Shown: positions 1-64,000 of the stretch, in pieces
Layout of the letters: every line of letters starts with the position of its first letter
Numbering within the stretch: the first letter of the stretch is position 1
Assembly (NCBI GenBank): GCA_902536655.1
Contig: CACAYF010000003.1
Coordinates: 1 to 64,000 of the forward strand
Reading direction: 5' to 3'
DNA from: an uncultured Alphaproteobacteria bacterium
Lineage (GTDB): Bacteria; Pseudomonadota; Alphaproteobacteria; Methylaequorales; Methylaequoraceae
Length of the DNA stretch: 64,000 bases
The notes under the pieces: generated by a model
Told to the model about the DNA's origin: nothing
Database searches by the model: none
Seen by the model: only the letters and a program-made list of their open reading frames with translations
Translations under genes and position numbers: made by a program

Positions 1-559
1 CAGAAAGCATTTTTGTAGACCCTATTTTTTTCTTTTTTCTAAATTCAACAATTGAATTTGCTATTTTTCTTGAATTTCTCTCCTCTCCATAGTAAAAAAA
101 AATATCACTAAGTTCTTTTTCATCATATTCATTAACTATTGTTTCTGCAGTTAGCTTCGTGTTGATGGTATCCATTCTCATGTCTAAAGGTCCATCATTA
201 TTGAAAGAAAATCCTCTTTTTGGATCATTTAATTGAGTATTTGAAATTCCAAGATCTAAAACTATTCCGTCAATGGCTTTAATATTCTTTTTGTTTAGAA
301 AAAAATGAAGATCACTAAATTTCGTATTACTAAAAGTAAATCTGGTGTTAAATTTTTGTGTTAAGATCTTGGCATATTTATTAGAATTTAAATCTCGATC
401 AATAGCACAGACTTTACATTTTGCAGATTCTAATATTTTTCTTGAATAACCACCTTGACCAAAAGTACAATCTAAATATATTTTCGCTTTTTGGGGTTCT
501 AGAAATGAAACAACTTCATTCACCATTACGGGGGAATGTGAAAGTTGATCTGCGTGCAT
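1..559 (-). CDS. rsmH: 16S rRNA m4C1402 methyltransferase RsmH (3' part outside window)
   Basis: Open frame on the minus strand from an ATG at 559 to the window edge, about 186 codons without a stop. It starts MHADQLSHSPVMVNEVV and contains LDCTFGQGGYS, the SAM-binding loop of RsmH/MraW, then a GLDLGISN-like segment and FSFNNDGPLDMRMD, a diagnostic RsmH motif. The enzyme N4-methylates C1402 in the ribosomal P site. Its ATG follows the ftsZ stop with one base between, so the two are translationally coupled. The C-terminal third lies outside the window. Family assignment is secure; the unusual point is that ftsZ precedes it. Confidence 0.95.
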   Translation of the reverse strand, partial: MHADQLSHSPVMVNEVVSFLEPQKAKIYLDCTFGQGGYSRKILESAKCKVCAIDRDLNSNKYAKILTQKFNTRFTFSNTKFSDLHFFLNKKNIKAIDGIVLDLGISNTQLNDPKRGFSFNNDGPLDMRMDTINTKLTAETIVNEYDEKELSDIFFYYGEERNSRKIANSIVEFRKKKKIGSTKMLS

Positions 560-560
560 T

Positions 561-2066
561 TTAGTTAGCTTGTCTTCTTAAAAAAGCAGGTATTTGAAGT
601 AAATCGTCATTGACATCATTTTGATCAACTTCATTTTCAGAATTTTGCGAATCTGAAGAATGACCAACTTCTGGTATATATTTTACACTTTCGTCCTCAA
701 TCACAATTTTTTTGTCATCTTTATCAATTTCTCCAGTTTTCTCATTTGCAATTTCTTTAAATTCTTTAATAAACTGCTCTTTACTTACATCTTTTTGAGG
801 ATTTGATTTGGTTGAATTCTCTTCAACATTTTTAGAACTTGTTCCAAAAATCCTTCCAAGAAGTGTCTTTTTCTTGGGTTTATTTTTTTCAGGATGTTGC
901 TCGTTAATTATCTTTTCTTCTTCCCTTAGGTCCTCACTGTTTTTTTGAAATTTAGCGGGTTCACGAAGATCCACTAAAAAACTGGGTTGAGTTTTTTCCT
1001 GTTTGAAAGTTTGATCATCTTTGGAAAGTATCCTTGGGTCTGTTATGTTATCCAAATTATTTATATTTTCTTTGTGAATTATGTCTTTGTAATAATTTTC
1101 TGAATCAATACCAGTTGAAATAACTGAAATTTTAAACTTTCCATTATAATTATCGTCTTTTTGTAACCCCCAAATTATATTTGCATCTTCACTAGATTCT
1201 TCACTTATTTTATTAATTGCTAAGTCAATATCATGCAAACTAGTATCATCACCACAAGTTATATTAATTAAAACGCCTTTAGCACCTGACATAGAGTTAT
1301 TTTCGAGTAATGGGTTTGATATTGCTTTATCAGTAGCTTCATTAACCCTGTCTTCTCCCTCTGCTACTCCAGTTCCTAGATGAACTTTTCCCGTCTCACT
1401 CATTACAGTTCTAACATCTGCGAAATCATGGTTCATTATTCCAGGCTTAACCATTAAATCAATAATACTTTTTACACCATCAATTAAAACATTATTAGCC
1501 AACTGAAGTGAGTCAGTTACAGGAGTGTCTGGTTTTGCTAGAGCAAAGATATTCTGATTGGGAATAACAATCAAATTATCTACATTTTTTTGCAGTTCAA
1601 TCACACCCTTTTCCGCCTTTTCGATTTTTCTTTTACCCTCCATTTGAAATGGTTTTGTAACAACGCCAACAGTTAAAATCCCGTGTTCTTTTGTTATTTT
1701 AGCTATTACAGGTGCAGCTCCTGTACCAGTTCCACCTCCCATTCCAGCTGTCAAAAAAACCATATTTGAATTTTCTACGTATTGTTCTATTTCCTCTAAA
1801 ACTTCTTCAGCCGCCTTTTTTCCCATTTCTGGGTCTCCTCCAGCACCAAGTCCCTGAGTACATGATGGTCCCAATTGAAGTGTTTTTTCGACTTTTGAAT
1901 GTTTTAATTGTTGGCTATCAGTATTGACATTTAAAAAATCAACTCCTTCTATTCCAGAATTAATCATACTGTTTATTATATTTCCGCCTGTGCCCCCAAT
2001 ACCTATTACAAGGATCCTGGGCGAAAGATTATTGTTTTGTGATGGAAGTTTGAGATGAAGAGTCAT
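561..2066 (-). CDS. ftsZ: cell division protein FtsZ
   Basis: Tubulin-like GTPase that polymerises into the cytokinetic ring. The 501-residue product has an N-terminal GIGGTGGN segment, the tubulin signature GMGGGTGTG near residue 108 and NVDNLIVIPN in the GTPase core. A long charged, low-complexity linker (about residues 330-485) follows, and the C-terminal conserved peptide ends IPAFLRRQAN, the tail that binds FtsA and other anchors and is typical of Alphaproteobacteria. It is longer than the roughly 380 residues of enterobacterial FtsZ, as is usual for this class. It lies 12 nt downstream of mraZ and 1 nt before rsmH; the canonical cluster places ftsZ at the far end after ftsA. Confidence 0.98.
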   Translation of the reverse strand: MTLHLKLPSQNNNLSPRILVIGIGGTGGNIINSMINSGIEGVDFLNVNTDSQQLKHSKVEKTLQLGPSCTQGLGAGGDPEMGKKAAEEVLEEIEQYVENSNMVFLTAGMGGGTGTGAAPVIAKITKEHGILTVGVVTKPFQMEGKRKIEKAEKGVIELQKNVDNLIVIPNQNIFALAKPDTPVTDSLQLANNVLIDGVKSIIDLMVKPGIMNHDFADVRTVMSETGKVHLGTGVAEGEDRVNEATDKAISNPLLENNSMSGAKGVLINITCGDDTSLHDIDLAINKISEESSEDANIIWGLQKDDNYNGKFKISVISTGIDSENYYKDIIHKENINNLDNITDPRILSKDDQTFKQEKTQPSFLVDLREPAKFQKNSEDLREEEKIINEQHPEKNKPKKKTLLGRIFGTSSKNVEENSTKSNPQKDVSKEQFIKEFKEIANEKTGEIDKDDKKIVIEDESVKYIPEVGHSSDSQNSENEVDQNDVNDDLLQIPAFLRRQAN

Positions 2067-2078
2067 TTTTTCTCCTTT

Positions 2079-2543
2079 TTAAATTCCCTTGGGGATTGGT
2101 TTAAGTCTGGGGCTAAGATTTTTTTTGTTAGCTATTTTAATTGTCTCAATTTTTTTTTTGGAGTAATTTTCTGGATTCCACATTTGAAAAGTTGGTCCCA
2201 AACCAACAAAAAGCACTTCTTTGGCAATGGAAGCATGTTTAATTAAACTTTTAGGAAGTATGATTCTTCCTTCTTTATCAAATGGAAGTTGCTCAGCTTC
2301 TCCAAAATAAAGAGAAATTAAATCAAATTCTTCTTTTGTATATTCATTATTTCTATCTAAACTATCAGAAATATTTTCCATCCTGTCAATACCACAAGCA
2401 TCAATTGAATTATTTTGGTAAGAAGGAAAAGCTATTACACCCTTAAAAGTCTGTTTTTGAAGACTATTTCTGAATGCTGATGGCACTGATACTCTGCATT
2501 TTGCATCCATTTTATTTAGTATGGTAGATAAAAATAAAGCCAT
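2079..2543 (-). CDS. mraZ: division/cell wall cluster regulator MraZ
   Basis: The 154-residue product has the MraZ layout of two AbrB/SpoVT-type DNA-binding halves. The first half begins MALFLSTILNKMDAKCRVSVPSAF, matching the family N-terminus; the second half has the FDKEGRIILP motif near residue 92. MraZ is a nucleoid-associated transcription factor that represses its own dcw operon by binding short repeats upstream. It leads the operon mraZ-ftsZ-rsmH here. A 10-bp-spaced TATGGG repeat array lies 12 nt upstream of its start and could be its operator. Confidence 0.95.
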   Translation of the reverse strand: MALFLSTILNKMDAKCRVSVPSAFRNSLQKQTFKGVIAFPSYQNNSIDACGIDRMENISDSLDRNNEYTKEEFDLISLYFGEAEQLPFDKEGRIILPKSLIKHASIAKEVLFVGLGPTFQMWNPENYSKKKIETIKIANKKNLSPRLKPIPKGI

Positions 2544-2554
2544 AGTAATCCATA

Positions 2555-2580
2555 TATGGGATATTATGGGATTTTATGGT
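2555..2580. promoter_or_regulatory. candidate MraZ operator, three 10-bp-spaced TATGG(G/T) repeats
   Basis: The plus strand reads TATGGG at 2555, TATGGG at 2565 and TATGGT at 2575, an exact 10-bp step, just upstream of mraZ. Known MraZ operators are tandem TGGG-type repeats at about one helical turn. Here the TGGG sequence is on the strand opposite to mraZ, which is unusual as far as I recall, so the call rests on spacing and position. Confidence 0.5.
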
Positions 2581-2620
2581 TTTTTCAACCATTTTTCAAC
2601 AAAAAAATTAAGTAACAAAA

Positions 2621-2964
2621 ACTAGATGGTTTATAAGCCGGATTCTGTACCTTGAAAAGGTTGTGACTATTAATCTTGTATTAATGTTGCCATTAATATC
2701 TAGCGTCCTACCATACCCATACGCAAGGCCACGTTAGTCTTAAAGACAGGTTTTTTGGACTTGCTCCCAAAGGGGTTTACATTACCATTTTTGTTACCAA
2801 AAAAGTGGTGGGCTCTTACCCCACCATTTCAACCTTACCCAAAAATAGGCGGTATATTTTCTGTTGCACTTTCCCTGAGGTTACCCTCGCCGGACGTTAT
2901 CCGGCTTTGGTGCCCTGTTGAGTCCGGACTTTCCTCCTTAAAAGGCAGTCACACAACCATCTAG
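2621..2964 (-). ncRNA. rnpB: RNase P RNA (M1 RNA)
   Basis: Read on the minus strand, the 5' part has GAGGAAAGTCCGGACT and then AAAGTGCAACAGAAA with an ACCGCC element. The 3' part has GTACAGAATCCGGCTTAT. These are the universally conserved core blocks of bacterial type A RNase P RNA. The ends pair with each other (CTAGATGGTT near 2964 with AACCATCTAG near 2621), forming helix P1 and fixing the boundaries to within a few bases at about 344 nt. RNase P RNA is the catalytic subunit that trims tRNA 5' leaders and probably the tmRNA precursor of this genome. It is separated from mraZ by about 75 nt and reads in the same direction. Confidence 0.95.
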
Positions 2965-2996
2965 TAATCAAATTAGAATATTTTATAAAATAAAAT

Positions 2997-3716
2997 TCAA
3001 GTTTTATTTAATTTAAGTAATTTTTTGCTTTTAATAAGTGATATGGAGTTTGGTTTTTTCCCTACTTGTATTGGTAAAAAATGACGGTGGAAAGCATCAA
3101 TTATCATAAAATTATTAATTTTTAAATTTTTATGTTTTGGTAATTGATATCCAATTCCGTAAAGATTTTGTAAAAATTCGTCATACTCTTTCGCTGATAA
3201 ACCTCTGTATTTAATTTGATTAATTTCTACCCATAACCCAATTTTGTTTTTATGTAATTCTTTCCAAGGAAAATGTTTTCCTGGATCAATCTTTCTATGA
3301 GGTGCAATATCGCTATGCCCAAGGATGTTGTAAAATGGTATATTAAATTTTTCCTCAAGGAAATGTATCAAATTAATTAATTGATTAATCTGTGCCTTTG
3401 GATAATTTTTTAATTTTTTTTCTCCTGGATTCACCATTTCAATTCCAATTGATCTACTGTTCATATCTTGTAAACCCTTCCACGAAGATTCGCCAGCATG
3501 CCATGCCCGCTTCGACTCTGAAACTAAATTGTAGATTTGACCGTCGGTATCAACCACAAAGTGACAACTCACTTTTCTTTTTTTTGATGTAAGAAGATCG
3601 ATTGCTTCCTCAAGGTTTTTAGTTTCGGTGTAGTGAAGAACAATGAATTGAATTTTATATTTTCTAGAATCAAAATTTTTTGACTTGAAGTTATGTAAGA
3701 TATTTGGTTGACTCAT
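2997..3716 (-). CDS. N-acetylmuramoyl-L-alanine amidase, AmpD/AmiD family
   Basis: Amidase_2 (PGRP-fold) zinc enzyme cleaving the MurNAc-L-Ala bond of peptidoglycan or of anhydro-muropeptides. Visible motifs are FIVLHYTET (first zinc histidine), SCHFVVDTDGQIYNLV, RAWHAGESSW, SIGIEMVNPG and GHSDIAPHRKIDPGKHFPW (remaining zinc ligands). I chose the ATG at 3716 (MSQPNILHNF); an in-frame start at 3788 would add 24 unconserved residues and overlap the divergent gene at 3742. The C-terminal ~60 residues resemble the small helical domain often attached to AmpD-like enzymes. No signal peptide is seen from this start, which favours cytoplasmic muropeptide recycling. Confidence 0.88.
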   Translation of the reverse strand: MSQPNILHNFKSKNFDSRKYKIQFIVLHYTETKNLEEAIDLLTSKKRKVSCHFVVDTDGQIYNLVSESKRAWHAGESSWKGLQDMNSRSIGIEMVNPGEKKLKNYPKAQINQLINLIHFLEEKFNIPFYNILGHSDIAPHRKIDPGKHFPWKELHKNKIGLWVEINQIKYRGLSAKEYDEFLQNLYGIGYQLPKHKNLKINNFMIIDAFHRHFLPIQVGKKPNSISLIKSKKLLKLNKT

Positions 3717-3741
3717 TTTAAAATATTTATATATAAAGCTA

Positions 3742-4329
3742 ATGAAAATTTTTTTTTCTATCATCACATTATTTTTATTTTCATTCAATATAGTTAAGAG
3801 TGATGAAACTTTGTATGCAACTAAGACTGTTTCTAATTTTTACATGAACCCAAGCATCGATGCGCCAGTTATTTATCCAATTGATGCAGGAAAAAGTATG
3901 ATTCTAATTTCCAAAAAAGATGGATGGCTAAATCTACTAGACGAACAGACAGGCCTAGTTGGGTGGTCTTCCGAGGAAAATTTTTCTGGAGATAAACCTA
4001 AAAAAATTTTGAAAGGTAAAGATTACGATGAATCTTTTAACATATTTAAAGAAAGAGTTCTTGAAATGAGCAAATCAATTAAAGAAGCGATTTCGATTGA
4101 CACGTTTGTTGATGTTGAACATTTAGGTGGAGCTGCTGCTGCTGTGATAGCAGATGACGATTGGTTTAAAGGAAGAAGGCACGCAAATCAAGCGTTTCAA
4201 GTTTATGAAATGTGGAAGAATCAAAATCAATCCCCATCATTTTTATCATTTAGGAACAAAAAAAAAGAAGAACAATTTATAATTCTCTCTGGGCCACATA
4301 GACCGAGATATTTAAAATCGTCAAAGTAG
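3742..4329 (+). CDS. secreted bacterial SH3-domain protein
   Basis: The 195-residue product starts with a hydrophobic signal peptide (MKIFFSIITLFLFSFNIVKS). An SH3b-type domain follows (about 22-95; TKTVSNFYMNPSIDAPVIYP and KDGWLNLLDEQTGLVGWSSEENF), the kind that binds cell-wall or ligand surfaces. The C-terminal half contains a GGAAAAVIADDDWFKG stretch that I cannot assign. It overlaps the following AsmA-like gene by one base (TAGTG), suggesting coupled translation. Position next to a peptidoglycan amidase fits an envelope role, but the function is inferred. Confidence 0.75.
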   Translation: MKIFFSIITLFLFSFNIVKSDETLYATKTVSNFYMNPSIDAPVIYPIDAGKSMILISKKDGWLNLLDEQTGLVGWSSEENFSGDKPKKILKGKDYDESFNIFKERVLEMSKSIKEAISIDTFVDVEHLGGAAAAVIADDDWFKGRRHANQAFQVYEMWKNQNQSPSFLSFRNKKKEEQFIILSGPHRPRYLKSSK

Positions 4330-6005
4330 TGAAGAAAAAGCTATTAAAAACTTTCCTTTTTATTTCTGCTTGCACTATCTTGGTTTTAACAATTTTACCA
4401 ATTTTCTTAGATAAAAAAAAAATAATTGCAGCAATTAATAACAAAATTAAAAATGAATTAAATTTAAATGTAGATCTAGGTGAAGATTTAAAATTAAACC
4501 TCTTCCCTTTTCCAGAGTTGCAATTTAATAATTTGGTTTTTAAAGATGAATCAAAAGGACTTTATGTTAAAGTTATTAAGGTAGAGATAATTTCTACATG
4601 GCGGTCAATAATAAAGCTAGATCCATACATTCAAGAAGTAAGACTTAATAATCCACTGATACAGTTCAAAAATAAAAGTATTGCTAGTAATTTTAAAGTG
4701 TTGGTTGGAAATGAAGCAATTGACAAAAACCTAAACTTAAAAAAACTGTTTAATAGCTTCCATAGCTTAAAAGTTAAAAATGGAAATGTTGAATTTGAGC
4801 TATCTGGAAAAAAACATGTTTTTGAAAATATAGATTTAGGAATTAAAAGCACTAACTCCACTCAATTGAAAGCCAATATAGACTATAAAAATCTTAAATC
4901 TTTGATTAAGCTAGATGTAAGAACAGATAATTTTAAAGATTTTGATTATTCAGTGAATAAATTGTTCGATAACAAAAATGAAATTTTTGGGCTAGGAAAG
5001 ATTAAATTAGAAAAAAATAAATTAAATATTAGGGGCAATTTAAACAGTGAAAAATTAGATGTAGATAATATTTCAAAAATTTTAGCTTTTATAAACAAAC
5101 CCTTTCAAAGAAATAATATTTACCCAGTCAAAGTGATGTTACCTAAGATAGATATAAACATGAAATTAAATATTGATAAAATTATAGCAAAAGAAACTAT
5201 ATTTAAAAACATGTACTCAGAAATTTTAGTAAATGAAGACAACGTTTCTTTTCGGAATTCTAGAGCTAATTACTTAAATTCAACAATAAAAGCAAATGCA
5301 AAATATTCGAAAGTTAACAAAAAATTGAAAGGAAAAATTTCTATATTTGATTATTTAGTCGAAGATAAATTAATTGGGAATTCAGAGTTTTATCTCAAAG
5401 ACACATCATTTGATTGTGATTCAGAAATCATTGTTACGAACAAGAGAACAAAACAATTTCTAGACAAATTTCATGTAACCGGGGAATGTATTTCTGCAAA
5501 TGCAAATATTGTTGGTATCAATATAAATAAATTTTCTGATAAAGTAGACAATATAGAAACTTTTCAGGACTTTTTTAATTTGTTCAACAAAAATGAAATG
5601 AAGGGTAATACAGCACTTGATTCAATAAATTTTACTTTTAAAGTAAAGGAAAGCATATTTTTTTTAAATCAATTAGAAGCTATTCAAAAAAATATAAAGG
5701 TTTTAAGTAACGGTAAATACAACATCCACAATGATTCATTAGATTTGAAAAATAACATTTTTATAAAAACAAAAAAATTCAAAGACCTTCCAAATTTTCA
5801 GGTATTAGTAAATGGGAGTTCAAAAAACTATAAAGTTAGCTATAATTTTGATAAAATTAAATCTGCTATTTTAAATGATGGAATAAACACGATTTTAAAC
5901 AAACAAAAAAAGATTGTGATTAATCCCAAAGAACTTAAAAACCTTATTGATAAAAATTCAAAAGACCTCAGACCTGAAAAGATAATTGATTTTTTCCTCA
6001 ATTAA
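4329..6005 (+). CDS. AsmA-family inner-membrane protein
   Basis: 558-residue protein starting at a GTG that shares a base with the previous stop. It has one N-terminal transmembrane helix (about 7-28, FLFISACTILVLTILPIF). A long periplasmic region follows, beginning NNKIKNELNLNVDLGEDLKLNLFPFPELQF, typical of AsmA N-terminal domains, and a repetitive beta-rich body. AsmA proteins are now linked to phospholipid transfer to the outer membrane. It ends by overlapping the convergent fumC stop (4 nt). Family assignment rests on the N-terminal pattern and overall form. Confidence 0.75.
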   Translation: MKKKLLKTFLFISACTILVLTILPIFLDKKKIIAAINNKIKNELNLNVDLGEDLKLNLFPFPELQFNNLVFKDESKGLYVKVIKVEIISTWRSIIKLDPYIQEVRLNNPLIQFKNKSIASNFKVLVGNEAIDKNLNLKKLFNSFHSLKVKNGNVEFELSGKKHVFENIDLGIKSTNSTQLKANIDYKNLKSLIKLDVRTDNFKDFDYSVNKLFDNKNEIFGLGKIKLEKNKLNIRGNLNSEKLDVDNISKILAFINKPFQRNNIYPVKVMLPKIDINMKLNIDKIIAKETIFKNMYSEILVNEDNVSFRNSRANYLNSTIKANAKYSKVNKKLKGKISIFDYLVEDKLIGNSEFYLKDTSFDCDSEIIVTNKRTKQFLDKFHVTGECISANANIVGININKFSDKVDNIETFQDFFNLFNKNEMKGNTALDSINFTFKVKESIFFLNQLEAIQKNIKVLSNGKYNIHNDSLDLKNNIFIKTKKFKDLPNFQVLVNGSSKNYKVSYNFDKIKSAILNDGINTILNKQKKIVINPKELKNLIDKNSKDLRPEKIIDFFLN

Positions 6006-7393
6006 CTTGTTTTGGTCATTTTGCTAGGATCAACAATTTCGTCAAACTCTGAAGATTTTAAGTATTTAAGTTTAATTGCTGCTTGCTTTAATGAAATTCC
6101 TTCTGAGAAAGCTTTCTTAGCTATTTTCGAAGATTTTTCGTAACCTATCTTAGGGTTTAAAGCAGTAACAAGCATAAGTGAGTTTTCTAAATTTTCACGA
6201 ATTTTTTTTCTATTTAAATCCAAACCGTCTAAGCATCTTTTAATGAAGGAATCAATTGCATCTGTTAGTAAAGTTATTGTTCGGTCTAACGAAAATAATA
6301 TCATAGTTTTGTTTGCATTTAGTTGAAAATGGCCCTGGCTACATGCAATGCTAATTGAAAAGTGAATTCCCATCAGATGCATACAAACTTGACTAAGTGC
6401 TTCACACTGTGTTGGGTTTACCTTTCCCGGCATTATCGAGGAACCAGGTTCATTTGAGGGTAAAATCAGCTCACCTATTCCAGATCTTGGGCCGGAAGCT
6501 AGTAGCCTGAAATCATTTGCTAATTTATAACAAGCCACAACTAATGTGTTTATAGCTCCTGAATAATTTAATAATGGTTCGTGCGAAGAGATTGATTCAA
6601 ATTTATTTAAAGAAGACCTGAATGGGTAACCGGTGATCATTTTCAATGCCTCTATAAAACCTGATACAAACTTATTAGATGAGTTGAGCCCCGTCCCAAC
6701 TGCTGTTCCGCCTTGAGCAACACAATAAACCTCTTCAAGACTAATATTAATTCTTTTTAAAGAATTAGAAATTTGAGATGAAAACCCACTCAATTCTTGA
6801 CCAAATGTAAGTGGAGTTGCATCTTGCAGATGTGTTCTACCTATTTTTATAACGTCCTGGAATTGTTTTTTCTTTTTTTCAAGTACATTAATGAGGTTTT
6901 GTACTTTTGGAATAAGACACTCATTAGACTGTAAAATTATTGCGATATGCATAGCTGTGGGAAAAGAGTCATTTGAAGATTGACCTAAATTGCAATGATC
7001 ATTGGGATGAATTGGATCGTATGTTCCAAAGTCTTTTCCAAGTAATTTATTTGCTTTATTGGCAATTACCTCATTTAAATTCATATTTGTTTGGGTTCCT
7101 GAACCGGTTTGCCAAACAGAAAGGGGAAAGTTTTCATGAAGTTTTCCCTGAATTAGTTCGTCACAGACTTCTATGATTTTTTCACCTAAATCTTGACTTA
7201 ACTTGCCGATAGCTAAATTACTTATAGCTGCAGCTTTTTTTTGTATAGCAAAGGCTTTAATTAGGTCTCTAGGCATTTTGTCTTGACCTATGGGAAAGTT
7301 TTCTAGACTTCTTTGAGTTTGTGCTCCCCAGAGTTTTTCTGCAGGAACTTCAATTTGCCCTATACTATCTGTTTCAATTCTATTCTCAGTCAT
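6002..7393 (-). CDS. fumC: class II fumarate hydratase
   Basis: Converts fumarate to L-malate in the TCA cycle, as a cytoplasmic homotetramer. The product (463 residues from the ATG at 7393) begins MTENRIETDSIGQIEVPAEK. It carries QTGSGTQTNMNLNEVIAN, HPNDHCNLGQSSNDSFPTAMH, GRTHLQDATPLTFGQE and the fumarase/aspartase signature GSSIMPGKVNP. The upstream in-frame ATG at 7423 would add ten residues inside sspB; the 7393 start overlaps sspB by 8 nt (ATGACTGA) and matches the family length. It probably forms an operon with sspB. Confidence 0.96.
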   Translation of the reverse strand: MTENRIETDSIGQIEVPAEKLWGAQTQRSLENFPIGQDKMPRDLIKAFAIQKKAAAISNLAIGKLSQDLGEKIIEVCDELIQGKLHENFPLSVWQTGSGTQTNMNLNEVIANKANKLLGKDFGTYDPIHPNDHCNLGQSSNDSFPTAMHIAIILQSNECLIPKVQNLINVLEKKKKQFQDVIKIGRTHLQDATPLTFGQELSGFSSQISNSLKRINISLEEVYCVAQGGTAVGTGLNSSNKFVSGFIEALKMITGYPFRSSLNKFESISSHEPLLNYSGAINTLVVACYKLANDFRLLASGPRSGIGELILPSNEPGSSIMPGKVNPTQCEALSQVCMHLMGIHFSISIACSQGHFQLNANKTMILFSLDRTITLLTDAIDSFIKRCLDGLDLNRKKIRENLENSLMLVTALNPKIGYEKSSKIAKKAFSEGISLKQAAIKLKYLKSSEFDEIVDPSKMTKTS

Positions 7394-7838
7394 CTTTTTT
7401 TCTAAAATCGGCCAAAGATACAATTTTTTGTTTATTTGTTTTCTTTTTTTTTAGAACCGGTTTGTTTATCTGTTTTTTTTCATCCTTTATTTCTAATTGT
7501 ATGCTAAATTTTACAAAAGGATCATAAAATTTCACAATTGTGTTGAAGGGAATACTTAAATACGCTTTTTTTTTATTAATTAATAAAACAACTGAAAATT
7601 TATTTTTGTTAATCTTCAAATCCCAAAATTGATTTTGCAACACGATTGTCATTTCTTCAGGATAATCCTTTTTCAAAGTATCTGGAATGCTAACATCTGA
7701 GCTTTTAGTTTTAAAGGTTATATAAAAACAATGATTGGACGATATTTTAGAATTTGATAAGTCTGTTAAAATCTCTTTGATGACATTTAAAATTGCATTA
7801 TTAATTCTTTTTCCATAATCAATAAAAAATCTATTCAT
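7386..7838 (-). CDS. sspB: ClpXP adaptor SspB, alphaproteobacterial type
   Basis: The 150-residue product contains IPDTLKKDYPEEMTIVLQNQFWDL, characteristic of alphaproteobacterial SspB, and LSIPFNTIVKFYDPFVKF, part of the peptide-binding core. A lysine-rich flexible linker follows, ending in KIVSLADFRKK, matching the ClpX-binding C-terminal tail (consensus VVSLDAFRKK). SspB delivers ssrA-tagged proteins to ClpXP, so it acts downstream of the tmRNA encoded at about 25.6 kb. The tmRNA tag ANDNEMALAA is a plausible substrate. It is followed by fumC with an 8-nt overlap. Confidence 0.9.
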   Translation of the reverse strand: MNRFFIDYGKRINNAILNVIKEILTDLSNSKISSNHCFYITFKTKSSDVSIPDTLKKDYPEEMTIVLQNQFWDLKINKNKFSVVLLINKKKAYLSIPFNTIVKFYDPFVKFSIQLEIKDEKKQINKPVLKKKKTNKQKIVSLADFRKKDD

Positions 7839-7892
7839 AGTAAAACAATTTATTTTAATAAAAAAAATGTAGAAACTAAATATAAACCAAAA

Positions 7893-7970
7893 TTATATGG
7901 CATAAAATAAAAAAATTATTAGGAGCACTATAATTAACAAATACAATAATAGCCTTAAAAGTTCATACAT
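7893..7970 (-). CDS. possible 25-residue hydrophobic peptide
   Basis: An ATG at 7970 opens 25 codons (MYELLRLLLYLLIIVLLIIF...) that would make a single transmembrane helix. It fills an otherwise empty gap between sspB and the membrane-protein gene at 7987. No clear ribosome binding site is visible, and low-complexity AT-rich DNA produces such frames by chance. Weak call. Confidence 0.25.
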   Translation of the reverse strand: MYELLRLLLYLLIIVLLIIFLFYAI

Positions 7971-7986
7971 AAAAATTAAAAAAGAA

Positions 7987-8325
7987 TTAAAAGAAACTTG
8001 TAATGAATTTATGAACAAAAAATCCTATTATAAGACATACAATTCCGAGAAAGTAAGTAGGATAAAATCCTAATCCAAGACTCTTACTAAAAAAAAAAGG
8101 TAAGAAAAAGGTAAGAGATATTGGGACTCCTACAAGGATGCTTTTTGAAAAAACAATTGTTTTCTCAAAGTTTCTATGCTCGTTGTATGAGAAAAGAATA
8201 GAGATGATACTAATTAAAGGAAGTGATATTAAAAAACCTGCGAGAACAGGCTTTTTGAATGATAACCAACTTGCGAAAGATATTATTAAGCCAGATATTA
8301 AAACCTTAATAATAAAAAAAAGCAT
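7987..8325 (-). CDS. small integral membrane protein
   Basis: 112 residues with about four hydrophobic helices (roughly 3-20, 27-46, 61-82, 88-108) and a short loop SYNEHRNFEKT. The pattern, including KKPVLAGFLISLPL, resembles small DUF3147-type inner-membrane proteins, but I am not certain of the family. It lies 9 nt downstream of a 57-codon coiled-coil gene and probably shares its transcript. Function unknown. Confidence 0.65.
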   Translation of the reverse strand: MLFFIIKVLISGLIISFASWLSFKKPVLAGFLISLPLISIISILFSYNEHRNFEKTIVFSKSILVGVPISLTFFLPFFFSKSLGLGFYPTYFLGIVCLIIGFFVHKFITSFF

Positions 8326-8334
8326 AAGGTTGTT

Positions 8335-8508
8335 TTATCCAAAAAAATTTTTGATTTTAGAAATTGGGCTTCTCAAAGGTTCATAAACTCTATCAATAAA
8401 TTCGATATGGCTAGAAAGCTTTTTTTCGAGCCTTGTAACTGATTGTTGGAGTTTATCAATTTTCGCCTCCAAAATTTCAATTTTGTCTTGGTCTTTATTT
8501 AGCTTCAT
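8335..8508 (-). CDS. 57-residue coiled-coil protein
   Basis: ATG at 8508 to TAA at 8335. The first 32 residues (MKLNKDQDKIEILEAKIDKL...) have a heptad pattern of I/L positions (ILEAKIDKLQQSVTRLEKKL), predicting a parallel coiled coil. The tail HIEFIDRVYEPLRSPISKIK has balanced, non-repetitive composition. It sits 9 nt before the membrane-protein gene at 8325, and its codon use looks coding. I do not recognise the family; an SlyX-like or membrane-associated scaffold is possible. Confidence 0.6.
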   Translation of the reverse strand: MKLNKDQDKIEILEAKIDKLQQSVTRLEKKLSSHIEFIDRVYEPLRSPISKIKNFFG

Positions 8509-8566
8509 GTTTATAATTTAGAAGTTGAGTGGAAAATAGCAAATGATTTTTCCAATTTAAATTTTT

Positions 8567-8731
8567 TTATAAGTTTTTTATTTTTTTTCTAGGTTTGATT
8601 ACGTAAGTTTTTCTGAAATTTTCTGGATAATCGGATGGTTCATTCCTTTTCGAAAAAATAAGATAAAGACCTATAATAACTATAAAAATTGAGTTTGATA
8701 ACATTATTATTTTAAAAAAATCTGAATACAT
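8567..8731 (-). CDS. 54-residue single-pass membrane protein
   Basis: ATG at 8731 to TAA at 8567. One hydrophobic helix (about 8-26, IIMLSNSIFIVIIGLYLIF) is followed by a basic, proline-containing cytoplasmic or periplasmic tail (SKRNEPSDYPENFRKTYVIK). The tail composition is not what random AT-rich DNA gives, supporting a real gene. It lies in a run of minus-strand small genes. No function can be assigned. Confidence 0.5.
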   Translation of the reverse strand: MYSDFFKIIMLSNSIFIVIIGLYLIFSKRNEPSDYPENFRKTYVIKPRKKIKNL

Positions 8732-8768
8732 ACTATTATCATTACGACAATAGTTTAATTTAGTTAAA

Positions 8769-9701
8769 TTAATCCCACTCTAGTTCCGTGTAAACTTTTG
8801 TAACATTTGAATAATGATATTCTGTAAATAGAGCCCATCCCTCAGGGTTTACCTTTTTTGAGTTTATGATTTCTTTTTGGAGAATAGAATTTATTGATTC
8901 TTGAAGCGAAACATTATTTTTATGAAATTTCCTTACCTGTGCAATTAGTCTAGTAAAATATTCTAAGATCGGTTTCAATGCGGCATCTTTTTTTGCCACA
9001 TTCCCGTGACCAGGAACAACAAGGTTAATATCCATTTTTTGAATTTCATCTAAATTTTTTTTCCAGCCAAGTATGCTGGCTCGAATTGATGGTATTCTGT
9101 CAATAAAAATATTCTCTGACCAAAAAGTTTTTGTATTTAGGTCGTAAACAGATAAGTCATTGTCTGTATGGCCGCTTTTCCAAGCTTTGATTTCTACAAC
9201 TCTTTCCCCAAGATCCACTTCAAGAATGTTTTCGGTTTTTATTTTGATATTAGCTTTAATTAATTTTGCTTTTTTAAGCACTTCACTCTCAATATTATTT
9301 GATTGCAACTCTTTATAAAAATTAAAATTACTTAAAAGTGATCTATTAAGTTTTTCGTGTCCAACTATACTTGGGTTTTCCGATAAGAAGGCTTCAGTTC
9401 CAAAAAAATGATCTGGATGTGAATGAGTTATCACAATGTGAGAAATAGGGAGATCTGAAATTGTTTTAATTTTTTCTAGTAATTTTTTACCTATTACTTT
9501 TGTTCCACCAGTGTCTACAACCATTATTGATTTTTTCCCAAGAATAAATCCAATATTTGCTATGTCACCTTTATTAGATTTGTTTGCGTCTTCCTGGCTC
9601 CCAAAATGGACATAAACTCCGTCAGCTACTTCTTTCATTTCAAAACTGAAGCTTTTATCAAAATTAAATAACAGAATTAATATGAAATAAAGTTTTAGCA
9701 T
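8769..9701 (-). CDS. periplasmic metallo-beta-lactamase-fold hydrolase (quinoprotein-relay/SoxH type)
   Basis: 310 residues with a signal peptide (MLKLYFILILLFNFDKSFSF). A metallo-beta-lactamase domain follows, including VADGVYVHFGS, IMVVDTGGTKV, the zinc motif THSHPDHFFG, WKSGHTDNDLSVY and LVVPGHGNVA. This layout matches the periplasmic metallohydrolases found with PQQ-dependent dehydrogenases and the sox-type SoxH. No PQQ enzyme or cytochrome partner is visible here, so the specific role is uncertain. It is transcribed divergently from the TonB receptor, so the Fur-type boxes between them could regulate both. Confidence 0.8.
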   Translation of the reverse strand: MLKLYFILILLFNFDKSFSFEMKEVADGVYVHFGSQEDANKSNKGDIANIGFILGKKSIMVVDTGGTKVIGKKLLEKIKTISDLPISHIVITHSHPDHFFGTEAFLSENPSIVGHEKLNRSLLSNFNFYKELQSNNIESEVLKKAKLIKANIKIKTENILEVDLGERVVEIKAWKSGHTDNDLSVYDLNTKTFWSENIFIDRIPSIRASILGWKKNLDEIQKMDINLVVPGHGNVAKKDAALKPILEYFTRLIAQVRKFHKNNVSLQESINSILQKEIINSKKVNPEGWALFTEYHYSNVTKVYTELEWD

Positions 9702-9775
9702 AAATCTTATTTATAATAGGATTTTTGAGAGAAAAATAAAATTCTTAATCTTTTTAAATTTATTTTTTTAGATAA

Positions 9776-9885
9776 TGATAATTATTATCAAAAAACTTCT
9801 TGACAATGAAATTAATAATTATTATTAATATTATCTGATGATAATAATTATCATTATTATTCCCTTCCTTTGATAATGATTATTA
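9776..9885 (+). promoter_or_regulatory. four Fur-type 7-1-7 boxes overlapping a sigma70-like promoter
   Basis: Inverted repeats of the Fur form lie at 9776-9790 (TGATAATTATTATCA, perfect), 9813-9827 (TAATAATTATTATTA, perfect palindrome with weaker halves), 9839-9853 (TGATAATAATTATCA, perfect) and 9871-9885 (TGATAATGATTATTA, one mismatch). A TTGACA at 9800-9805 with TATTAA 17 bp downstream forms a promoter whose -10 region overlaps the second box. This is classic iron- (or other metal-) repressed architecture. Which Fur-family protein binds cannot be told from the window; the only one encoded here is the Zur-like gene at 19330. Confidence 0.85.
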
Positions 9886-9934
9886 TATTCACTAGAACAA
9901 CAATTAGTATATAAATCCCTATCGTGGAGGTAGA

Positions 9935-12214
9935 ATGATAGTTAGAAAATCAAGGGTGGTACCTAAATATACCCATTGGATGTCAAGGTTAACATTCATG
10001 ACTGGCATAGCTATTGCCAGCAATTCTTTTGCACAGGACATAACTTATGTTGCACCTGATGTAAATATCTTTGAATCGCCAGCTCAGGTCTTTGAAATAC
10101 CTGGTGCTGGTGATTACATTGGTCCTGAGGAAATTAAAAAATACAATTTCAATAATATTAATGACATCTTAAGAAATACTACAGGGATTTATACGAGAGA
10201 AGAAACTGGTAAGGGTATTGTCCCAAACATAAGTTTACGTGGTACCGCTACTTTAAGGTCCGCACAAGTTAACCTATTAGAAGATGGAATAAACATTGCT
10301 CCTGCACCATATGCAGCTCCAGATTCATATTACGCTCCAATTACAGGCAAAATGCATGCATTAGAAATTCTTAGAGGTTCTAGTCAATACAGATTTGGTC
10401 CCCATAATACGGGTGGTTCTTTAAACTATGTAACAACACCTATTGATTTCGGTCAAAGATATTATGCAAGTGCATCATTCGGTCATGGAAATGACGTTGT
10501 TTCTCACGATTATTTTAACTACGGAATGTCTGGCGATTATGGTGCTGTGGCTATTCTTGGTGAAATGTATTACAGAAATGGTGGTGGAAGAAGGGATTTT
10601 AATATTGACCCTGTTGGTTCCACTAACAGTGCTAGAAAAGGATATGGAAGTGATGAACTAGGTGATGTACATAGGATTGCACCGATGGTAAAACTTCTTT
10701 GGCAGTTACCAACTCAAAGAAAAATCATTTTTGAAGCAAAAGCAGCTTGGCATGATATGAATTACAACCAAAGTTACTCAGGTATCTCTACTGCTGATTT
10801 CAATGCAGACCCAATGCAGCAATATGTTGCTTTACAATTTGGTGAATATAATACTGAGCAGTTCACATATTATGGTAAGGCAAGAGTTGAGTTAAATAGT
10901 AACATTGAAAACACGACTACATTCTATTACAATTATTTCACTAGAGACTGGTTTAAATTTGACAAAGCTGGCGGCGACGGTGGTGAGAAATTCAACTCTA
11001 AGGCATACACTGGTAATGGAAGAAACATTGCTAAAGGTCTTGCTACTGGAGCGGTAACTTACGTCAACAATGATCGCCAATATGGTGCCTATGGTGTTAT
11101 GAATGAAACCGATTTTACTTTTAACACAAACTTTTTAGGTAAAAGTATCGATCATGAACTGAAAGTTGGATTCAAAGGTCATAGAGACTATATCCATGCA
11201 GATCAACAAACGCATAATTATACCATGGCTGTCGGGGGTGCAATGACCGGTACTGGCATTTCTTCAAAAAGTGACTACATGTACGCTGCTAAAGGCGTTC
11301 TCGGTTATTTTGAAGAAAAAATGACAATAAACAATTTCGACATTATGTTTGGTGCTAGATATGAGTTTATTCAAAATGACTATAGAAGTAGACAAAACAC
11401 CGCTAGAGAAAGAATGCACGCATTTGCACCGGGTGGTGGCTTAGTTTATAACCACGATGATAACTGGCAATGGTTTGCAGGAGTGTATAAAGGATTTAAT
11501 ATTCCTGGTCCTTCAGCTGCAAGAGACGATGGAAGTCCAGTAGAACAAGAAACAAGTGTTGCTAAAGAAATTGGTATGAGATTTTCTGGTTCCAATTTGA
11601 ATTTGTCAGCAGTCGGTTTCCACACGGATTTCAAAAACTTAATAGTTTTGGACAATTCAAACTCTGATAGCGAACCTGACAACGCTGGTAATGTTGTGTC
11701 AAAAGGTATCGAGTTGAATATCGAGTATCTACCTCCTGAAGAATATCAGTTTCTTCCAGTTGGAGATTTGTCATACTTTCTTAGCTATACATTTACTAAT
11801 GCTAACCTAGACGGTGCTGCAGCAGCTGATGATAGTAAAACTTCGTTATTTTCTGGTGGTCGAGATGGATCAAATGTTCCATACATTCCTGATCACAGAC
11901 TTGCATTCGGAATAGATTATGAATATGACAAATTCAATTTCGGTGTCAATGTGACGTATCAGTCTGAATCGTACGGTACTGCCTCAGAAACTGAGACCGA
12001 AGTGTTTGGCACCTCAGCAAATGCTAGAGCCGGAAGAATTGATAGTTATACTCTTCTTCATTTCGTCGGAGGTTATGACTTTAACGAAAATTTCAGATTA
12101 CAAGCTGGAGTCAACAACGCTACTGATTTAGAATATATCGCTACCAGACACCCATCTGGAGCAAGAGCAGGTGCACCTTTAACAGCTTATCTTAAAGGAG
12201 TTGCCAAGTTCTAA
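9935..12214 (+). CDS. TonB-dependent outer-membrane receptor, FecA-like
   Basis: 759 residues with an N-terminal signal (cleavage likely after SNSFA). The plug domain (about 60-165) contains INDILRNTTGIYTREE, GTATLRSAQVNLLEDGINI, APAPYAAPDSYYAPI and EILRGSSQYRFGPHNTGG, a pattern characteristic of ferric-citrate-type FecA receptors. A C-terminal 22-strand barrel follows, ending in an aromatic-containing LKGVAKF. A strong GGAGG precedes the ATG by 6 nt. Base composition is visibly richer in G+C and more regular than the neighbours, compatible with high expression or recent transfer. Substrate is inferred to be an iron chelate; no tonB/exbBD or ABC partner is adjacent. Confidence 0.9.
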   Translation: MIVRKSRVVPKYTHWMSRLTFMTGIAIASNSFAQDITYVAPDVNIFESPAQVFEIPGAGDYIGPEEIKKYNFNNINDILRNTTGIYTREETGKGIVPNISLRGTATLRSAQVNLLEDGINIAPAPYAAPDSYYAPITGKMHALEILRGSSQYRFGPHNTGGSLNYVTTPIDFGQRYYASASFGHGNDVVSHDYFNYGMSGDYGAVAILGEMYYRNGGGRRDFNIDPVGSTNSARKGYGSDELGDVHRIAPMVKLLWQLPTQRKIIFEAKAAWHDMNYNQSYSGISTADFNADPMQQYVALQFGEYNTEQFTYYGKARVELNSNIENTTTFYYNYFTRDWFKFDKAGGDGGEKFNSKAYTGNGRNIAKGLATGAVTYVNNDRQYGAYGVMNETDFTFNTNFLGKSIDHELKVGFKGHRDYIHADQQTHNYTMAVGGAMTGTGISSKSDYMYAAKGVLGYFEEKMTINNFDIMFGARYEFIQNDYRSRQNTARERMHAFAPGGGLVYNHDDNWQWFAGVYKGFNIPGPSAARDDGSPVEQETSVAKEIGMRFSGSNLNLSAVGFHTDFKNLIVLDNSNSDSEPDNAGNVVSKGIELNIEYLPPEEYQFLPVGDLSYFLSYTFTNANLDGAAAADDSKTSLFSGGRDGSNVPYIPDHRLAFGIDYEYDKFNFGVNVTYQSESYGTASETETEVFGTSANARAGRIDSYTLLHFVGGYDFNENFRLQAGVNNATDLEYIATRHPSGARAGAPLTAYLKGVAKF

Positions 12215-12225
12215 CCAAGAATATG

Positions 12226-12283
12226 GATGGAAGGAATCAAAATTCTCCACATATAATTAATCATACTCTTGATTTCTTCCATC
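12226..12283 (+). terminator. long hairpin downstream of the TonB receptor
   Basis: GATGGAAGGAATCAA (12226-12240) pairs with TTGATTTCTTCCATC (12269-12283), a 15-bp stem with one G-T position and a 28-nt loop, starting 12 nt after the receptor stop. There is no clear T-run, so it may stabilise the mRNA 3' end rather than terminate. Confidence 0.5.
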
Positions 12284-12320
12284 TCATATACAACTAAATC
12301 CCATTCACTAAACTAATTAA

Positions 12321-12647
12321 ATGAAAAAAACCCTAAATATCTCAACTTCTACTAATCAAACAATAACTGAAGATAATTTTCAGGAAATAATTTTAGAAAT
12401 AATTTATGAGGTTATAGGAAAAAGAAAGTCAATTCATTCAAGGTACGATGAATTAATAAAAAAACTTTGGGGATCTTCAAAACCAAAAACACTTAAAACT
12501 AATTTAGGAAAATATTTACTCACAAGACTACTTAGAGAGTCTGATCGAGCTTTTGCGGAAGCGCAATCTTTAGCTAAACAACTATGTCCGAATTGTAAAA
12601 AGGATTTTTCTAATTATGAAGACAATTATTCAGATAAGCTACATTAA
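12321..12647 (+). CDS. uncharacterised 108-residue protein
   Basis: Soluble, basic protein with no signal peptide. The central part (SIHSRYDELIKKLWGSSKPKTLKTNLGKYLLTRLLRESDRAFAEAQSLAKQL) looks helical. The C-terminus has a single CPNC pair, half of a zinc-ribbon, which could complete a site in a dimer. It follows the receptor gene after the hairpin. I do not recognise the family. Coding status is supported by balanced composition and a clear ATG. Confidence 0.6.
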   Translation: MKKTLNISTSTNQTITEDNFQEIILEIIYEVIGKRKSIHSRYDELIKKLWGSSKPKTLKTNLGKYLLTRLLRESDRAFAEAQSLAKQLCPNCKKDFSNYEDNYSDKLH

Positions 12648-12737
12648 AAATTAAATAAACCTTTAATGCCTTTGTAGGCTTACTAACCAAGAAATCAGTT
12701 GATAATCAAGATAATATAAATATGTTGTTAAGAGAAA

Positions 12738-13547
12738 ATGAAGTTTGTAAAACTCTTACTGATTATAATTTTATTAAATCTTAACACGCTCAGTTCAAAA
12801 GAATTTATTATTGTGCAATCTACAACATCCACGAGAGACTCTGGTTTTTATGACTACCTTCTACCAAAGTTCACAGAAAAATATGGTTTTGACGTAAAAG
12901 TTGTTGCTGTTGGTACGGGCCAAGCATTAAATAATGCAAAAAAGTGCGATGCAGATGTCTTAATAGTTCATGATGAAAAATCAGAAGAAAAATTTGTAAA
13001 AGAGGGGTTTGGATTGTTTAGGAATGAGTTTATGTTTAATGATTATGTTCTTGTTGGACCTAAAGATGATCCTGCGAAAACAAAAATAGATAACTCTATT
13101 CAAATAGCCTTAAAAAAAATAGCAAGCTCAAAATCGTTGTTTATTTCAAGGGGAGACGATAGTGGGACATATAAAAAAGAAATTTCAATATGGAATGCAT
13201 TAGGAGAACTCCCGGACGTAAAAAATGATCAATGGTATTTGTCAGTTGGACAAGGAATGGGAGGTGCTCTAAATATTGCTGTAAATAAAAATGCTTACAT
13301 TATTTCAGATCGCGCTACTTGGACAAGTTTTAATAATAAAAGAGAACATGAAATTTTGGTATCAAATGAACCTTTGCTTTTAAATCATTACGGTGTAATT
13401 CCTATCAATCCTAGCAAATGTCCTAATACAAAATCAAAACTAACAAAAATATTTGTTGATTGGTTAATTTCTAAAAGTACAAAAAAAATTATCAATAATT
13501 TTAAAGTTAACAACAAACAACTTTTCTTTTCTACTGTAATTAAATAA
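12738..13547 (+). CDS. tupA: tungstate/molybdate-type ABC substrate-binding protein (TupA-like)
   Basis: 269 residues with a signal peptide. It contains the TupA hallmarks QSTTSTRDSGFYDYLLPKF (the TTTST-D-SG anion-binding segment), VVAVGTGQALNNAKKCDADVLIVHD, FISRGDDSGTYKKE and YIISDRATW. TupA captures tungstate in the periplasm for a TupBC ABC importer feeding tungsto- or molybdo-enzymes. No permease or ATPase gene is adjacent, so it is either an orphan or works with a transporter elsewhere. Mature length matches the family. Confidence 0.85.
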   Translation: MKFVKLLLIIILLNLNTLSSKEFIIVQSTTSTRDSGFYDYLLPKFTEKYGFDVKVVAVGTGQALNNAKKCDADVLIVHDEKSEEKFVKEGFGLFRNEFMFNDYVLVGPKDDPAKTKIDNSIQIALKKIASSKSLFISRGDDSGTYKKEISIWNALGELPDVKNDQWYLSVGQGMGGALNIAVNKNAYIISDRATWTSFNNKREHEILVSNEPLLLNHYGVIPINPSKCPNTKSKLTKIFVDWLISKSTKKIINNFKVNNKQLFFSTVIK

Positions 13548-13593
13548 TTGCATATTGTTTGAGAATTTTAAAAAAAAGAATTAACATAGTGAA

Positions 13594-13998
13594 ATGCCAC
13601 ATCTTCAATTTGATGTAAATAAGGAACTCAACAATGAACAAAGAAAAGTTTTTGTTGAATATGTAAAACGTGTGTTTTCAGATATAATGAGAACTGGGGT
13701 TAATCACGTTGCAGTAAGTTTAAGGGAGTTCCCAAAATTTTCTATGACACTAGGGAGAGCTGAATTAGGTGATTTTGTTTGTTTCATGAACCTCGATATA
13801 CGAACTGGGAGGACGAATAAACAAAAAAGAGAACTTGCAATAAAATATATGGAAGGCGTTAGAGAAATACTTGGTATTAAATTAAATAACCAATACGTTA
13901 CTTATACCAGTCACCCAGGAAATGATTTTAATTTATATGAAAAATCTTTAAAGGAGTGGACTGACAATGATAATCCATTATCTATTAAAGATATATGA
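13594..13998 (+). CDS. tautomerase/MIF-superfamily protein
   Basis: 134 residues beginning Met-Pro, so after methionine removal Pro1 can act as the catalytic base, as in 4-oxalocrotonate tautomerase and MIF. The segments MPHLQFDVNKELNNEQRKVF and GVNHVAVSLREFP, and the two-fold beta-alpha-beta length, support a fused tautomerase monomer. Substrate is unknown. It overlaps the following gene by 4 nt (ATGA), so the two are translationally coupled. Confidence 0.75.
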   Translation: MPHLQFDVNKELNNEQRKVFVEYVKRVFSDIMRTGVNHVAVSLREFPKFSMTLGRAELGDFVCFMNLDIRTGRTNKQKRELAIKYMEGVREILGIKLNNQYVTYTSHPGNDFNLYEKSLKEWTDNDNPLSIKDI

Positions 13999-14273
13999 AA
14001 TTCCAGATAGATCAGATAAACAAAGATCTATTCAAAGTCTCTATAAAGGATAATATTGAAACTTGTCATCATGTTACGTTAAAAGATGAAATTTTTCAAA
14101 AACTTACCCAAAAAAAAATAACAAAGGAAAAACTTGTTAATTTAAGTTTTGAATTTTTGTTAAAAAAAGAAAAAAATACCCAAATTTTGAGAGAATTTGA
14201 ACTTCAAGTTATTTCAGAATATTTTCCAGATTATATAGAAAATATTAAATCATGGTGCTCTCAAGGAAAATAG
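13995..14273 (+). CDS. conserved hypothetical protein coupled to the tautomerase
   Basis: 92-residue soluble protein with two predicted beta strands followed by helices. It contains HHVTLKDEIFQKLTQKKITKEKLVNLSFEFLLKKE and ends with ISEYFPDYIENIK. I have the impression of a widespread uncharacterised proteobacterial family with the pattern SFEFLL-RE and ISRYFP, but cannot name it. The ATGA overlap with the tautomerase gene implies co-expression. Confidence 0.7.
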   Translation: MKFQIDQINKDLFKVSIKDNIETCHHVTLKDEIFQKLTQKKITKEKLVNLSFEFLLKKEKNTQILREFELQVISEYFPDYIENIKSWCSQGK

Positions 14274-14363
14274 AATTTTTTTAAAATAATTTTATTCATG
14301 CTTGTTTTTCAATTAAACCGTGAATATCTTATATACGTTAACCATTGATAAGGAGGTGATCTG

Positions 14364-14438
14364 ATGTCTAGTATTATAGATTCTATTCAGCTTAAATTAT
14401 TACACTTTTTGTCAGAGCAACCTTTGATTAAAAGGTAG
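14364..14438 (+). CDS. 24-codon ORF with an extended anti-16S Shine-Dalgarno
   Basis: The ATG at 14364 is preceded by AAGGAGGTGATC (14350-14361), which pairs with essentially the entire 3' tail of 16S rRNA and is the strongest ribosome-binding site in the window. The ORF encodes MSSIIDSIQLKLLHFLSEQP-LIKR, an amphipathic peptide. It is followed by a strong intrinsic terminator at 14475, so the transcript is a self-contained unit of roughly 150-200 nt. It could be a small protein, a dual-function sRNA or a ribosome-binding decoy. It is too short for homology by eye. Confidence 0.55.
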   Translation: MSSIIDSIQLKLLHFLSEQPLIKR

Positions 14439-14474
14439 TAGTTATCATAAGTTGTAATAAGCTTTAGTACGAAA

Positions 14475-14497
14475 GGGGAGGGAACTCCCCTTTTTTT
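14475..14497 (+). terminator. strong intrinsic terminator
   Basis: GGGGAG (14475-14480), GGAA tetraloop, CTCCCC (14485-14490), then seven T's. It is a textbook rho-independent terminator and ends the short transcript containing the 24-codon ORF. Confidence 0.9.
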
Positions 14498-14549
14498 CTA
14501 AGCAAAACTTATAAAAATTTTTTTTAACTAAACATAAACAAAATTTAAA

Positions 14550-15068
14550 ATGAAGTTGAATCTATTTTTAATACTCTTTTTATTTCTCCATTTCAGTCTA
14601 GGTGCCGAGGAACTTGATTCTTGGAGTAAATTAATCAGGAAAGGCAATACGTATTATAAAAAGTCGGATAACCTTCCTTTTACAGGCGTTCTTAAAAATT
14701 ATTTCCCAACCGGTGAGTTATCTGTTATCGACCATTTCAAAGACGGAAAGCAGCATGGTGAATTTAAAAGTTTTCACAGAAATGGAAAAATATCTATGAC
14801 CGGGAATTTTGTTGAAGGAAAGCAAGTTGGTTTTTGGTTTGAGTATTATGATGATGGGTCCCTTTATTGGAAGCTTAAATACATAAATGGAAAAAAAATA
14901 GATGGTCCATTCCAAATGTTTCATAAAAATGGGGCTTTGAAATCTGAAGTTGTTTACAAAAACGACAAACCTTCCACAAATTGGATATATTACGATAAAG
15001 ATGGTAGGAAAGAAAAGGAGGATGTGTACAAAAATGGAAAATTTATTTACGAGAAATATTTTGAATGA
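14550..15068 (+). CDS. secreted MORN-repeat protein, YwqK-like
   Basis: 172 residues with a signal peptide (to about SLGAEE). At least four MORN-type repeats follow, each with the form Y/F-x-x-G-x-L/K: FPTGELSVIDHFKDGKQHGE, HRNGKISMTGNFVEGKQVGF, YDDGSLYWKLKYINGKKIDG and HKNGALKSEVVYKNDKP. YwqK-like proteins are widely annotated as antitoxin-like, but no toxin is adjacent. Likely a periplasmic or surface protein of unknown role. Confidence 0.8.
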   Translation: MKLNLFLILFLFLHFSLGAEELDSWSKLIRKGNTYYKKSDNLPFTGVLKNYFPTGELSVIDHFKDGKQHGEFKSFHRNGKISMTGNFVEGKQVGFWFEYYDDGSLYWKLKYINGKKIDGPFQMFHKNGALKSEVVYKNDKPSTNWIYYDKDGRKEKEDVYKNGKFIYEKYFE

Positions 15069-15087
15069 TTATTAAATTTCTGATGTT

Positions 15088-15162
15088 TTATTTCCACTTT
15101 TTGTAAAGTATGAATACAAGCAACCACATCCCTGCTACCACTATTATTTCCAATAGGTTCAT
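15088..15162 (-). CDS. possible 24-residue membrane peptide
   Basis: ATG at 15162 to TAA at 15088 encodes MNLLEIIVVAGMWLLVFILY plus a basic KKWK tail, the form of small one-helix membrane subunits. The hydrophobic stretch contains G, M and W rather than only AT-rich codons. No Shine-Dalgarno is obvious, so it remains tentative. It occupies the gap between the genes at 14550 and 15273 on the opposite strand. Confidence 0.3.
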   Translation of the reverse strand: MNLLEIIVVAGMWLLVFILYKKWK

Positions 15163-15272
15163 TGTTACAATCCATAAAGATTAAAATATTAACTTGTATT
15201 CCTACTTCCTAGACACCAAAAAATCTATTAATATTGTTTATTACTTAAAACTTAAAAAACTTTTATCTATCA

Positions 15273-15722
15273 ATGAACTATAATTCGATAATAATTTCAA
15301 TGGTACTTGGCATTATTTTTTTCGATGTGTTAGGAAATGATAAATTAGAAATGAAATGCACGATTACAGAAGAATTAGAAAAAAATAAGCCTGCAATAAA
15401 TAAGAATTATACAGAAAAAGATATTTTCATTTTTATTGATAAAGTTAATCTTTGGGTAAGTGATATATCCTATAAAAAATGGCAAAATCAAAACAAAGAG
15501 AGTGTAGGCAAAATAGAAAAAAAATTTGAAGAAACTGAAAAAATAATATTTTTTAACTTTTATGAATTTTTCGAAGATAATAAAGAAAAGTTGGAATCAA
15601 GCTTTAAAATTACTTTAGAAAAATTCGGAGGTTATTTAAGTTTCATTAAATTTTATCATGACCATAATGGTAAAGTGTTTTTTTCATCTGAAATTAGAGG
15701 TCAATGTTTTGAAAAGAAATAA
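15273..15722 (+). CDS. uncharacterised secreted protein
   Basis: 149 residues with an N-terminal hydrophobic segment (YNSIIISMVLGIIFFDVLG) likely to be a signal peptide or anchor. A lysine/glutamate-rich domain follows with two cysteines (MKCTI near 29 and GQCFEKK at the end) that could form a disulfide. Contains KVNLWVSDISYKKW and FGGYLSFIKFYHDHNGKVFF. No family recognised. Standalone gene with about 200-nt upstream and 90-nt downstream spacers. Confidence 0.55.
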   Translation: MNYNSIIISMVLGIIFFDVLGNDKLEMKCTITEELEKNKPAINKNYTEKDIFIFIDKVNLWVSDISYKKWQNQNKESVGKIEKKFEETEKIIFFNFYEFFEDNKEKLESSFKITLEKFGGYLSFIKFYHDHNGKVFFSSEIRGQCFEKK

Positions 15723-15830
15723 AAATTCAATTTAATAATTATTTGTTGAGCAGATAGATAAAACTGTATTAATTAGAAATCTTTACTTTATAATTGAAAT
15801 TCAAGAATAGTTGTGTTGCTGAGGTTTAAG

Positions 15831-16337
15831 ATGTTAAAAAATTTTGAAAAATTTATGGAAAAATTTATGTTCGCTTCAAGGTGGCTTCTTGCACCTTTTT
15901 ATTTTGGATTAATTCTTTCTTTATTTTTCCTTCTGATTGTGTTCATCAAAGAAATTATTCATTTCACAATGAATTTTACAACTAACGAAACTGAAGTCAT
16001 CCTTTTCATATTAACACTTATTGATTTATCTTTTGCAGGAAATCTATTGATAATTGTAATTTTTTCTGGTTATGAAAATTTTGTTTCAAAGATAAATATC
16101 AATAATCATGAAGATAAACCCGAATGGATGGGAACTGTTGATTTTGGAGGTCTTAAATTGAAACTAGTTTCATCAATAGTTGCTATCTCTGGGATTCATC
16201 TTTTAAAAATTTTTTTTGGATTAGAGAAGTACACTCAAAGTCAAGTTATCTTATTTATAGCAGTACATTTTACTTTTGTTCTCAGCGGTGTTCTTTTAGC
16301 TTACATGGATTCATTGACCGCTAAAGGAAAAAAATGA
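15831..16337 (+). CDS. YqhA/UPF0114-family membrane protein
   Basis: 168 residues from the ATG at 15831; GAGG lies about 9 nt upstream, and an in-frame TTG at 15813 is less likely. Starts MLKNFEKFMEKFMFASRWLLAPFYFGL, the UPF0114 N-terminal pattern. Further segments typical of the family are LIDLSFAGNLLIIVIFSGYENFVSKI and WMGTVDFGGLKLKLVSSIVAISGIHLL. Four transmembrane helices are predicted. The biochemical role of the family is not established. Confidence 0.88.
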   Translation: MLKNFEKFMEKFMFASRWLLAPFYFGLILSLFFLLIVFIKEIIHFTMNFTTNETEVILFILTLIDLSFAGNLLIIVIFSGYENFVSKININNHEDKPEWMGTVDFGGLKLKLVSSIVAISGIHLLKIFFGLEKYTQSQVILFIAVHFTFVLSGVLLAYMDSLTAKGKK

Positions 16338-16359
16338 ATAAAACTTTTATATAAAAAAA

Positions 16360-16509
16360 ATGGTTAAAGAAAGTATACATCAAGAATTTGGAAGATTCTT
16401 AAGAGACGAAATGGACGATATTGAACGTGAAAAATATATTTCTTCAGAAAGATATAAACAATCAATCTCTCTAATTTCTAAAATCTTCAAAAAGAATTCA
16501 ATCAAATGA
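16360..16509 (+). CDS. 49-residue charged helical protein
   Basis: ATG at 16360 to TGA at 16507, 22 nt after yqhA. The product (MVKESIHQEFGRFLRDEMDD, then IEREKYISSERYKQSISLIS) is highly charged and helical, ending in basic KKNSIK. The composition is protein-like, and the minus-strand frame over it is a shadow. Possibly co-transcribed with yqhA. Unknown function. Confidence 0.5.
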   Translation: MVKESIHQEFGRFLRDEMDDIEREKYISSERYKQSISLISKIFKKNSIK

Positions 16510-16658
16510 GTTGCAAATAGATTTGATTTAGTAAAAATAGTAAATAAAAGTGAAAAAAAAATATTCATTCAATTTTTTATTTAAAATAAAAAAAAATTGC
16601 AATATTAAATTGCCTCTTTTGTTGTATAAAGGATAATCATTTATAAAATAAATGAACA

Positions 16659-17279
16659 ATGCATTTTAAAATAGAAAATTTGAAGTTTAAATACGATGAT
16701 CAAATCGTGTTTGATAACCAAAATTTTACAATTGACAGAGGTCAGAAACTTCTAATACACGGTCCATCAGGTTGTGGTAAAACAACATTAATCAACCTGA
16801 TGTCCGGCTTATTACAATCACAGTTCGGAAAGATTATATTCGAAAGTGAAGATCTGTTTGAGCTTTCAGAAAAGCAACTTGATAAACTTCGCGCAAAAAA
16901 CTTTGGTTTTGTATTCCAAAGATTGTATCTTATAAATTATCTGAATGTTGAACAGAATATTCAATTAGCCAATATTTCTTCTAACTCTAGTAATATGAAT
17001 TCATTGATTGAAGAGCTTGGGCTTTTAGATAAAAGAAAAAGTAAAATTCGAGAACTAAGTGTCGGCGAAGCTCAAAGAGTTGCAATTGCACGTGCAATAG
17101 TGAGTAAACCAAAAGTAATTTTTGCCGATGAACCAACTTCTGCCCTCGATGACAATAATTCAGAGAAAGTTATGAGACTTTTATTTGCTCAGGCAGAAAA
17201 AAATAATACAACGCTAATTGTTTCTTCACATGATTCTAGAATAAAGAAAAAATTTTCAAATTTTTTGGAGCTAGATTAA
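16659..17279 (+). CDS. LolD/MacB-type ABC transporter ATPase
   Basis: 206-residue nucleotide-binding subunit with Walker A GPSGCGKTT (about 37-45), Q-loop FVFQRLYLINYLNVEQN, signature LSVGEAQRVAIARA and Walker B VIFADEPTSALD. Its stop overlaps the start of the permease at 17279 by one base, so the two form one transporter. The permease is FtsX/MacB-like with a metal-binding loop, followed by a DUF3299-type protein and Zur, pointing to a zinc-related mechanotransmission or export system. Confidence 0.92.
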   Translation: MHFKIENLKFKYDDQIVFDNQNFTIDRGQKLLIHGPSGCGKTTLINLMSGLLQSQFGKIIFESEDLFELSEKQLDKLRAKNFGFVFQRLYLINYLNVEQNIQLANISSNSSNMNSLIEELGLLDKRKSKIRELSVGEAQRVAIARAIVSKPKVIFADEPTSALDDNNSEKVMRLLFAQAEKNNTTLIVSSHDSRIKKKFSNFLELD

Positions 17280-18685
17280 TGAATGATATAATTTTTATTT
17301 ATTATTCATTGAAGTCAAGGTGGCTAAATTGCTCTCTATCTATTTTTTTGACTGCATTTGGAGTTGCAATTGCATTGTTGATAAATCAATTTGAGCATAC
17401 TTTAAGCAAAAGACTGTCCAAAGATGGGAGTGGCATTGATTTAGTCATTGGAGCCAAAGGCAGTCCTCTTCAATTAATTTTATCTACTATTTATCATGTT
17501 GACATACCTCCAGGTAACATTCCTTTTAATGAAGCAAAAAAAATTATTAATCATCCTCAAATAGAGTATGCTATTCCGCTTGCTTTGGGTGACAACTGGA
17601 AAGGTCGTAGAATAGTTGGTACCACATTAGATTATCTTGAACATTATAACGCAAAACTAGAAGAAGGTAGCGTCTGGAAAAACGATTTTGAAGTTGTAGT
17701 GGGCTCATCTGTAAATCTTAATTTAAATCAGGAATTTGAAGGTGCACATGGACTCTTGGAAGGTGGTGATTTTCATGGAGATAGAAAATATAAAGTTGTT
17801 GGCAAAATCAAACAAACTGGATCAGTAATAGATAGACTGATAATTACTTCTGTTGACTCAGTATTAAGTATTCATGGACTAGACACTTTAAATAAAAATG
17901 ACAGTCATTTAAAACCCATCAAACACTCCGATAAAGACGAAGATGATAAAAGTCATCACAAACATACTAAAAACAATCATAATCACGAACATCATCAAAA
18001 TGGTGAAAGTCACAGCAAACATTCTGAAGAAATTAATGAGCACAACCATTTTGAGGGTAAGAAAAAGAATAATGTAAATTTAAAAGAAAAAGATCACGAT
18101 GGGCATACTGAAGAACATGCCCATGATCATGCAAACAACCCTCCAGAGATAACTGCTTTTTTAGTAACTACAAAATCACCAATTGCAAATATTAATCTTC
18201 CGAGATTTGTAAACAAGGAAACCTCATTTCAAGCTGCGAATCCAGCAGTTGAGATTACCCGACTCACTTCAATGCTAGGAATGGGTTCAAAAAGTTTTGC
18301 AATTCTATCAATTATTTTAATACTTATGGCAGCTTTAAGTATATTTGCTGGTTTAGCAGCTAATCTTGAAAATAGAATGGGAGACTTGGCTACTCTGAGG
18401 GCACTTGGATATACTAAAAATAGGGTATTTAAGATTATCATCTTGGAGGGTATGACAATTATTATAATGGGGTTGATTTTTGGGCTTTTGTTTGGGATTA
18501 CAATATTTGAAATTATTAATAATGTTATTACACCTTTAAACGTGATTCAGGAGAGCTTTAATTTAACAAATGATTTAATTTTCATAGTAGTGATTGTTTT
18601 AATTGCAGGTATTGCTGCCTCACTATTTCCTGCGGTAAAGGCGTCACAAATTAGTGTTGCAAATCAACTTTCAAAAAACATATAA
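17279..18685 (+). CDS. FtsX/MacB-like ABC permease with a histidine-rich periplasmic loop
   Basis: 468 residues: one N-terminal helix (about 17-37), a large periplasmic domain (about 40-335), then three C-terminal helices (FtsX domain). The C-terminal part has GLAANLENRMGDLATLRALGY, the conserved coupling motif. Between roughly residues 215 and 285 is a hydrophilic insert extremely rich in His, Asp and Glu (segments such as HHKHTKNNHNHEHHQ and HDGHTEEHAHDHA), a likely zinc-binding loop. A similar ATPase-permease-DUF3299 set belongs to the Zur-regulated zrg locus of Vibrio, as I recall it. Metal specificity is inferred. Confidence 0.88.
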   Translation: MNDIIFIYYSLKSRWLNCSLSIFLTAFGVAIALLINQFEHTLSKRLSKDGSGIDLVIGAKGSPLQLILSTIYHVDIPPGNIPFNEAKKIINHPQIEYAIPLALGDNWKGRRIVGTTLDYLEHYNAKLEEGSVWKNDFEVVVGSSVNLNLNQEFEGAHGLLEGGDFHGDRKYKVVGKIKQTGSVIDRLIITSVDSVLSIHGLDTLNKNDSHLKPIKHSDKDEDDKSHHKHTKNNHNHEHHQNGESHSKHSEEINEHNHFEGKKKNNVNLKEKDHDGHTEEHAHDHANNPPEITAFLVTTKSPIANINLPRFVNKETSFQAANPAVEITRLTSMLGMGSKSFAILSIILILMAALSIFAGLAANLENRMGDLATLRALGYTKNRVFKIIILEGMTIIIMGLIFGLLFGITIFEIINNVITPLNVIQESFNLTNDLIFIVVIVLIAGIAASLFPAVKASQISVANQLSKNI

Positions 18686-18690
18686 GTCCT

Positions 18691-19314
18691 ATGAAGCAAT
18701 TAAAATATAAAAAATTAGAATTAAGAAATCTTACATTTGTCTTAACATTATTTTTGTTCATATCTCATTTTGATAGAGTATATGGATATGCTCATTTTGC
18801 AAAGATCCTCCATGGCAATCAGAAAATGATTACAGAGGTATTTTCAACTGAAGATTTATCTCAAGAAGACCCAAATTTTATGTACGAGATGTTTTCTAGT
18901 ATAGATGATTTTGTTAGTTTACCAGAGGGAGGAACGCCTTGGAAGGTATTTGCAGACACAGGAATGGACGAGTACACATTTGAGGATAGCGAAGGATTTG
19001 AATGGACAGGGGTAAGACCAGAGTTCACAGATGAAATAAAACAATTAGCAAATAAGAAAATTTTGGTTCAAGGTTATATGTTCCCCTTAGATCAAAACGA
19101 AAAACAGAAAACTTTCTTATTAATACCCTTTCCAGTTCATTGTCCATACTACCCTCATGCATCATCAAATTTGATTATAGAGGTACATGCTGATGATCCG
19201 ATTGTTTATTCATACGATCCTATCAATATAACTGGAATGCTTGAGTTAGTTCCAAAAGATGATCTTTACAACATTTTTTTTCGTCTGAAAAAAGCTAACT
19301 TGGTAGCAAATTAA
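18691..19314 (+). CDS. DUF3299-type secreted protein of the zinc ABC locus
   Basis: 207 residues with a signal peptide. Contains ILVQGYMFPLDQNEKQKTFLLIPFPVHCPYYPHASSNLIIEV, which resembles the core of DUF3299 proteins (GYM-P pattern followed by an LxP-pxxC-Y-H segment), with a Cys and His that could bind metal. It starts 5 nt after the permease stop, so it is the third gene of the operon and probably the periplasmic partner. It faces the convergent zur gene. Confidence 0.7.
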   Translation: MKQLKYKKLELRNLTFVLTLFLFISHFDRVYGYAHFAKILHGNQKMITEVFSTEDLSQEDPNFMYEMFSSIDDFVSLPEGGTPWKVFADTGMDEYTFEDSEGFEWTGVRPEFTDEIKQLANKKILVQGYMFPLDQNEKQKTFLLIPFPVHCPYYPHASSNLIIEVHADDPIVYSYDPINITGMLELVPKDDLYNIFFRLKKANLVAN

Positions 19315-19329
19315 ATTCTTATGTTACTT

Positions 19330-19761
19330 CTACAAGCAATTACCACATAAGCCTTTTATCTCTAAGTTCCATGCTTTAGGAATGAAGGCCTTTTGCTTTG
19401 TAGTTTGTTTGATATTTTCTGGTAAATCACAGAAGTGTGCTTCAATAACTTTCCCACATTCGTCACAAATCATAAATTGTGAACCTTTATGCAAATGATT
19501 TTCAAAACACGGAAAATAAGCGTTTTGACTTTCTACCCTATGAATAAAATTATGTGAGTGCCAGAAATCTATTGCTCTATAAATAGTTGGAGGTTTAGGT
19601 TTGTTGTCAAACACTTCGGAGAGTTTTTTTAAAATCTCGTAAGCTTTTATTGGTTTTTTGCTAGAAGAAATAATTTCTAAAACTCTTTTTCTCGGTTCGG
19701 TAAAGCGATGGTGATTTTCGTCACAGAATTTAATTGCTTTTTGTAATATTTTATTTTTCAT
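19330..19761 (-). CDS. zur: Fur-family zinc-responsive regulator Zur
   Basis: 143 residues: N-terminal winged helix (HHRFTEPRKRVLEII, YEILKKL, PPTIYRAIDFW) and C-terminal dimerisation/metal domain. The structural zinc cysteines are present as CDECGK and CGNC. The pattern PKPPTIYRAIDFW-HNFIHRVES and the FCDLP motif are Zur-like rather than Fur-like, and the neighbouring transporter with a His-rich loop agrees. Expected to repress zinc-acquisition genes when zinc is replete. Convergent with the ABC operon, about 15 nt between the stops. Confidence 0.85.
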   Translation of the reverse strand: MKNKILQKAIKFCDENHHRFTEPRKRVLEIISSSKKPIKAYEILKKLSEVFDNKPKPPTIYRAIDFWHSHNFIHRVESQNAYFPCFENHLHKGSQFMICDECGKVIEAHFCDLPENIKQTTKQKAFIPKAWNLEIKGLCGNCL

Positions 19762-19943
19762 TATAGTTGATTGTTCAAGTTATATTTATACATTTTTGAA
19801 CTTTAGTACAGTTCTTCTCCCTATATAAAGTATATCACATTTTAGATAATTGAATATTTTTTAATAAGAATTTCAAAATAATTTACCAAATAACATTATG
19901 AAGAATTTTTGTTTATAATGATGAATTTTATATAAGTTTAACT

Positions 19944-20093
19944 CTATGAACAGCAGTTTTCTGATTCGATACAACAACCGTCTTTGCAACAACTGTTACT
20001 GCAATCTCCTGTATTACAACCTTCACTACAACAACCATCCGCACAACAGGTATACTTGCAACAAGTATCTTCAATATCTGTCTTATTAGTCAT
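19944..20093 (-). CDS. novel Cys-rich metallothionein-like protein, 49 residues
   Basis: ATG at 20093, TAG at 19944, with AGGAG 7 nt upstream. The product has 14 cysteines (29%), at residues 11, 12, 16, 17, 21, 22, 26, 31, 35, 36, 40, 41, 47 and 48. Six are CC pairs and most follow a five-residue period (CCxxx). It has no hydrophobic residues beyond three (I7, Y14, I42) and no signal peptide. This is the profile of a metal-thiolate cluster protein, unlike the GATA/SmtA-type bacterial metallothioneins I know. It reads in the same direction as zur, 180 nt upstream of it. Metal binding is inferred. Confidence 0.8.
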   Translation of the reverse strand: MTNKTDIEDTCCKYTCCADGCCSEGCNTGDCSNSCCKDGCCIESENCCS

Positions 20094-20254
20094 GACAATC
20101 TCCTCTATTTCAATTTCAGTCTACTAAAAATTTTTTAAGTATCAATTAGAAAGAAATTTTTCATAGGAGTTCAAATTTGACTTTGCAAATAATTGTTTTT
20201 CTTCACGACTTCAGCACTAACTACTTTTTTGTTACAATCAATTAAGCTAATTAT

Positions 20255-20536
20255 ATGGATTTATTAGGAATCACAGCACTATATATTTTTATATATGTAC
20301 CAATTTTATGGATATGTACTTATCCAGTTTATTGGTTGAATAAAAAAACTAAATCCAAAGTAAACCCATTTCTAATGAGTTTAGAACTTCAATTTCTTGG
20401 AAGTTCACTGTCTTCTTTAGTTCGTGTTTTACTTGGAGGAATTTATATCATTTTTTTTGGTTTACTCTATTGTATTGTATTTTTTTATACATTAATGGTA
20501 ACAGGGAATCTTATTTTTTCTTGGTTTGGTATTTGA
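20255..20536 (+). CDS. uncharacterised small membrane protein
   Basis: 93 residues with two strongly hydrophobic stretches (about 4-26 and 58-88) joined by a polar loop containing NKKTKSKVNPFLMSLELQF. No family recognised. It lies just left of the first ssrA-derived repeat and may be cargo of an older element, since it is followed directly by that repeat. Confidence 0.55.
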   Translation: MDLLGITALYIFIYVPILWICTYPVYWLNKKTKSKVNPFLMSLELQFLGSSLSSLVRVLLGGIYIIFFGLLYCIVFFYTLMVTGNLIFSWFGI

Positions 20537-20545
20537 GAAGAACAT

Positions 20546-20733
20546 AACCTCTGAAACCCTTTGTGAGTCTCCCTAAAACAAACAAGGGGGAACAATTGCC
20601 CCCCCCTTGCCGATGAGACTTCTGTGTCTCGGTGTTTGGTCTAAGACCCTTTATTTCTGGGGAGTTCTCAAAAAGTGTATTGAAAAGTGTATTGAAAATG
20701 AGGACATTTTCTGCACGACTTCTGCACGGACTA
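20546..20733 (+). repeat. ssrA-derived composite repeat, copy A (left-arm side intact)
   Basis: 20546-20626 matches the 3' part of the tmRNA gene (CCTCTGAAACCCTTTGTGAG to GATGAGACTTCTGT) and includes the hairpin CAAGGGGG/CCCCCTTG. After ACTTCTGT the sequence leaves ssrA and shares GTCTCGGTG and ACCCTTTATTTCTGGG with copies B-D. Two GTGTATTGA repeats follow at 20675 and 20687 (12-bp step, 50 bp from the core), then CTGCACGACTTCTGCACGGA. The three-repeat arm seen left of copies C and E is absent here. Confidence 0.85.
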
Positions 20734-20739
20734 ATTTTA

Positions 20740-21120
20740 TAATTTCTATTTTCTAAAGAAAAAAAGCACTGCAGACTAAATTACAATTATTACAAATAAT
20801 TTTTCAAAAAGGTCATTAGAATTAGTTCAGATAAATCTATAATCAGAGGTAATAATAGGTATAAACATAAAAAATTTACAAAGAGATATATTTATTACTA
20901 TATATATGGAATGGCGTCTAAAATTATTCCTTCCTTTCGCGACAGGTTTAGGCGCCTAACCCTTTTTAACTTCATAATTTTTAAATTACAAACGAAAAAA
21001 TGTCTGTTCTCATTATTAAGAATGACCATTATTATTTGAAATTATAACACACATAAAGAATATAAATTTCAATAAATATTTGAGATTTATTAGTATTATA
21101 TTTTAACCTTTTTTGGAGAT
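20740..21120. other. intergenic segment of cargo A-B with a GC-containing palindrome
   Basis: No gene seen in these 380 bases. A near-perfect dyad GGTTTAGGCGCCTAACC (about 20945-20961) stands out in AT-rich DNA. It can alternatively pair with GGCGTCTAAA about 30 bp upstream, so a small structured RNA or operator is possible. The rest is plain AT-rich spacer leading to the promoter of the peptide gene. Confidence 0.45.
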
Positions 21121-21124
21121 ATAC

Positions 21125-21283
21125 ATGAAAAATTTCTACTTTTTAATTTTATCTTTGGCATTTTTAATTTCTTCTGAATCCACAAGAGCGGACGGACACG
21201 GAGAAAAAAAAGAAGTTGTAGAAGAAAAAACTGAAGAGACTTCTGAAAAAAAAGAAGAAGATACATCTGAAGAAAAAAAATAA
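21125..21283 (+). CDS. 52-residue secreted acidic repeat peptide
   Basis: ATG at 21125 (TTTTGGAGATATAC upstream gives GGAG) to TAA at 21281. Signal peptide MKNFYFLILSLAFLISSEST, then a mature part ADGHGEKKEVVEEKTEETSE followed by two more KKEE-type units, about 60% Glu/Lys. It is the only gene of its cargo segment and has its own terminator. Function unknown; low-complexity charged periplasmic peptides of this type recur in marine alphaproteobacteria in my impression. Confidence 0.65.
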   Translation: MKNFYFLILSLAFLISSESTRADGHGEKKEVVEEKTEETSEKKEEDTSEEKK

Positions 21284-21297
21284 TCAAATAAATTATA

Positions 21298-21342
21298 ATT
21301 GGTTCAAGCAAAACAACCTAATTTTTTAATGCTTGAACCAAT
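21298..21342 (+). terminator. hairpin terminator after the acidic peptide gene
   Basis: ATTGGTTCAAGCA (21298-21310) pairs perfectly with TGCTTGAACCAAT (21330-21342), 13 bp with a 19-nt loop, then GTTTT. Placed 14 nt after the stop codon. Confidence 0.75.
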
Positions 21343-21377
21343 GTTTTAAGATTAAAATAAATCTTTAAGAAAATAAG

Positions 21378-21650
21378 AACAAACAAAAGTGCGTTGCAAG
21401 TGCGTCGCACTTAAATCGTTTTATTTTCCCTTATTTGTTGAAGAGTAAAACCTCTGAAACCCTTTGTGAGTCTCCCTAAAACAAACAAGGGGGAACAATT
21501 GCCTCCCCCTTGCTGATGAGACTTCTGTGTCTCGGTGTATGGTCTAAAACCCTTTATATCTGGGTGTCTCAAAAAACTGTGTCGCAAATCACTGTTTTTC
21601 ATGCACGACTTCTGCACGGACTACTTCTCACCATAGTAATCTGGGAACAG
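21378..21650 (+). repeat. ssrA-derived composite repeat, copy B (both sides present)
   Basis: Left part: GAACAAACAAAAGTG, then two 10-mers GTGCGTTGCA (21389) and GTGCGTCGCA (21400), 11-bp step; the third expected repeat is degenerate. Core 21448-21528 matches the ssrA 3' region, with hairpin CAAGGGGG/CCCCCTTG. After ACTTCTGT comes the same GTCTCGGTG block, one recognisable GTGTCGCAA at 21579 (51 bp from the core; its partner is degenerate), and TGCACGACTTCTGCACGGAC. It further shares CATAGT-x-x-TCTGGGAACA with copy C. Confidence 0.85.
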
Positions 21651-21700
21651 TTTGAATAGATAATCAAAAAATTAGTCACTTACTGATTTGGGTGTGGTAG

Positions 21701-22138
21701 TCAAAGATTATTTTTATTTTCCTCTAAATAAATCCTATTACCCCTTAGTGCAAAGAATAGTCCTCCACAATAAAGCATTACATGAAAATTATCATATAAT
21801 AATACGTCCAAAAAACTCTCTGGTTCTTGCATCAAAATAATACCAGTCATAATACCGCATATAACAATACCGCAGAATCTTGTTATTAATCCTCCATAAC
21901 TATTAAGTTTTTTTGTGATCAATAATCCACCAATTAGCAATCCAATACCCGAAAGGAGTTCACCCCAAGCAACAAAGAACCAGACAGTCATCGGTAAACC
22001 ATAAGATTCCGCATCAGAGATATTGAGGGGCAATTTTGATTCTCCTTGTAAAATAAATACAATAGCGAGAGGGACCCTAATAAGAAAATTTGCACCTTTG
22101 AAGTCTGGAATCTTTTTTAAAACACTTTTTAATAACAT
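21701..22138 (-). CDS. DoxX-family membrane protein
   Basis: 145 residues, four transmembrane helices, with FLIRVPLAIVFILQGESKLP, GLPMTVWFFVAWGELLSGIGLLIGG and VLLYDNFHVMLYCGGLFF, the DoxX pattern. DoxX-like proteins are quinone-linked or integral envelope proteins of poorly defined role. It is the single cargo gene between repeats B and C and is the only cargo gene read on the minus strand. Confidence 0.8.
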   Translation of the reverse strand: MLLKSVLKKIPDFKGANFLIRVPLAIVFILQGESKLPLNISDAESYGLPMTVWFFVAWGELLSGIGLLIGGLLITKKLNSYGGLITRFCGIVICGIMTGIILMQEPESFLDVLLYDNFHVMLYCGGLFFALRGNRIYLEENKNNL

Positions 22139-22339
22139 TTGTTACTTAAATACTTGGTTTGTTATCAATATTTTACCAGTATTAAGTTGCTATATAAAAA
22201 CTAATATTGAGTCTATCACTCTAGTTTTAGACTACCTTTAAATCAAAAAATTACATTTAGTAAAACCAACGCTTAAAGGATATTATTTTTTGCAACTGTT
22301 TAGACTATCTAAAATTTCATTACAATTAAAACAAAAAAA

Positions 22340-22636
22340 GAACAAACAAAAGTGTATTGAAAGTGTATTGAAAGTGTATTGAACTTATTGCACTATTGTT
22401 TCCCTTATTTGTTGAAGAGTGAATCCTCTGAAACCCTTTGTGAGTCTCCCTAAACAAACAAGGGGTGACAATCGCCACCCCAAGTCCGATGAGACTTCTG
22501 TGTCTCGGTGTATGGTCTAAAACCTTTTATTTCTGGGACTTTTTTGAAAAGTGTATCACAAAGTGTATCACAGTTATTGATTTTTTCTGCACGACTTCTG
22601 CACGAACTATTTTTTATCATAGTGGTCTGGGAACAT
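22340..22636 (+). repeat. ssrA-derived composite repeat, copy C (both sides intact)
   Basis: Left arm: three GTGTATTGA repeats at 22352, 22363 and 22374 (11-bp step), ending 42 bp before TCCTCT of the core. Core to 22501 matches the ssrA 3' part; its hairpin is GGGGTG/CACCCC, a compensated variant, but the lower CAA/TTG pairs are lost (CAAG replaces CTTG). Right arm: two GTGTATCACA repeats at 22551 and 22563 (12-bp step, 50 bp from the core), then CTGCACGACTTCTGCACG. Left and right arms carry different 9-10-mers. Confidence 0.88.
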
Positions 22637-22694
22637 TTTTTTGTGGTCATTTGCCATTTGTTTTTGATTTCTTACATTTTTGTAATAGTTTTTA

Positions 22695-22904
22695 TCATAT
22701 CTGGTGAGATATTACCTTTATCTTCAAAAAATTCATTGAAACAACACTTTCAAGTCTCTGATTAAGTAAATAGTATCTAAGAACATACATATGCCTCTCT
22801 AATCCATCTTTGTCTATAAACAACTCGTATTTAAATTCAAGATTGCGAATAGTATTAGTCTTCTTTTTCTTGCATAACAATTTAAAAAAGGAGATTATTA
22901 GCAT
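22695..22904 (-). CDS. possible small basic protein divergent from the formyltransferase
   Basis: 69 residues with a hydrophobic start (MLIISFFKLLC), a KKKK stretch and FKYELFIDKDGLERHMYVLRYYLLNQRLESVV, which reads as plausible protein. Its ATG is adjacent to that of the formyltransferase (22905), so the starts are back to back, which is awkward for two promoters. No family recognised; may be a chance frame. Confidence 0.35.
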   Translation of the reverse strand: MLIISFFKLLCKKKKTNTIRNLEFKYELFIDKDGLERHMYVLRYYLLNQRLESVVSMNFLKIKVISHQI

Positions 22905-23849
22905 ATGAGAATTTGGGTAAATGAAGAAATGAAATATCTTAAAAGATCTTTAGAAACTAAATTACAAGAAGAAAAATTACCAACTAAGAAAGAAGAATTA
23001 AACTCTCGAAACAATTTAGATAAAATTAGAATTACTTTATTTACGAATACCCTGAGAGGAATATCTTGCTTAAAATATTTAAAAATAAAAAAGGTACAAA
23101 TTAAAAATTTAATAATTACTAAAAAAAATTTAAATCCGAAAGTTATAGATTTTTTAAATAAAAATAAGATTAAATTCACAACTATAAAAAACTTAAAATC
23201 CCAAAAAATACTCAGAATATTAGATAAAACAGATTTAGGTTTAGTTTGCGGGTTTCCTCATATTTTCAAGGAATTTCAATTTAATAAACCTAAATATGGT
23301 CTTATTAATTTACATGCTGGCAAACTTCCAAAGTATAGAGGTGGAAGTCCACTAAATTGGCAAATAATTAATAATGAAAAATATTTTGGTTTATCTGTTA
23401 TAAAAATAAATAAAGGTATTGACACTGGGGATATAATTTTTGAAAAAAAATTTAAACTTTTAAGTAAGTATAAAATTGAAGACTTACAAAGAATTGCTAA
23501 CAATTCTTTCCCTAAGTTACTTTATAACTCGATATTAAAATTAATTTCAGGAACGAAACTTAAAAAACAAAATGAAAAAAAAGCAAAATACTTTCATCAA
23601 AGAGGACCTGAAGATAGTTTAATACATCCACCTGACACCTCATTAAAAGAACTAACTTTATTATTAAGAGCAATGTCGAGTTCATACCCAAGTCCATATA
23701 TTGTGTATAATAATAAAAAAATAATTATAAAAAAAATAAAAGTTATAAAATTAAAGTTAGATTTTAAAGATAAAAATGTTCTAACAAGTTCAAATAAAAT
23801 ATTTTTAAAATTGAAAGATGAACAAATTCAGATAATTGAAAAAAGATAA
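22905..23849 (+). CDS. formyltransferase-family enzyme, probably sugar N-formyltransferase
   Basis: 314 residues. The catalytic domain shows GLINLHAGKLPKYRGGSPLNW (Asn and His of the active site, then the YRG segment) and INKGIDTGDIIFEKKF (catalytic Asp), the N10-formyltetrahydrofolate-dependent formyltransferase signature. A C-terminal region (RGPEDSLIHPPDTSLKELTLLLRAMSS) matches the Fmt/ArnA C-terminal segment. The first ~45 lysine-rich residues lack homology, so the true start may be later. The housekeeping Fmt is expected elsewhere; location in an accessory segment suggests modification of an amino sugar in surface polysaccharide. Confidence 0.8.
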   Translation: MRIWVNEEMKYLKRSLETKLQEEKLPTKKEELNSRNNLDKIRITLFTNTLRGISCLKYLKIKKVQIKNLIITKKNLNPKVIDFLNKNKIKFTTIKNLKSQKILRILDKTDLGLVCGFPHIFKEFQFNKPKYGLINLHAGKLPKYRGGSPLNWQIINNEKYFGLSVIKINKGIDTGDIIFEKKFKLLSKYKIEDLQRIANNSFPKLLYNSILKLISGTKLKKQNEKKAKYFHQRGPEDSLIHPPDTSLKELTLLLRAMSSSYPSPYIVYNNKKIIIKKIKVIKLKLDFKDKNVLTSSNKIFLKLKDEQIQIIEKR

Positions 23850-23936
23850 TTTTTTCATTTTTTTTCTCCTTTTCTTTTTTTATTAAAGTTTAGTTTTGGA
23901 TTAGAGATTATGAATCCAGTTTTGAAGATAGGGTCA

Positions 23937-24122
23937 TCCTCTGAAACCCTTTGTGAGTCTTCCTAAAACAAACAAGGGGGAACAATTGCCCCCCTTGCCG
24001 ATGAGACTTCTGTGTCTCGGTAAAAGTCTTAAGACCCTTTGTTTCTGGGTATTCTTAAAAAAGTGTGTGCAAAAGTGTGTGCAGATTAGGTCTATTTTAT
24101 GCACGACTTCTGCACGGACTAC
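23937..24122 (+). repeat. ssrA-derived composite repeat, copy D (left-arm side intact)
   Basis: Core from TCCTCTGAAACCC (23937) to ACTTCTGT (about 24013) matches ssrA, with hairpin CAAGGGGG/CCCCCTTG. Then GTCTCGGT and ACCCTTTGTTTCTGGG, two GTGTGTGCA repeats at 24063 and 24075 (12-bp step), and GCACGACTTCTGCACGGAC. No repeats precede the core. The 9-mer equals that flanking copy E, so D and E bound one matched element. Confidence 0.87.
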
Positions 24123-24210
24123 TTTTTTCTATATTAGATTATAAAAATAGTTATACTTTGTAATTGTAACTATTAAGACAGATAGATTTTTAACTTCGAG
24201 AGATTAAAAT

Positions 24211-25263
24211 ATGAATAAATTTATATTTCTAATTTGGATAATTATTATAACTTTAAATTGTTCGTCTACTCTTAGCATAGAAAAAAGTAATTTAATTTGC
24301 TCTGAAAAAGATAGAGAATACGCTGAGTTTTGGGATAATTATTATGACCCTGCGGAAGCATATGAATTTGGGGAAAAAATAAAAAAATTAGTAAGAGATG
24401 AAAACCTTTCAGGTCTATTTGATTTAGTTGAAGGTGAATTAACTTCTGGACCAAGGAAAGAATTCGTCAAGGGGAAGAATTTCTCAGATTTTTTTTCAGA
24501 TGATTGGCGAAATAATTTACTTGAGAGTAAATCACCTTGTTCTCCAGTCGGATGGCGTGGGTTTATGCTTGATAGTGGGTCAATATGGTTTAATAAAGAT
24601 AAAGATAAAAATAAGTGGTTTATCTTTTCAATGTTAGGAGCAAAAAAAGAAAATATTACGGAAAAAACTCCAGTCGGTTGGAAGTTTGAGGGTAAAGTAA
24701 TTCCTCCACAATGTTTTTCGACGTTGTGGATGTCTGGTGACAATTATGAAGAATATGCAAATAAGTTTAACATAAAAAATTATAAAGATTTTTCAAAAAA
24801 TCCTGGCGAATATTTCGGTAGTAAAATATCTGACTTTAAACCAATCAATGCCTCCTGGGGTGGAGAAATTTATCTTATTTCATCTATGAAGAAATGTTTT
24901 AATGGTGAATTGAGATACGGAGGCATAAAAAATATTGGATTTCCAAAAATAAAAATTAATAACAATACAATAGAAACTCAATTATGTTCTTCTGATGATG
25001 TATGCACAAAATTTTCATACACTATCTTATTAGATATAAACCCAGATGAGTGTCAAAATCTTGTACCAAATATTAAAGGAAAATGTTTAAAGTCTTATTT
25101 GATATCAATTGGTGATTACAGTGGAGGTTCTATGGGATGGGATATGAGTTACAATATATATGGATTATTTAATTTAAAAAATAGTGAGAAATTTATTTTG
25201 CCAATAAAAAACTTTTCTAATAAAAACGATGCCTTAAACTTTACGGATAAGTTAATTAAATAA
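24211..25263 (+). CDS. uncharacterised secreted protein, cargo of element D-E
   Basis: 350 residues with an N-terminal signal segment (FIFLIWIIIITLNCSSTLS); the cysteine in TLNC lacks the small residue before it expected for a lipobox. Eight further cysteines sit in NLICSEKD, KSPCSPVGWRG, PPQCFST, MKKCFNG, TQLCSSDDVC, PDECQNL and GKCLKS, compatible with disulfides. It also has tryptophan-rich segments and YSGGSMGWDMSYNIYGLF. No family recognised. Sole gene between D and E, so presumably the payload of that element. Confidence 0.7.
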   Translation: MNKFIFLIWIIIITLNCSSTLSIEKSNLICSEKDREYAEFWDNYYDPAEAYEFGEKIKKLVRDENLSGLFDLVEGELTSGPRKEFVKGKNFSDFFSDDWRNNLLESKSPCSPVGWRGFMLDSGSIWFNKDKDKNKWFIFSMLGAKKENITEKTPVGWKFEGKVIPPQCFSTLWMSGDNYEEYANKFNIKNYKDFSKNPGEYFGSKISDFKPINASWGGEIYLISSMKKCFNGELRYGGIKNIGFPKIKINNNTIETQLCSSDDVCTKFSYTILLDINPDECQNLVPNIKGKCLKSYLISIGDYSGGSMGWDMSYNIYGLFNLKNSEKFILPIKNFSNKNDALNFTDKLIK

Positions 25264-25286
25264 CCTTTGTACTGCAAAAGGAAAGA

Positions 25287-25448
25287 GAACAAACAAAAGT
25301 GTGTGCAAAGTGTGTGCAGAGTGTGTGCAACTTATTGTACTATTGTTTCCCTTATTTTCTGTTGAGTGAATCCTCTAAAACCCTTTATGAGTTTCACTAA
25401 AACAAACAAGGGCGAACAATTGCCCGCCCTTGCCGATGAGACTTCTGT
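25287..25448 (+). repeat. ssrA-derived composite repeat, copy E: the current 3' end of ssrA plus three arm repeats
   Basis: GAACAAACAAAAGTG, then three GTGTGTGCA repeats at 25299, 25310 and 25321 (11-bp step). A 42-bp spacer (CTTATTGTACTATTGTTTCC...) leads to the core TCCTCTAAAACCCTTTATGAG through ACTTCTGT (25441-25448). Beyond ACTTCTGT the sequence is the body of ssrA instead of the GTCTCGGTG block, so identity with A-D stops there. It is the genuine gene end, with hairpin CAAGGGCG/CGCCCTTG. Confidence 0.88.
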
Positions 25449-25690
25449 TGCCCGGTGTTCATAACCGCGCTTACTTAAATTAATTAAGCAGCGAGTGCCA
25501 TTTCATTATCATTGGCATTTATAATTTTAGTCCGATAACGTTGGTACCATTCCGGGCAAAGTTTTTGACTATTCACACGCACGTCGATCCTATTTCACCC
25601 CCTTTGATATTTTTTGGTGGAGGTGCCGGGTACCGCCCCCGGGTCCGCATCGGCTCAAAATCAAACGTTTATTGCCATAGCTGAAATTCA
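25375..25690 (-). ncRNA. ssrA: two-piece, circularly permuted tmRNA
   Basis: On the minus strand the acceptor piece comes first and ends GGTACCCGGCACCTCCACCA (CCA at 25617-25615). A 12-nt linker and the coding piece starting GGGGGTGAAATAGGATCGAC at 25602 follow. GGGGGTG pairs with CACCTCC, giving G3-U70, the AlaRS identity pair. The tag ORF (25516-25484) encodes ANDNEMALAA then TAA, inside helix TTGCCCGG (25559-25552)/CCGGGCAA (25455-25448). A pseudoknot-region hairpin CAAGGGCG/CGCCCTTG follows. The permutation is typical of Alphaproteobacteria. The ends (about 25690 and 25375) are approximate. tmRNA rescues stalled ribosomes; SspB is at 7386. Confidence 0.93.
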
Positions 25691-25778
25691 GCATCTCTAT
25701 AATAAGGAATGATAAAAAAAATTAAACCTATAAATTGTTTTAGTATAAGAATAAGTTATTATGAAAAATTAAAATTCT

Positions 25779-26708
25779 ATGAAGAAAAAAAGAAACCAAA
25801 TAAAAACTGAAATAGAAAAATTGAGAAATAATGATTTTTCTACCAAAAGAGTGACAGTTAAAGCATTAGAGAAGATTCTATATAAATCTTTTAAAATTTT
25901 AGATCACGGTTTTGTTAGAGTTATAGATTATATGGGAAACGATACTTCAATCGTTCAAGCAGCTAGAGTGTCTTATGGAAAAGGAACAAAGAAATTAAAT
26001 CAAGATAAAAGTTTAATTAATTATTTAATAAGTCACAGACATTCAACACCTTTTGAAATGAATGAAATAAAATTTCACGTTAAACTACCAATTTTTGTAG
26101 CAAGACAGTGGATAAGACATAGAACTGCAAATGTAAATGAGTATTCTGCAAGATATTCTATTTTAGACAAAGAATTCTACATTCCTAAAAACGAGAATCT
26201 TAAACCTCAATCTCAATCCAATAATCAAGGAAGATCTGGTGACTTAAGCAGTGCCGAAATTAAAAGTTATTCAAAAATTATAAAGGATAACTCTAGAATA
26301 GGTTTTGAGAATTACAGTAAACTTTTAAATGAGGATGAATCTGGAAGAATGATTGACGATTCAAAAAAAGGATTAGCCAGAGAGTTATCGCGAATGACAC
26401 TTCCTCTTAATTCTTATACTCAGTGGTATTGGAAGATTGATCTTCATAATTTTATGCATTTTTTAGCCCTAAGATTCGACCCGCATGCCCAGTACGAGAT
26501 TCGAGTATATGCAGAAGTTATGATGGAAATTTTAAAAAAGTGGGTTCCTCTTACTTATCAGGCATTTGTTAGCAATAGATTGAATTCGCTAACGATGTCC
26601 TCGCATGGTATCGAATACATAAAGTCTTTGATCAAGAAAAGAAAAAGTATTCCAAAAAATATTTCGAAGAGAGAATTAGAGACCATCAATAAAATATTTA
26701 ATTGTTAA
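25779..26708 (+). CDS. thyX: flavin-dependent thymidylate synthase ThyX
   Basis: Makes dTMP from dUMP using FAD, NADPH and methylene-tetrahydrofolate. The 309-residue product contains the ThyX signature [14 protein letters not shown] (RHR-x7-8-S), [24 protein letters not shown], and C-terminal [44 protein letters not shown]. The N-terminal ~40 residues are lysine-rich and extend beyond the usual start. It overlaps the convergent apbC by 11 nt. ThyX in place of ThyA is common in streamlined marine bacteria. Confidence 0.96.
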
Positions 26709-27474
26709 TCTTAATTTCTGAACTCGTGTTGTTAGCAATCGACTTTACCAATTTGTTGGTAATTTTTTTAAAAATTTCATTTATACTGGAATTTGTCTTA
26801 GATGTTAAGGGAACACCAGCATCACTAGATATCGGAATTTCCTGAAGTATTGGGATTTCGGCTAAGAAATTAAGTTTTTGTTTTTTTGATTCTTTTATAA
26901 CTCCATCTTTTCCAAAAAGATAACTTTTCTTTCTATTAAGTTCTATAAAACTCATATTTTGTATAGTACCCAGAATAGGTACATTCACTTTTTTAAACAT
27001 ATTGATTGCTTTTCTGACATCTAAGAGTGAAATTTCTTGGGGTGTAGATACAATTACAGCACCACTAATTTTTAAACTTTGACAAAGTGACAACTGAATA
27101 TCACCGGTACCTGGTGGAAGGTCTATAATCAAAAAATCTAAATCTCCCCATTCAACATCATTTAAAAGTTGTCTGATTGCACTTGAAGCCATTGCACCTC
27201 TCCAAACAATAGCTTTATCCTCTGGAACCATGTTACCAATTGACATTGCTTTAATCAAAAATTTTTCATAGGGGAGCATTTTTTTAGTTTTAGAGGTATT
27301 AGGTTTGTCAGTAATCCCAAGCATTTTATGTATAGATGGACCGTATATATCTGCATCAAGAAGCCCAACTTTTAGCTTTTCAAAATTTGCAAGCGCAATT
27401 GCTAAATTTACTGCGACAGTTGATTTGCCAACTCCCCCTTTACCTGAACCAACAACAACAAAATTTTTAATCAT
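26698..27474 (-). CDS. Mrp/ApbC-family P-loop ATPase
   Basis: 258 residues starting [19 protein letters not shown], with the deviant Walker [59 protein letters not shown] and IQNMSF. Family members carry and deliver Fe-S clusters. Two family elements are missing. The N-terminal MIP18/DUF59 domain is absent (the ORF begins at the P-loop, with stops upstream). The C-terminal CXXC that bridges a cluster in the dimer is also absent: after IQNMSF the segment is [15 protein letters not shown] without cysteine. Fe-S function is therefore uncertain. Confidence 0.85.
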
Positions 27475-27574
27475 GTGATAATTTTAAATTAAAAAATAAA
27501 AATTTAAATTAGAAAATTATTCTTTGCATGCTTAAAACATTTCTTATATATAAGTTAACAGTAATTAAAAAATA

Positions 27575-28687
27575 ATGTCTTGGTCATCAAACGATAACAA
27601 CAGTCCTTGGGGGAAAAAACCCAGAGAAAATAAAAAAAGTAGCTCAAACGGAAGTGGAGATAGCTATGGTGATGATTACCTAAAATCTTTTCAGGACAGA
27701 CTTAAAAATATGTTTCCCAAGAATAATCCAACTAGTCTCGGTCTTGTTGTTGTTATACTACTTTTTATTTGGACTTTGAGCGGCTTTTACAGAGTAGGTA
27801 CAGATGAACAAGGGGTTGTAACAAGGTTTGGTGAATATGTCAGAACTACAGAGCCTGGTTTGCATTACCACCTCCCATTTCCTTTAGAGTCAGTGCTCAA
27901 ACCCAAAGTTACAAAAGTTAACAGAATAGAAGTGGGGTTTAGAACCTCGCAATCACAGTTTTCACAAACACCTCAAACAAGGCAGACCCCAGAAGAAGCT
28001 TTAATGCTCACTGGAGATGAAAACATAGTAGACTTAAATTTTACAATATTTTGGATTATTAACGATGCAAAAGATTTCTTATTTAACGTTAGAAACCCAG
28101 AGATTACTATTAAAAGTATTGGCGAAAGTGTAATGCGAGAGAAAATAGGCCAAACGCCTATTGATCCAATTTTATCTGAAGGAAAGTCTATTGTAGAAGA
28201 GGATGTAAAAAATAGTGTACAAGCAGTTTTAGATTATTATCAATCAGGAGTTTTAGTTACCCAGGTTCAACTTCAAAAAGCTGACCCTCCTGAGTTAGTT
28301 ATCGAATCATTCAGGGATGTCCAAAGAGCAAAAACTGATGAACAAAGGTTAAGAAACGAAGCTGAAGCCTATAGAAATGACATAATTCCAAAAGCAAGAG
28401 GTGAAGCAGAAAGAAAAATTCAAGAAGCAGAAGCATATAAAAAAGAGGTTGTAGCAAAAGCCGAGGGTGAAGCGCAAAGATTTCTATCAGTTTACAACTC
28501 CTATAAAACATCAAAGGACGTTACTCGGGAAAGAATTTATTTAGAAACTCTCGAAAAAACATTGGGGAGAATAGATAAAGTTATTGTGGACAATAACGCT
28601 GGAAGCGGAGTTGTTCCTTACTTACCTCTTCCAGAACTAAAAAAAAAAATAAATAATAATTCAAATTCAAATAATGAGCAAAACTAG
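27575..28687 (+). CDS. hflK: FtsH modulator HflK
   Basis: 370 residues: a Gly/Ser/Asn-rich cytoplasmic N-terminus (SWSSNDNNSPWGKKP), one transmembrane helix (about 55-72), then an SPFH/band-7 domain (GVVTRFGEYVRTTEPGLHYHLPFPLESV). A coiled coil with the SPFH tail (ARGEAERKIQEAEAYKKEVV, AEGEAQRFLSVYNSYK) follows. HflK and HflC form the large periplasmic cage around FtsH. Its last 14 nt overlap hflC. Confidence 0.96.
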   Translation: MSWSSNDNNSPWGKKPRENKKSSSNGSGDSYGDDYLKSFQDRLKNMFPKNNPTSLGLVVVILLFIWTLSGFYRVGTDEQGVVTRFGEYVRTTEPGLHYHLPFPLESVLKPKVTKVNRIEVGFRTSQSQFSQTPQTRQTPEEALMLTGDENIVDLNFTIFWIINDAKDFLFNVRNPEITIKSIGESVMREKIGQTPIDPILSEGKSIVEEDVKNSVQAVLDYYQSGVLVTQVQLQKADPPELVIESFRDVQRAKTDEQRLRNEAEAYRNDIIPKARGEAERKIQEAEAYKKEVVAKAEGEAQRFLSVYNSYKTSKDVTRERIYLETLEKTLGRIDKVIVDNNAGSGVVPYLPLPELKKKINNNSNSNNEQN

Positions 28688-29543
28688 TTTTTTATATATA
28701 TTTATAATAGCGTTAGCATTCGTTGGACTAAACGCCTTGTTTACAATGAATGAAAAAGAGCAAGGTCTGGTTCTTCAGTTTGGTGAACCAAAAAGAGTTG
28801 TTCAATCTTCAGGACTTCACTTTAAACTTCCTCTTATTCAAAATGTCATAAAGTATGACAGAAGAATACTAGAATACGACTTGCCTGTTGAGGAGGTTAT
28901 AGCAGTTGATAAAAAAAGAATGCTAATTGACTCATTCACTAGATTTAAAATAACTGATCCATTAGAATTTTATAAAACTGTTGGAAATGAAAGCAGTGTA
29001 AGGAATAGGTTAAACTCGAATGTTATTTCATCACTCAGAAGGGTCGTAGGTCGTGTAACACTTGACGAACTTTTATCCAAAGAACGAGGAAATATAATGG
29101 AAAATATTAAGATTGAAGTCAATAATGAAGCATCTCGTTTTGGAATCGAGATAGTCGATGTTAGAATAAGAAGAGCAGATTTACCAGAAGCAAACAGTCA
29201 AGCAATCTACGAAAGGATGATCAGTGAAAGGGTAAGAGAGGCAAAAGAGTTTAGAGCAAAAGGATCTGAAGTTGCTCAGAAAATTAGAGCAGAAGCTGAT
29301 AAAGAAAAAACTGTAATTCTTGCAGAAGCAACAAGAAAATCCGAAATCTTAAGGGGTGAGGGCGAATCAGAAGCCATCGACATATATGCAGATGCGTTTG
29401 AACAAGATTCAGACTTTTATTCTTTTTATAGATCAATGCAAGCTTATGGAAATGTATTAGGTGAAGACGGAACTACAATGATATTATCGCCAGACAGTGA
29501 ATTTTTGGAGTTTTTCAACAGTTCCAAAGGAAAAGCAAGATAG
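28674..29543 (+). CDS. hflC: FtsH modulator HflC
   Basis: 289 residues with one N-terminal helix (about 5-24) and an SPFH domain: EQGLVLQFGEPKRVVQSSGLHFKLPLIQ, LIDSFTRFKITDPLEFY, RREGNI-like ERGNIMENI, VRIRRADLPEANSQAIYERM and AEATRKSEILRGEGESEAI. Partner of HflK in the FtsH holoenzyme. Order hflK-hflC-degP-like is a classic alphaproteobacterial operon; 8-nt gap to the protease. Confidence 0.96.
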   Translation: MSKTSFLYIFIIALAFVGLNALFTMNEKEQGLVLQFGEPKRVVQSSGLHFKLPLIQNVIKYDRRILEYDLPVEEVIAVDKKRMLIDSFTRFKITDPLEFYKTVGNESSVRNRLNSNVISSLRRVVGRVTLDELLSKERGNIMENIKIEVNNEASRFGIEIVDVRIRRADLPEANSQAIYERMISERVREAKEFRAKGSEVAQKIRAEADKEKTVILAEATRKSEILRGEGESEAIDIYADAFEQDSDFYSFYRSMQAYGNVLGEDGTTMILSPDSEFLEFFNSSKGKAR

Positions 29544-29551
29544 ATAATAAA

Positions 29552-31009
29552 ATGATTAAAATTTTCTCGACCTTCACGATACTTTATTTTTTTTTCTGCT
29601 TTTTTAACGTAGAAAGTCACCCGCTATCTGATAATTTTGCCGACTTAGTTGAAAGTAAATCCCCGAGTGTAGTCAACGTTTTTACGGTTCAAAAACCTCA
29701 AGAGACAAATAACAACCAAAATCCTCTAGAAGGTATACCTCCTCAATTTAGAGATTTTTTTAAAAATTTTCCGCCTGGTTTTCCTTTTGGTCCTCAACCC
29801 CAACAGCCCAACCAACCAGAAAGTGAACGTCCTCAAGCTTTAGGCTCCGGCTTTGTGATCGATCCAACCGGATATATTGTTACAAACAACCACGTTATTG
29901 AACAGTCAAATCAAATTAAGGTTAAATTTCAGGATGATACAGAATTAGAAGCTAAATTAGTTGGAACCGATAAGCTTACCGATATTGCACTTCTAAAGGT
30001 AGAACCAAAAGGTTCCTTACCATACCTAAAGTTTGCTGATTCAGACAAAGCGAGAGTTGGGCACTCAGTTTTTGCAATTGGAAACCCTTTTGGTCTAGGC
30101 GGCACTGTCACATCTGGTATAATTTCAGCTTTTAACAGAGACATTAATGCTGGTCCCTACGATAGCTTTATTCAAACAGATGCTTCCATAAACAGAGGTA
30201 ACTCGGGTGGTCCACTCTTTAACTTAGAGGGCGAGGTTTTAGGTATAAATACAGCTATTTTTTCGCCGACTGGGGGAAGTGTTGGTATTGGTTTCTCAAT
30301 TCCTGCAAACCTTGCAAAACCAATTATTGAACAACTTAGAAAGTTTGGAAAAACCCAAAGGGGATGGCTTGGCGTAAGGATACAAGAACTCACACCTGAA
30401 ATAGCTAAAAGTCTTGGTCTTAAAAATGAAGATGGAGTGCTAATCTCAATGGTTAACCCTGGTGAACCAGCGGAAAAAGGTGGGCTAAAATCCGGAGACG
30501 TAATTTTAGAATTCAACGGAAAAAAAATCAAAGATGTCAAATCTCTTCAAAGAACTGTTGCTGAGTCAGTTGTTGAAAGTAAGGCTGAGGTAAAAGTTTG
30601 GAGAGATAAAAAGAAAAGATCATTTACTGTAAAGCTTGGAGAGTTGGAAAAATTTAACGCTGCGGCTAATGAGAAAAGTGGTGGTAATAAGGAAATTGTC
30701 AGCGATGAAATTGAGATAGATGATATTGGCTTGAGACTTCTTGGTCTTAACAAAAATACTAGATCAAAATATAATATTTCGGAATCTGTTAAAGGTGTAG
30801 TAGTTACAGCAGTTAAAAGAGATTCGTTTGCCGCCAAAGCAGGACTAAATGTTGGTAATGTGATTTCCCAAATTGCTCAAAAAGAAATTCAAGAACCGTC
30901 TCAAGCCAAGAAAATATTTGATGACTTTATTAAGAAAGATGCTGATTCATTGCTTTTACAAGTATTTGAGGGCGAATTTTCAAGATTTCTAATTCTTAAA
31001 TTAAAGTAA
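29552..31009 (+). CDS. DegP/DegQ (HtrA) periplasmic serine protease
   Basis: 485 residues with a signal peptide (to about VESHP). The trypsin-like domain carries the triad His114 (TNNHVIEQ), Asp144 (LTDIALLKV) and Ser218 (RGNSGGPLF). A proline/glutamine-rich loop (about 48-95) precedes it. Two PDZ domains follow (about 270-360, GWLGVRIQELTPEIAKSLGL; about 395-480). HtrA proteins degrade or refold misfolded periplasmic proteins. It is co-transcribed with hflKC, and MiaA starts 5 nt after it. Confidence 0.95.
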   Translation: MIKIFSTFTILYFFFCFFNVESHPLSDNFADLVESKSPSVVNVFTVQKPQETNNNQNPLEGIPPQFRDFFKNFPPGFPFGPQPQQPNQPESERPQALGSGFVIDPTGYIVTNNHVIEQSNQIKVKFQDDTELEAKLVGTDKLTDIALLKVEPKGSLPYLKFADSDKARVGHSVFAIGNPFGLGGTVTSGIISAFNRDINAGPYDSFIQTDASINRGNSGGPLFNLEGEVLGINTAIFSPTGGSVGIGFSIPANLAKPIIEQLRKFGKTQRGWLGVRIQELTPEIAKSLGLKNEDGVLISMVNPGEPAEKGGLKSGDVILEFNGKKIKDVKSLQRTVAESVVESKAEVKVWRDKKKRSFTVKLGELEKFNAAANEKSGGNKEIVSDEIEIDDIGLRLLGLNKNTRSKYNISESVKGVVVTAVKRDSFAAKAGLNVGNVISQIAQKEIQEPSQAKKIFDDFIKKDADSLLLQVFEGEFSRFLILKLK

Positions 31010-31014
31010 AAGAG

Positions 31015-31911
31015 TTGTATCCATTAGCAATTTTGATTGGTGGACCAACAGCAACCCAAAAAACAAGGCTTGCATATGAGATTCAAAAAAAATTGCCAAG
31101 CATAATCGTTAATTCAGACAGTATGCAAGTCTATAACGATTTAGCTTCACTCACAAATGCTCCATCCAATGAAGAAATGAGAGAATATTCTTGTAAGTTA
31201 TTTAAATTTATGGAGTATCCAGAAAAATGTAACGTAGGTTTATGGTTTACAAACGTTTTGAAAGTATTGTCACAAACAAAAGAAAAAATTCCTATTTTTG
31301 TTGGAGGCACAGGATTATATCTTGAAAGCTTGTATGGTAAAATTTCAGCAATTCCAGAGATACCTGCAAGAGTTGAAACAAAAATCAAAAAATTGCATAA
31401 AAAACACGGAAATTCAGTTTTTTTTAGAAAACTTGAGCAAGTTGATGAAATATATTCTAAAAAGATTTCAAGAAATGATACACAAAGATTATTAAGAGCA
31501 ATAACAGTTAAAATAGCGACTGGAAAAAATTTAACATATTGGCATAGTAAAGTTTCAAAAAAAGTGTTTAAAAAAATCATTTATCTAACAATTTCTGTTG
31601 ATCGAGGTAAACTTTATAAAAGTATAGATGATAGGTGTTTAAAAATAATGAAGTCTAATGCTGTGCATGAGGTTTCAAGTTTTCTAAAAAAAAAAAAAAA
31701 AATCGATCATCCTCTTCATAAATCTATTGGTTTTAGTATTATTGAGGAATATTTAATGGGAATCAAAACATTTAAAGAATCCCTCGATTTGTTTAGACAA
31801 GAAACTAGAAGATATGCCAAAAGACAAATTACTTGGTTTAGAAATAGACCAAAGGAAGCTATTGAAATGAATTTTTCTGATGCAAAAAAATACTTACTAA
31901 AAAATATTTAA
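31015..31911 (+). CDS. miaA: tRNA dimethylallyltransferase MiaA
   Basis: Transfers the dimethylallyl group to A37 of tRNAs reading UNN codons. 298 residues from a TTG start at 31015, 5 nt after the protease gene. Motifs: IGGPTATQKT (P-loop), IVNSDSMQVYNDL, FVGGTGLYLESL, NDTQRLLRAITV, and HKSIGFSIIEEYL followed by QETRRYAKRQITWFRN. The P-loop has Gln where the family normally has Gly (GPTASGKT), the only visible deviation. It also contains a run of lysines encoded by 15 consecutive A's (about 31687). Confidence 0.93.
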   Translation: MYPLAILIGGPTATQKTRLAYEIQKKLPSIIVNSDSMQVYNDLASLTNAPSNEEMREYSCKLFKFMEYPEKCNVGLWFTNVLKVLSQTKEKIPIFVGGTGLYLESLYGKISAIPEIPARVETKIKKLHKKHGNSVFFRKLEQVDEIYSKKISRNDTQRLLRAITVKIATGKNLTYWHSKVSKKVFKKIIYLTISVDRGKLYKSIDDRCLKIMKSNAVHEVSSFLKKKKKIDHPLHKSIGFSIIEEYLMGIKTFKESLDLFRQETRRYAKRQITWFRNRPKEAIEMNFSDAKKYLLKNI

Positions 31912-31954
31912 ATTTTTTGGTGTTTAAAGAATGTTTTTGGTTTAACTTATTATT

Positions 31955-33715
31955 ATGATGAAAAAGTTATCAGGCGCAAGAATAGTCATTGAAGCATTAA
32001 TCCAAGAAAATGTTAAAGTAATTTTCGGTTATCCAGGAGGTGCTGTTCTTCCAATTTATGATGAGTTGTTTAAACAGAATAAAATAAGGCATATTCTTGT
32101 AAGACATGAACAAGCAGCCGTTCACGCTGCTGAGGGCTACGCAAGATCAACTGGTAAAGTAGGTGTTGTCTTAGTAACGTCTGGTCCAGGAGCTACTAAT
32201 ACGGTTACAGGTTTAACAGATGCTATGATGGATTCAGTTCCAGTAGTTTGTATTTCTGGTCAAGTTCCTACACATATGATAGGCAATGATGCTTTTCAGG
32301 AGGCTGATATTGTAGGCATAACCAGACCGTGTACAAAACACAATTACTTGGTAAAAGAAATATCAAAGTTAGCTGAGTCAATTCATTCTGCATTTCATAT
32401 TGCCAAGAACGGTAGACCCGGTCCCGTTTTAGTTGATATACCCAAAGATATACAAACATTTGAAACAAAATATGGAGGAAAAAAGCATACAAAAAGTGTT
32501 ACATTTTATAAACCCAACACAAAACCGTCACTCGACACAATTGTTAAGTTTGTAAGTCTTCTAGAAAAATCAAAGAAACCGATTTTTTACGTTGGGGGAG
32601 GTGTTATAAACTCTGGATCAAGAGCTTCTCTATACCTGAAGAAGTTACTAAAAATAACTGGTTATCCATGCACACAAACACTTATGGGTCTTGGAGCAAC
32701 CCCAACTTCAGACGATCAGTTTATAGGAATGTTGGGTATGCACGGAACGTACGAGGCTAATTTATCCATGAATAAATCAGACTTGATGATTTGTATTGGG
32801 GCTAGATTTGACGATAGAATAACGGGAAAAGTTTCTGGCTTTTCTCCAAAATCAAAGAAAGTTCACCTAGATATAGATGCATCTTCATTTAATAAAAGTG
32901 TAAACGTTGACCTTTTGATTCAGGGAGATTTATCTAAAATATTAGAAATGACTCTCAAACATATTGAAAATAAAAGAATATCCTTTAGCAAAGAAAAAAT
33001 ATCTGCATGGTGGAATCAAATTAATAAATGGAGAGCAAAGAATTGCTTAAATTATAAGAATTCTAGATCAATCATTAAACCACAGTATGCATTACAAAGA
33101 CTAGATTCTCTGACTAAACATTTAGATCCATTTATAACAACCGAAGTTGGTCAGCATCAAATGTGGGCTGCTCAATTTCTAACATTTAATAAACCTAAAC
33201 ATTGGATGACGTCAGGTGGGTTAGGTACGATGGGTTATGGATTGCCTGCAGCTATGGGTGTGCAGATTGCACATCCAAATGATTTAGTTATAGATGTTGC
33301 TGGTGAAGCCTCCATACTTATGAACATCCAAGAAATGTCAACAATTAAACAGTATAGATTGCCTGTAAAAATTTTTATTCTTAATAATCATTACATGGGT
33401 ATGGTCAGACAATGGCAAGAGCTACTTCATGGGAATAGACTTTCAGAGTCATATATGGATTCACTTCCAGATTTTGTAAAACTTGCTGAATCATTTGGAG
33501 CAACAGGACTTCGTGTTAGCAAACCTGGAGAAATGGATGATCTAATAAAAGAAATGATCAAAATAAAAGGACCAGTAATATGCGATGTCGTGGTCGACCC
33601 AAAAGAAAATTGTTTCCCAATGATACCTTCAGGATCTACACATGACCAAATGCTTCTTGGTCCGAATGATAAATTAGAAGGAGAAATTTCAGAAGAAGGA
33701 ATGGTTCTTGTTTAG
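31955..33715 (+). CDS. ilvB: acetolactate synthase large subunit
   Basis: ThDP-dependent synthase making acetolactate or acetohydroxybutyrate, first step of Val/Leu/Ile synthesis. 586 residues, with [36 protein letters not shown] (catalytic Glu), [29 protein letters not shown], the ThDP-binding region [33 protein letters not shown] and CVVD-like C-terminal [14 protein letters not shown]. First gene of ilvB-ilvH-ilvC-leuA, spacing 9-12 nt. The start may be ATG 31955 or the next ATG 31958. No leader-peptide attenuator is visible upstream. Confidence 0.97.
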   Translation: [586 protein letters not shown]

Positions 33716-33724
33716 TATGCTGTA

Positions 33725-34237
33725 ATGACAGAATCTCATTCCAAACATATTCTCTCAATTATGGTTGATAACGAACCAGGAGTTTTGGCAAGGATTGTAG
33801 GGCTTTTTTCTGGAAGAGGATATAATATTGAAAGTTTATCTGTATCAGAAGTTGATTCTGATAAATTTCTTTCTAGAGTAACTATTGTAACTTCAGGAAC
33901 AAAAAATATTGTAGATCAAATTAAAGCTCAAGTAAGAAAACTCATTCCTGTTCACAATTTAATAGATATAACGGAGTTAAAAAGTTTTCTAGGTAAAGAG
34001 TTGATTTTAATGAAATTGGATATAAAACAGAAAACAGTTTTAAATATCTACAAATATATTAAAAATATTGGAGCGAAGATTTTATTTGAGGATAAAACTG
34101 TTATAATAATAGAATTTTCAGGCACCCCAACTGAAATTTCCAGTTTGATAAAAAAAATGAAGGTGTATAATATTGTTGAGTTAACCAGATCGGGCTTAGT
34201 ATCAATGGCACTAGGTAAAGATTACATAAGAAGATAA
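33725..34237 (+). CDS. ilvH: acetolactate synthase regulatory subunit
   Basis: 170 residues with an N-terminal ACT domain (HILSIMVDNEPGVLARIVGLFSGRGYNIESLSV) that binds valine for feedback inhibition, and the C-terminal IlvH domain with LTRSGLVSMALGKDYIRR. It forms the holoenzyme with IlvB encoded 9 nt upstream. Length is typical of the family. Confidence 0.97.
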   Translation: MTESHSKHILSIMVDNEPGVLARIVGLFSGRGYNIESLSVSEVDSDKFLSRVTIVTSGTKNIVDQIKAQVRKLIPVHNLIDITELKSFLGKELILMKLDIKQKTVLNIYKYIKNIGAKILFEDKTVIIIEFSGTPTEISSLIKKMKVYNIVELTRSGLVSMALGKDYIRR

Positions 34238-35266
<1,029 letters not shown>

Positions 35267-35278
35267 TATCTAATAAGC

Positions 35279-36859
35279 ATGAAAAAGAATAAAATAATAA
35301 TTTTTGATACCACCTTGAGAGATGGGGAGCAATCAGCTGGTGCTTCGATGTCTATCGAAGATAAAATGGAGATCGCAACTAAACTTAATGAAATGAAAGT
35401 TGATATTATTGAAGCTGGATTTCCGTTTGCGTCCAAAGGTGATTTTCAAGCAGTAAAAAAAGTATCTGAGATATCTACTCATTCAATTATATGTGGTCTA
35501 GCCAGATCTCAGGATAAAGATATAGATGCTGCTGGTGAAGCACTTGCGCAGGCAGAAAGAAAAAGGATACATACCTTTATTTCCACAAGTGATTTACATA
35601 TGAAATATAAGCTTAGAATGTCAAAGAAAGAGGTGCTTGAATCTATAAAGAAAAGTATCGCAAGAGCCTCAAAATATACTTCTGACATCGAGTGGTCACC
35701 CGAAGATGCTTCAAGGACTAACCTCGACTTTCTCTACAAAAGTATTGAAGTAGCAATTAGCTCTGGTGCAACAACAATTAATATTCCAGATACAGTGGGT
35801 TATGCTATACCGAAAGAGTTTGCATCTTTAATTAAAAAAATTAAAAATAATGTTTCAAACATTGATAAGGCCGTAATTTCAGTTCATTGTCACAACGATC
35901 TAGGCCTGGCAGTTTCAAATTCTTTGTCTGCTATAATAGAAGGAGCAAGACAGGTTGAGTGTACGGTAAATGGAATTGGTGAAAGAGCTGGTAATGCTGC
36001 ATTAGAAGAAATAGTAATGTGTCTTAAGACAAGAGCTGACAAACTCCCTTTTTATACGGATATTAATACTAAGAAAATAACTGTTATATCTCATCTTGTA
36101 TCAACAATAACTGGTTTTCCGGTTCAACCAAATAAAGCAATAGTTGGAAAGAATGCCTTTGCTCACGAATCAGGAATTCATCAAGATGGAATGTTAAAAA
36201 ATGCTAATACTTATGAAATTATTACACCAGAATCAATAGGACTATCCTCCTCTGAATTAGTCTTGGGCAAACATTCGGGAAGACATGCATTCAAAGTTAA
36301 ACTAAGTGAATTAGGATATGACTTTGATGAAAGAAATATCAATAAACTTTTTAAGCAGTTTAAAAATTTAGCTGATAAGAAAAAGCAAGTTTTTGAAGAA
36401 GATTTATATGCAATAGTTGATAGCGAAAAGAATTTTCAGAAAAAGATGCCTATAGATTTAATCGATCTTTCTTTAAAGTGTGGTCAGGGAAAAAATTCGG
36501 AAGCAAAATTAAAATTAGAAATTTTTGGAGAAAAGAAAGTAATTAAGAAAGTTGGGAATGGACCAATTGACGCAATTTTTAACGCCTTAAAAGCTTTAAT
36601 TCCAAATAAGGCTAATTTGATTGTTTATCAGGTTAATGCAATCACAAAAGGTACAGATGCTCAAGCTGAAGTAAATGTAAGGCTAGAGGAAAAGTTAATA
36701 TCAGTCCAAGGTCAAGGCAGCGATGTTGACACAATGGTTGCGTCTGCAAAAGCTTACATAAATGCAATGAACAAGCTCATATTGAAAAGAAAAAAAGCTG
36801 ATGATTCAAAATCAGTTTTACAAACATCAAACGAGAAACTTGATAAGCATGTGATTTAA
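35279..36859 (+). CDS. leuA: 2-isopropylmalate synthase
   Basis: 526 residues. HMGL-like TIM barrel starting FDTTLRDGEQSAGASMS, with HCHNDLGLAVSNSL (metal-binding His) and GERAGNAALEE. A communication region (GIHQDGMLKN) follows, then the C-terminal leucine-binding regulatory domain (about 400-510, GNGPIDAIFNALKALI, AEVNVRLEEKLISVQGQG). First committed step of leucine synthesis; fits the preceding ilv genes in one operon with a 12-nt gap. Confidence 0.97.
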   Translation: MKKNKIIIFDTTLRDGEQSAGASMSIEDKMEIATKLNEMKVDIIEAGFPFASKGDFQAVKKVSEISTHSIICGLARSQDKDIDAAGEALAQAERKRIHTFISTSDLHMKYKLRMSKKEVLESIKKSIARASKYTSDIEWSPEDASRTNLDFLYKSIEVAISSGATTINIPDTVGYAIPKEFASLIKKIKNNVSNIDKAVISVHCHNDLGLAVSNSLSAIIEGARQVECTVNGIGERAGNAALEEIVMCLKTRADKLPFYTDINTKKITVISHLVSTITGFPVQPNKAIVGKNAFAHESGIHQDGMLKNANTYEIITPESIGLSSSELVLGKHSGRHAFKVKLSELGYDFDERNINKLFKQFKNLADKKKQVFEEDLYAIVDSEKNFQKKMPIDLIDLSLKCGQGKNSEAKLKLEIFGEKKVIKKVGNGPIDAIFNALKALIPNKANLIVYQVNAITKGTDAQAEVNVRLEEKLISVQGQGSDVDTMVASAKAYINAMNKLILKRKKADDSKSVLQTSNEKLDKHVI

Positions 36860-36897
36860 TTTATTGATTTTTGTGAATTTTGCATGTAAAAAATTAA

Positions 36898-37944
<1,047 letters not shown>

Positions 37945-37947
37945 ATT

Positions 37948-38787
37948 ATGATTTACAAGTCGTCTTTTGGAAGGGGATTTAACTCCAGTATTCTTAACAG
38001 TTATGTCTTGAGTGTATTTCTTTGTATTTCATTTTCAATAACACTTTTTGTACTTTCAGTAATGGATGCAAAATCAATTAAGTTCTTTAGATTTGCAACA
38101 ATTTCTATTTGTAAACCAATATTCATTGCAGTGGGTAAGCCCTTTCAAATGTTTAACGATTCATTAATTTATCTTCGTGAAATCAAGCTCGCAAAAGATA
38201 TAAATGAAGAATTATTAAAAGAAAACAAAAGATTAGTTAACGAATTGGACAAAAAAAATTTTTTGTTACTTGAAAATCACAGATTGAAAAATTTATTGAA
38301 AATCAAAGAGGTTGATTATGTAAAAAAAATAACCGCAAGAATTTTAATTGATGCTTATAAAGATGCTGGATCTTTGATTTACATAGACGCTGGAAAAAGA
38401 GATGGCTTAAAAATTAACGATGCTGTTTTTAATGAAAAAGGTTTATTGGGAAGAGTAATAGAGTTAGGACAAAATTCTTCAAAAGTTCTTACGATTTTTG
38501 ATGAAAATTCTATTCTTCCAGTTGTATCAGTCAACTCAAAAAAATCTTTTTTTTTACAAGGAGGAAATAAAAGATTAGAGCTTAAGCACATTGAAAAAAA
38601 ATTTGACCTCAAACATGGTGAAATTGTGCTTTCAACAGATGCTGCAGGATATTTTAAGGAAGGAATCAAAATTGGAAGAGTTTTTAAGACTTTAAACGAA
38701 GTTTTTGTTATACCATTTGCAAAAAAAACAGACTCTATTTACGTTAATGTTTTGATCTATAATTACAATAATGTATTTCAGGATTAG
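37948..38787 (+). CDS. mreC: rod shape-determining protein MreC
   Basis: 279 residues with one N-terminal helix (about 17-38) and a coiled coil (about 68-105, LAKDINEELLKENKRLVNEL). The periplasmic beta domain contains ARILIDAYKDAGSLIYIDAGKRDGLKINDAVFNEKGLLGRVIEL, the family core. MreC links MreB to PBP2 and RodA. It starts 4 nt after the mreB stop. Confidence 0.95.
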   Translation: MIYKSSFGRGFNSSILNSYVLSVFLCISFSITLFVLSVMDAKSIKFFRFATISICKPIFIAVGKPFQMFNDSLIYLREIKLAKDINEELLKENKRLVNELDKKNFLLLENHRLKNLLKIKEVDYVKKITARILIDAYKDAGSLIYIDAGKRDGLKINDAVFNEKGLLGRVIELGQNSSKVLTIFDENSILPVVSVNSKKSFFLQGGNKRLELKHIEKKFDLKHGEIVLSTDAAGYFKEGIKIGRVFKTLNEVFVIPFAKKTDSIYVNVLIYNYNNVFQD

Positions 38788-38798
38788 GTAGACTATTT

Positions 38799-39296
38799 AT
38801 GTTAAATAATTTATTGTTAAAATCCATTCCCTACGTATTTGTTCTATTTTTCATTTTTTTCGAATTTACACCTAATTATTTTTTTCAAGAAGAAATAATA
38901 AAACCTTATATGTTCTTTACAATTCTTTTTTGTTGGGTACGTTCTAACTTTAAACAATTCTCACCCATATCAATTTTTTTTCTAACTACACTTTATGACC
39001 TTATACAAGGAGGGATTGTTGGCATTACTTGTTTATTTTTTTTACTACTGCATTATTCTCAGAGAAGAAAATTTAACGATTTAATATCAAATGATTTTAA
39101 GGAAACATGGTTTAAGTTCATACTCAATTTTACAACATATGTATTCATAATTTCGTTGACAATAATTTTCTTCAACGAGAATAAAATTGTTTTAAAAAAT
39201 CTAGCTCTTAGTTATATTTTTAGTATTGTGATGTTTCCTCTATTCTTTTTTATTGTGGACAAACTTAGTTACAGATTTAGAATTTATAATGAGTAG
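38799..39296 (+). CDS. mreD: rod shape-determining protein MreD
   Basis: 165 residues, about five transmembrane helices, in the expected position between mreC and mrdA. Sequence conservation in MreD is low; the visible TLYDLIQGGIVGITCLFFLL matches the loop-plus-helix pattern (D-L-x-x-G-x-x-G) of the family. Its end overlaps the mrdA start by 8 nt. Confidence 0.85.
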   Translation: MLNNLLLKSIPYVFVLFFIFFEFTPNYFFQEEIIKPYMFFTILFCWVRSNFKQFSPISIFFLTTLYDLIQGGIVGITCLFFLLLHYSQRRKFNDLISNDFKETWFKFILNFTTYVFIISLTIIFFNENKIVLKNLALSYIFSIVMFPLFFFIVDKLSYRFRIYNE

Positions 39297-41058
39297 AGAA
39301 GTAAATTTCGAAAAAAAAATTAAGAGAAGAACTCTTATACTTGGACTCTCAAAAACTTTTTTCACTTTTTTAGTTTTCGGAAAACTTTTTTATTTACAAA
39401 TTCTTCAAAAATCTAAATATGGAAAATTATCTGATACAAACAGAATCAAATTAAAAATTGTCTATCCAGAAAGGGGAACAATTTTTGATTTATATGGTAG
39501 GCCTATTGCCTCCAATAGAATAGATTATCAATTAAGTATATTTAAGGATAAGAAAAATTTAGTTAATGATTACGTAAAAAAACTTGAGGGTCATATTAAT
39601 TTTTCTGAAATGGACTTAGAATTGATTAAGAGTAACCTGAAACAACAAGATCTTTCAGATTTTATTACGATAAAAAAAAATCTAAGTTGGAATGAGCTCG
39701 AATTTTTTGAATTCATGAAAAATAAATTCCCTTTCTTAATTATAACAAAGGAAAAAGTAAGAAATTACGAAGACGATAAAATATTTTCACATGTTCTTGG
39801 CTATGTTGGTTTTAAAAAGAATGTGACTAAAAAGAAATTATCGAATCTTAAATTTGGTATTGCTGGAATTGAAAAAAAGTTAGACCCTAAGCTTTTAGGT
39901 AAAGATGGCTGGATAAAATTTGAGACGGATTCTAAAGGTTCCGTCAAAAAAGAGCTTAATAAAAAGTATGCAGTACCTGGTGCAAACATTAAAACAAATC
40001 TAATAAGTGAGATTCAAAATAAAGCGTCTAATGAAATGCGAGGAATCAGAGGTGCAGTCGTAATGATTAATTGTCAGAATGGGGGTGTAAATTGTTTGTA
40101 CTCATCACCCTCTTTTAATAATAATGAATTTAGCGACGGTGTAAGTTTAAAAAAATGGAATTTACTATTAGCTGACGAATTTAATCCTCTTCTAAACAGA
40201 TGTATTGCAGGTCTTTATTCACCTGGATCAACCTACAAATTAGTTACTGCATTGCATGCTATTGAAAATAAAAAATTTAATAAGAATAAAAAGTTTTTAT
40301 GCTCTGGGCATGTATCTTTTGGTAATAGAAAATTTCATTGTTGGAAGAAAGAGGGTCATGGATACGTAAATTTACATGAAGCTATCAAAAAATCTTGCGA
40401 TTGTTATTTTTATAACTTAGCTAAAATTTTAAATATTGATGATCTTGCTAAATTTTCAAGTTTATTTTCATATGGACAAACAACGGGCATTGATATTCCA
40501 AATGAGTTAAAAGGTATTATGCCTGATAGAAAATGGAAAATCAAAAATAGAGGTGAAAAATGGCAAAAAGGTGAAACTCTAAACACTGTTATTGGTCAAG
40601 GATTTATGTTGTCTACTCCTCTTCAAATAACATTAATGACAGCAAGAATTGCAACAGGAAAAAAAATAATACCTAGTATTATTTCAAATAAAAAAGAGTT
40701 TGAAAATTTAGATATTAATAATGAAAATTTAAAATTTATCAAATCCTCAATGTTTTCTGTTGTGAATGACAGTACTGGAACAGCATTCAATTCCAAACTA
40801 ACTGGTTATTATAAAATGGCTGGCAAGACTGGGACTTCGCAGGTAAGAAGGATAAGTTTAGAGGAGAGGGAGGATGGTGTAATTAAAAATGAAGAATTGA
40901 ATTACAAACTGAGAGATCATTCAATATTTACGTGTTTTGCACCTTTTGACAATCCAAAGTATTCACTTTCAGTAATAGCAGAACATATGGGAAGTGGGTC
41001 AAAAGTTGCTGCTCCGATTGCTAAAAGAATAATGGAATTAGCATTAAACAAATACTAA
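39289..41058 (+). CDS. mrdA: penicillin-binding protein 2 (elongation transpeptidase)
   Basis: 589 residues from the ATG at 39289 (MSREVNFEKKIKRRT); this start overlaps mreD by 8 nt, and the longer frame from 39253 lacks family similarity. One N-terminal helix, pedestal domain with YPERGTIFDLYGRPIASNR, then the transpeptidase domain. That domain has YSPGSTYKL (active-site Ser and Lys), KKSCDCYFY (SxN-type motif as SCD) and GKTGTSQ (KTG motif). Works with RodA to build lateral wall. Confidence 0.95.
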   Translation: MSREVNFEKKIKRRTLILGLSKTFFTFLVFGKLFYLQILQKSKYGKLSDTNRIKLKIVYPERGTIFDLYGRPIASNRIDYQLSIFKDKKNLVNDYVKKLEGHINFSEMDLELIKSNLKQQDLSDFITIKKNLSWNELEFFEFMKNKFPFLIITKEKVRNYEDDKIFSHVLGYVGFKKNVTKKKLSNLKFGIAGIEKKLDPKLLGKDGWIKFETDSKGSVKKELNKKYAVPGANIKTNLISEIQNKASNEMRGIRGAVVMINCQNGGVNCLYSSPSFNNNEFSDGVSLKKWNLLLADEFNPLLNRCIAGLYSPGSTYKLVTALHAIENKKFNKNKKFLCSGHVSFGNRKFHCWKKEGHGYVNLHEAIKKSCDCYFYNLAKILNIDDLAKFSSLFSYGQTTGIDIPNELKGIMPDRKWKIKNRGEKWQKGETLNTVIGQGFMLSTPLQITLMTARIATGKKIIPSIISNKKEFENLDINNENLKFIKSSMFSVVNDSTGTAFNSKLTGYYKMAGKTGTSQVRRISLEEREDGVIKNEELNYKLRDHSIFTCFAPFDNPKYSLSVIAEHMGSGSKVAAPIAKRIMELALNKY

Positions 41059-41061
41059 AAA

Positions 41062-42156
41062 ATGACAGAAATAATTATTAAATTAAAAAACTTAAATTGG
41101 CTATTCATTTTTTTGATATCTTTTTTATCCTTTGTTGGGCTTGTAATGATTTACAGTGCGACATTTGGTGAAGAATCAAAAATTTTTATTTCTCATATCT
41201 ATAAAGTTATATTTGGTTTTATTTTAATGATTTTGGTTAGTCTAATTGATGTAGGGTTTTGGAAAAAAAGAGCATATCTATTTTACATTATTGGATTAGT
41301 TTTATTATTATGGGTAACCTTTTATGGTTATCTTGGAAAGGGAGCAAGAAGATGGATCAATTTTTACGGACTTAATTTCCAACCATCTGAATTAATGAAG
41401 ATTTTCTTAATAATTACTTTAGCTAAGTTTTTTGATGAAAAGAAATTCCAAGAAACAAGAGATTATTTTTTTCTTATTCTTCCTATATTAATTGTCACAA
41501 TTCCCTTCCTCTTGGTTCTGATACAACCAGACCTTGGAACTGCAATGTTAATTTTATTTGTGAGTATTGTTATTTTTTTTGTATCAGGAATTAATTGGAA
41601 ATTTTTTGCTTTATCTGGATTACTTACAATCACAGTCACTCCGTATTTGTGGGGAGGTCTCAAAGAATATCAAAAACAAAGAATACTTACTTTATTTAAT
41701 CCTGAAAATGATCCTTTAGGATCTGGTTACCATATCATTCAGTCTCAAATTGCAATTGGTTCTGGAGGTACTTTCGGTAAAGGATGGACTAAAGGAACTC
41801 AATCTCATTTAGATTTTCTTCCTGAAAAGCATACAGATTTTATTTTTTCTATGTTAGGTGAAGAATTTGGTTTTTTAGGAACCTTATCTGTAATAGGTTT
41901 AATTTGTTTGATAACTTATATTGCATATCATGTCACCAGTAATTTTATTCACAACAACTTTAACAGAATTGTAGGATATGGCATTATAACTAATTTTTTC
42001 TTTGCTTCACTTATAAACATGTCAATGGTAATTGGAATATTACCAATTGTTGGATTACCTTTACCATTGGTTTCATACGGTGGTTCATCAATGCTGACTT
42101 ATTTTATTGGGTTTGGAATAATTTTATCTTTAGACCGTGAATCAAATTATTTATAA
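41062..42156 (+). CDS. rodA: peptidoglycan glycosyltransferase RodA
   Basis: 364 residues, about ten transmembrane helices, SEDS family. Visible conserved segments are GKGARRWINFYGLNFQPSELMKI, LIQPDLGTAMLI, GWTKGTQSHLDFLPEKHTDFIFSMLGEEFGFLG (catalytic Asp region) and GLPLPLVSYGGSSMLTYF. Polymerises lipid II with PBP2. Last gene of the rod operon; its stop overlaps the convergent AI-2E-family gene by 6 nt. Confidence 0.97.
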   Translation: MTEIIIKLKNLNWLFIFLISFLSFVGLVMIYSATFGEESKIFISHIYKVIFGFILMILVSLIDVGFWKKRAYLFYIIGLVLLLWVTFYGYLGKGARRWINFYGLNFQPSELMKIFLIITLAKFFDEKKFQETRDYFFLILPILIVTIPFLLVLIQPDLGTAMLILFVSIVIFFVSGINWKFFALSGLLTITVTPYLWGGLKEYQKQRILTLFNPENDPLGSGYHIIQSQIAIGSGGTFGKGWTKGTQSHLDFLPEKHTDFIFSMLGEEFGFLGTLSVIGLICLITYIAYHVTSNFIHNNFNRIVGYGIITNFFFASLINMSMVIGILPIVGLPLPLVSYGGSSMLTYFIGFGIILSLDRESNYL

Positions 42157-43158
42157 TTCACCACTTTCAGACAAGATGATTGCAATTTTTTTGGTTGATC
42201 TCATATTTCTTAAAATTATCAAAATAATTACTAAAAGTGGTACACTCAAAAACATTCCAGCAACTCCCCAAATTTTTCCCATTACAGCTAAGAAAATTAT
42301 CATTACCAATGGACTTATATTAAGTGTTTTACCCATTAACTTGGGTTCTAAAAAATTTCCGATGTAAATTTGAATAATTAAAAGAAGAAATAAAGTTAAA
42401 GAAGGTTCAAAAAAATTAAGAAATTGAACGGCTGAAAAAATAAATGGTAAAAGAACAGATAAAAGAGATCCTATAAAAGGAATAAAGTTTAGAAAGAAAG
42501 AGAAAATACCAAAAGTCGGAGCTAAATCGTTTTCTAAAAAGAAAAGAATTATGAAAGTAAAAATTCCAGTTAAAAAACTTGTAATGGTTTTGAGTTGGAA
42601 ATAAAAAAAAATATCGTAATTAATTTTGTTGAGAACTTTAATGTTTGAAGAACTCAAAACAGAATTCAATTTTTTTTTCAAATGATTTTCTTCAAAAATT
42701 AAAAAAATAATGAAAATTATTACAAAAGCGAAGTTGCCGGCAAATGAAGATAGACTATTCAAGATATTTGAAAAAATTGTTATCATGTCGAATGAACCAA
42801 AAAAATCATTTTCTTCCATTAACAAATTAAAGGGTTTTTTCGATAAGTATGATAATATTTTTTCAAAGTTATCTTGGTACATATTTGATTTCTCAAGGAC
42901 TGTATTAATATTTAATTCAAGAATTACCCATAAAAAATAAGAAAAAATAGAAATTGTGAACAGCATTATACCCATAGCGTTAAATTTACTTAAGCTAACT
43001 CTAAACTTTGAATTAATTGATAAAAGTAATTTATTAGTTAGAGACTTAATTACTAAATAAAAAAACAGTGCTAAAAACAGTGGGAGAAAAATAAATTTCC
43101 CAAGATAAAAAATTATAAATAAAAATAAAAAAAATAAAATAACAGAACTAGACTTCAT
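42151..43158 (-). CDS. AI-2E/PerM-family membrane transporter
   Basis: 335 residues with about eight hydrophobic helices. The C-terminal part contains FGIFSFFLNFIPFIGSLLSVLLPFIFSAVQF, then IGNFLEPKLMGKTLNISPLVMI, the highly conserved FLEP-x-LMGK signature of the family. Members are putative exporters or antiporters of uncertain substrate. It starts 2 nt after the lipoprotein gene, so it is the distal member of the 45.7-42.2 kb minus-strand operon. Confidence 0.9.
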   Translation of the reverse strand: MKSSSVILFFLFLFIIFYLGKFIFLPLFLALFFYLVIKSLTNKLLLSINSKFRVSLSKFNAMGIMLFTISIFSYFLWVILELNINTVLEKSNMYQDNFEKILSYLSKKPFNLLMEENDFFGSFDMITIFSNILNSLSSFAGNFAFVIIFIIFLIFEENHLKKKLNSVLSSSNIKVLNKINYDIFFYFQLKTITSFLTGIFTFIILFFLENDLAPTFGIFSFFLNFIPFIGSLLSVLLPFIFSAVQFLNFFEPSLTLFLLLIIQIYIGNFLEPKLMGKTLNISPLVMIIFLAVMGKIWGVAGMFLSVPLLVIILIILRNMRSTKKIAIILSESGEL

Positions 43159-43160
43159 TT

Positions 43161-43856
43161 TTAATTTTCTTTAAAGCCTTCCAAAACTTGTGTCATCTTT
43201 GTTGTTCCAAATAAATCTGAATCTGTTTTCTCAACCCTAACACTTTTTATTAATCCAACTCCTTTAGCATACCACTCCTCAGACAAAATATTTATAGCGA
43301 TTGAACCGATTTCGCTATCACCTATAAATTTAGTATTTCCAATACCTCTAATTAAGATGCAGTTGCGAAATTTACCAGTTGGTGTGGAAATAATTTCATC
43401 TGTTGAAATTATCTCATAATCTATCATAAAGTTTGTTGTAGCTCTGTAATCGTAGTAAGGATATCTTTTAAGTATTAAATATGTTTTGCTATCTACTGAC
43501 CATTTTTTCCCAATTTTAATTGGGGATGGAAGCACCATTCTTTCTCGTTTCTCTTTATTAATATTTTGGTCTTTTGCAAAAGCAAAACCACTTCTGAAGA
43601 TACCATTTTTTTTATGCTTATAAAAGAATATGGAACCGTCCTCTCGAAGAAATGGATAAAACGATTCCTTTTTTCCTTCTAATTCTAATTTTTTTTTACC
43701 TAATGATAGATTTATCTTTTTATATATAGTTTTTTTATCAACTTCAGGTTCAATTTCTATTTTATAAGACCAAGATTTAATTTTTCCTAATGGAAAGTAA
43801 GTATGATTATTTTCTGAACATCCAATTAAGATAAAAAGAAATAATATATATTTCAT
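43161..43856 (-). CDS. uncharacterised lipoprotein of the ExbB/ExbD-like operon
   Basis: 231 residues starting MKYILFLFILIGCSENN, a lipoprotein signal with lipobox LIGC. The mature part is beta-rich, with WSYKIEIEPEV, GIFRSGFAFAKD, a repeat-like TYLILKRYPYYDYRATTNFMIDYEI and TPTGKFRNCILIRG. The last pattern resembles DUF3108-type proteins (periplasmic beta sandwich), but the match is tentative. 3 nt from the upstream gene. Confidence 0.7.
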   Translation of the reverse strand: MKYILFLFILIGCSENNHTYFPLGKIKSWSYKIEIEPEVDKKTIYKKINLSLGKKKLELEGKKESFYPFLREDGSIFFYKHKKNGIFRSGFAFAKDQNINKEKRERMVLPSPIKIGKKWSVDSKTYLILKRYPYYDYRATTNFMIDYEIISTDEIISTPTGKFRNCILIRGIGNTKFIGDSEIGSIAINILSEEWYAKGVGLIKSVRVEKTDSDLFGTTKMTQVLEGFKEN

Positions 43857-43859
43857 TAT

Positions 43860-44381
43860 TTATTTCTCTGGAAGTAATTGATTTGGCATATCAAAAAAAT
43901 TTAATTTTGAACTTACAGCAGCAGCTTTCTCTTTTTTTAAAATTGAAGAAATAATATTTTTTTTGTTTTCGTTTATATTTTCCCCCATTTGAGGAACACC
44001 GTTTTTTAGACTAACAAGTGCTTTTGAAACTCGTTCGTGAACCTCTTTGTTATATTTTAAACTATGTGATCTTGGGGTACTTAGTCCAGCTAAATCGTCC
44101 ATATCTGTTATCCATAAGAAGATGGAACCTTCAGAATTTAAAAGTGCATTTGGCTCATATATTTGTGCTGCAACCAACCTGAATCTATCTGGTAAGGGAT
44201 CGTTTGAGGGCCAGCCTATCAAATTTTTAAAAGAATCGTATGTTAAAATATAAAAGAGCGTTGTTAAAACAATCATTGTTGATTTTATCATCCAATGAAA
44301 ATTGGTTCTTAAATTAAATAACAGTAATAAAAATGCTAGAATAATGTAGCAAATTATTATTAAAAAAATTTCTGAATTCAT
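43860..44381 (-). CDS. uncharacterised bitopic membrane protein of the ExbB/ExbD-like operon
   Basis: 173 residues: two N-terminal helices (about 5-23 and 30-48), then a soluble domain with IGWPSNDPLPDRFRLVAAQIYEPNALLNSEGSIFLWITDMDD and PRSHSLKYNKEVHERV. The soluble part is strikingly well-composed (few AT-rich filler residues), suggesting constraint. No family recognised. Lies 13 nt after the ExbD-like gene and 3 nt before the lipoprotein gene. Confidence 0.65.
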   Translation of the reverse strand: MNSEIFLIIICYIILAFLLLLFNLRTNFHWMIKSTMIVLTTLFYILTYDSFKNLIGWPSNDPLPDRFRLVAAQIYEPNALLNSEGSIFLWITDMDDLAGLSTPRSHSLKYNKEVHERVSKALVSLKNGVPQMGENINENKKNIISSILKKEKAAAVSSKLNFFDMPNQLLPEK

Positions 44382-44394
44382 ATCGACCTTTCCT

Positions 44395-44991
44395 TTAATT
44401 TTCAGGAACTAATTTTTTAAATAAATTACCTGAAATAGTTACCTTACCGTTTTGTGTAATATTAAATCTTGTAGCAGTTTTTTCTACACCTTTTTTTTCT
44501 AAGTTAATTGTTCCGTAATAAATTACTTCAAGCTGAGGATTAACTTTTTCCACTTTAACGTTTACGTCTACTGGTTGATTAGTCTTGGTTGCATAATAGT
44601 GAATATTTACTATGTATTCACCTGGTACAACTGCCCTTATTGTTACAACCTCTTGATTTAGAGGATTCTGAACTTTTTCACCGTTTATTTCAATTGTATC
44701 GTTTAAAAGCCCCCTGTCATCCCTGTCCAAATGTACGAAACCTGCTTCTTTACCCCTAAACCATATCAGATCACCAGTTGGACTCTGAACATAAGTGTCT
44801 ACATCATCAGGATTATTATCTTTCCAGCTCACTGTTATAATGTATTCGGCCTTTGGATTGATAACACCCGTTTTTGGTATTGGGTTCATGAAAATAATAG
44901 CAAGAAACATTAAAAGTGTGAAAGATAATAATATATTGAAAAGTAAATCAGTGAAAGGGTCAGCCCTTAGTCTTCTTCCTGAATACGACAT
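44395..44991 (-). CDS. ExbD/TolR-like protein with a large periplasmic beta domain
   Basis: 198 residues. The N-terminus SGRRLRADPFTDLLFNILLSFTLLMFLAIIF has a short cytoplasmic tail and one helix carrying an Asp at its start (TDLLFN), the position of the proton-conducting Asp in ExbD/TolR/MotB. The rest is a predicted beta domain with YIITVSWKDNNPDDVDTYVQSPTGDLIWF and PGEYIVNIHYYATKTN, unlike the ExbD C-terminal fold and more like an immunoglobulin-type or DUF2135-like module. Its ATG overlaps the stop of the ExbB-like gene by one base. Confidence 0.7.
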   Translation of the reverse strand: MSYSGRRLRADPFTDLLFNILLSFTLLMFLAIIFMNPIPKTGVINPKAEYIITVSWKDNNPDDVDTYVQSPTGDLIWFRGKEAGFVHLDRDDRGLLNDTIEINGEKVQNPLNQEVVTIRAVVPGEYIVNIHYYATKTNQPVDVNVKVEKVNPQLEVIYYGTINLEKKGVEKTATRFNITQNGKVTISGNLFKKLVPEN

Positions 44992-45701
44992 TATAAACTA
45001 TTATCTATACTTACTTCAGAAATTTGGTTTAATACTGAAAATAATTCTTCACATCCACTCTCAAGATTATAATACTGAACAGCTACCATCACACCAGCCA
45101 CCAACGCTGATAAAGTAGTATACAAGGCAACTCCCATCCCACTACCCATAGTTGTAAGAACTCCCTGAAGGAGAGTAACATCAAAAGTTGTTATGTCTGA
45201 TAAAGATCCTAACATTATTATGAATCCAATAACTGTTCCTATAAGGCCTAGTTTAAGCATTATATCTGAACAAAACCATCCAAATTCATAAAATCCAACT
45301 GTTTTTTTTATATAACTGTCTAATATTTGAACGTGAGATGTAGCTCCATTTTTTTTCAAACCTATTAAGTCTTTGAAATAATCTCTAACAATTCCATTGG
45401 ATATTTCACCTTTTGAGGTAAGAATTAACGATCCTTCGATAATTCTTAACTTAACATTTTCGTCCAAAAGACTTTTTTTTATAATATGCGCCTTATTAAG
45501 TTCATCTGAGATAATAAAAGTATGATAAAAGCAATGCATACTAATCACAAAAAATAGAACTAATATAAAACTAGTAATATAACTTTTATCAGAGCTTAAT
45601 ATTTTAATAATTAGTCCTTGATCAAAGATAAAAAAAATAAAAAATGACATCAAGCTGAATTGTAATAGCCATTTTAAAAATAGTTTGTGTGCTTTAGTCA
45701 T
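44991..45701 (-). CDS. MotA/TolQ/ExbB-family proton channel protein
   Basis: 236 residues with three or four helices (about 13-30, 40-58, 148-170, 188-212). Conserved segments KLGLIGTVIGFIIMLGSL and GVLTTMGSGMGVALYTTLSALVAGVMVAVQYY match the TolQ/ExbB channel helices (G-L-L-G-T-V-x-G and G-x-A-L-x-T-T). A long cytoplasmic stretch lies between. With the ExbD-like partner it should form a proton-driven motor in the inner membrane. No TonB, TolA or OmpA-like gene is present here. Confidence 0.85.
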   Translation of the reverse strand: MTKAHKLFLKWLLQFSLMSFFIFFIFDQGLIIKILSSDKSYITSFILVLFFVISMHCFYHTFIISDELNKAHIIKKSLLDENVKLRIIEGSLILTSKGEISNGIVRDYFKDLIGLKKNGATSHVQILDSYIKKTVGFYEFGWFCSDIMLKLGLIGTVIGFIIMLGSLSDITTFDVTLLQGVLTTMGSGMGVALYTTLSALVAGVMVAVQYYNLESGCEELFSVLNQISEVSIDNSL

Positions 45702-45720
45702 ATTTTTCTAATAAGGTTAA

Positions 45721-46233
45721 TTAATATCTAATCAATGTTTCAGTTGGAACATCAATTTTCTTTCTTCCATTAAGAAAATTTAACTCAATTAAAGAAATAA
45801 AACAAGAAACTGTTGCTCCCGCTTTTTTTAGAAGTTCACAAGCTGCTCGTGCTGTTCCACCAGTTGCTAAAAGATCGTCAACAACAATTATTTTCTTTGC
45901 CTGAAGTTTTAAATTTACTTCTAGAGTGTCTTTTCCATATTCTAAATCATATTCTAAACTAATAACTTGTCCGGGAAGTTTGTTTTTTTTTCTAACCATA
46001 ACTACTCCTTTATTCAAGTTTAATGCTAAGCAAGATGCAAATATAAACCCTCTTGCATCAATTCCTGCGATTAAGTCATATTCATAGCTTTTGGTGAGAG
46101 CTTCAAGATATTTTATAGAGGCTTTAAAAGCGTCATTGTTAGAGATTAAAGTAGAAATATCATAAAAAAGAATTCCAGGTTCTGGGAAGTCTGGGACTTT
46201 ACTAATACAAGATTCAATTTCCTCGATTTGCAT
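45721..46233 (-). CDS. apt: adenine phosphoribosyltransferase
   Basis: 170 residues from the ATG at 46233 (MQIEEIESCISKVPDFPEPG); the frame is open further upstream but that part is hydrophobic and unlike the family. Motifs: PDFPEPGILFYDISTLISN, LIAGIDARGFIFASCLA, MVRKKNKLPG and the PRPP-binding VVDDLLATGGTARAACELL. Salvages adenine to AMP. Stop lies 19 nt before the ExbB-like gene. Confidence 0.95.
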   Translation of the reverse strand: MQIEEIESCISKVPDFPEPGILFYDISTLISNNDAFKASIKYLEALTKSYEYDLIAGIDARGFIFASCLALNLNKGVVMVRKKNKLPGQVISLEYDLEYGKDTLEVNLKLQAKKIIVVDDLLATGGTARAACELLKKAGATVSCFISLIELNFLNGRKKIDVPTETLIRY

Positions 46234-46368
46234 AATTATAAGATATAAGTTATTAAAATTTCTTAAAAAAGGTGGTAAAACTTGAAAAAATATTGAAATA
46301 TACCATAAATTTACATTAATATTTGTAATAGAGAATATATATAAATATTTCATTTACAACTTAAATGT

Positions 46369-46953
46369 ATGAAATCATCAGATAAAAAATTTAATTTAAT
46401 TAAATCTTCATTTAAGATTATTGAGGAAAGCGGTTGGAAGTCATTTTCTTTTCAAAAACTTTCATATGCAGAAAAAATTCCAATAAATGAAATAAAAATT
46501 TTTTTTAAGTCTGAAATAACTATTCTAGACGAATTCTCAAAAATGATTGATATAGAAGTTGAAAAAAACTTCGATTATGAGGAGTTAACAAACACCTCGG
46601 TAAAAGACAATTTATTTGAATTAATTATGCTGAGGTTGGAGTATATGCAACCATATAGAAATGCCCTTAAAAGTATTAAAAGTTCTTTTAAGTCTGATCC
46701 TCTGGTAGCTAAATCTGTTGCAAAAAACGTAATGAATTCTTTAGATTTTTATTTAGAGCTCACAAATGCATTTAATGATTCCTTTTTAGACACCTTTAAG
46801 AAAAAATCAATTTTTCTTATTTATAGTTATATTTTTATGATTTGGCTCGAGGACGATTCAGATGAGTTATCAAAAACTATGTCTGAGTTGGATAAGCTTC
46901 TTACCTTTTCAGAGAAAATCGCACTTGATTTTAAAACGTATACTCCATTTTAA
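46369..46953 (+). CDS. COQ9/TetR-like protein
   Basis: 194 residues. The N-terminus (IIEESGWKSFSFQKLSYAEKIPINEIKIFFKSEITILDEF) has the helix-turn-helix form of TetR regulators. The middle (ELIMLRLEYMQPYRNALKSIKSS) and the hydrophobic helix SIFLIYSYIFMIWLEDDSDE fit COQ9-like/rpsU-divergent proteins. COQ9 is a lipid-binding ubiquinone-biosynthesis protein. Overlap of 23 nt at the 3' end with the convergent UbiB/COQ8-like gene supports a link to quinone metabolism. A plain TetR repressor is the alternative. Confidence 0.65.
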   Translation: MKSSDKKFNLIKSSFKIIEESGWKSFSFQKLSYAEKIPINEIKIFFKSEITILDEFSKMIDIEVEKNFDYEELTNTSVKDNLFELIMLRLEYMQPYRNALKSIKSSFKSDPLVAKSVAKNVMNSLDFYLELTNAFNDSFLDTFKKKSIFLIYSYIFMIWLEDDSDELSKTMSELDKLLTFSEKIALDFKTYTPF

Positions 46954-48262
46954 CCCCTTTAATTGCGTCTCTTTGTCTTTTTTTTAAGCTATCCTCGTTA
47001 AATCCATCAATTAATTCATGGAATAATTTATACCAATTAAGTTTAGCATCTAAATGCAGAAATACTGATCCTAGCCCAATAGCTGCTCTGTCCATAAAAA
47101 CAAATTCTCTTGGAGGTTTTACACCTCCAATTTTTTTTAATTCCCTATGAACTTTTGAAGCAGCTTCGGCTCCATAAGTAGAAGAATTTGTATCCTGCAT
47201 TTTTCTTAATTTATTTTCCATTAAGGGTGAGTAAAGAAATTTTGCCCAAATATTTAAAACATCAATTAAATCTTTTGAAATATTTTCAAATCCCCAACTC
47301 TCGTATGCATGTACTGCTAAGTCAGTGTTGTTGCCTTTAATGGCATAATACAAATCAATGACACCTTTGACAAAAGATGGTTTAAAAACTCTTATACAAC
47401 CAAAATCTAAAAGGTTAATGTTAGCATTATTATCTGAAGAGTAGTTTCCTAGATGAGGATCTCCGTGAATAACACCATATTTATAAAATGGGTAATACCA
47501 TGCTTTAAACATATTTGTAGCTATCTTCTGTCTAATAACGTGAGGATGTTTTTTAAAATGAAGAAGTTTATTTCCCTCCAAGAGGTTCATGCTAATTAAT
47601 CTATTTGTAGAAATTTCTTTATATACATTAGGAATTCTTACTTCTTTAGATTTATTAAATATTAGATTGAATAGTCTGATGTGTTTTTGTTCTTGATAAT
47701 AGTCTAATTCTTCTTTTATTCTTATGCTTATTTCTTTTTGAATTTCAGAGGTGTCAATACTTTTATCAATATTTTTGTAAATTGAAAAGATCAGTTTTAG
47801 TTGATTTACATCTGCCTCAACTATAGAACTCATATCTGGGTATTGCAATTTACAAACCACATTTTGTCCTTTATACATAGCTTTATGAACTTGACCTAAT
47901 GACGCAGCAGCAAACGGTTCTTTTTCAAAATAGTCGAAAAAATCAAGCCAATTAAATCCAAGTTCGTTTTTCATTCTTCTTTTTACAAAATTCCAACCCA
48001 TGGGAGGAGCATTTGATTGTAACTTGGTTAACTCATTTACATATTCTTTTGGAAGTAGATCTGGAACCGTTGATAAAAGTTGCGCAATTTTCATTATAGG
48101 ACCTTTCAAATTTCCAAGTATATTTCTAAGATCAGCAGCATTCTTATCACTTTCTTTTTTCAAGAATTTAGTACCCAATAGCTTGAAAGCAATGTTTCCC
48201 GCTGAGGTCCCTAAGTTGGCATACCTTGCTACTCTTTTTGAAAACTTATTTATCTCATCCAT
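46931..48262 (-). CDS. ABC1/UbiB (COQ8)-family atypical kinase
   Basis: 443 residues. Contains GNLKGPIMKIAQLLSTVPDLLP (family KxGQ motif, here K-I-A-Q), the alanine-rich loop FAAASLGQVHKA, CKLQYPDM (catalytic Lys), VIHGDPHLGNYS and LLDFGCIRVF (metal-binding). These unorthodox ATPases support ubiquinone synthesis and lipid handling. Compared with E. coli UbiB it lacks the two C-terminal transmembrane helices and resembles the shorter ADCK/COQ8 type. Convergent with the COQ9-like gene. Confidence 0.88.
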   Translation of the reverse strand: MDEINKFSKRVARYANLGTSAGNIAFKLLGTKFLKKESDKNAADLRNILGNLKGPIMKIAQLLSTVPDLLPKEYVNELTKLQSNAPPMGWNFVKRRMKNELGFNWLDFFDYFEKEPFAAASLGQVHKAMYKGQNVVCKLQYPDMSSIVEADVNQLKLIFSIYKNIDKSIDTSEIQKEISIRIKEELDYYQEQKHIRLFNLIFNKSKEVRIPNVYKEISTNRLISMNLLEGNKLLHFKKHPHVIRQKIATNMFKAWYYPFYKYGVIHGDPHLGNYSSDNNANINLLDFGCIRVFKPSFVKGVIDLYYAIKGNNTDLAVHAYESWGFENISKDLIDVLNIWAKFLYSPLMENKLRKMQDTNSSTYGAEAASKVHRELKKIGGVKPPREFVFMDRAAIGLGSVFLHLDAKLNWYKLFHELIDGFNEDSLKKRQRDAIKGVKMEYTF

Positions 48263-48292
48263 AAGGAATAAGTTAATGAAAAAAAAAAAAAA

Positions 48293-48412
48293 TTAAATGA
48301 AAATAATTAATAGAATAAAAAATATTGAAATAGGAATATAATTTTTTGATAGGAATTCTAAAGTTTTTGCTTTTATGTAACTTGAAAGCTCTAGCTGATT
48401 ATATTTGTCCAT
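48293..48412 (-). CDS. possible 39-residue membrane protein
   Basis: ATG at 48412 to TAA at 48293: a polar, helical N-terminus (MDKYNQLELSSYIKAKTLEF) and one transmembrane helix (YIPISIFFILLIIFI), a tail-anchored layout. Fits the gap between the prenyl synthase and ubiB-like genes in the same direction. Small size limits confidence. Confidence 0.4.
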   Translation of the reverse strand: MDKYNQLELSSYIKAKTLEFLSKNYIPISIFFILLIIFI

Positions 48413-48440
48413 AACAAATCTTTGCAATTTTCATTCCAAA

Positions 48441-49451
48441 TTATTTTGTTCTTAACGTAAGGTAATCAACGAGGTTTGTAAGTTTTTCTTTCTCCATAGA
48501 ATCTGAAAAAATTCCTAGACTGTCTTTTGCCATCGTAGAAAAATATTTAGCTTTTTTTATACAGTCTTGCTTGACATTGTATTGTGTCATTAGATCGATT
48601 ATTTTTATAAAATCACTGTTATTGGCATTTTCTTTGGCAATAATAAATTCTATAATTTTTTTTTCGCTTTTATTGCATCTTTTATAACAAAGTATAAGAG
48701 GAAGAGACATTTTTCCTTCTTTTAGATCATTTCCTGAACTTTTCCCGGAAGTTTTAAAGTCTGAAAAATAATCGAGAGAATCGTCTATAATCTGATATGC
48801 CATTCCAAGAAAGGTTCCAAATTCAGCAAGGCATTTTTTTTTTTCTGAGCTTATTTCACTTACTTCACCGCCTATTTGACATGCTGCAGAGAACAATTCA
48901 GCAGTTTTATGATTTATGATATCTAAATATTCAGACTCGTTGGTGTGAAGATTTTTTATTGACACCAACTGTTTAACTTCACCTTTAGAAATTTTAACTG
49001 AAGCCTTTGAAATTATGTCCAAGCAAGCGATTGATCCTTCATTTAAAAGTATTCTGAAAGCTTTGCTTAGAAGATAATCTCCTACAAGGATACTAGACTT
49101 ATTGTCCCAAATAAAATTTGCTGAAGATTTTCCTCTTCTTTTTTTACTATTATCTACCACATCATCATGCAATAAAGTTGCTGTATGAATAAACTCGATT
49201 ACAGATGCTAATTCAATGTGCCTAGTTCCAATGTAATTACACAGTTTTGAGCACGCGACAGTTAAAAGAGGTCTTATTCTCTTACCTCCTGAACCGATTA
49301 TATGATTTGACAAATCAGAGATAAGTGGTTCGCTTCCAATAAGATTTTTTAAAATTGACTGATTTATTTTAATTATATCGGGCTCTAACCATTCCATAAA
49401 AATTTCAAGAGCTGTGGCTTGTTCTTTTCTTTTAAAATTAATGATATTCAT
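48441..49451 (-). CDS. ispB: all-trans polyprenyl diphosphate synthase (IspB-like)
   Basis: 336 residues with the first aspartate-rich motif TATLLHDDVVDNSKKRRGKSS, SILVGDYLLSKAF and the second motif AYQIIDDSLDYFSD; GSGGKRIRPLL at about 53 is the family N-terminal signature. Makes the octa- to decaprenyl tail of ubiquinone from isopentenyl diphosphate. Consistent with the nearby UbiB/COQ9-like genes. Chain length cannot be read from the sequence by eye. Confidence 0.92.
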   Translation of the reverse strand: MNIINFKRKEQATALEIFMEWLEPDIIKINQSILKNLIGSEPLISDLSNHIIGSGGKRIRPLLTVACSKLCNYIGTRHIELASVIEFIHTATLLHDDVVDNSKKRRGKSSANFIWDNKSSILVGDYLLSKAFRILLNEGSIACLDIISKASVKISKGEVKQLVSIKNLHTNESEYLDIINHKTAELFSAACQIGGEVSEISSEKKKCLAEFGTFLGMAYQIIDDSLDYFSDFKTSGKSSGNDLKEGKMSLPLILCYKRCNKSEKKIIEFIIAKENANNSDFIKIIDLMTQYNVKQDCIKKAKYFSTMAKDSLGIFSDSMEKEKLTNLVDYLTLRTK

Positions 49452-49560
49452 GTTGGAGTTCTAAAAATTGAAAATTATCTTTTTTTTTTTTGATCACAAT
49501 TATTAAGATATAGTATTCTAAAATTGAATTTTAAATTATTAATTATATTAAATTTACATT

Positions 49561-50406
49561 ATGTTAACTTTCCAAGAAATTATAGATAATCTTAACACGT
49601 ATTGGAAGAAGAAAGGTTGCATACAAATCCAGTCTTATGATCTGGAAATGGGAGCAGCAACCTTTCATCCAGCTACAGTACTCAAAGTAATAGATAAAGA
49701 ACCTTGGAGTGCTATTTTTCTTCAACCCTGTAGAAGACCCTCTGATGGAAGATATGGAGAAAATCCCAATAGACTTCAACATTATTATCAACTTCAGGTT
49801 TTAATTAAACCTAGTCCCAGTGACTCTCAAGAGATTTATTTAGAAAGTTTAGGATCTATTAATATTGATAAGAATTTAAATGACATTAAATTTATAGAAG
49901 ATGATTGGGAAAGCCCAACTCTTGGGGCCACAGGACTAGGTTGGGAAGTTCAATGTAATGGAATGGAAATTAGTCAGTTTACTTATTTTCAACAAATAGG
50001 AGGGATAGACGTAAACCCTGTGTGTCTGGAGATAACCTATGGTCTTGAGAGAATCGCTACTTTTGTTCAAAACGTTGATAGTGTTTATAAAATCAAAGTT
50101 AACGATTCTGGTATAACCTATGGTGATTTGTATTTAGAGAATGAAAAACAAATGTCTTCTTTCAATTTTAAGCTTGCTTCAAAGAACCATTTATACAATT
50201 CATTTAAATACCATGAGGAAGGTGCAAAAACCTTAATCGAAAATAAACTTCCAATACCCGCTTATGAACAATGTATAAAAGCAAGTCACTGTTTTAACTT
50301 ATTAGACTCTCGTGGGTTAGTGTCAGTTTCAGAGAGACAAGCATATATTTTAAGAATTAGATCTCTGGTTCAAAGTTGTTGTAAATTAGTAAAAAAAAAT
50401 GTCTGA
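49561..50406 (+). CDS. glyQ: glycyl-tRNA synthetase alpha subunit
   Basis: 281 residues, with CIQIQSYDLEMGAATFHPATVL, QPCRRPSDGRYGENPNRLQHYYQ, WESPTLGATGLGWEVQCNGMEISQFTYFQQ and ITYGLERIATFVQ, all diagnostic of the bacterial alpha2beta2 type. Catalytic subunit that binds ATP and glycine. Its stop overlaps the glyS ATG by 8 nt. Confidence 0.98.
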   Translation: MLTFQEIIDNLNTYWKKKGCIQIQSYDLEMGAATFHPATVLKVIDKEPWSAIFLQPCRRPSDGRYGENPNRLQHYYQLQVLIKPSPSDSQEIYLESLGSINIDKNLNDIKFIEDDWESPTLGATGLGWEVQCNGMEISQFTYFQQIGGIDVNPVCLEITYGLERIATFVQNVDSVYKIKVNDSGITYGDLYLENEKQMSSFNFKLASKNHLYNSFKYHEEGAKTLIENKLPIPAYEQCIKASHCFNLLDSRGLVSVSERQAYILRIRSLVQSCCKLVKKNV

Positions 50407-52426
50407 CTTTATTCTTGAAATCTATGGAGAAGAAATACCGTCTTCAGCGCAAAGTTTAATTGAAAATCAATTTGAAAAATTGTTTAGTCAAATTCTCGAA
50501 GATAATGAAATTAAATATAAAGATTTACTTACTTTTTCCACCTCTAGAAGAGTTGGAGTCTATGTAAATGGTTTAAATAATTATACAAATTCTAAGCAAG
50601 TCGAAGTAAGAGGACCGCAAGTAGATGCTAGTCAAAAAGCAATTCAAGGTTTTTTAAAGTCGAACAATCTTGTAAATGTAAAAAAATTAGAAACAAAATT
50701 TATCAAAGATAAGTCTTATTTTGTCTTTAAGAAAAAGACAAAGAAAAAAAATACTTCAGATATTCTAAAAATAGAAACACCAATAATTTTACAATCTATC
50801 AAGTGGGTTAAATCAATGAGATGGGGTAGCCATAATGATAGGTGGATAAGACCCATTAAAAATATCCTCTGCATTTTCAATAATAAGTTATTAAAGATAA
50901 AATTTGCTGATCTTGATTCTAATAACTTTACATTTGGAAATTATCATTTTGAAGAAAAAAAAATTAAATATACTAACTATTCAAATTATCAAGAAAAATT
51001 AAGAAAAACCTTTGTTATGCTCGATAGGTCAGATAGACAAAAACATATTCTCAAAAAAATAGATGCTTTTTGCAAAAAAAATAATCTTCAATTTATTAAT
51101 GACTCTTCTCTATTAGAGCGAGTTTCAAATTCCGTTGAATTTCCTAATGTATATTTTGGTTCCTTTGATAACAAATTTTTCAAAATTCCAGAATTTCTCT
51201 TAAAAAATATTATGTCAGACAAACAAGACTATTTTATATTTAAAGAAAAAAATAATAAACTTTCAAATTTTTTTGGATTTGCATCTGGAATAAAAGTTAA
51301 AAAAGATAGTAAACTTGTTGAAGGAAACTTAAATGTTCTGAAAGCAAGATTCAGTGATGCATCCTTTTTCATAAATGAAGACAAAAAGAAAGGTTTAATT
51401 AATAGATTAAATCAGTTGAAAGAAATAATTTTCTATGAGCAAACAGGATCACTTTACGATAGAGCCAAAAGAATTAATAATATTTTAAAGTTTATATATC
51501 AAAAATTGGGAAAGAATGATGATCAATTTGAAAATTATTTAATATATTCAAATACTGACTTAGCCACAGATTTAGTAAAAGAATTTCCCTCATTACAGGG
51601 TAAAGTTGGGGGTTTTTTAGCAAATTTTGAAAATTTCCCAAAAACTGTTTCTCAAGCTTTCTCAGATCAATACGAATATGAGTTCTCCAAATCATATGAT
51701 AATTTTTTAACTTATATACTATCGATATCCCAGAAGTTTGATTCTATTCTTGGTTATTTTGTGACAAAAGAAAGTTTGACCGGTGCTGGTGACCCGTTTG
51801 GTATCCGCCGATCAACATTATCTATAATTAAGATATGCATAGATAAAAAAATCAACCTAAATTTTTCTGAACTTTTCGATTTTCATAAAAATTTATATTT
51901 AGTTCAAAATATAAATTTAAAAATAGAGTTTAGTTTTTTATTTGACTTTTTTCAAAAAAGAACTGTCAATCTTTTTAAGGAAATGGGGTTCAGAAGTGAT
52001 ATTATACTAGCGTCCATTGACAGAGAGTTTAATCCATATGCAATCTTCACAAGAGCCGAGAAAATGACAGAACTGTATAATTCAAGAGATGGAAAAAACT
52101 TTCTCAAAGCCTTCAAAAGGCTAAATTCCTTAAATGAGGATATAGAAAATAAAAGTGTTGAAGTTAATCTATTAGAAAAAGAAGAAGAAAAAAATTTTTA
52201 TAACATAACTGATTATATAAAAAAAAATATTGATGAATCAAAACATGACTTTATTTTTGAAAATTTTAATTATCTTCGTCAATTAAGCGATACCATCAAC
52301 GTTTTTTTTGACAATGTTATAGTTAATGATCATGACTTAAAAATTAGAACAAATAGAAAGATCCTAATCAATAAGCTTCATCAAGTTTTAAATGATAATT
52401 ACAGATTTTCCTTACTTGAAATTTAA
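50399..52426 (+). CDS. glyS: glycyl-tRNA synthetase beta subunit
   Basis: 675 residues, N-terminal DFILEIYGEEIPSSAQSL (family LLxExxxEElP variant), VRGPQVDASQKAIQGFL, KSMRWGSHNDRWIRPI, FQGKVGG-like PSLQGKVGGFLANF and SLTGAGDPFGIRRST. Needed for tRNA-Gly recognition and editing. It is followed directly (one shared base) by meaB, an operon link seen in other alphaproteobacteria only occasionally in my memory. Confidence 0.96.
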   Translation: MSDFILEIYGEEIPSSAQSLIENQFEKLFSQILEDNEIKYKDLLTFSTSRRVGVYVNGLNNYTNSKQVEVRGPQVDASQKAIQGFLKSNNLVNVKKLETKFIKDKSYFVFKKKTKKKNTSDILKIETPIILQSIKWVKSMRWGSHNDRWIRPIKNILCIFNNKLLKIKFADLDSNNFTFGNYHFEEKKIKYTNYSNYQEKLRKTFVMLDRSDRQKHILKKIDAFCKKNNLQFINDSSLLERVSNSVEFPNVYFGSFDNKFFKIPEFLLKNIMSDKQDYFIFKEKNNKLSNFFGFASGIKVKKDSKLVEGNLNVLKARFSDASFFINEDKKKGLINRLNQLKEIIFYEQTGSLYDRAKRINNILKFIYQKLGKNDDQFENYLIYSNTDLATDLVKEFPSLQGKVGGFLANFENFPKTVSQAFSDQYEYEFSKSYDNFLTYILSISQKFDSILGYFVTKESLTGAGDPFGIRRSTLSIIKICIDKKINLNFSELFDFHKNLYLVQNINLKIEFSFLFDFFQKRTVNLFKEMGFRSDIILASIDREFNPYAIFTRAEKMTELYNSRDGKNFLKAFKRLNSLNEDIENKSVEVNLLEKEEEKNFYNITDYIKKNIDESKHDFIFENFNYLRQLSDTINVFFDNVIVNDHDLKIRTNRKILINKLHQVLNDNYRFSLLEI

Positions 52427-53325
52427 TGGCAAAGAATTTAAAAAAAAAAATTGAACTGTCAAATCTCTTGGAACAAGTTGAGACTAATTTTGATTCAAAA
52501 GAAATAATTTCTAAACTTGATAAATTACATTCTAAATCAAAAGCTCATGTTATTGGAATTACCGGAGCCCCCGGTGTTGGAAAATCTTCTTTGATTGATA
52601 AATTGGTAAAGTACATCAGAAAGAAGAATAAATCTGTTGGAATTATTGCTATTGATCCTTCATCAGAAAGGTCAGGTGGAGCTCTGTTGGGAGACAGAAC
52701 TAGACTAATGTTGAATCCCTCTGATAATAATGTATTTGTGAGATCTATGGCATCAAAAAGTTTTTTAGGGGGGATATCAGAACTTACTTATCCTTCAATG
52801 GTAGTAATGAGATCAATGTTTGATTTTCTAATTATTGAAACCGTTGGTGTTGGTCAATCGGAAACTTTTATTAAAAATCTCTCAGATTCAGTAATTTTAG
52901 GAGTACAACCAGGTAGCGGAGATTCAATACAGTTCATGAAATCTGGAATTTTCGAGATTCCCGATATTTTAGTTGTAACAAAATGCGATATTAAGAATTT
53001 ATCTGAAATTACATACTCTGATTTATCAGGAAGTAAAGCTTATTTCCAAAGTCAAAATGACTGGGAAATAAGAATTATTAAAACTTCATCTGCTCAAAAT
53101 ATTGGTTTTGATAATTTATTTGATGAGTTGAACTTGAGATGGAAGTGGTTAAATGACAATAAAAGATTAGATAAATTAAGAATAAATCAGGATATTAACT
53201 GGCTTTACAGTTGTATATCAAAAGATTTTGGGAACAAGGGACTTGAAAGAATAAAAAAGAATATTTCTTATAAAAACTCACCCTTTTCAAAGCTTAAAGA
53301 GTTAAAGAGTAAATTTAATTTTTAA
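52426..53325 (+). CDS. meaB: MeaB/ArgK-family GTPase, methylmalonyl-CoA mutase chaperone
   Basis: 299 residues: G1 loop GITGAPGVGKSSLID (about 44-58), VGIIAIDPSSERSGGALLGDRTRL, FVRSMASKSFLGGIS, DFLIIETVGVGQSE (G3 region), and the base-recognition motif VVTKCD (in place of NKxD). It lacks part of the N-terminal arm seen in longer homologues. MeaB guards B12 loading of methylmalonyl-CoA mutase; the mutase is not in the window. The end overlaps ygfZ (convergent) by 11 nt. Confidence 0.92.
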   Translation: MAKNLKKKIELSNLLEQVETNFDSKEIISKLDKLHSKSKAHVIGITGAPGVGKSSLIDKLVKYIRKKNKSVGIIAIDPSSERSGGALLGDRTRLMLNPSDNNVFVRSMASKSFLGGISELTYPSMVVMRSMFDFLIIETVGVGQSETFIKNLSDSVILGVQPGSGDSIQFMKSGIFEIPDILVVTKCDIKNLSEITYSDLSGSKAYFQSQNDWEIRIIKTSSAQNIGFDNLFDELNLRWKWLNDNKRLDKLRINQDINWLYSCISKDFGNKGLERIKKNISYKNSPFSKLKELKSKFNF

Positions 53326-54193
53326 TTACTTGATCGCAACTCCACCAAATTTCTTCTAACCTAATAGTTGAGTCGCCACTAATTAAATTTTTTTTAAAAA
53401 ATTCATTTATAGACTTTAAATTAATATAAGCTAAACCTTCTTTAAAATTATGACTCGTTATATATCCAACCACTTCCTCATTAAACTTAATTTCTTCACT
53501 AATCTTTTTTTTAAAGTTTATTTTAATTTTAAAAAGTTTTTTCTTTATAAGATTTCTGTATTTCATTCTCGCAGTAATTTCTTGTCCCATGTAGCAACCT
53601 TTTGTCCAAGAAATACCGTTTAACTCGTCAAACCTCATCTCAAGCAGAAGAGATTTATTTTCAATAATATCGTACTTAAAGTCAGGAATTGAATGTTTGA
53701 GTCTCAAATCGTTATATTTTGAATATGAGATTTTCTTAAGATTATATTCATCTAAATCAACTTTATTAGAATTTTCAAATATATAAATTCTTTTAAACAA
53801 ACTTTTGAATCTAGGGTCCTCAAAACAGAAATAATCATTCTTTAATTGTTTTAAATTTTCTTCGGAATCATTTGAGATTAGAAAAACACTTATGGTCCTT
53901 TCTTCTTCGATATAAACATCTGACCTTAATTTGTAAATTTCTAGTTTTCTTATGATATGATCTTTTTGATCTTCATTTAACTCCAATAACATAAATTCTT
54001 TATAAATCGATAAGAAGAAATCTACGATAAATTTTCCTTGAGGAGAGAGAATTGATGAATAAATTGAACTTTTTTTTTTTAAAATCTCTACATCGTTTGA
54101 TATGATTCCTTGAATAAAAGAGAATTTATCTCTACCAAAGATTTTGATTATTGATTTATTTTCAAGTTTGTGAAATTCTTTTTTGTTAAACAT
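53315..54193 (-). CDS. ygfZ: YgfZ/GcvT-like folate-dependent Fe-S protein
   Basis: 292 residues. N-terminal GcvT-like domain with RDKFSFIQGIISNDVEIL and SILSPQGKFIVDFFLS, and the family signature KGCYMGQEITARMKYR (K-G-C-Y-x-G-Q-E) containing the essential cysteine. Supports repair or assembly of certain Fe-S enzymes, such as MiaB, with tetrahydrofolate. Monocistronic here between meaB and the glycosyltransferase cluster. Confidence 0.93.
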   Translation of the reverse strand: MFNKKEFHKLENKSIIKIFGRDKFSFIQGIISNDVEILKKKSSIYSSILSPQGKFIVDFFLSIYKEFMLLELNEDQKDHIIRKLEIYKLRSDVYIEEERTISVFLISNDSEENLKQLKNDYFCFEDPRFKSLFKRIYIFENSNKVDLDEYNLKKISYSKYNDLRLKHSIPDFKYDIIENKSLLLEMRFDELNGISWTKGCYMGQEITARMKYRNLIKKKLFKIKINFKKKISEEIKFNEEVVGYITSHNFKEGLAYINLKSINEFFKKNLISGDSTIRLEEIWWSCDQVIKN

Positions 54194-54228
54194 TATACTA
54201 ATTTATTAAATTTTTATAATTTAACAAT

Positions 54229-55200
54229 ATGAATAAAACTAAAAATATACTCATTATATCATCAAATAGGTTGGGTGATTCAATTATGTCGTCTGGGCTT
54301 CATCAGTTCTTTAAAAAAGAAGCTACTAATAAAATTACATTAGTTTGTGGGAAAGTGCCATCAGAGTTGTTTAAGTATTGTGAAAATATAGATAATCTAA
54401 TTACTTTGAACAAAAGAAAATTTGCATATCACTGGTTTTTATTGTGGTTAAAATTTATTTTTATTAAATGGGAGTATATTATTGATTTAAGAGGTACGGG
54501 TATAAGTTTGTTTCTTTTTTCAAAATACAAATATATTTATAAAAAAAAAAATCAAACAAAGAAAAATCACAAAGTTGAAGAAATTACTAAATCTGTTACT
54601 GGCAAAATAATTAATCCGTCAATTAAAATTAATTCTATGTTAAATTTTAAAGATGATAATCTCAGAGAAATTCTAAAATTAAGAAAAAATCATAAATTAA
54701 TAATGATTGCTCCAACTGCAAATTGGATTGGTAAGATGTGGCCCTCTGAAAGGTTCTTAGAATTAGTATATATTTTACACAAACAACCCTATTTCAGAAA
54801 ATCTTTATTTTTGTTTGTTGGTCCAGCAAATGAGAAATATTTAGTGAGAAATATACTTGAAAAGAAAAAGAATTTTATTCTAGACTTATTTGGGAAATCT
54901 ACCCTAATTGAAATATTTAATATAATGAAACACTGTAATTTATTTATAGGAAATGACTCTGGATTAATGCATATGGCTGCCTTAGCAAATATTAAAACAT
55001 TTGGTCTTTTTGGACCAAGTGATAAATTTAAATACAAACCATGGGGAAAGGCAAATATTGTTATTTCAAGTACAAAGACCCCTCATGAATTGATGGGTTA
55101 TAAAGGGTTCGATTCTAAAAAATGTGGCTCATTGATGATGGATATAAAAACACAAAAAGTTTTCGAAAATGTTATGAAAAATTTAGTGAATGATAAATGA
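54229..55200 (+). CDS. glycosyltransferase family 9 (heptosyltransferase-like)
   Basis: 323 residues. The N-terminus NILIISSNRLGDSIMSSGLHQFF and C-terminal CNLFIGNDSGLMHMAALANIKTFGLFGPSDKFKYKPWG are the two GT9 hallmarks (nucleotide-sugar Asp-Ser-Gly segment). WPSERFLELV lies between. GT9 enzymes add heptose to LPS core. First gene of a five-gene surface-sugar operon with overlapping ends (4 nt with the next). Confidence 0.9.
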   Translation: MNKTKNILIISSNRLGDSIMSSGLHQFFKKEATNKITLVCGKVPSELFKYCENIDNLITLNKRKFAYHWFLLWLKFIFIKWEYIIDLRGTGISLFLFSKYKYIYKKKNQTKKNHKVEEITKSVTGKIINPSIKINSMLNFKDDNLREILKLRKNHKLIMIAPTANWIGKMWPSERFLELVYILHKQPYFRKSLFLFVGPANEKYLVRNILEKKKNFILDLFGKSTLIEIFNIMKHCNLFIGNDSGLMHMAALANIKTFGLFGPSDKFKYKPWGKANIVISSTKTPHELMGYKGFDSKKCGSLMMDIKTQKVFENVMKNLVNDK

Positions 55201-55949
55201 AAAGATTATCAGTTTTAATTGTGATTAATAATGAAGAAAAACAAATAGAAGAATGTTTGAAATCAGTTAAATTTGCCGATGAGATAGTTGTAATTTTAGA
55301 TAGATGTACAGACAACTCAGAAAAAATAGTAAAAAAATATACAAGAAAATTTTTCTGTGGAAAATGGAATATTGAGGGAGAAAGAAGAAATTTTGGTATT
55401 AGTAAATGCTCGGAGGAGTGGATTTTAGAAATCGACGCTGATGAAAGAGTGCCAAAAAAACTTTCAAAAGAAATTTTAGAAACAATCAATTCAACTGAAA
55501 GTGATTGGCACACAATCCCAGTGAAAAATTTTCTTGGTAAGAAAGAAATTGTCTATGGATGGGGGGCTTATTTTGGGAAATCTGCTTATTCTGGACTTTT
55601 TAAAAGAAACAAAAAAGTCTGGGGAAACCAGAGAGTGCACCCTAAAATAAAATTAGTAGGTAAAGAAGGAAAAAAACTTAAAAACAAACTTCATCATTTC
55701 TACTGTAAGAGTGTCTTTGATCTTTTCATAAAACTAGATTCTTATTCTTCTGCAAAAGCATTAGATCTTGTCAACTACAAAAAAAGTGAATCACTCAATA
55801 GAAATGTTAGAAGAATTTTTTCAAGATTTTGGAAATGTTTTTTTTTAAGAAAAGGCTACAAAGAAAAACACATTGGATTTCTAATAGCACTAGTTGCCTC
55901 TCTTTATCCGATATTTTCGTATCTTAAATATAAAGAGAAGAATGACTAG
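55197..55949 (+). CDS. glycosyltransferase family 2 (LPS core type)
   Basis: 250 residues beginning RLSVLIVINNEEKQIEECLKSVKFADEIVVILDRCTD, a GT2 GT-A fold start, with WILEIDADERVPKKLSKEI (the D-x-D metal site) and YSGLFKRNKKVWGNQRVHPK. Resembles WaaE/KdtX-type core glycosyltransferases, which act at the membrane on lipid A core. The C-terminal helix may be membrane-associated. Overlaps the next gene by 8 nt. Confidence 0.88.
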   Translation: MKRLSVLIVINNEEKQIEECLKSVKFADEIVVILDRCTDNSEKIVKKYTRKFFCGKWNIEGERRNFGISKCSEEWILEIDADERVPKKLSKEILETINSTESDWHTIPVKNFLGKKEIVYGWGAYFGKSAYSGLFKRNKKVWGNQRVHPKIKLVGKEGKKLKNKLHHFYCKSVFDLFIKLDSYSSAKALDLVNYKKSESLNRNVRRIFSRFWKCFFLRKGYKEKHIGFLIALVASLYPIFSYLKYKEKND

Positions 55950-56976
55950 GGTTTTATTTATAGATAATGGAGTTGAATTTGATTCATTAGTTTTAAGAAA
56001 AATGCCATTGGGTGGTGCAGAAGTAGCTTTTGTCTCGCTTGTAGAAAGTTTAGCTAAACTTGGATTAAAGGTTACTGTTTATAATAACTGTATTAACGAA
56101 GGTTTAATAAACGGTGTTAAATGGAAAAGAATTGGAAAAGAATTGGAATATGAAGATTTTGACGTTTTGGTGGTTAATAGAGGTGATAAATATCTTGATT
56201 TCAGAAAAGAATGTAAAAAAAGAATTTTTTGGATTCATAATCCTGCAAAATATCTTCTAAAATACAGATATTTGTCAAAATTATTTGTACATAAATTCAA
56301 AATTATTTTTTCAAGTATATATCATCTAAAATCTTATCCTTGGTGGGCTCCTGCTAAAGCAAGAATTGTAATACCTTATGGAATTGATGATTATCTTTTT
56401 CAAAAAAAAAGAACTAAAAATTTAAATAAAGACGTAATATTTACATCTAATCCTATGAGAGGTTTGGAATGGTTGTTAACTCAATGGGAAGAAAATATTT
56501 TTCCAAATTGTAAAAATGCTAAATTGAATGTTTATTCTGGTTTTGAAACTTATGGATCTTTTGGAAGAAAACACTCAAAAAAGATTAAAGAAATTCTTAT
56601 AAAAGCAAAATCATTAAAAAATAAAGGAATTGTTATTCATAAACCAATTGAAAGAAAAAAGCTTTTTAAAAAAATAGAATCATCAAGAGTATTTGTTTAT
56701 AAAGGTAGTGATGATGAAACATTCTGCATGGCAGTAGCAGAATCCCAAATGCTTGGTATTCCTGCTGTTGTTGGAAATTATGGATGTTTAAAGGAAAGAG
56801 TAATAAATAAAAAAACAGGTTTTGTATGTGAAGATGATAAAGATTTCTGTTTGAGTACAATAAATTTACTCAATAACGACAATTTATGGCAAAGAATGAA
56901 TATTGAGTCGCTAAAGCATAAAAGTTATTACAATTGGTCTCAAATTGCAAAAAAATGGTTAAAAGTTCTAAAATAA
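55942..56976 (+). CDS. glycosyltransferase (GT-B, family 4-like)
   Basis: 344 residues from the ATG at 55942 (MTRVLFIDNGVEFDSLVLRK); this start overlaps the previous stop by 8 nt and fits better than the frame opening at 55894. Has RKMPLGGAEVAFVSLVESLAKLGL, IPYGIDDYLF, FTSNPMRGLEWLL and the C-terminal DDETFCMAVAESQMLGIPAVVGNYGCLKERV with the E-x7-E pattern of GT4 enzymes. Probably adds a sugar to core oligosaccharide or O-antigen. Confidence 0.82.
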   Translation: MTRVLFIDNGVEFDSLVLRKMPLGGAEVAFVSLVESLAKLGLKVTVYNNCINEGLINGVKWKRIGKELEYEDFDVLVVNRGDKYLDFRKECKKRIFWIHNPAKYLLKYRYLSKLFVHKFKIIFSSIYHLKSYPWWAPAKARIVIPYGIDDYLFQKKRTKNLNKDVIFTSNPMRGLEWLLTQWEENIFPNCKNAKLNVYSGFETYGSFGRKHSKKIKEILIKAKSLKNKGIVIHKPIERKKLFKKIESSRVFVYKGSDDETFCMAVAESQMLGIPAVVGNYGCLKERVINKKTGFVCEDDKDFCLSTINLLNNDNLWQRMNIESLKHKSYYNWSQIAKKWLKVLK

Positions 56977-57995
56977 AAATATTAAATATAATTTCTGGTT
57001 CTAAATACGGAGGTGCCGAGCTATTTTTTGAGAGACTCGCTTTATCTTTTGAAAGATGTGACAAAATTGAGCAAAAAATAATAATACGAAACAATAGAAA
57101 TAGATCGAAAAAATTTGTAGATGGAATAAATGACATAGAAAAAATAAATTTTTTTCATAAATTAAACCCATTTTGTACATTTAAAATTGAAAAGATTATC
57201 AGGGAATACAAACCAAATATCCTTTTAAGTTGGATGAATAGGGCATCTAGTGTAATTCCTAACATAAAAATTAACAATGAAATAACTGTTGGCAGATTAG
57301 GGGGATATTATAAAATTAAAAATTACACAAAATGTGATTATTTAATTACAAATACTTCGGACTTGAAGAAATATGTAATATCCGAAGGATGGGATAAAAA
57401 TAAGGTTGAATTTATACCTAACTTTGTTTCTCAAAATAAAATAGATAAAACAAAATCAAAAATTAATAAAGATAGAATTATTCTTTGTATGGGCAGATTT
57501 CATCCTAATAAGGCTATAGATATTCTTATAAAGGCAATGCCTTTTTTGCCTAAATTCAGATTATTTATTGTTGGAGAGGGTGAATTGAAATCTCAATACG
57601 AAATTTTAATAAAAAAATTTGATTTAATGTCAAGAGTTAAAATTTTCGAATGGAGTGATAAAATATCAGAATTTTTAAATAAATGCTCTATTCTTGTATG
57701 CCCATCCAGACATGAGCCATTTGGAAATATTGTGATAGAAGGGTGGGCGCATAAAATACCAGTAATTGTTTCAGATGTTGGTGGTCCAGGTAGAATTGTA
57801 AAACATAAAACGACTGGAATTAAATTTGAAAAAGATAATACATTTGATTTGGTAAGTAAGATTAAGAATTTGAATTCAGATAAAAAATTAAAAAGAACAA
57901 TTGTTATGAATGCTTATAATGTTTACAAAAAAAGTTATTCTGAAGAAGTTATAGTTTCTAATTATTTAAGTTTTTTTAGGAGAATAATAAAATAA
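56955..57995 (+). CDS. glycosyltransferase family 4
   Basis: 346 residues from the ATG at 56955 (MVKSSKIKILNIISGSKYGG), overlapping the previous gene by 22 nt. Motifs: ISGSKYGGAELFFERLAL, LCMGRFHPNKAIDILIKAM, FIVGEGELKSQYEIL, and CPSRHEPFGNIVIEGWAHKIPVIVSDVGG, the E-x7-E donor-binding site. Cytoplasmic sugar transferase in surface-polysaccharide assembly. Its stop shares a base with the next start (TAATG). Confidence 0.88.
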   Translation: MVKSSKIKILNIISGSKYGGAELFFERLALSFERCDKIEQKIIIRNNRNRSKKFVDGINDIEKINFFHKLNPFCTFKIEKIIREYKPNILLSWMNRASSVIPNIKINNEITVGRLGGYYKIKNYTKCDYLITNTSDLKKYVISEGWDKNKVEFIPNFVSQNKIDKTKSKINKDRIILCMGRFHPNKAIDILIKAMPFLPKFRLFIVGEGELKSQYEILIKKFDLMSRVKIFEWSDKISEFLNKCSILVCPSRHEPFGNIVIEGWAHKIPVIVSDVGGPGRIVKHKTTGIKFEKDNTFDLVSKIKNLNSDKKLKRTIVMNAYNVYKKSYSEEVIVSNYLSFFRRIIK

Positions 57996-59737
57996 TGTGC
58001 GGAATAGCTGGTTTTTCATATATCAAACCTGATAAAAAAATTTCACAAAGATTTTTTAATACAGAAAAATATCTCTCTCATAGAGGTCCAGAAAACACAG
58101 GATTTTTTAAAAATCCACATTTGGATTTAATTCATACTAGATTGTCTATTGTAGACATAAAAGGAGGCAATCAGCCAATTCAAAATAAGAGATATGTTTT
58201 AGTGGCTAATGGTGAAATTTACAATGACCCTGAAATAAGAAAAAAAAATCGAACATATAAATTTGTCACAAATTCCGACTGTGAATCAATTTTGGCATTA
58301 TATGAACGCAACGGGATTGACGGATTAAAACTTTTAAGAGGCATGTACGCATTTATAATTTATGATAAAAAACGTGACGAAGTGATTATTGGTAGAGACG
58401 AATTTGGTATCAAGCCTCTTTATTACAGTTTGATGAAAAACGGAATTGCATTTTGTTCAGAAATTAAACCAATTGTTTCATTAAAAAAATCAATTCCTAA
58501 TCTTAATATTTGGAAATTATTTGAATACATGCAATTGCAATACTCTTCTGGAACTGAAACATTATATGAAGGAATTCAGAGAGTTGCACCTGGACAAATT
58601 CTTGTAATTAAAAGAGGTAAGATAATAAAAAGTTTTCTTAGTTCTTTTACTCAGAAAAAGAAAAGTATTAATGATACTGAATTAACTGCTTCTTTAGACA
58701 AAAGCCTGAGAGAATCTGTGTCAAGTCATCTTAGAAGTGATGTACCTTATTGTATTTTTTTCTCGGGTGGAATTGATTCAATGCTCCTTTTACATTATGT
58801 ACATCAACTGAAAAAAGAAAATGTTACTGCATATTCAATCTCTTTTGATGAAAATACTTCTAAAAGTTTAGAAAAAATAACTCAAACATATAATGTAGAT
58901 TTAGTAAAAGTAAAATTTTCTGAGGATGATTTTTGGAATTGGATTTTCTTAGCAGCTGAAAAAATAGATGAACCAGTTGCCGATTATGCAATTTTACCAA
59001 CTCTAAAACTAGCTTCAATCGCTTCAAAAAAATATAAAGTTGCTTTAACAGGGGAGGGAGGTGACGAACTGTTTGGAGGGTACGGACGTTATAAAAAAAG
59101 TCAAAGAGTATTGTTTGGGAAAAAAGATTATTTACCAAAAGGTGCATTTAATGATGTACTTGGTCGTAAAAAGTTTCAAAACTGGGAGTACGAGTTAAAA
59201 AATCTTAATAGTTTTTTTTTAAAGAACAACGTTACTAGACTACAAAGTTTTCAACTTTTTGACTACTATAATTGGTTACCTAATAATCTTCTTGTAAAAT
59301 TGGATAGATGCTTAATGACATTTTCAATGGAGGGAAGAACTCCATTTATAGATAAAAAATTGTTTAACAAACTTTTTTACATAAGTGATAAAGAGAAAAT
59401 TTATAATGGTGTAAGTAAATTTTACATAAGGAAATTTTTAAATTCAAATATACAAAATTATAATTTTTTTGAAAAAAAAAAAGGTTTTACAGTTCCAATA
59501 TATGAATGGATCCCAAAGAAAATCAATTTTTTACGGGAATTGTTATTGAAACAAGATTTTTTGAAAGAATATTTTTCAAAAGACGAGTTAGTAAAAATTT
59601 TCAATGCTATAAAAATAAATAAAAAATTTGTTAAACCTCTTTGGCATATAATATTCTTTACCTCTTGGTATCTTGTAAATATTAAGGGTATAAAGAAAAG
59701 AGGGAATTTTTTTGATATTCTAGCGGACTGTAATTAA
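57995..59737 (+). CDS. asparagine synthase-like glutamine amidotransferase
   Basis: 580 residues. N-terminal class II glutaminase domain with catalytic Cys2 (MCGIAGFSYI), LSHRGPENTG and NGEIYN; C-terminal synthetase domain with PP-loop FFSGGIDSMLLLHY, TGEGGDELFGGYGRYKK and MEGRTPFIDKKL. May be the cell's AsnB or, given its place at the end of a glycosyltransferase operon, an amidotransferase that modifies a sugar acid in LPS or capsule, as seen in other polysaccharide clusters. The sequence alone does not decide. Confidence 0.88.
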   Translation: MCGIAGFSYIKPDKKISQRFFNTEKYLSHRGPENTGFFKNPHLDLIHTRLSIVDIKGGNQPIQNKRYVLVANGEIYNDPEIRKKNRTYKFVTNSDCESILALYERNGIDGLKLLRGMYAFIIYDKKRDEVIIGRDEFGIKPLYYSLMKNGIAFCSEIKPIVSLKKSIPNLNIWKLFEYMQLQYSSGTETLYEGIQRVAPGQILVIKRGKIIKSFLSSFTQKKKSINDTELTASLDKSLRESVSSHLRSDVPYCIFFSGGIDSMLLLHYVHQLKKENVTAYSISFDENTSKSLEKITQTYNVDLVKVKFSEDDFWNWIFLAAEKIDEPVADYAILPTLKLASIASKKYKVALTGEGGDELFGGYGRYKKSQRVLFGKKDYLPKGAFNDVLGRKKFQNWEYELKNLNSFFLKNNVTRLQSFQLFDYYNWLPNNLLVKLDRCLMTFSMEGRTPFIDKKLFNKLFYISDKEKIYNGVSKFYIRKFLNSNIQNYNFFEKKKGFTVPIYEWIPKKINFLRELLLKQDFLKEYFSKDELVKIFNAIKINKKFVKPLWHIIFFTSWYLVNIKGIKKRGNFFDILADCN

Positions 59738-59760
59738 ACTATATAATAATAGGAGTGTCA

Positions 59761-61080
59761 TTGGATATAATTTTACAGGGTGGAAGTGTTGTCTTACCTA
59801 ATAATAAAATTGAAGAGTTGGACATTGGAATTTGTGATTCCAAAATTTGTGCTATAGGAAATTTAAGTAGAAGTTCATCTCAAAAGATTATCAATATAAA
59901 AAACCTGTTAGTTATGCCAGGTGCAATTGATACTCAAGTTCATTTTAGAGAACCTGGATTAACACACAAAGAAGATATTTTTCATGGTACAATGAGTGCT
60001 GTTTTAGGGGGTATAACTTCAATTTTTGAAATGCCAAATACCAAACCACCTACCACAAATCTTGAAGAACTTACTAATAAATTTAAAATTGCTAAAAAAA
60101 GTGGTTTTTGTAATTTCAGTTTTTTTATAGGAGCTACTAAAGAAAATATAGAGGAAATAAATGAATTAGAAAGTTTCCCAGGTTGTTGCGGTGTAAAGAT
60201 TTTTATGGGATCTTCTACAGGTGATCTATTAGTAGAAGATGATGAAAGCATAATTAAAATTTTAAAGTGCGCAAAAAAAACAGTTGCAGTTCATAGTGAA
60301 GATGAATATAGATTAAAACAAAGAAAAAAAGATTTCTTAAATAAAAAAATCCGAGTTTCAGATCATCCTTTTATAAGAGATGTTGAATCAGCTGTGATAA
60401 GTACTACTAGGCTTTTAAAAGCTGCAAGAACTTCAAAAAAAAAAATACATATCCTGCATTTATCAACCGCAAATGAAGTTGATTTGTTAAAATCCAATAA
60501 AGATATTGCTACATGCGAAGCAACACCCCAACATTTATTTTTCCATAGCCAAGAGTGTTATGAAAGGTTGGGCTCACTTGCACAAATGAACCCTCCCATA
60601 AGAGATAAAAGTCACTCAAAGGTTATTTGGCAAGGAGTCCAAACTGGCGTTATTGACGTAATTGGTTCAGATCATGCCCCACATACATTGGAAGAAAAAA
60701 GTAAAGAGTATCCCAACTCTCCATCTGGCATGCCAGGAGTTCAAACATTACTTCCAATAATGCTTGACTTTGTAAACAAAAATAAACTTTCAATTTTTGA
60801 TTTAGTTAGATTGCTATGCACCAATCCTTGTAATATATTCAAAGTTTTAAATAAAGGGAAAATTGATATCGGGTATGATGCAGATTTAACCATAATCGAT
60901 ATGAATAAAAAATTTAAAATTACAAATAATTGGATTCAAAGTAAATCAAAGTGGACGCCCTACGATAATGTAGTTGTAAAAGGTATGCCTATTTTCACAA
61001 TTGTGAATGGAAAGGTAGCTATGTCTGAAAATGAGGTTATTCCTGTCCCACAGGGACAAGAAATTAAATTTGATTATTAA
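59761..61080 (+). CDS. pyrC: dihydroorotase (multifunctional-type, PyrC)
   Basis: 439 residues from a TTG at 59761; AGGAG sits at 59751-59755, correctly spaced for it and too close for the in-frame GTG at 59755. Cyclic amidohydrolase motifs: MPGAIDTQVHFREPGLTHKEDI (metal His-x-His), GVKIFMGSSTG (carbamylated Lys position), ILHLSTANEVDLL and GSDHAPHTLEEK. Catalyses carbamoyl-aspartate to dihydroorotate; could instead be an allantoinase-like relative. Ends by overlapping the convergent small gene at 61064 by 17 nt. Confidence 0.9.
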   Translation: MDIILQGGSVVLPNNKIEELDIGICDSKICAIGNLSRSSSQKIINIKNLLVMPGAIDTQVHFREPGLTHKEDIFHGTMSAVLGGITSIFEMPNTKPPTTNLEELTNKFKIAKKSGFCNFSFFIGATKENIEEINELESFPGCCGVKIFMGSSTGDLLVEDDESIIKILKCAKKTVAVHSEDEYRLKQRKKDFLNKKIRVSDHPFIRDVESAVISTTRLLKAARTSKKKIHILHLSTANEVDLLKSNKDIATCEATPQHLFFHSQECYERLGSLAQMNPPIRDKSHSKVIWQGVQTGVIDVIGSDHAPHTLEEKSKEYPNSPSGMPGVQTLLPIMLDFVNKNKLSIFDLVRLLCTNPCNIFKVLNKGKIDIGYDADLTIIDMNKKFKITNNWIQSKSKWTPYDNVVVKGMPIFTIVNGKVAMSENEVIPVPQGQEIKFDY

Positions 61081-61243
61081 TTTCTTTAACAAAAATTATT
61101 GAAACACTTTGGCTCAGTATATTGTATTGATTAACAGTTTTTTTGATTGCAATTTGAATTGCTGTTTCAGAGTCCAATGCCTGGACAATTTCAAAGCTTT
61201 TTCCGTAAATAGGAATTTCCAACTCAATCTCAAACCATTTCAT
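61064..61243 (-). CDS. 59-residue protein coupled to the symporter gene
   Basis: ATG at 61243 overlaps the symporter stop as ATGA, a strong sign of translational coupling. TAA at 61064. The product (MKWFEIELEIPIYGKSFEIV then QALDSETAIQIAIKKTVNQY) has an alternating beta-alpha pattern, like a ribbon-helix-helix or small ferredoxin-like fold, and no membrane segment. I do not recognise the family. A regulatory or accessory role for the transporter is inferred from the overlap. Confidence 0.65.
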   Translation of the reverse strand: MKWFEIELEIPIYGKSFEIVQALDSETAIQIAIKKTVNQYNILSQSVSIIFVKEINNQI

Positions 61244-62451
61244 TTTTTTTCGCTTTTATTTATTACTATCGAGACCATTGCATCACCAGTAACATTAACA
61301 CATGTTCTCAACATATCTAAAAATCTATCAACACCCATAACGATTGCGATACCTTCTAATGGTAAGCCAACTTGATTTAAAACCATACCTAACATTATAA
61401 TACCTACACCAGGTACTCCTGCAGTTCCAATTGAAGCGAGTGTAGCGGTTAATATTATCGAAACATAATCAGTAAAAAATAAATCAATGCCGTACAGATT
61501 TGCAATAAAAACTGTAGCTATTCCTTGCATAATTGCAGTACCATCCATATTAATTGTTGCTCCGAGCGGAATTGTGAAGGATGCAATATTTTCTCTTACA
61601 GAAAATTGATTTTTAACACATTGTAGTGTTATTGGTATTGTTGCACTACTACTAGATGTTGAAAAAGAGAACAATAATGCCTCTTTTATTCCAGAGAAAA
61701 ACTTTTTTAAATTTAAATTTCCGTAGAATTTAATTACTGGAAGGTAAACTACAGAAGCATGAAAAAAAAGAACAAAAATAACAAGAAGAAAATATTTAAT
61801 TAATTCAATAATTGAAGATAAGCCTTGCGTTGCGAAAGTTTTAGCTATAAGGCAAAAAATACCTGCAGGAGCAACTAACATTACAAAGGAAAGTACCTTC
61901 ATGATAATATTGTTAAAATCAACAAAAAATTTTTTTAAAGTTTCACTTCCTTTAATAGATGATAATGCACCTCCAATTAAAATCGCAAAGAAAATTACTT
62001 GTAACATCTCTCCTTTTACTAATGAATCAAATGGGTTGTTTGGAATTATGTTTAATAAAATTTCTAAAAATGATGGAGGTTTAGAAACATTTATATTATT
62101 TGCTTCCAAGTTGGTGTTTATTTCATTGCCTGGCTGTAACAAGTTTGCAAAAAAAAGAGAAATTGATATGGCTAAAAAAGTTGTTGTTATATATATAATT
62201 ATAGATTTAATTCCAATTCTTCCTAAAGAACTAATATTTTGAAGATTCGCGACACCATTAATCAAAGAAAAGAAAACAATAGGAACAACTAGCATTTTGA
62301 TCAATTTGAGAAAAACATCTCCACCAAACGAAAGAAAAAGTATAATTGAGTCTTCATATAATGAAGGAATAGGAATTATTCCCATTAACAAACCAAAAAT
62401 TATTCCTGATACAAAACCAATAAATATTTTTTCTGTTAAACTTTTCTTCAT
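61240..62451 (-). CDS. dicarboxylate/amino acid:cation symporter (GltP/DctA family)
   Basis: 403 residues, eight helices plus re-entrant loops. Diagnostic motifs: FSTSSSSATIPITLQC (serine-rich re-entrant loop HP1), IPLGATINMDGTAIMQG (NMDGT cation site), GTAGVPGVGIIMLGMVL (HP2) and GVDRFLDMLRTCVNVTGDA. Imports glutamate, aspartate or C4-dicarboxylates with sodium or protons. Its ATG at 62451 is only 3 nt from the end of the tRNA-like gene, so after tRNA 3' processing the mRNA would be nearly leaderless. Confidence 0.93.
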   Translation of the reverse strand: MKKSLTEKIFIGFVSGIIFGLLMGIIPIPSLYEDSIILFLSFGGDVFLKLIKMLVVPIVFFSLINGVANLQNISSLGRIGIKSIIIYITTTFLAISISLFFANLLQPGNEINTNLEANNINVSKPPSFLEILLNIIPNNPFDSLVKGEMLQVIFFAILIGGALSSIKGSETLKKFFVDFNNIIMKVLSFVMLVAPAGIFCLIAKTFATQGLSSIIELIKYFLLVIFVLFFHASVVYLPVIKFYGNLNLKKFFSGIKEALLFSFSTSSSSATIPITLQCVKNQFSVRENIASFTIPLGATINMDGTAIMQGIATVFIANLYGIDLFFTDYVSIILTATLASIGTAGVPGVGIIMLGMVLNQVGLPLEGIAIVMGVDRFLDMLRTCVNVTGDAMVSIVINKSEKK

Positions 62452-62453
62452 TA

Positions 62454-62527
62454 TGGTGCCCTCTACTGGTTACGCTCCAGTGGCTGAGTCTTACCAAGAC
62501 CCTGTTTTACTATTAAACTAAGAGGGC
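62454..62527 (-). tRNA. tRNA-Thr(GGT), divergent elbow
   Basis: 74 nt with encoded CCA. All four helices form: acceptor GCCCTCT/AGAGGGC, D stem GTTT/AAAC, anticodon stem GGGTC/GACTC with loop TTGGTAA (anticodon GGT, U33, A37), T stem ACTGG/CCAGT. C2-G71 and G35-U36 fit threonine identity. Odd: the T loop is AGCGTAA instead of TTC-R-A, and the D loop AATAGTA has only one of the two conserved Gs. The G18-U55 and T54-A58 contacts are therefore changed. It could be a functional but divergent tRNA, a non-ribosomal tRNA, or a tRNA mimic in the symporter leader. Confidence 0.7.
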
Positions 62528-62641
62528 AAGAAAAAATGAAATGATTTTTTTTAAATAATAATTGACTGATATTTTTACTATTAAAAATTAACTTAAGTTA
62601 AAAGATATTTTAATAAGATAAAATTATAAGTTAATTTTTTT

Positions 62642-64000
62642 TTAAATATAATTAAAACTATTTGAAGATACTTTATTCCAATATACATTTAGTCTTGGGT
62701 CATCTACATTGATTTTACCTTTTTTGATTAATTCTCCTTTTTCTACTTTTGGGTATATTTGGTCAGCTAATCTAATTTCGCTCTCTGATAGTCTTCTTAC
62801 AATATGCCTTCTGTTTAATTCTGAGGGGTGCTTAACTCCTACAGACTCTAGTAATTCTTTAAAAACAAATAAAGTATTTTTATGAAAATTAAAGGCTCTT
62901 TGAGATCTATCCTCAATATCTATAGCTCTATATCGCAATGGATCCATCGTCGCAATACCTGTTGGACATTCTCCAGTGTGGCAAGATCTACACTGTATAC
63001 AACCAATTGAAAACATGAAGGGTCTTGCCATGTTAACCCAATCAGTTCCCAGTGAACACATATGAGCCATATCAAATGCTGAGACTATTTTTCCTGAAAC
63101 CCCAATCTTAACTCTTTCTCTTAGGTTTGCCCCTATTAATGCATTGTCCACAAAAATTATTGCATCTTTGAGTGGTGATCCTATGTGGTCAGTGAATTCT
63201 GCAGGTGCTGCCCCTGTTCCTCCTTCAGCACCATCAATCGTGATAAAGTCAAGGTATTCTTTTTTCAAAACCATTGTTTTTACAATTGATATTAATTCCC
63301 AAGGGTGACCAATGCACATTTTTATTCCAACTGGTTTATTTCCAGATAATTTTCTTAGTTTTTTTGCAAAATTTATTAATTGATTTGGATTCGAAAATTC
63401 CCTGTGATTAGCGGGCGATACACAATCTTTTCCAAATGAGATTCCTCTTGTTTCTGCAATTTCTTTAGTTACTTTTGGTGCCATTAGCATTCCGCCATGA
63501 CCTGGTTTTGCACCTTGACTGATCTTAATTTCAATCATTTTAATTTGTTTCTTTTTGGCTATCTTTTCAAACCTTTCTGAACAAAAATCTCCATTTTTTT
63601 TTCTACAACCAAAATATCCAGTTGAAATTTGCCAAATTGTATCACCTCCACCTTCTTCATGGTACTTAGACATTGAACCTTCTCCAGTGTTGTGTGCAAA
63701 CCCCCCAAGTTTTGCAGCTTTATTCAAGGATGTTATTGCCGGTGGAGAAATTGCTCCGAAAGAAGTACCAGAAATGTTAAGAACTGACATATCATAGGAA
63801 TTTTTACCTATTCCAACTTTTGTTCTAAAGTCGCTATTTAAAATTGATGAGGGTGTTATTGAATGGTTTAACCAAACAAAATCGTCATCATACATTTTTT
63901 CCAATGAACCAAAAGGTCGAACTCCTTCAATATTTTTGGATCTTTGATAAACCATTGTTCTTTGATTTCGAGAATATGGAACCTCATCATCATCAGCTTC
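62642..64000 (-). CDS. glutamate synthase-like FMN/Fe-S protein (5' end outside window)
   Basis: Open frame from the window edge to the stop at 62642; an internal ATG at 63955 exists, but upstream codons (EVPYSRNQRT) match the family, so the start is outside. Contains QRSKNIEGVRPFGSLEKMY, GEGSMSKYHEEGGGDTIWQI, KISQGAKPGHGGML, FITIDGAEGGTGAAPAEF and the cysteine cluster CIQCRSCHTGECPTG for a 3Fe-4S centre. These are the FMN domain features of GltB. It lacks the glutaminase domain, so it is a stand-alone GltB2/GlxD-type protein of uncertain substrate. Confidence 0.9.
   Translation of the reverse strand, partial: EADDDEVPYSRNQRTMVYQRSKNIEGVRPFGSLEKMYDDDFVWLNHSITPSSILNSDFRTKVGIGKNSYDMSVLNISGTSFGAISPPAITSLNKAAKLGGFAHNTGEGSMSKYHEEGGGDTIWQISTGYFGCRKKNGDFCSERFEKIAKKKQIKMIEIKISQGAKPGHGGMLMAPKVTKEIAETRGISFGKDCVSPANHREFSNPNQLINFAKKLRKLSGNKPVGIKMCIGHPWELISIVKTMVLKKEYLDFITIDGAEGGTGAAPAEFTDHIGSPLKDAIIFVDNALIGANLRERVKIGVSGKIVSAFDMAHMCSLGTDWVNMARPFMFSIGCIQCRSCHTGECPTGIATMDPLRYRAIDIEDRSQRAFNFHKNTLFVFKELLESVGVKHPSELNRRHIVRRLSESEIRLADQIYPKVEKGELIKKGKINVDDPRLNVYWNKVSSNSFNYI

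Follow-up and report, generated by a model that had tools for sequence, protein, structure and literature searches.

Tandem arrays of small integrase-less cassettes at the 3' end of the permuted tmRNA gene in a marine alphaproteobacterial family

Tandem islands at ssrA are known from Dehalococcoides, where about half are without integration genes, and 15 ssrA islands without an integration module have been proposed to be cis-mobilizable (PMC3146451). The site-specific accretion of CIMEs is likewise a known process (PMC5704250). In Methylopumilus, fGI-2 contains repeats of the final 20 bp of tRNA-Lys (PMC10872708). We describe arrays downstream of a permuted ssrA gene in a marine alphaproteobacterial lineage, on which no paper was found in the open-access literature. 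The original prediction for this locus held that no family with such a target had been described, which is too strong in view of the Dehalococcoides islands (PMC3146451) and of CIME accretion (PMC5704250). We propose that the array consists of integrase-deleted, att-bounded cassettes from an ssrA-specific integrative element, which accreted in tandem and were probably moved in trans.

The window analyzed here is a stretch of 64,000 nucleotides from contig 3 of a 1.42 Mb genome in 32 contigs. The permuted two-piece tmRNA gene ssrA lies at 25434-25730 on the minus strand (RF01849, E=5e-58, 205 bits). It also matches the permuted tmRNA model RF04321 (E=2e-29), and ARAGORN places a permuted tmRNA with the tag ANDNEMALAA at 25393-25707. 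Downstream of the gene are four small cassettes bounded by five cores of ~87 bp, each composed of the final bases of the tmRNA coding piece and the terminator hairpin; attB is inside the 3' end of ssrA. Single cores in the window returned profile E-values of 1e-21 to 1e-28, and the repetition of five cores is far above chance. In cores A to D, the tmRNA sequence breaks off and is followed by a common right-hand block ending in TGCACGACTTCTGCACGGACTA. The features of the array are listed by position in the window.

20196-20229, plus strand: an older element's right-end motif, decayed, lying upstream of the gene for the 93-aa protein (repeat family D5)
20255-20536, plus strand: membrane protein of 93 aa, old fixed cargo of most relatives (clusters in 16 loci)
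20548-20634, plus strand: core A, the distal junction (profile search)
20675-20694, plus strand: right arm at core A, two repeats GTGTATTG
21125-21283, plus strand: cargo A-B, acidic secreted peptide of 52 aa that recurs in relatives
21389-21411, plus strand: left arm at core B, GTGCGTTGCAAGTGCGTCGCAC
21451-21537, plus strand: core B (profile search)
21577-21596, plus strand: right arm at core B, CTGTGTCGC, second copy degenerate
21621-21671, minus strand: last integrase codons (FFDYLFKLFPDYYGEK and stop) adjoining the right arm of core B (motif scan)
21701-22138, minus strand: cargo B-C, DoxX (PF07681), dN/dS about 0.05
22352-22381, plus strand: left arm at core C, three repeats GTGTATTG
22424-22510, plus strand: core C (profile search)
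22551-22570, plus strand: right arm at core C, two repeats GTGTATCA
22607-22904, minus strand: what remains of the 3' part of the ssrA integrase gene, frameshifted and ending in DHKKMFPDHYDKK and stop (54% over 48 aa against the integrase L079, E=2e-9; end motif)
22905-23849, plus strand: cargo C-D, formyltransferase, fmt-like below cut-off (PF00551, E=5e-13)
23860-23945, plus strand: deletion scar, a "type I" block joined to core D at ATCCTCT in place of a left arm
23937-24021, plus strand: core D (profile search)
24063-24082, plus strand: right arm of element D-E, two 12-bp repeats GTGTGTGC, identical in sequence to its own left arm
24100-24121, plus strand: conserved right-end motif TGCACGACTTCTGCACGGACTA, with further copies at 20712, 21602 and 22588 (ssrA arrays only, 32 genomes)
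24211-25263, plus strand: cargo D-E, secreted protein of 350 aa without a family, 93.6% identical in nucleotides in another genus
25299-25328, plus strand: left arm of element D-E, three 11-bp repeats GTGTGTGCA
25371-25457, plus strand: core E, tmRNA 3' end and terminator hairpin at the ssrA-proximal junction (profile match, E=1e-26)

The five direct copies that had been predicted are present, at 20548, 21451, 22424, 23937 and 25371, and the starts first given for B, C and E proved to be left arms belonging to these same units. RF01849, RF04321 and ARAGORN bear out the reading of E as the 3' part of ssrA itself, from which A to D diverge into a different shared block. Copy D is not the ordinary copy it had been taken for, as the left end of element C-D was deleted at the ATCCTCT microhomology and the fused "type I" block leaves it with no normal left arm. 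The decayed right end at 20196-20229 means that the array extends beyond its earlier description.

Most cores have the half-sites CCGATGAGAC and GTCTCGG on the two sides of TTCTGT. Most extra cores read CCGATGAGAC-TTCTGT-GTCTCGGTG, many of the cores at ssrA read CCGATGAGAC-TTCTGT-TGCCCGGTG, and a third right-hand core type starts TCTCCTGC. Each of the three right-hand sequences (GTCTCGG, TGCCCGG and TCTCCTGC) begins immediately past TTCTGT. Up to three direct repeats with 11-bp spacing lie to the left of the core and two with 12-bp spacing to its right. Two marks of a tyrosine-integrase att site are found here, inverted half-sites around a crossover region of 6-8 bp (here TTCTGT) at which recombinant sequences switch, and arm-type direct repeats flanking the core (three of 11 bp to its left, two of 12 bp to its right). 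Judged by sequence, the core and its arms read as the plan of a tyrosine-integrase attP. The proposal that each segment carries att sites agrees with this attP-like architecture and with arm repeats that are element-specific and internally matched. Arm sequences vary by element (GTGTATTG, GTGTGTGC, GTGTCTGC, GTGGGTCG, GTGCGTTG, GTGTATCA, GTGCATTG and others). The left and right arms within an element match exactly in 14 of 35 cases against 3.3 expected (p=5e-6, with arm units partly read by eye and related elements non-independent), and in the control, in which the two sides of one core were paired, the arms match in 2 of 24. Exactly matched arms occur in 7 of the 12 readable ssrA-proximal elements; in the window, D-E, the element nearest ssrA, has matched arms, and A-B and B-C have unmatched ones. 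Among elements in which both arms are readable, the majority show no exact match, which indicates that arms were exchanged or decayed. Other integrase genes in these genomes adjoin tandem repeats of 11-13 bp, several of them at tRNA genes. As a separate observation, one genome (G014) has a left arm fused to a right arm, with the core gone.

The ssrA query matched 28 of the 32 genomes of the family, most of which have tandem extra cores; these 32 were also exactly the set returned by an order-level search. Profile searching of 31 oriented regions identified 72 cores, of which 22 lie at ssrA and 50 are extra; the spacing between cores ranges from 260 to 4274 bp (median 1469). The extra cores share a single orientation and lie at ssrA or on contigs broken before ssrA, with one exception, a core away from ssrA in G004. 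Several arrays are split across contig ends, an expected effect of repeats. In the 32 genomes, the right-end motif is confined to ssrA arrays and to one orientation (reversed control, 0 matches), and exact copies of the left-arm motif are likewise confined to these arrays. A class-level search of 385 genomes returned significant long matches from this family alone, and one genome outside it gave a 28-bp match (E=9e-4). Arrays are present in independent single-cell genomes (e.g. AG-892-F10, AG-337-K15 and AG-891-J16), and since many of the named matches are separate single-cell genomes, mis-binning is unlikely. The farther a core lies from ssrA, the more it has decayed (rho=-0.52, p=0.001, n=36), as expected where new elements enter at ssrA.

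The window cassettes contain no intact recombinase, and a PF00589 search gave no match in or near any array. That search missed an integrase in genome G002, as the gene is divergent and truncated; it was reached through a serine recombinase search, both genes being on one contig. To the left of ssrA with its three GTGTATTG repeats, contig 7 of G002 carries an element of 8.6 kb or more in which no transfer genes are recognizable. Its distal gene encodes a tyrosine integrase (L079 2-1114, minus strand; phrog_1, E=7e-24) with a weak Phage_int_M match and the motifs RSGLVRPGKEVL and YSLRHSGINQRLE; support is strong in PHROGs alone and weak or empty in Pfam, NCBIfam and PDB-sequence searches. A single-sequence structure prediction was discarded at a mean pLDDT of 38. 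The 3' end of the gene is directed toward the expected right-arm position, and because the gene is cut by the contig end, its own attP is unreadable. An ssrA integrase gene was found in this one genome of the 32. Decayed integrase 3' ends lie next to right arms in G000, G015, G020, G029 and G030, a short and less certain one is present in G001, and the G017 array holds a remnant inside it (67.5% over 40 aa); several of the short ends are assigned from their final 10-20 codons only. Judged by these remnants beside right arms, the cassettes most likely arose by deletion from ssrA elements that carried an integrase. The integrase sought next to the same arm repeats is represented by the G002 gene at ssrA and by remnants adjoining arms in the window and in relatives. 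The description of the elements as integrase-less holds for the lack of an active recombinase and fails for their origin, given the int 3' remnants in the window and in relatives. We infer that an integrase of the G002 type is the enzyme that recombines the cores. The resident P4-type and tRNA-linked integrases examined were rejected for this role on account of other or no recognized arm repeats and no ssrA core nearby, and tblastn found no match between them and the G002 integrase.

The predicted cargo of acidic peptide, DoxX, formyltransferase and secreted protein was recovered, with PF07681 and PF00551 matches. In relatives, cargo includes type II restriction-modification systems (MvaI/BcnI, SacI and Tsp45I), a BglII-like nuclease and C5 methylases. 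Purifying selection acts on the cargo genes tested (dN/dS 0.04-0.21). A second shared, conserved block adjoins a right arm in 11 genomes, as a single copy in each, and encodes tiny minus-strand proteins of 54, 38 and 44 aa, with fewer than three in some copies. These proteins have no clear relative in databases, and dN/dS for the 44-aa protein is 0.11. Possibly, this block encodes a putative directionality factor.

Cassettes have been transferred across genera. The 350-aa cassette of G000 and its counterpart in another genus are 93.6% identical in nucleotides, and their ssrA-thyX regions 69.4%. Other cassettes compare with the thyX region at 94.3 vs 72.9, 92.6 vs 72.2 and 91.0 vs 71.2, and a PhoD gene is 99.6% identical (dS 0.012) between genera with a thyX identity of 69.8%. 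Close relatives differ in their cargo sets. The same cargo in the same order in all relatives, which would have indicated fixed duplication, was not found: cargo and order differ between the same repeats. Of the expected traces of insertion, differing cargo and a filled/unfilled pair (G020/G023) were found; no pristine empty site was seen in the relatives' assemblies, and no circular form in assembled sequence. These comparisons bear on the possibility of a fossil stack, that is, classical CIMEs that lost the integrase after insertion and are immobile both alone and in trans. Integrase remnants, partly frameshifted, the decay of cores with distance and the mismatched arms of more than half of the readable elements would all fit such a stack. 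However, near-identical integrase-less cassettes in different genera, together with the 7 of 12 matched ssrA-proximal elements, imply recent movement of short units, and the cargo is under purifying selection. We consider a fossil stack unlikely.

The position of the exchange can be read from two pairs of genomes. In G023 the acidic-peptide cassette abuts ssrA, and in G020 a DoxX cassette intervenes; the two are identical at 120/120 bp up to TTCTGT, with no identity run beyond. The mirror case is G019/G022, in which the right sides are identical and the exact run on the left is 10 bp. Together, these breakpoints place the exchange within about ten bases, AGACTTCTGT. The original prediction of site-specific elements stacked at ssrA without an active recombinase is supported by differing cargo and by the G020/G023 switch at the TTCTGT edge. 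The variable core hexamer TCTCCC was rejected as the crossover since it stays linked to the left side. Within the genus, ssrA differs in the type of its terminator stem, so each insertion swaps the terminator of the gene as well. Homologous recombination would have spread the cassettes by unequal crossing-over or DNA uptake through the repeated terminators and right-end blocks, with the recombinase long inactive. Cores and blocks of 90% identity would favor it, as would shared segments that cover two cores (e.g. 2317 bp in G015/G013), the G014 arm fusion with its lost core and the microhomology deletion on the left side of window core D. The informative pairs, however, break at TTCTGT and not over the whole 87-bp core, arms match inside elements, and cassettes with different cargo have little in common except their ends, all of which makes this account distinctly unlikely.

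Packaging of the cassettes as satellites by a helper phage is suggested by the defense-type cargo and by the placement of the integrase in the phage family phrog_1. It is very unlikely nonetheless, as cassettes of 1-2 kb are below the size of known satellites and the core, arms, integrase and 44-aa ORF are without a phage, IMG/VR or plasmid match. A viral origin was rejected after pattern scans of IMG/VR and phage records and protein searches yielded chance matches only; among the candidates, L093 resembles an RNA-phage polymerase contig, L168 is a tailed-phage contig with unrelated repeats, and L169-L181 contain coincidental 16-mers. Integron-style movement by the host Xer recombinase is hardly credible: recombinases of Xer size are present in almost every one of these genomes, but the core is unlike a dif site, a dedicated integrase and its remnants occur at the site, and Xer proteins have no arm-binding domain.

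Under the preferred reading of tandemly accreted, integrase-deleted cassettes, which we consider likely, each cassette would consist of a core half and right arm, one to few cargo genes, and a left arm and core half. It would be a deletion derivative of an ssrA-specific element encoding a tyrosine integrase beside its right arm. Integrase supplied in trans would insert the cassette into the 3' end of the tmRNA coding piece, at CCGATGAGAC-TTCTGT. With each insertion, ssrA would acquire the 3' end, terminator and downstream arm of the incoming element, and the earlier ones would be displaced outward; repeated insertion would lead to tandem accretion in one orientation. Such trans-mobilization would be the simplest account of integrase-less cassettes common to several genera. 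As a more tentative possibility, the arrays may form an integron-like, double-stranded system throughout the lineage, in which diversifying tyrosine integrases supplied in trans capture one- or two-gene cassettes at ssrA, and element-specific arm repeats act as addresses deciding which integrase moves which cassette.

Streamlined ocean bacteria are regarded as short of room for mobile DNA. Here, a single locus in such bacteria holds changing small cassettes, several with type II restriction-modification systems, that are traded between genera. If movement in trans is true, this would be integron-like gene exchange built on an ordinary phage-type att site. With many arm types on one core, the arrays lend themselves directly to testing how arm-site specificity evolves.

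Among known systems, the Dehalococcoides islands are the nearest in target. They are similarly tandem, lie downstream of ssrA and have direct repeats of the ssrA 3' end at their boundaries, but they use the serine integrase DsiB and 20-bp repeats in the tmRNA T-loop (PMC3146451). Here, instead, the att sites are of tyrosine type, are flanked by arm repeats and lie in the coding piece of a permuted tmRNA, and most cassettes measure 1-2 kb. A DsiB serine integrase module is not present; PF00239 occurs in 2 of the 32 genomes, and the protein at ssrA, in G002, is of the invertase type with 233 aa. Tycheposons and additive islands also belong to marine or freshwater streamlined bacteria and grow by insertion at an RNA gene, but they have other targets and no reported arm architecture; tycheposons also exceed the present cassettes in size (4-200 kb) and are described as carrying a recombinase gene (PMC10872708). 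Their own tyrosine recombinase and tRNA target have no counterpart in the present cassettes, which are without a recombinase and target tmRNA. Integron arrays and CALINs resemble the ssrA arrays in having one- or two-gene cassettes of varied, partly defense function and no recombinase in the array (PMC11389934). Unlike them, the ssrA arrays have neither attC hairpins nor attI, the combination of attC and IntI is not found, and the sites are double-stranded, attP-like cores with arms, anchored at tmRNA. CIMEs are likewise att-bounded, without integration or transfer genes, and stacked at a single gene end, but are described as decay products next to ICEs or IMEs (PMC5704250). Here, by contrast, the short integrase-less form is the rule across the lineage and has spread among genera. 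The window cassettes retain attL and attR without integration and transfer genes; their descent from an integrase-bearing element is supported, and they may be mobilized by accretion, as CIMEs are. The ssrA cassettes are best read as CIME-like ssrA islands with integron-like behavior.

A conserved block adjoining the right arm, the tandem direct repeats on that side of each core, contains up to three tiny ORFs (54, 38 and 44 aa). It was found as a single copy per genome in 11 genomes, and is common to elements that differ in their arms and cargo. This block, one decayed core and two further sets of repeats lie as follows:

L078, L077, L076, L064 and seven further loci, ORFs on minus strand: tiny-ORF block
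L087:10588-10673, G004 contig 7: decayed ssrA-type core with tiny-ORF block
L071:15473-15540, G014 contig 13 in minus orientation: fused left-arm and right-arm repeats
L079:1147, 2427, 5195 and 8514: repeat GTGTTCCCC..GT

The decayed G004 core, located approximately 6 kb from a tRNA-Thr(TGT) gene and not close to ssrA, is the only core found outside the usual ssrA site. In the G014 fusion, both arms carry the same repeat, GTGCGTTG, and no core lies between them, as if it had been deleted by recombination between the arms. Within L079, GTGTTCCCC..GT recurs upstream of genes of the integrase-encoding G002 element and also close to the left arm of that element, and is possibly a shared operator.

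Two further genes were annotated in the window:

19944-20093, minus strand: 49-aa Cys-rich peptide (MTNKTDIEDTCCKYTCCADGCCSEGCNTGDCSNSCCKDGCCIESENCCS)
2618-2964, minus strand: RNase P RNA class A

The peptide adjoins a Fur-family gene (19330-19761) and is metallothionein-like, with a very high cysteine content; searches of Pfam and NCBIfam gave no match. A piece of the peptide adjoins the remnant integrase gene of the G017 array, for which reason the peptide itself may be old cargo.

Further tyrosine integrases encoded in these genomes lie near tRNA-Ser or tRNA-Thr genes (L119, L120, L121, L122, L127 and L135), and these tRNA-linked integrases have their own tandem arm repeats, such as TTAGGGGTAATGA, CTCTGTGTTAC and TGGAGCCCCAG. 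Repeats that match the arm repeats in form were also seen between tail genes of a phage, a likeness that is probably coincidental:

L168:4685-4720, marine tailed-phage contig: three tandem AAAAGTGCGTTG repeats
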